DNA of 21,417 bases from a virus: the IMG/VR virus record IMGVR_UViG_3300021093_003639, positions 1 through 21,417 of that record, one strand, 5' to 3'. The notes under the pieces were generated by a model that was given only the letters and a program-made list of their open reading frames with translations, did not search any database and had not been told where the DNA came from. Both the position numbers and the translations under genes were made by a program. Positions 1-21,417 of the stretch are shown here, one piece after another. Positions within the stretch are counted from its first letter, which is position 1. Each line of letters begins with the position of its first letter.

Positions 1-345
1 TGGGGAGTGAAAAAAGACTACACAGTGCCTGTGGTCAAATTGGACAATGAGAATCTTGTGGATGTGGATCTAATTAAAATAGATGTGCAAGGTTGGGAGC
101 TGGAAGTGCTGCAAGGAGCACTGGAGTTGATTAAGCAGCAGAGACCTTGGGTGGTGTTTGAAGTCAATCAGGATATTGACGTGTGTTGCACACTGATGGA
201 ACAGATAAATTATGAAACCATAAGATTAAAAAGTAAAAGATTATTTTGTTGGGCACCTCTGTCTGGCCACAATGCTCCACAGGATCGCACTCAGTTTGCA
301 AGATATTTAGGTCCTGGACCTTATGCCGATAGATTTGGAAAATAA
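1..345 (+). CDS. FkbM family methyltransferase, C-terminal part (5' truncated)
   Basis: The reading frame is open to the left edge, so this is the last 114 codons of a longer gene; the GTG at base 7 is not a credible start because it lies inside the family core. The visible part carries the FkbM signature DLIKIDVQGWELEVLQGA followed by a strand ending in VVFEVN, which is the end of the SAM-dependent methyltransferase fold. The SAM-binding glycine motif must lie outside the window. FkbM enzymes O-methylate sugars or other small molecules, and two complete relatives occur in this window (5041-5655 and 6731-7387). It converges on the glycosyltransferase gene ending at 414. A short hairpin covers its stop codon. 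The family call is firm, the substrate is unknown. Confidence 0.85.
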   Translation, partial: WGVKKDYTVPVVKLDNENLVDVDLIKIDVQGWELEVLQGALELIKQQRPWVVFEVNQDIDVCCTLMEQINYETIRLKSKRLFCWAPLSGHNAPQDRTQFARYLGPGPYADRFGK

Positions 346-352
346 CTTCCAA
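335..352 (+). terminator. Small hairpin over the stop codon of the truncated FkbM gene
   Basis: Perfect 6-bp inverted repeat TTGGAA / TTCCAA with a 6-base loop that contains the TAA stop. It sits between convergent genes, where a terminator would be useful. No T-run follows, so this is only a weak terminator candidate. Confidence 0.25.
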
Positions 353-413
353 GCAATTCCTGATGATAATTCGTATTTGTCGCCCCCAACACACAAGAAA
401 CTTGGTTGATCTA

Positions 414-1253
414 TCATCGCCAATAAGATTCAGTTCGATTTATTTTCAAATCATCCTGATGACTTCTGCCTGTTTTTTTCCTAGCTCCTTTGAGATGATC
501 CAACCAAGCGCCCCAACGACTGTTGATCAATGGATGACCTTCCCCTATGGAATTTTTAGGGTTAGGTCTAATATCATGCAGATGTGCTGCCCAATCCAGT
601 TGTTTCAGTTGTGGGAATCTTTCACGCACACGATCAAACACAAAACTATCATGCCATTCTTCCATGAGGAATATGCCAGATTCTGCTTGATCATACACTC
701 TTTGAAACTCTCTTAAAAAATCTCTGGTGTGTGAGGATTTAAGATTCATCGCATACAATCCACACTCGGAGTATTTGCCTTTTCTGCCTAGATAACACAA
801 ATCCATATCAGCAGGTATTAAGGATTGCAGATCTTGCACAGTAATATTATTGTGACATATGGTGTCAGCATCCATCCAAATTAGTGTGTCTGTGTTGCAA
901 ATTTCAACACAAGCAAATATGGCATACACTTTGTGTGCAAACTTCACAGCGTCCCATTTGAATCCTTTGCCAGCATCTCGTCTCTTGCTGCGCACAGGAT
1001 CCTTACTCACGTCACCATTGGCTTTGGGTATATTGTGCCATTTACTTTTAAATTGCACCAAAGATGGAGCTGCTGCATGCAGATCATGCACTGTGAGATT
1101 GCTGGCGGATTCTTTTACCACACAGTCCTGTGCATACACATGCAGTTGTATTTCTTTGGGCCAGTGCTGCAAGAAAGATTCTATCATTCGGCTGCCGTAC
1201 TGTTCGTAGCCAGACTGATTGAAAGAAGTTAGCACAGCAATAGACATGTTCAT
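414..1253 (-). CDS. Putative GT-A glycosyltransferase
   Basis: A 279-residue protein with a nucleotide-sugar transferase look. It has an N-terminal beta strand (SIAVLTSF), then a strand ending in an acidic motif, LIWMDADT, with Asp128-x-Asp130 placed as the DxD metal and nucleotide-sugar site of GT-A enzymes. Later segments (CGLYAMNL, and an aromatic/acidic EEWHDSFVFD) fit the acceptor side. No signal peptide or membrane segment is visible, so it should act in the cytoplasm. It is the last gene of the minus-strand cassette that starts at 6008, 10 bases behind the GT8-like gene. Two ATGs lie two codons apart at the start (1253 and 1247) and neither has a good Shine-Dalgarno. Substrate cannot be told. 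Confidence 0.7.
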   Translation of the reverse strand: MNMSIAVLTSFNQSGYEQYGSRMIESFLQHWPKEIQLHVYAQDCVVKESASNLTVHDLHAAAPSLVQFKSKWHNIPKANGDVSKDPVRSKRRDAGKGFKWDAVKFAHKVYAIFACVEICNTDTLIWMDADTICHNNITVQDLQSLIPADMDLCYLGRKGKYSECGLYAMNLKSSHTRDFLREFQRVYDQAESGIFLMEEWHDSFVFDRVRERFPQLKQLDWAAHLHDIRPNPKNSIGEGHPLINSRWGAWLDHLKGARKKTGRSHQDDLKINRTESYWR

Positions 1254-1263
1254 TTGAGATGGG

Positions 1264-1941
1264 TTAATAAATCTTCAACATGTTGGCTAGATAGTCTTTC
1301 CACACATTGTTGTAATCACAACCTCTGTATTCTTTAAACCAAGGACCGCCTTCGGTATAGTGCAACACTTTGGGCACACCGTCTCTGGGTTCTTTGTACC
1401 AGCCCACCAGCCAATTCCAACTGTGATCCACACTGCCAATCTCCTCATCTTTGAGCCAACTGAATCTGTGTAGATACTGACCAGTCTCTTTGTTGACTAA
1501 TTCAGGAGTAACCACTCTATTGGCAGGATGTGCGCAGTTCCACAGTATCATAGAGCTCCAATTCTTTCTAGGATATGGCATCTGTTTTTGATTATCCATT
1601 TTTGTGCCGGGTGGTGGCGTGTAATCGTGTTTGACCACCATCACTGCATAGCGATCATCTGCCTGAGCAAACAGATCAGCCACATCGGCCATCCACACAA
1701 AGTCACAGTCACAGAACACTGCCCAACCGGCGTAGTTGGTCATGTAGGGAATGAGAAATCTGCTGAAAGTAAATTCAGTGGTGCTAAGTGGATCGATAGG
1801 ACGTGTGTACAGTCCTGCCTCACGCAGCTCTTTCATTTTGAGTGGTAATACTTCGGCTTTAGATTGGTGCTGTTTAATTGAATGCTCACACACCTGATAG
1901 GTCATGTCTTCTCTAGCATCATAGCCCACAAATATCTTCAT
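1264..1941 (-). CDS. GT8-like glycosyltransferase
   Basis: A 225-residue protein resembling the glycosyltransferase 8 / DUF-type sugar transferases common in marine phages and SAR11. It begins KIFVGYDARE, has the DxD-type motif FCDCDFVW (Asp78, Asp80) for metal and nucleotide-sugar binding, and a C-terminal HYTEGGPWF (about 194-202) like the conserved His/Gly-rich end of GT8 enzymes. It is cytoplasmic by sequence. A late-promoter motif AATAAATA ends only five bases before the ATG, so this gene may have its own leaderless late transcript in addition to read-through from 6008. Donor and acceptor sugars are unknown. Confidence 0.78.
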   Translation of the reverse strand: MKIFVGYDAREDMTYQVCEHSIKQHQSKAEVLPLKMKELREAGLYTRPIDPLSTTEFTFSRFLIPYMTNYAGWAVFCDCDFVWMADVADLFAQADDRYAVMVVKHDYTPPPGTKMDNQKQMPYPRKNWSSMILWNCAHPANRVVTPELVNKETGQYLHRFSWLKDEEIGSVDHSWNWLVGWYKEPRDGVPKVLHYTEGGPWFKEYRGCDYNNVWKDYLANMLKIY

Positions 1942-1946
1942 ATAAT

Positions 1947-1954
1947 TATTTATT
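1947..1954 (-). promoter_or_regulatory. Candidate T4-type late promoter before the GT8-like gene
   Basis: Reads AATAAATA on the minus strand (T4 consensus TATAAATA; marine T4-like phages use NATAAATA). It ends 5 bases before the ATG at 1941, so initiation 6-7 bases downstream would give a leaderless message. The region is very AT-rich, so a chance match is possible. Confidence 0.4.
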
Positions 1955-1967
1955 ATTTCAAATTAAT

Positions 1968-2711
1968 TTATTTTAATTCTTGATAAATTTGGTCAAAAAA
2001 CTGTTTACGTGTTCCTTTAAAATCTATAAAAATTGATCCTTTATTATACTTTCCACTTTTTTTACTACAACCAGTTACTTCATTTTTTCCGTATTGCATT
2101 ATTTTAAATTTTAAATTTTTTCCTTGATATATTCCTTCTGATACTTTCATTGGAATATTATCATGAAAAAGATTATGATTGTTCATAATTAATTGTAAAC
2201 TTAATTGATCACCAAACCAATTTTTTTTATCTTGTGGAAGCTGATAATATGCCTGTTCTCTTTGTTCAAAAAAATTAATAATAGATGATCTATTGTAATC
2301 TTGGATATTCACTAAAACTACAGTGTTATTAATTGAATCTCCTCTATACAAAATTCCTATATCAAAATCTTTTATAAAAAATTTATTTAGATCTCCATTT
2401 ACTAGATGATCTGATCCACAAAGAATAATTTTTCCCATAAGTAATTTTGCCACGTGTGTATTAGATTTTACTAATGACTCCATAAGCCCTACATGGCTTA
2501 TATCGGATCTAAAAATTTCACTTTCATTAAATTTAAGATGTGTTTCCTTATCTGTAGTAATTAAAAATTTTCCTAGAGGATTTCTTTTAATAAAAGTTTC
2601 TTTAAGACAATTCAAGGCTTTTTTGTAATTAAATCCTTTAGTGGATTCAGGAACCAATGAAATTTCAAGATCTGTTTTACAATCTTTATAAAAGGCTGCT
2701 AGCGTGATCAT
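1968..2711 (-). CDS. Putative glycosyltransferase-like protein
   Basis: A 247-residue protein that I do not recognise closely. Features suggesting a GT-A-type nucleotide-sugar transferase are a strand leading into an acidic motif, ILCGSDHLVNG (Asp101 region), a later WFGDQLSLQL of the type seen in phage glycosyltransferases near the acceptor site, and FIDFKGTRK near the C-terminus, a place where related enzymes carry a basic pyrophosphate-binding patch. The classical DxD is replaced by a single Asp, so the assignment is tentative. The start overlaps the end of the aminotransferase gene by 26 bases, which ties it to the sugar-synthesis genes. Base composition is more AT-rich than that of the two glycosyltransferase genes after it. 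Confidence 0.55.
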   Translation of the reverse strand: MITLAAFYKDCKTDLEISLVPESTKGFNYKKALNCLKETFIKRNPLGKFLITTDKETHLKFNESEIFRSDISHVGLMESLVKSNTHVAKLLMGKIILCGSDHLVNGDLNKFFIKDFDIGILYRGDSINNTVVLVNIQDYNRSSIINFFEQREQAYYQLPQDKKNWFGDQLSLQLIMNNHNLFHDNIPMKVSEGIYQGKNLKFKIMQYGKNEVTGCSKKSGKYNKGSIFIDFKGTRKQFFDQIYQELK

Positions 2712-3726
2712 TTATAATATCTATAATAGTTTTGTGATCTACGCCTGGATAGATAGGTAGGCTCACTTGTTTGCTGGATACCCAGTCAGTAATCGGTAAA
2801 GAATAAGGTGTTCGATATGCTGTTAGTCTATGAACTGGAACTGGATAATGAATTTTTAGTTCGAGTTTGGACTTCACATCAGCAATTAATTTTTCTCTAT
2901 CATTCACTAAAACAGGATAGATATGATAGCTATGTTTTGAATTCTTTGTTTTTACATATGAAAAATGTTTATTGTATTCGTTGGCAATTTTTCTTTTTTC
3001 TTCTAGTACAAAATTAAAATTTTTTAATTTTATTCTCAAAAATTCAGCTTGTATATTGGCCATTCTATAATTATAACCAATGTCGTTATCATCCCAATTT
3101 CTTACCTTACATATAAATTTGTATAAATTTTCATCATCAGTCACTACACAACCAGCATCACCTAATGCTCCAAGTCCTTTGCCTGGATAGAAACTAAAAG
3201 TTCCTAGATTGCCAAATGTTCCAACATGTTTATTGTTTAATGTGGTGCCGTGTGCTTGACTGCAATCTTCAATCACTGGAATATTCTTTTCAGTGGCAAT
3301 AGCATTTATTAGATCCATTGGAGCGGCATTGCCGTAGATATGAACCGGCAATATGCATTTTGTTTTTGATGTAATCGCTTTGCGAAGACTATCGGGATCC
3401 ATGGTAAATGTATCTTTATCTATATCAACATACACAGGAATCGCTCCACAATATTTGATTGCTGCTGCCGTGGCTCTGAAAGTATGTGACACAGTGATAA
3501 CCTCATCTCCTAGTCCTATACCTAAAGATAACAGTGCTAGATGTATGGCAGATGTTCCGTTTGACACAGCCACACAATATTTTGCACCAACATAATTGGC
3601 AAATTCTTCTTCAAATTTGTCAGTACCAAACACATAGTTACCACTCCTGATAACAGATTTTGATTTTTGTATTAATTCGTCTAATATATTTTTGTGTATC
3701 TCTTTAAAACTGTAAAAAGGAATCAT
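2686..3726 (-). CDS. DegT/DnrJ/EryC1/StrS sugar aminotransferase
   Basis: A PLP-dependent enzyme that transaminates a keto-sugar nucleotide. From the chosen start (346 aa, usual length for the family) I see VSNGTSAIHLAL (cofactor phosphate region), IEDCSQAHG with Asp154 facing the pyridine nitrogen, and FSFYPGKGLGALGDAG with the Schiff-base lysine Lys183. The start is set at 3726 because ATGA there overlaps the stop of the oxidoreductase gene; a GTG three codons upstream (3735) is possible but less natural. Together with the upstream oxidoreductase and acyltransferase genes it resembles the WbpB/WbpE/WbpD system, in which a 3-keto sugar is made, aminated and acetylated. Family very sure; exact sugar unknown. 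Confidence 0.93.
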   Translation of the reverse strand: MIPFYSFKEIHKNILDELIQKSKSVIRSGNYVFGTDKFEEEFANYVGAKYCVAVSNGTSAIHLALLSLGIGLGDEVITVSHTFRATAAAIKYCGAIPVYVDIDKDTFTMDPDSLRKAITSKTKCILPVHIYGNAAPMDLINAIATEKNIPVIEDCSQAHGTTLNNKHVGTFGNLGTFSFYPGKGLGALGDAGCVVTDDENLYKFICKVRNWDDNDIGYNYRMANIQAEFLRIKLKNFNFVLEEKRKIANEYNKHFSYVKTKNSKHSYHIYPVLVNDREKLIADVKSKLELKIHYPVPVHRLTAYRTPYSLPITDWVSSKQVSLPIYPGVDHKTIIDIINDHASSLL

Positions 3727-4628
3727 AGCACCCACTCCATAATTTTTTTAGCTGTATAAATGCTCGTTAGCGGCTGTGATCTACACTCTATACATTTTAA
3801 AAAATGTGTTTTTGCTGTGTACAATGCTTCTGCAGTTCCAACTTTTGGAGCTATCATATCACCTAATTGATTAGCATTAAAATCTGAATTTATTTCTCCT
3901 GTGGAATAAATTTTAATTTTGTCAAGAGCGATGTCATCGTAGACAACACTGTTCTTATCGCCAGTTAAAATAATTTGTCTCTTTTTTACTGGACTGACCC
4001 AATTACAATTTATTGTAGTGGTAAATCCGTTGGTAAATTTTAAATTAACGATTACTTGATTTGCTTTCTTATTAATGTGATTGTTTTTAATAATTGTTCT
4101 GTCTTTTAATTCTAAATCAGGATAAAGATAATTAACAATACTTAAATCATGTATTGCAAGATCCAGCAGAGCGTCAACATCACTTTGAAATAACCCTAGA
4201 CTGATCCTAGTGCTGTCATAATAAATTGGTTTACCAATATCAATACTTTTCAATTTTTCTACAGCAGGATGGTAGCAAAATGTGTGATCAACAAAAATTA
4301 TGTTTTTTGTTTTTTCTGATTCTTGGATAAGATTATTAATTTGATCTATGGTTTCACACGCTGGTTTTTCAATCCATAAATCTTTTCCTTTTGCTAGAGA
4401 TTGTAAAGCAATATCGTGATGTGTATTCGCTTTGGTAGCAATTACCACTGCTTTGATTCCTGGGTGTTCTAATGCAGTTTCTAGTGACGTGTATGTTGTA
4501 ATTTCAGGGTATAAAGATTTTGCAATTTCTAATTTTTTTTCATATGAATCACACACTGCTGTTAGTTCTTTGCTAAAGTTCCTAGCTAAATTTTTACCCC
4601 AGTAACCGTAACCAACTAATAGTATCAT
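3723..4628 (-). CDS. Gfo/Idh/MocA family NAD(P)-dependent oxidoreductase
   Basis: A 301-residue sugar dehydrogenase. The N-terminal Rossmann fold is clear (VGYGYWGKNLAR, residues 5-16), followed by VVIATKANTHHDIA and the family signature WIEKPAC with Lys88. The remainder fits the alpha/beta substrate-binding domain. Such enzymes oxidise a sugar hydroxyl to a ketone, here probably on a nucleotide sugar, giving the substrate for the aminotransferase encoded next. It overlaps the acyltransferase gene before it by four bases (ATGA) and the aminotransferase gene after it in the same way, so the three are translationally coupled. A WbpB-like role is inferred from this context; a different sugar dehydrogenase is possible. 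Confidence 0.9.
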   Translation of the reverse strand: MILLVGYGYWGKNLARNFSKELTAVCDSYEKKLEIAKSLYPEITTYTSLETALEHPGIKAVVIATKANTHHDIALQSLAKGKDLWIEKPACETIDQINNLIQESEKTKNIIFVDHTFCYHPAVEKLKSIDIGKPIYYDSTRISLGLFQSDVDALLDLAIHDLSIVNYLYPDLELKDRTIIKNNHINKKANQVIVNLKFTNGFTTTINCNWVSPVKKRQIILTGDKNSVVYDDIALDKIKIYSTGEINSDFNANQLGDMIAPKVGTAEALYTAKTHFLKCIECRSQPLTSIYTAKKIMEWVL

Positions 4629-5044
4629 TTTAATTTCCTTGCAGGATTACCTGCATATATTCCAGATTCAGTGATATTTTTTGTAACTACTGATCCTGCC
4701 CCAATGACCACATCATCACAAATAGATATAGGTAGTATAGTTGAATTAGATCCAACATATACTTTATTACCCAGTTTCGTCGGTAGAAACTCTTTAGATA
4801 ATTTTCTATCTATAAATTTATCGTTAACGAACATTACGCCGTGGCCGATAAAACAATCTGATCCTATTAAAGTGTTCGAACATATAAAACTATGACTTTG
4901 AATTCTAGTACGTTCTCCGATTGTTACATTGTTTTGTATTTCAACAAATGGACCTACAAACACATTGTCTAGCAACTTACATCCATATAAATTTGCAGGT
5001 TCGATAATTTGAACGCCGATTCCTGTTGTGACCTTATTATTCAT
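4625..5044 (-). CDS. Left-handed beta-helix (hexapeptide) acyltransferase, WbpD/FdtC-like
   Basis: A 139-residue protein made of hexapeptide repeats, seen as periodic I/V/L-G-x(4) turns (VFVGPFVEI, VTIGERTRI, TLIGSDCFIGHGVMFVND, KVYVGSNSTI, VVIGAGSVVTKN), ending with GIYAGNPARKLK, the typical end of sugar O/N-acetyltransferases. The His in FIGHGVMFVND is positioned as the catalytic base of this family. These enzymes work as trimers and transfer acetyl from acetyl-CoA to an amino sugar. Its position directly before the dehydrogenase and aminotransferase, with four-base overlaps on both sides, points to N-acetylation of the amino group that the aminotransferase installs. Confidence 0.88.
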   Translation of the reverse strand: MNNKVTTGIGVQIIEPANLYGCKLLDNVFVGPFVEIQNNVTIGERTRIQSHSFICSNTLIGSDCFIGHGVMFVNDKFIDRKLSKEFLPTKLGNKVYVGSNSTILPISICDDVVIGAGSVVTKNITESGIYAGNPARKLK

Positions 5045-5655
5045 AATTTTTTATAAATGTAATCGTGTTTTATTTTATTGACTACTTGATATCCCAATGA
5101 ATCTAATAGTGCGCCTGCTGGCGATCGTTTATCGGTTAGTTCCATGACTATTACAGGATACGAAGCACAAATATAGTGTTTGCCGCCTTGTAATACAGCT
5201 AGCTCATACCCTTCAACGTCAATTTTAATAAAATCAGCTAGTGGAAGATTTAAATTATCTAAGGTGTTAATATTAACTACAGTATTGCCGCCGTTGTCAA
5301 TTCGCGTTAGGCCATAATTTTCAAAATTTCTTTGCATTTGTATGGTTCCTATGGTAGTTCCTAGTGCTGTTTGAAAAATAGTTGTGCTGGGAGCATTTAA
5401 TTTTAAAAATTCACAATGATCGGCAATTGGTTCAATAGCAAAATTCTTTGCAAACTTTTTTTCTAAAATGAAACTCCATAGTCCAAAATTAGCACCAATA
5501 TCTATGCTAACATCAAATTTGTCTACATACGATAGTGCCAACGTTCTAACAGGTTCTTGGTATTCTGCAGGTAATCCTGCATCTGCATTTCTTTTTATAA
5601 ATTTTGAAAAATGAGATTCGTTGTTGGGCAACCAGTAATTATAAAATTTTTCCAT
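5041..5655 (-). CDS. FkbM family SAM-dependent methyltransferase
   Basis: A 204-residue methyltransferase with SAM motif I as SIDIGANFGLW (residues 50-60), an acidic ribose-binding strand (FAIEP) and the FkbM signature DFIKIDVEGYELAVLQGG. The complete length is typical of the short phage forms. FkbM proteins O-methylate sugar or polyketide hydroxyls, so methyl-capping of a surface sugar is the likely role. The start codon overlaps the stop of the cupin gene (TAATG) and its own stop overlaps the acyltransferase start (ATGA). The FkbM-next-to-cupin arrangement is repeated in the second cassette at 6731-7745. Confidence 0.9.
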   Translation of the reverse strand: MEKFYNYWLPNNESHFSKFIKRNADAGLPAEYQEPVRTLALSYVDKFDVSIDIGANFGLWSFILEKKFAKNFAIEPIADHCEFLKLNAPSTTIFQTALGTTIGTIQMQRNFENYGLTRIDNGGNTVVNINTLDNLNLPLADFIKIDVEGYELAVLQGGKHYICASYPVIVMELTDKRSPAGALLDSLGYQVVNKIKHDYIYKKL

Positions 5656-6008
5656 TATTTTACCTTGGTACCAACTGTGCGACGTTTGATGTCACTGTGA
5701 TTGAACTCTGCCCAATACAGTTCAAATGCCACTCCATCCTCTACACCTTCAAATTGGTGAATTTTGCCAGGCTTGACTTGTGTGAAGTCTCCAGCTTTGA
5801 GAACAGTTTCATCCACTAGTCCTTCCTGATCCGCATCCTGCCACACACGCACAATCATTTTGCCCGACTCCACAAAAAATCCGTTCCATTTGAATTCATG
5901 TTCGTGTTCTGAACATTTGAATCCTTTTTTAAATTCAATGCGGTGAAATTCTAGCACACCATTGGCGTGTATCAATTCTGTTTGACCCCATATTTTGCCT
6001 GCAATCAT
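5655..6008 (-). CDS. Cupin-domain protein, paralogue 1
   Basis: A 117-residue single-domain cupin. Motif 1 is seen as CSEHEHEFKWNG (His-x-His) and motif 2 as GDFTQVKPGKIHQFEG, giving three histidines for a metal. Cupins of this kind are sugar epimerases/isomerases, dioxygenases or binding proteins, and the sequence does not decide between them. It is nearly the twin of the protein at 7392-7745: the first 24 residues are identical and most of the C-terminal half matches. It is the first gene of a seven-plus-gene cassette, with a perfect late promoter 30 bases upstream and a clear Shine-Dalgarno AAAGGA. Expression late in infection is therefore expected. Confidence 0.88.
   Translation of the reverse strand: MIAGKIWGQTELIHANGVLEFHRIEFKKGFKCSEHEHEFKWNGFFVESGKMIVRVWQDADQEGLVDETVLKAGDFTQVKPGKIHQFEGVEDGVAFELYWAEFNHSDIKRRTVGTKVK
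5947..6008. repeat. Dispersed repeat shared by the two cupin genes (copy 2 at 7684-7745)
   Basis: The 5' ends of both cupin genes are nearly identical over about 62 bases, with around five differences. Similarity then continues at a lower level through both 354-base genes. It looks like a duplication, or gene conversion focused on the 5' end. Confidence 0.75.
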
Positions 6009-6038
6009 GTGAAATGTCCTTTGAATTAAATGCTAACT

Positions 6039-6046
6039 TATTTATA
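6039..6046 (-). promoter_or_regulatory. T4-type late promoter for cassette A
   Basis: Perfect TATAAATA on the minus strand, 30 bases before the cupin ATG at 6008 and followed by an AAAGGA ribosome-binding site. It lies in the gap after the previous cassette (the stretch 6009-6095 holds nothing else recognisable). This is the exact T4 late (gp55-gp33 dependent) motif. Confidence 0.72.
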
Positions 6047-6095
6047 TGTGTATCTTATTGACTTATTATTTCCTAATACCATAAAACCGCAATCT

Positions 6096-6734
6096 TCAAA
6101 ATCTTAATGTTTCAAATTTATTCACTTTACTGAAAATAAACCATTTTTCTGTTGATCGTAAATCTTTGTTTTTACTAATATCTTCCATCTGCAATAATTG
6201 CTTTACTTTAAAATTTTCATAAAGATACGTTCTTACTAACACATCAGACTGCCATATTAGTTTATTAGTACGTAGAACATCGTTAGCAAATTTCTTTACT
6301 ATGTTGAGAATATCTTTGTGTAAGATCATAATCATCATTCCGCCTTCACCAGCACCTTTTGGTTTTATTCTAGTTAAATTTATCACCTGATACGTTTGTA
6401 GACATGTTTCGATCAATTCGTGATCAATTTTGTTCACAGCCAGCACATCCACATCACACACTGCCACGTGTTCATTCTGTATGGGTATAGACAGCCATCT
6501 ACTGAGTGCGTAATAGCCTTTGGCTTCTCTATCACTAGCTTTGTACTGTATTTTTATCTCGTCCCAACTTATTTTATCAATTTGCAAAATATCTGTTTCA
6601 ATGTTGCTGGGTAAATCTTTGCCAACAAAATTATAAGATATTTTACTATTAGTATAATATTTTTTAATGCTATATACAAAATTTTTAAAAAAATGTTCGT
6701 AGTAAATAATATCTGAAGCACAATGAAAAATCAT
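6096..6734 (-). CDS. Putative glycosyltransferase-like protein
   Basis: A 212-residue protein with a GT-A-type look. It starts with a short strand (MIFHCASD), and a hydrophobic stretch leads into AVCDVDVLAV with Asp94-x-Asp96 as a DxD metal site. A glycine-rich GAGEGGMMIMI follows, placed like the strand that lines the active site in GT8-type folds, and WQSDVLVRTYL resembles the Asp-containing acceptor segment. I do not recognise a named family. It is the last gene of cassette B and overlaps the FkbM gene by four bases (ATGA), so it is translated with it. Confidence 0.58.
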   Translation of the reverse strand: MIFHCASDIIYYEHFFKNFVYSIKKYYTNSKISYNFVGKDLPSNIETDILQIDKISWDEIKIQYKASDREAKGYYALSRWLSIPIQNEHVAVCDVDVLAVNKIDHELIETCLQTYQVINLTRIKPKGAGEGGMMIMILHKDILNIVKKFANDVLRTNKLIWQSDVLVRTYLYENFKVKQLLQMEDISKNKDLRSTEKWFIFSKVNKFETLRF

Positions 6735-7387
6735 AATTGATAAACAAAAATATTTTCATGATATACTTTTTCAACACTTTTGTATCCCAATTCATTTAAA
6801 AATTTTTCTATATTCTCATTACTAGACCCATACCTTGCTTCACCATGATTCATCCATTCTAAAGCTATCACTGGTTTGGTCCTTTTAATTGTTTCTACTG
6901 CTCCTTGTAAAGCATAATACTCAAAACCTTCTATATCTAAATGTATTAAATCACACACAGGAAGATTTAGATCATCGATTAAAAGTGTAGGTGTGATTCC
7001 TTGAGCAGTTGAGTTAATGTAATATGCTCCAATATTTCTTTTACTTGTTGTTAATTCTATTAACTTTCTTTCGTTGCCTAAACAAGTTTGAAATTTAATA
7101 ACATTGCGTGCTTTTACATTATTTGAAAGACAATAAAAATTTAAATGATCGGGTTCAAAAGTATAAACTGTTTTAAAGATTTCAGCATACTTTTTAACAT
7201 AAAATCCTGCATTTCCTCCTGCTTCAATAACTACTGATTTATTTTTGCAATGATTAGAAATCAAATTTGGTAGATCTTTTTCATTCTGTAACCAAGGCCA
7301 ACATTTAGAATCTTTTAAAGGCCAAACCCATCCTTCTATTATAGTTGTTTGTTCTAATTCTTCTGCAGTCAGATGTTTTTTTGCCAT
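6731..7387 (-). CDS. FkbM family SAM-dependent methyltransferase
   Basis: A 218-residue methyltransferase with SAM motif I as VVIEAGGNAGFYV (about 52-64), a FEPD strand for ribose binding, and the family signature DLIHLDIEGFEYYALQGA, followed by PVIALEW. Two Gly changes (AGGNAG in place of DIGANxG) make motif I slightly unusual. It is only distantly like the other FkbM proteins of the window, so the duplication of cupin plus methyltransferase is old for the methyltransferase part. It lies four bases after the cupin gene and is coupled to the glycosyltransferase-like gene by ATGA. The target is probably a sugar hydroxyl. Confidence 0.87.
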   Translation of the reverse strand: MAKKHLTAEELEQTTIIEGWVWPLKDSKCWPWLQNEKDLPNLISNHCKNKSVVIEAGGNAGFYVKKYAEIFKTVYTFEPDHLNFYCLSNNVKARNVIKFQTCLGNERKLIELTTSKRNIGAYYINSTAQGITPTLLIDDLNLPVCDLIHLDIEGFEYYALQGAVETIKRTKPVIALEWMNHGEARYGSSNENIEKFLNELGYKSVEKVYHENIFVYQL

Positions 7388-7391
7388 AGAC

Positions 7392-7745
7392 TTAAATTAT
7401 TTTTTTGAACCCAACAGTTTCTCTTTGAATGTCATCGTGATTGAATTCTGCCCAATATAATTCAAATGCCACTCCGTCCTCCATGCCTTCAAACTGATGC
7501 ATGTAGCCTGGTTTGACTCTGGTAAAGTCACCTGGTCCCAATATGGTTTCATCCACAAGATCCTGTTGATCTTTCTGCCACACACTGACCTTCATGCGAC
7601 CTGTCATCACATAAAATCCATTCCATTTGAATTGATGTTTGTGTTTGCTGCACACACCACCTGCTCGGAAATCTATTCTGTGGAATTCCAACACACCATT
7701 GGCGTGTATCAGTTCTGTTTGCCCCCATATTTTGCCTGCTATCAT
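7392..7745 (-). CDS. Cupin-domain protein, paralogue 2
   Basis: A 117-residue cupin, the twin of the gene at 5655-6008. It keeps the metal-binding pattern (CSKHKHQFKWNG and GDFTRVKPGYMHQFEG) and the near-invariant C-terminal FELYWAEFNH. The differences cluster between residues 25 and 65, around motif 1 and the loop after it, which could change substrate while keeping the fold. It heads cassette B and is followed by an FkbM gene, as in cassette A. A GATAAATA late-type motif lies 40 bases upstream and an AAAGAG ribosome-binding site just before the ATG. The reaction is unknown. Confidence 0.87.
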   Translation of the reverse strand: MIAGKIWGQTELIHANGVLEFHRIDFRAGGVCSKHKHQFKWNGFYVMTGRMKVSVWQKDQQDLVDETILGPGDFTRVKPGYMHQFEGMEDGVAFELYWAEFNHDDIQRETVGFKKII

Positions 7746-7785
7746 AATGCATTCTCTTTGGTTGATTTGGTATTAAATACAAACA

Positions 7786-7793
7786 TATTTATC
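7786..7793 (-). promoter_or_regulatory. Candidate T4-type late promoter for cassette B
   Basis: GATAAATA on the minus strand, one base off TATAAATA and matching the NATAAATA form. It lies 40 bases before the cupin ATG at 7745, in the 51-base gap between divergent genes. The parallel position to the perfect motif upstream of the cupin twin supports it. Confidence 0.58.
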
Positions 7794-7796
7794 CAT

Positions 7797-8636
7797 ATGA
7801 TTTTTTCATTGTTTACCAAACATGGTGCACTCAACAGCCAACCAGTTTTTGCTGCAGTCTCACAAGGCTTGCAGTCATTGGGTCACACAGTGGTTTACAA
7901 TCAAGAAACTAATATCGACATACCAGTGATATGGTCATTGCTGTGGCATGGTAGAATGGCAGCCAACAAAAAAATATTCGATCGTTACAGACAACAGGAA
8001 AAAAATGTATTGGTCATAGAAGTGGGAGGCATACAACGCAACCACACATGGAAGGTGGCATTGAACGGAATCAATCGAGCTGCTGACTTTGGCACTGTGC
8101 AAGAAGACAGATGTGAAAAATTAGGTATTAAATTGAAACCTTGGAGGACCAAAGGTGATCACATCTTGATATGTGGACAACATGATCAAAGTGAACAATG
8201 GCGGCACATGCCACCCTTAGAAACATATTTTGTGCAACAAATTAATCAATTGCGCAATCACACAGATAGACCCATAGTAATTAGACCACATCCACGCAGA
8301 TTAACCATGTTTAATTTCAGTGCTTTTACAAAAAATGTACGAATAGAAAATCCTACTAGTGTGGCCAACACCTATGACGATTTTAATTTAAATTTTGAAA
8401 ATGCATGGGCAGTGATCAGTTGGAGCAGTAATCCAGGACCACAGGCAGTGATTGCAGGCATACCAGCATTTGTGGGTCCAGACAGTTTGGCACATGATGT
8501 GGGTAATCATGATCTCAGCAACATAGAAAAACCAAAAATGCCAGACAGAACGAATTGGGTAAAATATTACGCAAATACTGAATACACTGTGGAAGAAATA
8601 GCACAAGGCACACCATTCAAAAGATTGACTTTTTGA
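7797..8636 (+). CDS. Putative GT-B-like / capsule polysaccharide-type transferase
   Basis: A 279-residue protein. The C-terminal half looks like the nucleotide-sugar domain of GT-B or capsule-synthesis transferases: PIVIRPHPRR (about 159-168) is the His-Pro loop, and VISWSSNPGPQAVIAGIPAFVG (about 207-227) fits the small-residue-rich donor-binding segment where such enzymes have S-S-x-x-x-E-A-x-x-x-G-x-P. The expected Glu is a Gln here. The frame is open further left to 7497, but that part is antisense to the cupin gene, so I use the first ATG in the intergenic gap. No Shine-Dalgarno is visible. A GT-B-like role is a moderate inference; donor and acceptor are unknown. Confidence 0.65.
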   Translation: MIFSLFTKHGALNSQPVFAAVSQGLQSLGHTVVYNQETNIDIPVIWSLLWHGRMAANKKIFDRYRQQEKNVLVIEVGGIQRNHTWKVALNGINRAADFGTVQEDRCEKLGIKLKPWRTKGDHILICGQHDQSEQWRHMPPLETYFVQQINQLRNHTDRPIVIRPHPRRLTMFNFSAFTKNVRIENPTSVANTYDDFNLNFENAWAVISWSSNPGPQAVIAGIPAFVGPDSLAHDVGNHDLSNIEKPKMPDRTNWVKYYANTEYTVEEIAQGTPFKRLTF

Positions 8637-8652
8637 AAAATTAGTTTATAAT
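8625..8652 (+). promoter_or_regulatory. Strong sigma70-like promoter before the UvsW operon
   Basis: TTGACT (8625-8630), 16-base spacer, TATAAT (8647-8652). The -35 lies in the end of the preceding gene. The expected start of transcription (about 8659) is at the next ATG (8661), leaving almost no leader. Confidence 0.72.
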
Positions 8653-8660
8653 AATAGATT

Positions 8661-9962
8661 ATGTCGTCTGCCTCCAATTTGTCTGTTTACTCTGTAGAAG
8701 ATTGTTTAGAAATAATGATGGGCATCAGTCACATCATAGTGATCCCTGCATTTGAAGTACAGTACAAAGATAGACATATTCTATCCAGCATTGCAACTCA
8801 AACCTTTAAAGGACTTGCTTTAACAGATAGGCAATTAGCAGTGTTAAAAAAAATATTTGTTGACAACTATGCCAAACAATTTGCTGATCGCAACATTGAT
8901 CTTCCTCAAAGTTTGAACCGTTTGAGAAATCCACTTAGAACCATTGATCGTAGAACTTTTATCAAAGTCATGCCAGTCAAGGATATTCCAAACATAAATT
9001 TAGTGCTCAATCAGGCAAATTTCAAAGATGAAATAAAGGCCATTGTCATACGTTTTCCATTTAATGTACAATATGCCAAACTAGTAAATGAAATCAAAAA
9101 AAGATTTGAATATGAAGACAAATATTACAACTACGACAATCATTACGTATTTCCTTATGAAGAAAAATATGTGTACCACATTCTACATAAATTCAAAGAT
9201 AAAATTGAAGATATAGACCATGAGCTACTAGAAAATTTTAAAAAATTAATTCACATCAGTAATAATATGCAAAATTATGTGCCTGGAGTTTATAATAATG
9301 AGATTCGAAATGTGCCAGACATATACAAAGAATTTATCACAGAAAAATATGGCTCACCCAACCAAGAAAATCTTCTCATGTATTTAGATAGAAGGGAAGC
9401 ACTCGCACTTGAACATTTTGATGCACCAGCTAGGGAAGATTGTTTAAAAAAGTATGGCATACTGACTCAGAAAATTGTTAACAGAAAATCGTTTATTGTG
9501 AACATCAGCAGAGAAATTTGGAATTTGGATCAGGTGGTGCATTCGCTTATAGATTTAAAAAGGTTCCCGTTGCTGGTGATCATAAATGAAAAGTCAGCAG
9601 CAGACAATCTCACAGAAACATACACACGTTTTAGAAATCTTTTTGACAGCAGTAAAATCAGCGTGCTGTTTAGATTACCAAACTCTGGGGAAAAAAACAT
9701 AGAATTCAATCAACAAATATCTAAATTTGGCATCAATAATTCAGTTGATGAAAACACAAAAATAGTTTATATTAATAATAAAAGAGTGCCAAAACCTTTG
9801 CTCAAATCTAATTGGAGACCAGAATGTGTTTTGACTTTAAAAAGTGAAAAAGAACACAATCAGGTACAAAGTTATTATCAATTGAGCGACTTGGTAATAC
9901 AGTATGACACTATAGAAAGTCCGTGGAATATGTGGCATTATGACGTAGAATATATTAAATGA
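8661..9962 (+). CDS. Conserved-type phage protein of unknown function, next to UvsW
   Basis: A 433-residue protein I cannot assign. It has no membrane segment or signal peptide. The N-terminal part holds FKGLALTDRQLAVLKKI, a Leu-Thr-Asp-Arg-Gln pattern like that near the start of some phage replication or helicase proteins, followed by a charged middle rich in Tyr and Lys. The C-terminal third has beta-alpha alternation (FIVNISREIW, PLLVIINEKSAA, ISVLFRLPN, TKIVYINNKR) like a Rossmann- or helicase-type domain, but no Walker A motif. Its stop overlaps the UvsW start (ATGA), so a partner role with UvsW in DNA repair or recombination is a guess. The start at 8661 follows a strong promoter with almost no leader; an in-frame ATG pair at 8715 is the alternative. 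Confidence 0.8.
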   Translation: MSSASNLSVYSVEDCLEIMMGISHIIVIPAFEVQYKDRHILSSIATQTFKGLALTDRQLAVLKKIFVDNYAKQFADRNIDLPQSLNRLRNPLRTIDRRTFIKVMPVKDIPNINLVLNQANFKDEIKAIVIRFPFNVQYAKLVNEIKKRFEYEDKYYNYDNHYVFPYEEKYVYHILHKFKDKIEDIDHELLENFKKLIHISNNMQNYVPGVYNNEIRNVPDIYKEFITEKYGSPNQENLLMYLDRREALALEHFDAPAREDCLKKYGILTQKIVNRKSFIVNISREIWNLDQVVHSLIDLKRFPLLVIINEKSAADNLTETYTRFRNLFDSSKISVLFRLPNSGEKNIEFNQQISKFGINNSVDENTKIVYINNKRVPKPLLKSNWRPECVLTLKSEKEHNQVQSYYQLSDLVIQYDTIESPWNMWHYDVEYIK

Positions 9963-11416
9963 ACACTTGTAAAATAATTATACAGGATGAAGTCAACGTG
10001 AAAATAGAAGGACTGCCTGTGGATGTGCGTAGAAGTATATCTAATAAACTGAAGTTTGCAGTGCCATATGCTAGATATCTTCCTCAATACAAGTTGGGAA
10101 GATGGGACGGTAAAGTTGGATTCTTTGGCTTAGGTGGTAATGGTTTTCTCAATCATTTGGACACCATCATTAAACTAATCAATGACAACGGCATTGAAGT
10201 GGAAGAAGTTGTGGACAATAGGAAAAAGGTTCAATTAAAATTTAACAAAATAGATAAAAATTATTTTCATAATAAAACTTGGCCTAAAGGTCACTTGTGC
10301 GAAAATCAACAAATAGTACTGCGTGATTATCAAGTGGAAGTTGTAAATAATTTTTTAGAAAATCCACAGTCGCTTCAAGAAATAGCAACAGGGGCTGGTA
10401 AAACAATAATCACTGCTTGTCTTTCTAAAATGTGCGAACCTTATGGTAGAACTGTAGTCATAGTGCCAAACAAAAGTTTAGTCACACAGACTGAGGAAGA
10501 TTACATCAACACAGGGCTGGATGTGGGAGTTTATTTCGGAGACAGAAAAGAATTAAACAAAACACACACAATTTGTACTTGGCAAAGTTTGAATGTATTG
10601 GATAAAAAAGGCAAAGACGGACAGTCCGCATTTACATTGACTGAATTTTTGCATGGAGTTACCACAATCATTATAGATGAAGTGCATCAGGCTAAAGCAG
10701 AAGTATTGAAAAAATTACTCACACATCATTTAAGAAACGCAGCAGTAAGATGGGGACTCACAGGAACCATACCCAAAGAACAATTTGAATTTCAGGCATT
10801 GCTCACCAGCATAGGGCCTGTGATCAATCAGATATCAGCTAAAGAATTACAGGACAAAGGCATATTGTCCAAATGTCATGTGAATATTGTTCAATTGGTT
10901 GATACCGTGGCACACAAAAATTATCAGGAAGAATTAAAATATTTGATGACATTTAAAACAAGAATGGAATATATTGCAAAATTATTGAGTAAAATAAAAG
11001 ACAGCGGTAACACATTGATACTAGTGGATAGATTAGCAGCTGGGGAAATGTTAACCAAATTAATTCCTAACAGTGTGTTTGTTCAGGGAGAAATGAGTGT
11101 TAAAGATAGAAAAGAAGAATATGATGAGATCGGTAGCACAAATAACAAAGTTATCATAGCCACATATGGCGTGGCATCTGTGGGAATCAACATTCCAAGA
11201 ATATTTAATTTGGTTTTGATAGAACCAGGAAAAAGTTTTGTAAGAGTAATACAGAGCATAGGCAGAGGCATAAGAAAAGCACATGATAAAGACTTTGTAC
11301 AAATATGGGATATTACTAGCACTTGTAAATTTGCTAAACGACATCTTACACAAAGGAAGAAATTTTATAATGAAGCTAACTATCCTTTTACTTTAGAAAA
11401 ATTAGAGTGGAATTAA
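9959..11416 (+). CDS. uvsW: UvsW-type superfamily 2 DNA helicase
   Basis: A 485-residue helicase. In T4, UvsW unwinds branched DNA and R-loops, shutting off origin replication and driving recombination-dependent replication. The N-terminal domain (about 1-110) matches the small UvsW substrate-binding domain with the typical RYLPQYKLGRWDGKVGFF. Helicase motifs follow in order: Walker A ATGAGKT (143-149), DEVH (240-243), motif III GLTGT (266-270), motif V region ATYGVASVGINIP, and motif VI QSIGRGIRK (432-440). All catalytic residues are present, so it should be active. The start overlaps the previous stop (ATGA). It is encoded in an early-type operon, unlike T4 where uvsW is late. Confidence 0.95.
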   Translation: MNTCKIIIQDEVNVKIEGLPVDVRRSISNKLKFAVPYARYLPQYKLGRWDGKVGFFGLGGNGFLNHLDTIIKLINDNGIEVEEVVDNRKKVQLKFNKIDKNYFHNKTWPKGHLCENQQIVLRDYQVEVVNNFLENPQSLQEIATGAGKTIITACLSKMCEPYGRTVVIVPNKSLVTQTEEDYINTGLDVGVYFGDRKELNKTHTICTWQSLNVLDKKGKDGQSAFTLTEFLHGVTTIIIDEVHQAKAEVLKKLLTHHLRNAAVRWGLTGTIPKEQFEFQALLTSIGPVINQISAKELQDKGILSKCHVNIVQLVDTVAHKNYQEELKYLMTFKTRMEYIAKLLSKIKDSGNTLILVDRLAAGEMLTKLIPNSVFVQGEMSVKDRKEEYDEIGSTNNKVIIATYGVASVGINIPRIFNLVLIEPGKSFVRVIQSIGRGIRKAHDKDFVQIWDITSTCKFAKRHLTQRKKFYNEANYPFTLEKLEWN

Positions 11417-11417
11417 A

Positions 11418-11924
11418 ATGAGAATATTAACTGTAGACAATAAAACTTTTTTACTATCAAGAATGCCCAATCAGATCACTGAGGATGTCAGTTTTAGTGT
11501 GTTGGACAATAGCAATCCAAAAGATCCTGATTTCTTTTTTATGCCTTTAATTTTTATTGAAAGTTTTTCAAGTCCGGCCATAGTGTTGAGCATTGGTGGT
11601 TTAGAAATCAGTATGCCACTAGATTGGAGTCTAGCAGTAGGTGACAAGGAGAGTGGTATGGATCTTCAAGTTATTCCTTTAACCAGTATAGCTGATAGGG
11701 GGTTCGATGCATTTTCTCTGAATCCATTAAGTAGCTTTAGAGCAGAATTTGTACCTATCAAAGTGATTAATTTCTTCAACGACGTCAAATGGTATTTTCC
11801 AAAAATTAAAAACAATCAATTAATTACCACGCCACTAACTGAAGGACGCAATCCACCCTGCGTATTTTTTGTTAAAGATATCAGTAGGCAGTGTGAAAAT
11901 ATTGATTATAGCCTACTGTACTAA
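11418..11924 (+). CDS. Conserved hypothetical protein downstream of UvsW
   Basis: A 168-residue soluble protein without a recognised domain. It contains a regular pattern of beta strands (FSVLDN, FFFMPLIFIESF, IVLSIGGLEISMPLDW, LQVIPLTSI) and a conserved-looking stretch DRGFDAFSLNPLSSFR, then DVKWYFPKI. From memory, proteins with this SVLDN...MPLDW...DRGFDAF layout are widespread in T4-like marine phages, always without function; I could not check this here. It starts one base after the UvsW stop and ends overlapping the following 41-aa gene (TAATG). Expression with the recombination genes suggests a DNA-related or host-takeover role, but this is open. Confidence 0.8.
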   Translation: MRILTVDNKTFLLSRMPNQITEDVSFSVLDNSNPKDPDFFFMPLIFIESFSSPAIVLSIGGLEISMPLDWSLAVGDKESGMDLQVIPLTSIADRGFDAFSLNPLSSFRAEFVPIKVINFFNDVKWYFPKIKNNQLITTPLTEGRNPPCVFFVKDISRQCENIDYSLLY

Positions 11925-12049
11925 TGACACACAAAATTTATAGAAATTCATTCATTGATCTTTTTCTAAAAGAAAAAGATTCTAATTGGATGGGTAATGG
12001 AGGGCACTTGTCCTCAAACACAAACAAAAAACAAAAAGGAAAAAGATGA
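11924..12049 (+). CDS. Small 41-residue protein
   Basis: A short gene wedged exactly between its neighbours: its ATG overlaps the previous stop (TAATG) and its TGA overlaps the next start (ATGA). Such double coupling is the style of this whole operon and argues that it is real. The product is basic and polar, beginning MTHKIYRNSFIDLFLKEKDS and ending in a Lys/Asn/Gln-rich tail; no domain is recognisable. The A-rich end of the gene doubles as the ribosome-binding region (AAAAAGGA) of the transporter gene, so a pure translation-coupling role cannot be excluded. Confidence 0.6.
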   Translation: MTHKIYRNSFIDLFLKEKDSNWMGNGGHLSSNTNKKQKGKR

Positions 12050-12684
12050 AAATACTAAACAATCTGTTACAAAACACAGATAAAGTTTTAATTAGAAATC
12101 TAGTTATATTTCACACTCTTATAATTGCAGTAAGTAATTATTTGGTGACCATTAGATTTAACTTGTTTTCTCAAAAAATAAATCTTTTAGGATGGGAAAC
12201 TAGTTTTCCGTTAGCGGCTGCGGCTTTTACATTTCCATTGGTAGTGGTAGCCAGTGACCTCACGGTAAGAATAGTAGGCAAACAAACTGCAAGAGCAGTG
12301 GTAGCCATATCAATGATACCAGCCATATTAGCTTCGGTGGCTGTATTGTTAATTTTAAAAGATCCACATGCTGTTAGAGTAGGAGTAGCATCTGGTGCTG
12401 CTTATGCAGTAGGCACAATGTTAGACGTATATGTGATGCAGTGGATAAGAGAAAAATGGACCAGCAATTGGTGGTTGGCTCCAGCACTAAGCACTGTTGC
12501 TGCAAATATCATTGACACATATACTTTTTTCTACACAGCATTTTATCCACAGCCTTGGGTGCATGCTGTTGCTTTCAATAATACTTTGGTTAAAATCATA
12601 GTTGGGTTCATAGTTTTCTTACCTGCCTATGGAGTCTTATTGATGTACTTGCAAAACAAATTGCAACGGAAGTTAGTAGGTTAA
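12046..12684 (+). CDS. yhhQ: YhhQ-type queuosine precursor transporter (VUT/DUF165 family)
   Basis: A 212-residue inner-membrane protein with about six hydrophobic segments. The family signature is clear: VVASDLTVRIVGKQTARAVV in the first loop (family pattern D-x-x-x-x-x-x-G-k-x-x-A-R) and LSTVAANIIDTYTFF near the fourth segment (family pattern S-x-x-x-x-x-x-D-t-x-x-F). E. coli YhhQ imports preQ0/preQ1, the 7-deazaguanine precursors of queuosine. In a phage this could feed tRNA queuosine or 7-deazaguanine DNA modification, which protects some phages from restriction. No other preQ or DNA-deazaguanine gene is visible here. A good ribosome-binding site (AAAAAGGA) precedes it. Confidence 0.85.
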   Translation: MKILNNLLQNTDKVLIRNLVIFHTLIIAVSNYLVTIRFNLFSQKINLLGWETSFPLAAAAFTFPLVVVASDLTVRIVGKQTARAVVAISMIPAILASVAVLLILKDPHAVRVGVASGAAYAVGTMLDVYVMQWIREKWTSNWWLAPALSTVAANIIDTYTFFYTAFYPQPWVHAVAFNNTLVKIIVGFIVFLPAYGVLLMYLQNKLQRKLVG

Positions 12685-12968
12685 TGAAAAAACGCTTCAA
12701 ATATAAACCAGGTGTGCAGTATGTGCATGAGTCACCTGATGGTGGCAACACTGTATATGCCAGAGCCGTCAACAGCAAAACTGGCACTAAACATTTGGTT
12801 TATAGAAGCGAAAATAGAATTTTTGAAGATGAGGTGGAATCAAGATCTTGGTATGTGACGCCTGAAGCAGTAAAACTGTGCATGAAACATAAAGGCGTAC
12901 AAAGTGCTTGGGAAAAATACATTGTGATGTTAAAATTAGCCGGATATACGTTTAACGAATATGAGTAA
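12684..12968 (+). CDS. Hypothetical protein, 94 aa
   Basis: A small soluble protein, not recognised. It starts very basic (MKKRFKYKPG), continues with a beta-rich part (VQYVHESPDGGNTVYARAVN, then HLVYRSENRIFEDEVE) that could be a small sheet, and ends with helices rich in Lys and aromatic residues. There is no Cys pair or obvious metal site. It overlaps the transporter stop by one base (TAATG) and the next gene by eight bases, so it belongs to the same coupled series. Confidence 0.72.
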   Translation: MKKRFKYKPGVQYVHESPDGGNTVYARAVNSKTGTKHLVYRSENRIFEDEVESRSWYVTPEAVKLCMKHKGVQSAWEKYIVMLKLAGYTFNEYE

Positions 12969-13428
12969 ATTACTTTTGAAAGATATATTGGCTGCCATAG
13001 ATCTGAATGCAAAAAATGTTTGGAATGAATTTTCAGAAGAAGAAAAAAAACAAGTAGGATTTTATCTTTTGAATCGTTATGCAAGTGCGGTGAGAGGCAG
13101 CAAAATGGACAAAGAACTTGCTATCTTAAAAACAAATGAATACTACAACAAAAACTTTTTTAATCTACAAAAACATAAAAAATTACTTTGGTATCTATTG
13201 TGCATGACTGCTAATGATAAAAAACAAATACGTTCACATGAATGGATCGGGTATAAATTGAAAGACGCTGCAACACAAAATAAAGCAGTAAAATTTTTAA
13301 CTGCATTATATCCTAATATGAAAGAAGATGAAATTGAAATGTTGGCTAAAATTAACAGTAAAAATGAACTAAAAGAACTTGCTGTGGCACATGGTATGGA
13401 CAGTGAAACCATAAAGAAAAATTTATGA
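12961..13428 (+). CDS. Hypothetical protein; possible distant gp62 (clamp loader small subunit) relative
   Basis: A 155-residue, largely helical soluble protein. Its layout recalls the T4 gp62 clamp-loader subunit of marine phages: an N-terminal LKDILAAIDLNAKN helix, then LLNRYASAVR where gp62 has N-R-x-L-S, TNEYYNKNF where gp62 has A-N-E-M-N, a tail with LLWYLL and HEWIGYK before a Lys-rich linker, and a C-terminal helical part. This is a pattern match from memory and is weak; alternatively it is an unrelated conserved phage protein. It overlaps both neighbours (8 bases at the start, 4 at the end), so it is translated with the zinc-finger protein that follows. Confidence 0.68.
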   Translation: MSKLLLKDILAAIDLNAKNVWNEFSEEEKKQVGFYLLNRYASAVRGSKMDKELAILKTNEYYNKNFFNLQKHKKLLWYLLCMTANDKKQIRSHEWIGYKLKDAATQNKAVKFLTALYPNMKEDEIEMLAKINSKNELKELAVAHGMDSETIKKNL

Positions 13429-14105
13429 CAGAAAAATATGTTTGCCAATATTGCGGTAGTAGTTTTACTAAAGAAAAGACTCTTGCTGTGCATTTGTGTG
13501 AACAAAAAAGAAGACATCTACAAAAAAATGAACGCAGAGTACAATTAGGATATCTAACTTTTAATCGATTTTATCAATTATCACAAAAGTTAAACGGCAG
13601 TAAAACCTATGAAGAATTTTGTAAATCACCATACTATAATGCTTTTGTAAAGTTTGGTTCCTTTGTTTCAAATGTCAAACCTTTGTATCCAGAAAATTAT
13701 ATAGACTATGTGATAAACAGTGGTGTAAAATTGGATCATTGGTGTAGGGAAGAATTGTATGAAAAATATGTCTTAGAACTGATACTTAAAGAATCAGCTG
13801 AACCTGCCATAGAACGCACCATTAAGACAATGATGGATTGGGCGGATGATAACAATGCTGCTTGGAAAGATTATTTTAAATACGCAGCTTTGCCTAGAGC
13901 TGTGTATGATATCAAGGATGGAAAGATTTCTCCATGGATCATGTTGAACTGCGAAACTGGCAAAGACATGTTGAACAAATTGAGCAACGAACAATTGCAG
14001 ATACTATATCAAGTGTTGAGTCCAGAACATTGGAGTTTAAAATTTAAAAGATATCCTGCAGATGTGGAAATGATTAAAGAATTGGTAAAAGAATCCAAAT
14101 TATAA
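13425..14105 (+). CDS. C2H2-like zinc-finger protein, conserved phage type
   Basis: A 226-residue protein that opens with a single zinc-finger-like motif: Cys7-x2-Cys10, a TKEKTLAVHLCEQKRRH helix with His23, and Cys25/His31 as the last ligand candidates. The remaining 190 residues are helical, with conserved-looking patches SPYYNAFVKFG, DHWCREELYEKY and SPWIMLNCETGKDMLNKL. I recall this layout from T4-like marine phages, where it has no known function. A nucleic-acid-binding role is plausible from the finger alone. It is the last gene of the coupled series that begins at 8661; the next gene has its own promoter. Confidence 0.78.
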   Translation: MTEKYVCQYCGSSFTKEKTLAVHLCEQKRRHLQKNERRVQLGYLTFNRFYQLSQKLNGSKTYEEFCKSPYYNAFVKFGSFVSNVKPLYPENYIDYVINSGVKLDHWCREELYEKYVLELILKESAEPAIERTIKTMMDWADDNNAAWKDYFKYAALPRAVYDIKDGKISPWIMLNCETGKDMLNKLSNEQLQILYQVLSPEHWSLKFKRYPADVEMIKELVKESKL

Positions 14106-14134
14106 TTGACTTTAAATGTATTAGAAAATATTAT
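14106..14134 (+). promoter_or_regulatory. Sigma70-like promoter before endonuclease III
   Basis: TTGACT (14106-14111), 17-base spacer, TATTAT (14129-14134). The -10 ends six bases before the ATG at 14141, so the transcript should start at the start codon. Confidence 0.68.
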
Positions 14135-14140
14135 ATAGAC

Positions 14141-14821
14141 ATGTTGACTCAAGAAAATATTGCATACTTATACGACAAATTGACCCAGTATTGGCCACGT
14201 TATTCTAATAAAAAACCTGCTGCCAAAATACATAAGCAAGCATACACCAGTTTGATAGGAGTGATGCTGTCTGCACAGAGTCAAGACGCAAGAACTGCAG
14301 TGGCCTGCAAACAATTATTTGCATTAGCAAGTACTCCACAAGACATGATTAAATTAACTCAAGAAAAAATAATTGAAGCTATTAAACCAGCTGGACTGTA
14401 CAATGCTAAATCAAAAAATATATTAGCAACATCTAAAATGTTGATAGAAAAGTTTAACAGCAAAGTACCCCAGACACAGGAAGAGTTGATGACTTTGCCT
14501 GGAGTTGGCAGAAAAAGTTCAGATATAATAATGAGATTCGTTTGGGGACAACCTCATATCGCAGTGGATACACATGTGTTTCGATTACTGTGGAGATTAG
14601 GATGGACGGACACCTTAAACGAAAGCAAGTCAGCTGAAATTGTAAATCATTCTACGCCAGACAGATACAAATATGCTGCTCATATGCAACTAATTACTCA
14701 CGCCAAAAGAATCTGTAAATCACGCTCTCCTAGATGTGATATCTGCGTGTTAGAAAAGATTTGTCTAAAAAGAAATATAAATGTTCCAAAAAGCAAATTG
14801 CGAGAGGTAGCCTATGCCTGA
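14141..14821 (+). CDS. nth: Endonuclease III (DNA glycosylase/AP lyase)
   Basis: A 226-residue Nth-type enzyme that removes oxidised pyrimidines and cuts at abasic sites. Visible are the helix-hairpin-helix LPGVGRK (119-125) with catalytic Lys125, the Gly/Pro-rich loop leading to AVDTHVFR with catalytic Asp143, and the iron-sulphur loop Cys192-x6-Cys199-x2-Cys202-x5-Cys208, all in the E. coli arrangement. The enzyme should be fully active. The start is fixed by the fold, because the next Met (42) lies inside the catalytic domain, yet there is no leader or Shine-Dalgarno. It overlaps the mini DnaE-like gene by eight bases. A phage copy may serve UV/oxidative repair or turnover of host or modified DNA. 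Confidence 0.94.
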   Translation: MLTQENIAYLYDKLTQYWPRYSNKKPAAKIHKQAYTSLIGVMLSAQSQDARTAVACKQLFALASTPQDMIKLTQEKIIEAIKPAGLYNAKSKNILATSKMLIEKFNSKVPQTQEELMTLPGVGRKSSDIIMRFVWGQPHIAVDTHVFRLLWRLGWTDTLNESKSAEIVNHSTPDRYKYAAHMQLITHAKRICKSRSPRCDICVLEKICLKRNINVPKSKLREVAYA

Positions 14822-15389
14822 TATTGATATAGATTTCGCGGATAGAAGTCAAGCGTTAGCACTGCTTGAACATAGAATAGCCACTATAGAATCAAATAAA
14901 AAACACAACACAGGAATTTATTTTACAGAGATACCACATAATCCCATAGATAATCAATCTACTATTTCCTATACAGAAGCAGAGACCAGAGGATATTTTA
15001 AATTAGATTTTCTAAATGTCAGCATATACAAAGACGTGCAGAGTGAATCACATCTTAAAAAATTAATGACTACCGAACCCACTTGGGATTTATTACAGGC
15101 TAAAGAGTTTGTTGATCAACTTTTTCATGTAAACGGACATACAGAAATTTTGCAAAAACTAAAACCTAAAAGTATAGAAGAACTAGCTGCTGTACTTGCC
15201 ATAATTAGACCCGCCAAAAGACATCTGTTAAATAAAAGTTGGAAAGAAATATTTGAACAAGTCTGGACCAAACCGGATGATAATTCATATTACTTTAAAA
15301 AATCTCATGCAGTATCTTATGCAGTTGCAGTTGTGGTACACATGAACTTAATTTGTGAGCAATTAAAAAATGGATCAAACAGTAGTTAA
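14814..15389 (+). CDS. Miniature DnaE-like (family C DNA polymerase) protein
   Basis: A 191-residue protein that aligns by eye in order with the DNA polymerase III alpha core. It starts directly with the palm motif MPDIDIDF (Asp3, Asp5, Asp7; E. coli Asp401/403). Then come KHNTGI (E. coli KHAGGV), YFKLDFLN with Asp65 (third catalytic Asp, E. coli KFDFLG), LQKLKPKSIEELAAVLAIIRP (E. coli LIKRLKP...ALVALFRPGP), and FKKSHAVSYA (E. coli FNKSHSAAYA). About 100 residues between the first two blocks and about 100 before the last are missing, along with the PHP domain, thumb and the Gly-rich motif. It could be an inactive relic, a partner for the larger DnaE-like protein at 20628, or a regulator. It is translationally coupled to nth. 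Confidence 0.8.
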   Translation: MPDIDIDFADRSQALALLEHRIATIESNKKHNTGIYFTEIPHNPIDNQSTISYTEAETRGYFKLDFLNVSIYKDVQSESHLKKLMTTEPTWDLLQAKEFVDQLFHVNGHTEILQKLKPKSIEELAAVLAIIRPAKRHLLNKSWKEIFEQVWTKPDDNSYYFKKSHAVSYAVAVVVHMNLICEQLKNGSNSS

Positions 15390-15537
15390 AACTAATTCTA
15401 GAGAGGTAATGTGTTTTGGAGAGGATGATTGGGGAGGTCATCCTACAGTTTTTTACACAATAGGCTCAGCTAATCAAGTCACTTGCGGATACTGCAACAA
15501 ACTTTTCATTTATGAAGGTAAACAAGATGATGAGTAG
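15370..15537 (+). CDS. zf-CHCC zinc-finger small protein (NDUFS6-like)
   Basis: A 55-residue protein overlapping the end of the mini DnaE-like gene by 20 bases. It shows the zf-CHCC pattern very well: Cys15-x8-His24-x14-Cys39-x2-Cys42, with GGHPTVFY after the first ligand and CGYCNKLFIY around the last two. This is the zinc fold of mitochondrial complex I subunit NDUFS6 and of short bacterial proteins, mainly in Alphaproteobacteria. Its role in a phage is unknown; it may be a picked-up host gene that binds zinc or helps an iron-sulphur or redox system. The domain call is good even though the gene is short. Confidence 0.78.
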   Translation: MDQTVVKTNSREVMCFGEDDWGGHPTVFYTIGSANQVTCGYCNKLFIYEGKQDDE

Positions 15538-15772
15538 AACAATGCAGGATGGCACTGTGCGTCCTGAACTTGAAGAGTCTGTAACTCTTTCTATCACCAC
15601 TAAATGTCCAGAAAAATATACCTTGATAGATAATGAAACAGGACAAATGTATAAAGGCAATAATTCATTGGAATATGGAAAACAATGGTTATTAATCAAT
15701 GAAAATTCACCTAATACTTCTAGTGAAATAAAAGAAATTTTAGATGCTGTTGAAGAACTATTGAAACGTTAA
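15527..15772 (+). CDS. Hypothetical protein, about 81 aa
   Basis: A small acidic protein, not recognised. The frame is open from an ATG at 15512, but the ATG pair at 15527/15530 is better placed: GAAGG at 15514-15518 gives an eight-base spacing to 15527, and the overlap with the zf-CHCC stop is then only a few bases. The product has a beta-rich middle (SVTLSITTKCPEKYTLIDNE, then GKQWLLINEN) and a C-terminal helix (SSEIKEILDAVEELLKR). Its stop overlaps the stop of the convergent gene through a shared TTAA. Confidence 0.7.
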   Translation: MMSRTMQDGTVRPELEESVTLSITTKCPEKYTLIDNETGQMYKGNNSLEYGKQWLLINENSPNTSSEIKEILDAVEELLKR

Positions 15773-16140
15773 CTTTTTGGTTTGCGAACCAACTGCACTG
15801 ATTTTCTTTTGGTTCTTTTAATTGCTAAATTATATAGATTCACTGTTGGGCCTATCACTAATCTCACGTCCTTAGTGTTCATTATCATCAAAATGTGTTT
15901 AAATTTTTCTATTTCTTTTCTTAAAAATATACCGATTGGTATCATCCTGTTGCTTTCCCACCACCAAGTTTCACAGAGTTGTAAAAAGGCTTTTTTTTCA
16001 TCATCTTGAACAATGTTAGTGTACACATACATGCTGGTGATTTGATTATCTTGATTGTTGATTATGCCGACGTATTCTTTTTCACCGTAGTGAACAACAC
16101 TGATAAAGGGGAAATTTTCTTCAATATCTTTACGCAACAT
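15769..16140 (-). CDS. Conserved marine phage protein of unknown function
   Basis: A 123-residue soluble protein beginning MLRKDIEENFPFISVVHYGE, with KEYVGIINNQD, an unusual aromatic patch ETWWWESNRMIPIGIF and a basic tail (IKRTKRKSVQLVRKP). I recall this family as widespread in T4-like marine phages on the strand opposite to its neighbours, without known function; I cannot verify this here. It is the only minus-strand gene right of 7745. It converges on the preceding gene with overlapping stop codons and diverges from the structural gene at 16176. A TATAAT on the minus strand (16161-16166) with a poor -35 could drive it. Confidence 0.8.
   Translation of the reverse strand: MLRKDIEENFPFISVVHYGEKEYVGIINNQDNQITSMYVYTNIVQDDEKKAFLQLCETWWWESNRMIPIGIFLRKEIEKFKHILMIMNTKDVRLVIGPTVNLYNLAIKRTKRKSVQLVRKPKS
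15777..15792. terminator. Hairpin at the convergent gene ends
   Basis: Perfect 6-bp inverted repeat TTGGTT / AACCAA with a TGCG loop, just past the stop of the + strand gene and inside the last codons of the minus-strand gene. It is the strongest dyad in the region and sits where a bidirectional terminator would be expected. No T-run follows on the + strand, so intrinsic termination is doubtful. Confidence 0.4.
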
Positions 16141-16145
16141 CAGAC

Positions 16146-16153
16146 AATAAATA
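16146..16153 (+). promoter_or_regulatory. Late promoter for the structural gene
   Basis: AATAAATA, matching the marine T4-like late form NATAAATA, 22 bases before the ATG at 16176. A second near match, TATAAATT, lies at 16156-16163. The gene it serves looks like a virion protein, which fits late expression. Confidence 0.55.
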
Positions 16154-16175
16154 CATATAAATTATAAGAGTTTTT

Positions 16176-16973
16176 ATGCAGCTAATTTACCGATATTTAG
16201 TAAATAACAAAGTACTTCTGACACTGAATTTGGCAGGAGAAATAACGGAGTATAAGTCTGTGTATCAACGAAATATAAACATTTATAGAGGTATTGACAA
16301 CCTAATTACGTTCCAGATCAATAATGCTGATCAAAAACCCGTTGCTATCAATGGCAATTACACCCCTACATTTTATATGTATGATTCCAACAATCAATTG
16401 GTGGTTACTAAAACTGGCACTATCATTGAAACAAGTGACAGCTCTGTGTTTACCAACAAGGGTCAATTCACAGTCACATTGACTGAAAATGATTTACAGG
16501 ATTTACAAGCACAATATCTAAGTTATGTTGTATGGGTAACCAATGATGATGACAATACCAAATCTCTAACTTATGCAAACACACATTTCACTAATAAAGG
16601 TATAATTTTTCTTGACCACACAGCTTTTCCAGGTCCGTTGAATTCATATTCGATCACAACATTTTCTGAAACCGCAGTGGATTCCGGAATCTATATGTCT
16701 GAGTCTATCAGTGGACAACCTAGCATTAATGGAAATTCGGCACTTCACACAGCAGCAGTGTACAATAATGGTGCTATAGGTGATGTGACTGTGCAAGGAA
16801 CTTTGGACAATAGCGTGACCTATGCAACCAATTGGTCGGACATCACCACACTTTCTTTTATTGCCACCGAAACATTAAAATATGCCAACTTTAACGGAGT
16901 ATTCAATCATCTCCGTTTTAAATTCGAACCTACCAATGCTGGCACCATTTCTAAAATATTGGTGCGTAACTAA
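16176..16973 (+). CDS. Putative virion structural protein (baseplate/fibre type)
   Basis: A 265-residue protein made almost wholly of beta strands, low in Cys and rich in Asn, Thr and Ser, as in tail or baseplate parts. The N-terminal half, with NINIYRGIDNLITFQI, AINGNYTPTFYMYDSNNQLV and GQFTVTLTENDLQDL, resembles the immunoglobulin-like fold of BppU-type baseplate proteins. The C-terminal half (Ala/Asn/Thr-rich with VTVQGTLDNSVTYATNWSD) resembles a beta-sandwich found in phage adhesins. A late-type promoter precedes it. A structural role is well supported by composition and promoter; the exact place in the virion is not known. It interrupts a run of early replication genes. Confidence 0.7.
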   Translation: MQLIYRYLVNNKVLLTLNLAGEITEYKSVYQRNINIYRGIDNLITFQINNADQKPVAINGNYTPTFYMYDSNNQLVVTKTGTIIETSDSSVFTNKGQFTVTLTENDLQDLQAQYLSYVVWVTNDDDNTKSLTYANTHFTNKGIIFLDHTAFPGPLNSYSITTFSETAVDSGIYMSESISGQPSINGNSALHTAAVYNNGAIGDVTVQGTLDNSVTYATNWSDITTLSFIATETLKYANFNGVFNHLRFKFEPTNAGTISKILVRN

Positions 16974-17002
16974 TTGACTTTTTTGGCACACTAGCGTATA
17001 AT
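16974..17002 (+). promoter_or_regulatory. Near-consensus sigma70 promoter before the primase gene
   Basis: TTGACT (16974-16979), 17-base spacer, TATAAT (16997-17002), starting right after the stop of the structural gene. The -10 ends six bases before the ATG at 17009, predicting a leaderless primase mRNA. Confidence 0.78.
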
Positions 17003-17009
17003 CACGCTA
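16992..17009. promoter_or_regulatory. Dyad symmetry over the primase -10 box and start codon
   Basis: Perfect inverted repeat TAGCGT / ACGCTA around a 6-base centre (ATAATC). It covers the whole -10 box, and its right arm ends on the A of the ATG. It is noticeably more GC-rich than its surroundings. It could be a repressor operator or, in read-through mRNA, a hairpin hiding the start codon. Confidence 0.5.
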
Positions 17010-18016
17010 TGGGTATAGTCTTCGATACTATTGTACAACATCTGCCGAGAAAAAGAAAACAAACGCCTAGCGGTTGGATGTCCTTCAATGCTCCTTGCTG
17101 CATACACAACGGCACGGGTCAAGACACAAGGGGTAGAGGCGGTCTAATTCAAAATGCAGAACAAGGATTAAGTTATCACTGTTTTAATTGTGGATACAAA
17201 GCCAGCTACGTTTACGGCAGAAATCTCAGTTACAAAATGAAAAAGTTTTTACAATGGTTGAACGTGCCTGATGACACCATCAGCAAACTGGCACTTAGCG
17301 TGTTGCAGCACACAGATGAAAAAAGTATCAACAACCAACTCAATAGACTGCCAAAATTTAATATAGTGAAATTACCTGACAAGGCAAGAACAATCTATGA
17401 CTGGCACAAATATTTTGTCAACCACAATCAAGAACCAAACCCAAATTATATAAAAGTATTGGAGTATGTCAATCAACGTCGTCTCAATGTGAATGAGTAT
17501 GAGTTTTATTGGTCGCCAGACTATTCGGATAGAATGATCATTCCTTTTTACTATCAAAATAATATAGTGGGTTGGACAGCTAGAAAAATTAAAGACGACA
17601 AAGTAAAATATCTGTCTGAGCAACAACCAGGTTATGTTTTTAATTTAGATTCACAAGATGATGATAGACATTTTGTTTTGGCAGTAGAAGGTCCAATTGA
17701 TGCTATTCTGTTGGATGGCATCGCTTTCTTGGGCAGTGAAGTTAAACAACAACAAAGTTTATTAATAAACAGTATTGGAAAAAAAATTATAGTGATCCCA
17801 GACAGAGATGCAGCAGGTGAAAAATTAATTATAGACGCTATGGAACAAGGTTGGAGTGTAAGCATGCCAGAATGGGAACCAAATATAAAAGATATAAATG
17901 ATGCTGTGATTAAATATGGTAGACTATACACATTATACACAGTAATTAATTCGGCAGAGGAACAACAGTTAAAAATTAAACTGAAAATGAAAAAATGGCT
18001 ATCATCAAAAAACTAA
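17009..18016 (+). CDS. 61: DNA primase, T4 gp61 type
   Basis: A 335-residue primase that makes RNA primers for lagging-strand synthesis together with the gp41 helicase. The N-terminal zinc domain has Cys30/Cys31-x-His33 and Cys58-x2-Cys61. The TOPRIM-like catalytic domain shows EGPIDA (227-232, metal-binding Glu) and PDRDAAG (264-270, the Asp-x-Asp pair). The next in-frame Met after the first is residue 24, close to the zinc site, so the start at 17009 is very likely right even though it has no leader. Only the small 40-aa gene and the carbamoyltransferase separate it from the helicase gene, as in other T4-like marine phages. Length matches gp61 (about 340 aa). Confidence 0.93.
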   Translation: MGIVFDTIVQHLPRKRKQTPSGWMSFNAPCCIHNGTGQDTRGRGGLIQNAEQGLSYHCFNCGYKASYVYGRNLSYKMKKFLQWLNVPDDTISKLALSVLQHTDEKSINNQLNRLPKFNIVKLPDKARTIYDWHKYFVNHNQEPNPNYIKVLEYVNQRRLNVNEYEFYWSPDYSDRMIIPFYYQNNIVGWTARKIKDDKVKYLSEQQPGYVFNLDSQDDDRHFVLAVEGPIDAILLDGIAFLGSEVKQQQSLLINSIGKKIIVIPDRDAAGEKLIIDAMEQGWSVSMPEWEPNIKDINDAVIKYGRLYTLYTVINSAEEQQLKIKLKMKKWLSSKN

Positions 18017-18117
18017 TTGCATTTTTATTTTCGCCAATTAGAAAATATTTGCAATATAGAAAATTTAAAAAAAAGTTAAAAGAACTGCAAAAACGAGATC
18101 CTTTCATTTACAACTAA
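17995..18117 (+). CDS. Small cationic, possibly membrane-associated protein, 40 aa
   Basis: A short gene overlapping the primase end by 22 bases and ending one base before the carbamoyltransferase ATG. The product starts with an amphipathic or hydrophobic stretch (MAIIKKLIAFLFSPI), followed by a strongly basic helix of Lys, Arg and Gln residues and a DPFIYN end. Such a profile fits a peptide that lies on the inner membrane or on DNA. Its position fills what would otherwise be the only gap between primase and carbamoyltransferase, which supports it. Function unknown. Confidence 0.58.
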   Translation: MAIIKKLIAFLFSPIRKYLQYRKFKKKLKELQKRDPFIYN

Positions 18118-18118
18118 A

Positions 18119-19105
18119 ATGATTATCTGGGGCATAACCGCAAACAATCACGATGCTAGCATAGCAGTGTTTGAACATAAGATACTTGGCTTAACAAACA
18201 CAAAAAAATTAAAATTGCTGTGGGCAGGCATGACTAAAGATTTTTCTAATATTCCTAATGATCCCCATCTGAATGATGCTATGGTGGATTATCTAATGAA
18301 AGAATTTGGTGCTCCAAAAAAAATCTATTTTTATGAACGTCCTTTTCTTAAAAGCATTAGGCAATTGTTGGCTGGACAAGGTTTTAAATTTAAACAAAAT
18401 AATATAAAAAAATATCTTGCTAGATACAATATCTATGCTCCTATAAAATACATAAGGCATCACAAAGCTCACGCAGCCTATGGATATTATACCAGTAAAT
18501 TTCGCAACGCAGCTATCATAGTTTTAGACAGCATAGGAGAGATAGAAACCTTTTCCATATGGCAAGGTCACAGAGATAAAATAACCTGCACTTACAGTCA
18601 GGGATATCCAAACAGTGTGGGTTTATTCTACAGTGCAATGACACAAAGATGCGGATTTATTCCAAATAAAGATGAAAGTAAATTAGAACAATTGGCACGC
18701 TCAGGAGATTGGAAAATCCATTATGATACTTTTTTTGATGATTTAATTAAAAAAATTATGCCTTTCAAACTAAAAATTAATCTACATCGCGGATGCAGAG
18801 CTTGGTTGCCTGAATTGACTCAAGAAAAAGATTTAACTAATTTAGCAGCAACGACTCAAAAAATATTTGAAGAAATAATTTTAGAGGCATGCAGTTGGTG
18901 TAGAATGTATCTCAAGAGTCGCAATTTAATTTTGGTTGGTGGATGCGCTCTAAATAAAACTGCTGTGAATAAAATAAGTCCTCTATGGAATGACTTTTAT
19001 GTGCCAAAACATCCTGGTGATCCAGGTGCATGCATAGGTGCTGTGTTGGCTGCGCATGAAAACCATATTGACTTTGATCCCAATGTGTGGTATAATAAAA
19101 ATTAG
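18119..19105 (+). CDS. NodU/TobZ-like carbamoyltransferase (short form)
   Basis: A 328-residue ASKHA-fold enzyme that transfers carbamoyl from carbamoyl phosphate through carbamoyl-adenylate. Visible are NNHDAS (9-14), the metal-binding HHKAHAAYG (114-122), LDSIGEIETFSIW in the phosphate-binding position, NKDESKLEQLA (183-193) and GGCALNK (274-280). It is shorter than NodU/TobZ (about 560 aa) because the C-terminal carbamoyl-phosphate domain is absent or cut to a remnant. It sits between primase and helicase genes, so DNA is a plausible target; phage carbamoyltransferases acting on 5-hydroxymethylcytosine in DNA are known from metavirome work. Without the C-terminal domain a different carbamoyl source or partner is possible. 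Confidence 0.85.
   Translation: MIIWGITANNHDASIAVFEHKILGLTNTKKLKLLWAGMTKDFSNIPNDPHLNDAMVDYLMKEFGAPKKIYFYERPFLKSIRQLLAGQGFKFKQNNIKKYLARYNIYAPIKYIRHHKAHAAYGYYTSKFRNAAIIVLDSIGEIETFSIWQGHRDKITCTYSQGYPNSVGLFYSAMTQRCGFIPNKDESKLEQLARSGDWKIHYDTFFDDLIKKIMPFKLKINLHRGCRAWLPELTQEKDLTNLAATTQKIFEEIILEACSWCRMYLKSRNLILVGGCALNKTAVNKISPLWNDFYVPKHPGDPGACIGAVLAAHENHIDFDPNVWYNKN
19068..19096 (+). promoter_or_regulatory. Near-consensus sigma70 promoter before the gp41 helicase gene
   Basis: TTGACT (19068-19073), 17-base spacer, TATAAT (19091-19096), lying in the end of the carbamoyltransferase gene. Unlike the other three promoters of this type, it leaves about 12 bases of leader carrying the AGGA ribosome-binding site before the ATG at 19115. 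Confidence 0.74.
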
Positions 19106-19114
19106 GAAAATATA

Positions 19115-20554
19115 ATGGTGACCAAACAAAACACAGATTATGGCTATGATATACAAAAGGTATATCTTGAAATTATGTTGAGCGATGCAGATGCCTTTGT
19201 AAGATGTCAAAGTATATTTGATTCTACTTTGTTTGATAGAAGACTGCAATCTGCTGCAGAATTTATATATGATTATGTGAGTCAATATAATTCTTTGCCC
19301 ACCCAAGAAATTGTTAATAGTAGTTGCAAAACTGATCTAAAGATTCCCAATAACCTAAATGAACAACATTATGATTGGTTGTTGGATGATTTTGAAACAT
19401 TCATACGACATAAAGGATTAGAAAGAGCAATTCTTAAATCTGCTGACATGTTAGAAAAAGGTGAATATGGTCCCGTAGAAGATTTAATAAAAAAAGCAGT
19501 TCAAGTAGGATTACATAAAGATTTAGGCACAGATTATTGGCTAGATCCTAAATTAAGATTGCAAAGTTTAAAAAATAATAATGGTCAAGTGAGCACTGGC
19601 TGGAAGACTTTAGATAAAAAACTATTTGGGGGATTTAATAAAGGTGAGTTGAATATATTTGCAGGCGGATCAGGAGCAGGTAAATCTTTATTCCTAGCAA
19701 ACTTGGGAGTAAATTGGGTATTGACAGGATTAAATGTGTTGTATCTATCTTTTGAATTAAGTGAAGGATTGATATCAATGAGATTAGACAGCATGTTAAC
19801 TAATATCCCAAGTAGAGAAATTTTTAAAGATTTGGATGGCGTGGAAATGAAAGTTAAACTGTTAGGGAAAAAATCAGGCAAATTTCAAATCAAATACATG
19901 CCTAGTGGTAAAAATGCCAACGATATCAGAACATACATAAAAGAATTTGAAATAAAAAATAATACAAAATTTGATGTGGTGTTGGTAGATTATTTGGATC
20001 TTATGATGCCGATTAGTAAAAAAGTTAGTCCGAGCGATTTGTTTGTGAAAGATAAGTTTGTATCAGAAGAACTAAGAAATCTTTCTATGGATTTACAAGT
20101 GTTATTTGTGACAGCTTCACAGTTGAACAGAGGAGCAGTAGAAGAAATAGAATTTGATCATTCGCACATAGCAGGCGGATTATCTAAAATACAAACAGCT
20201 GACAATGTATTTGGTATATTTACAAGTAGAGCAATGAGAGAAAGAGGTAGATATCAGATACAGCTGATGAAGACACGTTCTTCTAGCGGAGTTGGACAAA
20301 AAATAGATTTAGAATTTGATATTGATTGTTTAAGAATTAGAGACTTGTCAGAAGATGAAGAATATAAAGAATTTGAAAAAAGAAAATCAACCATATTTGA
20401 TAATCTTAAGAAAAGCAGCATTATGTCAGAAGAAAACAAAACTGAATCTACGATTCCTCAAGATCCTACTCAAGGCAGTAATGTGGGCAGAATCAAACCA
20501 GAATCTGACACAACAAAACTTAGAGAATTTCTAAGCAATATCAACAAAGAATAA
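19115..20554 (+). CDS. 41: Replicative DNA helicase, T4 gp41 / DnaB type
   Basis: A 479-residue hexameric helicase that moves 5' to 3' on the lagging strand. The N-terminal helical domain (about 1-140) is followed by a linker and the RecA-like core: Walker A GGSGAGKS (184-191), catalytic Glu in LSFEL (Glu214), Walker B VLVDYLDL (289-296), and the QLNRG sensor region followed by a Ser/Lys/Ile-rich loop and SSSGVGQKIDLEFD, as in DnaB. The last 50 residues are charged and low in complexity. The start is supported by AGGA eight bases upstream and by a promoter at 19068. Together with the primase this forms the primosome. Length is that of gp41 (475 aa in T4). Confidence 0.95.
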   Translation: MVTKQNTDYGYDIQKVYLEIMLSDADAFVRCQSIFDSTLFDRRLQSAAEFIYDYVSQYNSLPTQEIVNSSCKTDLKIPNNLNEQHYDWLLDDFETFIRHKGLERAILKSADMLEKGEYGPVEDLIKKAVQVGLHKDLGTDYWLDPKLRLQSLKNNNGQVSTGWKTLDKKLFGGFNKGELNIFAGGSGAGKSLFLANLGVNWVLTGLNVLYLSFELSEGLISMRLDSMLTNIPSREIFKDLDGVEMKVKLLGKKSGKFQIKYMPSGKNANDIRTYIKEFEIKNNTKFDVVLVDYLDLMMPISKKVSPSDLFVKDKFVSEELRNLSMDLQVLFVTASQLNRGAVEEIEFDHSHIAGGLSKIQTADNVFGIFTSRAMRERGRYQIQLMKTRSSSGVGQKIDLEFDIDCLRIRDLSEDEEYKEFEKRKSTIFDNLKKSSIMSEENKTESTIPQDPTQGSNVGRIKPESDTTKLREFLSNINKE

Positions 20555-20582
20555 TTCTACCAAAATATCAAAACAGAATAAC

Positions 20583-20625
20583 GTTGCCAAATAAATACTT
20601 CTGTATTAAAGGCAACAAAGGCAAC
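20583..20625 (+). promoter_or_regulatory. Alternative hairpins and tandem repeat at the polymerase start
   Basis: GTTGCC (20583-20588) can pair with GGCAAC at 20611-20616 or with its tandem copy at 20620-20625. The first option is helped by an inner stem AATAC-TTCT-GTATT. The second copy carries the AAAGG ribosome-binding site of the gene starting at 20628, so pairing with it would hide that site. The tandem unit is AAAGGCAAC, twice. Confidence 0.5.
20590..20597 (+). promoter_or_regulatory. Candidate T4-type late promoter before the DnaE-like gene
   Basis: AATAAATA inside the hairpin described at 20583-20625, 30 bases before the ATG. A late start near 20603 would leave the 5' hairpin arm out of the message and keep the AAAGG site free. 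Confidence 0.52.
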
Positions 20626-20627
20626 AC

Positions 20628-21417
20628 ATGACTGATTTGGAAAACATACAAAGGCTGACTGAAAGATTTAAAAGACCCCTACCCGACCAGGAAGTATATC
20701 ATAAAAGGTTAGCAGAAGAAGTAGAGTTAATACTTAAATTAAAATTTACGGATTATTTCCTTAAAATTTGCGACATAATAGATCTAACACAAGACATCAA
20801 ACACATGACTAGGGGATCAGCAGGATCCAGTTTAGTTTGTTATCTGCTAGGCATTACTGATGTAGATCCTGTCAAATGGAACATACCTGTGGCAAGATTT
20901 TTAAATCCTATGCGTGATGATCTTCCGGACGTAGACATTGACTTTGAACATTGGCGACAGTTGAATGTTATGGAACGTATATTTAAAAAATGGCCTGGAC
21001 GCACAGCAAGGATTTCAAACTATGTAAAATTTCAATCTAAGTCAGCCAAGAGAGAAGCTGCAAAGAGATTGGGAGCAAAAGGAAGATTGCCTAGAAATTT
21101 CAAATACGAAGACTATAACATAGATGCTAAAGAAGCTAAACGTATAGAACAAAAATTATTGGGTAAAAAAAGATGTATATCTAAACACTGTGGTGGTATT
21201 ATTATGTTTGATAGAACATTGCCTAAGAGTTTGATATCAGCCGACAATCAGATATTGTTGGACAAATATGAAGTAGAGGATCTAGAACACTTAAAAGTTG
21301 ACATATTAGCCAATAGAGGATTGAGTCAGTTATTAGAGATTGACTCATATAAAAATTTAATGGATTATCCTGAAACAGACAAGGCTACGGAAGAACTACT
21401 GAGTAGAGGAGACGTAT
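20628..21417 (+). CDS. DnaE-like family C DNA polymerase without PHP domain (3' truncated by the window)
   Basis: An open frame of 263 codons that runs off the right edge. It begins where E. coli DnaE is at about residue 300, so the PHP domain is absent. Blocks align in order: YHKRLAEEVELILKLKFTDYF, RGSAGSSLVCYLLGITDVDP (E. coli [21 protein letters not shown]), RFLNPMRDDLPDVDIDF with Asp101 and Asp103 (E. coli Asp401/403), KHCGGIIMF (E. coli KHAGGVVI), and HLKVDILANRGL with Asp225 (third catalytic Asp, E. coli KFDFLGLRTL). The region between Asp103 and Asp225 is shorter than in E. coli (about 120 against 150). All three catalytic Asp residues are kept. AAAGG precedes the ATG. T4-like phages normally replicate with the family B enzyme gp43, so its task is open. 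Confidence 0.85.
   Translation, partial: MTDLENIQRLTERFKRPLPDQEVYHKRLAEEVELILKLKFTDYFLKICDIIDLTQDIKHMTRGSAGSSLVCYLLGITDVDPVKWNIPVARFLNPMRDDLPDVDIDFEHWRQLNVMERIFKKWPGRTARISNYVKFQSKSAKREAAKRLGAKGRLPRNFKYEDYNIDAKEAKRIEQKLLGKKRCISKHCGGIIMFDRTLPKSLISADNQILLDKYEVEDLEHLKVDILANRGLSQLLEIDSYKNLMDYPETDKATEELLSRGDV

What the first reader, a model, noticed from the sequence alone, without database searches (positions are those of the whole stretch)
14814..15389. A 191-residue miniature DnaE-like protein that starts exactly at the catalytic motif
Seen: five DnaE landmarks in correct order in under 200 residues, with about 100-residue blocks (fingers, and the region before KSHA) removed cleanly and the reading frame intact. 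The second residue already begins PDIDIDF. A decaying gene would not keep the three Asp, KH-x-x-G and KSHA-x-x-YA motifs. This suggests selection for a small palm-based protein, possibly an inhibitor, nuclease, nucleotidyltransferase or partner subunit.
Basis: partly seen in the sequence, partly recalled or inferred. Interest (0 to 1): 0.76.

Follow-up and report, generated by a model that had tools for sequence, protein, structure and literature searches.

The report
Half of a split phage DNA polymerase
The short gene encodes the second half of a stripped-down bacterial-type DNA polymerase that a group of giant phages carries in two far-apart genes; this was predicted in 2021, so the gene is a well-conserved new member of a known but untested oddity.

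Summary
In detail: 14814-15389 encodes 191 aa starting M-PDIDIDF, with the DnaE landmarks in order. It is not a lone miniature protein but the C-terminal half ("B", phrog_11778) of a split minimal DnaE. The other half ("A", phrog_11127) ends just before this motif (...GRGSS...EFLR) and lies 15-224 kb away in other phages. Eight cultured jumbo phages (RaK2, GAP32, PA5oct, Atu_ph07, Phosso, SCTP-2, XacN1, Vibrio 2.275.O) and both contigs over 200 kb carry A, B and a T4-like PolB. In E. coli DnaE numbering A covers about 262-393 and B about 400-809, with the thumb and mid-fingers missing. The catalytic Asp are invariant in 53 B sequences; dN/dS is about 0.13. B lies beside primase-helicase genes, A beside the gp44 clamp loader. 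Iyer et al. 2021 (PMC7824862) already described this split, so this is a new member from an uncultured phage. Apparently unreported: the exact split site across about 80 sequences of each half, and a compact PHP-less one-chain DnaE 5 kb downstream (20628 to window end). A is not on this 21-kb fragment. A-B binding, activity and role remain inferred.

The parts
14814..15389 (+). Piece B: C-terminal half of the split minimal DnaE (palm strands with the DxDxD and third Asp, reduced fingers), 191 aa, phrog_11778
   Evidence: motif order, PHROG/Pfam matches, conserved start and length, only C-family polymerases above background in the structure comparison
14817..14837 (+). PDIDIDF, first two catalytic Asp (D3, D5) plus D7; the split point is just upstream
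   Evidence: D3, D5, D7 invariant in 53 sequences
15000..15008 (+). K-x-D (K63, D65): third catalytic Asp
   Evidence: Invariant in 53 sequences; C-family rule E. coli D401/D403/D555 (PMC3919608)
20628..21417 (+). 5' part (263 aa) of a compact single-chain PHP-less DnaE (541-551 aa in relatives) with its own GSA, PDVDIDF and KVDIL; runs off the window
   Evidence: (PF07733 E=1e-44)
17009..18016 (+). T4 gp61-like DnaG-type primase, conserved downstream neighbour of piece B
   Evidence: phrog_47 E=2e-36; same order in RaK2, PA5oct, GAP32, Phosso
19115..20554 (+). T4 gp41-like DnaB-family replicative helicase, conserved downstream neighbour
   Evidence: phrog_19 E=1e-70; synteny
15769..16140 (-). 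Convergent small ORF (phrog_11637) conserved at this position in the synteny block
   Evidence: a minus-strand small ORF follows piece B in RaK2, Phosso, Atu_ph07, PA5oct, SCTP-2, Vibrio 2.275.O, GAP32
9959..11416 (+). UvsW-like helicase, upstream end of the conserved block
   Evidence: synteny with RaK2, GAP32, SCTP-2

Best explanation
The ORF is the C-terminal subunit of a two-gene, stripped-down C-family (DnaE-like) polymerase core of T4-related jumbo phages. Subunit A (phrog_11127, about 170-200 aa) brings the GRGS helix of the polymerase-beta-type palm, which in this fold contacts the incoming nucleotide. Subunit B (this ORF) brings the metal-binding Asp strands and a reduced fingers region. 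The two bind without covalent joining and complete one active site across the chain break, which lies in the loop between 'FLNP' and 'PDxDxDF'. Having no PHP, thumb, clamp-binding or OB domain, the enzyme probably adds short stretches: primer extension or handoff, lagging-strand gap filling or repair, beside the family-B replicase. Shown here: homology, split site, invariant catalytic residues, purifying selection, co-occurrence in all long genomes tested, replisome synteny. Inferred: A-B binding, polymerase activity, the in vivo role, and presence of A in this particular phage.
For: Profile and Pfam matches. Partner A found in eight complete phages and both contigs over 200 kb that carry B. 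A ORFs end EFLR in 75 of 80 and FLRD in 5 of 80 contigs; B ORFs start at the DxDxDF motif in 80 of 80. A matches E. coli DnaE 262-393 (E=8e-5); the B model matches only C-family polymerases above background (E. coli 400-809, Z 8.6 over 175 residues; best Z 8.9). D3, D5, D7, K63, D65, R132, H165 invariant in 53 B sequences; GRGSS invariant in 41 aligned A sequences. Median dN/dS 0.13. In B's model the palm part has low confidence (56-79) and the fingers 85-97, and A alone folds poorly, as expected of interdependent halves. Neighbours: B with primase and helicase, A within 1.1-1.6 kb of the gp44-type clamp loader in RaK2, Atu_ph07 and XacN1. Published prediction that the two reconstitute one enzyme (PMC7824862).
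Against: A's model is weak (mean pLDDT 64) and finds no DnaE match by fold. Loss of the thumb and part of the fingers could mean little or no polymerase activity. The ten A+B genomes are related phages, so co-occurrence is partly shared descent. A was not seen in any contig that carries the compact DnaE; these are fragments of at most 101 kb.
Confidence: 0.8

Rival explanations
1. A+B form a nucleotidyltransferase (for example one that adds untemplated nucleotides to DNA or RNA ends) and not a template-directed polymerase: the palm chemistry is kept, but without thumb and full fingers no template is held.
For: The thumb and part of the fingers are missing while the metal ligands are invariant.
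Against: The fingers motifs RPxK and KxHAxxYA, which simple transferases lack, are nearly invariant and modelled with high confidence; neighbours are replisome genes.
Confidence: 0.12
2. B acts alone as a DnaE mimic that inhibits or recruits the host replicase.
For: B alone is a DnaE fragment and is encoded far from A.
Against: A mimic has no need of invariant catalytic Asp; the complementary half is kept in every long genome tested.
Confidence: 0.03
3. A decaying fragment of a full DnaE.
For: It is short compared with bacterial DnaE (about 1,160 aa).
Against: dN/dS median 0.13, constant length and start in 80 contigs, synteny from Enterobacteria to Rhizobiales phages.
Confidence: 0.005
4. In the compact-DnaE lineage (window and relatives) A has been lost and B now works with the compact one-chain DnaE.
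For: All 12 longer compact-DnaE contigs tested carry B 4-8 kb upstream; none shows A.
Against: All are fragments. The closest B relative of compact-bearing L067 is L022/G001 (237 kb), which has A about 120 kb from B and no compact DnaE, so A may simply be off-contig.
Confidence: 0.08

Closest known systems
Split minimal DNA polymerase III alpha of group 2.2 jumbo phages (Iyer et al. 2021, PMC7824862); PHROGs 11127 (N half) and 11778 (C half)
   Same: Same division into an NTP-binding half and a metal/template-binding half, distant genes, accompanying PolB in cultured relatives
   Different: The window is an uncultured lineage at most 54% identical to cultured members. It also carries a compact one-chain DnaE, whereas the paper says that phages with the split version contain no other Pol III domains
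Bacterial DnaE / PolC (C-family DNA polymerases)
   Same: Catalytic Asp triad, K-x-D, RPxx and KSHA fingers motifs; fold match Z 5.6-8.9
   Different: Two chains; no PHP, thumb, helix-hairpin-helix, clamp-binding or OB region
RaK2 ORF124, GAP32_282, PA5oct gp264, Atu_ph07 gp074, Phosso 437
   Same: Direct counterparts of the ORF, same gene order
   Different: 36-54% identity; RaK2 and GAP32 are annotated with a start some 13-16 codons further upstream
Split gp43 (PolB) of some T4-like phages and split-intein DnaE of cyanobacteria (recalled, not tested here)
   Same: A replicative polymerase encoded in two pieces
   Different: Here the break lies inside the palm next to the catalytic motif and the ORF ends show no intein sequence

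Membership tests
Split minimal Pol III alpha of jumbo phages (phrog_11127 + phrog_11778) | C-half protein of about 190 aa with DxDxD, third Asp and reduced fingers | tested here: met
   phrog_11778 E=6e-66 over residues 3-183; alignment A2
Split minimal Pol III alpha of jumbo phages (phrog_11127 + phrog_11778) | Separate N-half gene (GRGS module) in the same genome | tested here: inconclusive
   Present in all ten long genomes or contigs with B but not on the 21-kb window, which is a fragment
Split minimal Pol III alpha of jumbo phages (phrog_11127 + phrog_11778) | T4-like replisome context and PolB replicase | tested here: inconclusive
   gp41, gp61 and UvsW homologues are in the window; PolB found in ten of ten long genomes but not on compact-DnaE contigs of up to 101 kb, all fragments
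C-family DNA polymerase (DnaE/PolC) | Three catalytic Asp (E. coli D401, D403, D555) | tested here: met
   D3, D5 and D65 invariant in 53 sequences; rule from PMC3919608
C-family DNA polymerase (DnaE/PolC) | Complete palm, thumb and fingers with PHP and (HhH)2 in one chain | tested here: not met
   Thumb, part of fingers, PHP and HhH absent from A and B
C-family DNA polymerase (DnaE/PolC) | Template-directed DNA synthesis | not testable with these tools
   Needs purified A and B

The most novel reading that the evidence does not exclude
The window's phage lineage runs two C-family enzymes (the split A+B core and a compact PHP-less one-chain DnaE 5 kb downstream), probably beside a T4-like PolB, with a division of labour such as primer extension versus elongation or repair; or B has switched partner to the compact DnaE.
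Probability: 0.2. Interest if true: 0.62.

Novelty: new member of a known kind. Interest (0 to 1): 0.42.

Why it matters
If A and B do rebuild an active site, this would be among the smallest C-family polymerase cores, with the break inside the catalytic palm. It would give a clean system to ask which parts of bacterial Pol III are needed for catalysis, and why phages that own a family-B replicase keep a second, bacterial-type polymerase.

Tried and rejected
Natural A-B fusions: none among 80 A contigs, where every A ORF stops 33-34 residues from the start of GRGSS, and B is not detectable in the A loci. Family-A polymerase in these phages: none found. Fold search with the A model gave only noise. 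Compact-DnaE presence or absence on the B tree looked scattered, but the 'absent' label is unreliable because the gene can lie over 8 kb away (L037 and L266 are the same contig), so no gain/loss claim is made. That the mini gene stands in place of a full DnaE: rejected, a longer DnaE lies beside it in this lineage. Intein trans-splicing: no extra sequence at A's end or B's start. A-B coevolution was not tested, because only ten genomes give paired sequences. Whether the contigs are marine was not checked.

Full report
Observation. The ORF 14814-15389 is real and as described: 191 aa, ATG directly before PDIDIDF, then KHNTG, KLD, IRPAK and KKSHAVSYA. It matches phrog_11778 'DNA polymerase' (E=6e-66), phrog_405 (E=3e-8) and Pfam DNA_pol3_finger (E=1e-4). 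It overlaps the end of an endonuclease III-like gene (14141-14821) by 8 bases.

Distribution. A tblastn search at a lax limit found 112 phage records, led by Phosso (54%), Atu_ph07 (54%), the PA5oct group (50%) and RaK2/121Q/GAP32-type phages (37-42%). In IMG/VR, 555 of 599 candidate stretches encode a relative, with the limit reached. In 80 of 80 contigs the ORF can begin at the same residue before DxDxDF, often with an in-frame stop within a few codons upstream, and is about 185-194 aa long. Gene order is conserved from Enterobacteria phages to Rhizobiales phages: [piece B] - convergent small ORF - structural ORF - gp61 primase - gp41 helicase (XacN1 differs). The window has the same order, with extra genes inserted.

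The missing half. A scan of 16 genomes and contigs with phrog_405 showed a second short ORF in the long ones, matching only the stretch just before PDxDxDF. These 'A' proteins end like GVGRGSSVASYVLYLIGVHKINSIQYGLDWREFLR (G001) and match phrog_11127 and the N-terminal part of PF07733. In 80 further A contigs, 75 end EFLR and 5 end FLRD; cultured phages end EF[LF] plus one to three residues. Against solved structures A aligns to E. coli DnaE 262-393 and B's model to 400-809. Together they tile the DnaE palm with only a short loop lost between them. All eight complete phages and both contigs over 200 kb that have B also have A, 15 to 224 kb from B. A lies 1.1-1.6 kb from the gp44-type clamp loader gene in RaK2, Atu_ph07 and XacN1; contigs L136 and L162 have an RFC-like ORF (MKELWVEKYRP...) about 2 kb from A (read by eye).

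Selection and residues. NG86 dN/dS over 45 pairs with dS 0.05-1.0: median 0.13, maximum 0.29 (pairs are not independent). D3, D5, D7, H31, G34, K63, D65, R132, P133, K135, H165 and Y169 are invariant in 53 sequences that include distant cultured phages. GRGSS is invariant in 41 aligned A sequences; Atu_ph07, not in that alignment, has GRGSC. The AlphaFold2 model of B from 54 sequences has mean pLDDT 83, with fingers at 85-97 and the palm part at 56-79. In VIA-align the C-family polymerases are the only rows above Z 3.2. A alone gives a weak model.

Other polymerases. All eight cultured phages and G001/G002 carry a T4-like PolB, and no family-A polymerase was found. The window carries in addition the start of a compact one-chain DnaE (20628 to the end). 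Relatives show 541-551 aa with PF07733 and the fingers domain but no PHP match, and a C-terminal part that looks like an OB fold by eye (not tested). All 12 longer contigs with the compact DnaE also have B, 4-8 kb upstream. The 484-kb uncultured phage LR756508 has compact DnaE and PolB, but neither A nor B was detected as a separate gene. No contig with the compact DnaE showed A or PolB, but all are fragments of at most 101 kb.

What is known. Iyer et al. 2021 (PMC7824862) reported for group 2.2 jumbo phages a phage-specific minimal Pol III alpha, split into two distantly encoded proteins, next to PolB, and proposed that the two reconstitute an enzyme for one strand or repair. Earlier genome papers noted a truncated alpha subunit: Atu_ph07 gp316 (PMC6102473), which is piece A, and CBB_328, 172 aa (PMC5259590), which by size and place is probably piece A. 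No experimental study was found (open-licence papers only). The finding is therefore a new member of a known kind. Not found in that literature: the exact split point across about 80 sequences of each half, and the coexistence with a compact one-chain DnaE.

Mechanism. Most likely A and B associate and complete a polymerase-beta-type active site across the chain break, giving a minimal C-family enzyme that helps the PolB replisome with short synthesis. Homology, split site, constraint and synteny are shown. Binding, activity and role are inferred.

Noticed in passing
window 15370-15537 (+): A 55-aa zinc-finger protein (zf-CHCC, PF10276, E=3e-11, the NDUFS6-type motif) whose start overlaps the end of piece B by 20 bases; unusual cargo for a phage replication block.
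   Followed up: partly
window 18119-19105 (+): Nol-like carbamoyltransferase gene (Carbam_trans_N, phrog_1601) sits between the primase and helicase genes.
   Followed up: no
window 14141-14821 (+): Endonuclease III-like glycosylase (HhH-GPD; iron-sulfur motif match below its cut-off) directly upstream of and overlapping piece B; PA5oct has an annotated endonuclease III-like gene near its piece A instead.
   Followed up: no
window 5655-6008 (-) and 7392-7745 (-): Two very similar 117-aa cupin-type proteins (MIAGKIWGQTELIHANGVLEFHRI...) among sugar and methyltransferase-like genes.
   Followed up: no
window 12046-12684 (+): Vut_1 family (putative vitamin uptake transporter) membrane protein gene (PF02592, E=2e-21) in the phage replication region.
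   Followed up: no
LR756508.1 47385-49016 (locus L297 3001-4632): A 484-kb uncultured phage carries the compact DnaE with PolB but without separate A or B genes, a possible alternative to the split pair.
   Followed up: partly
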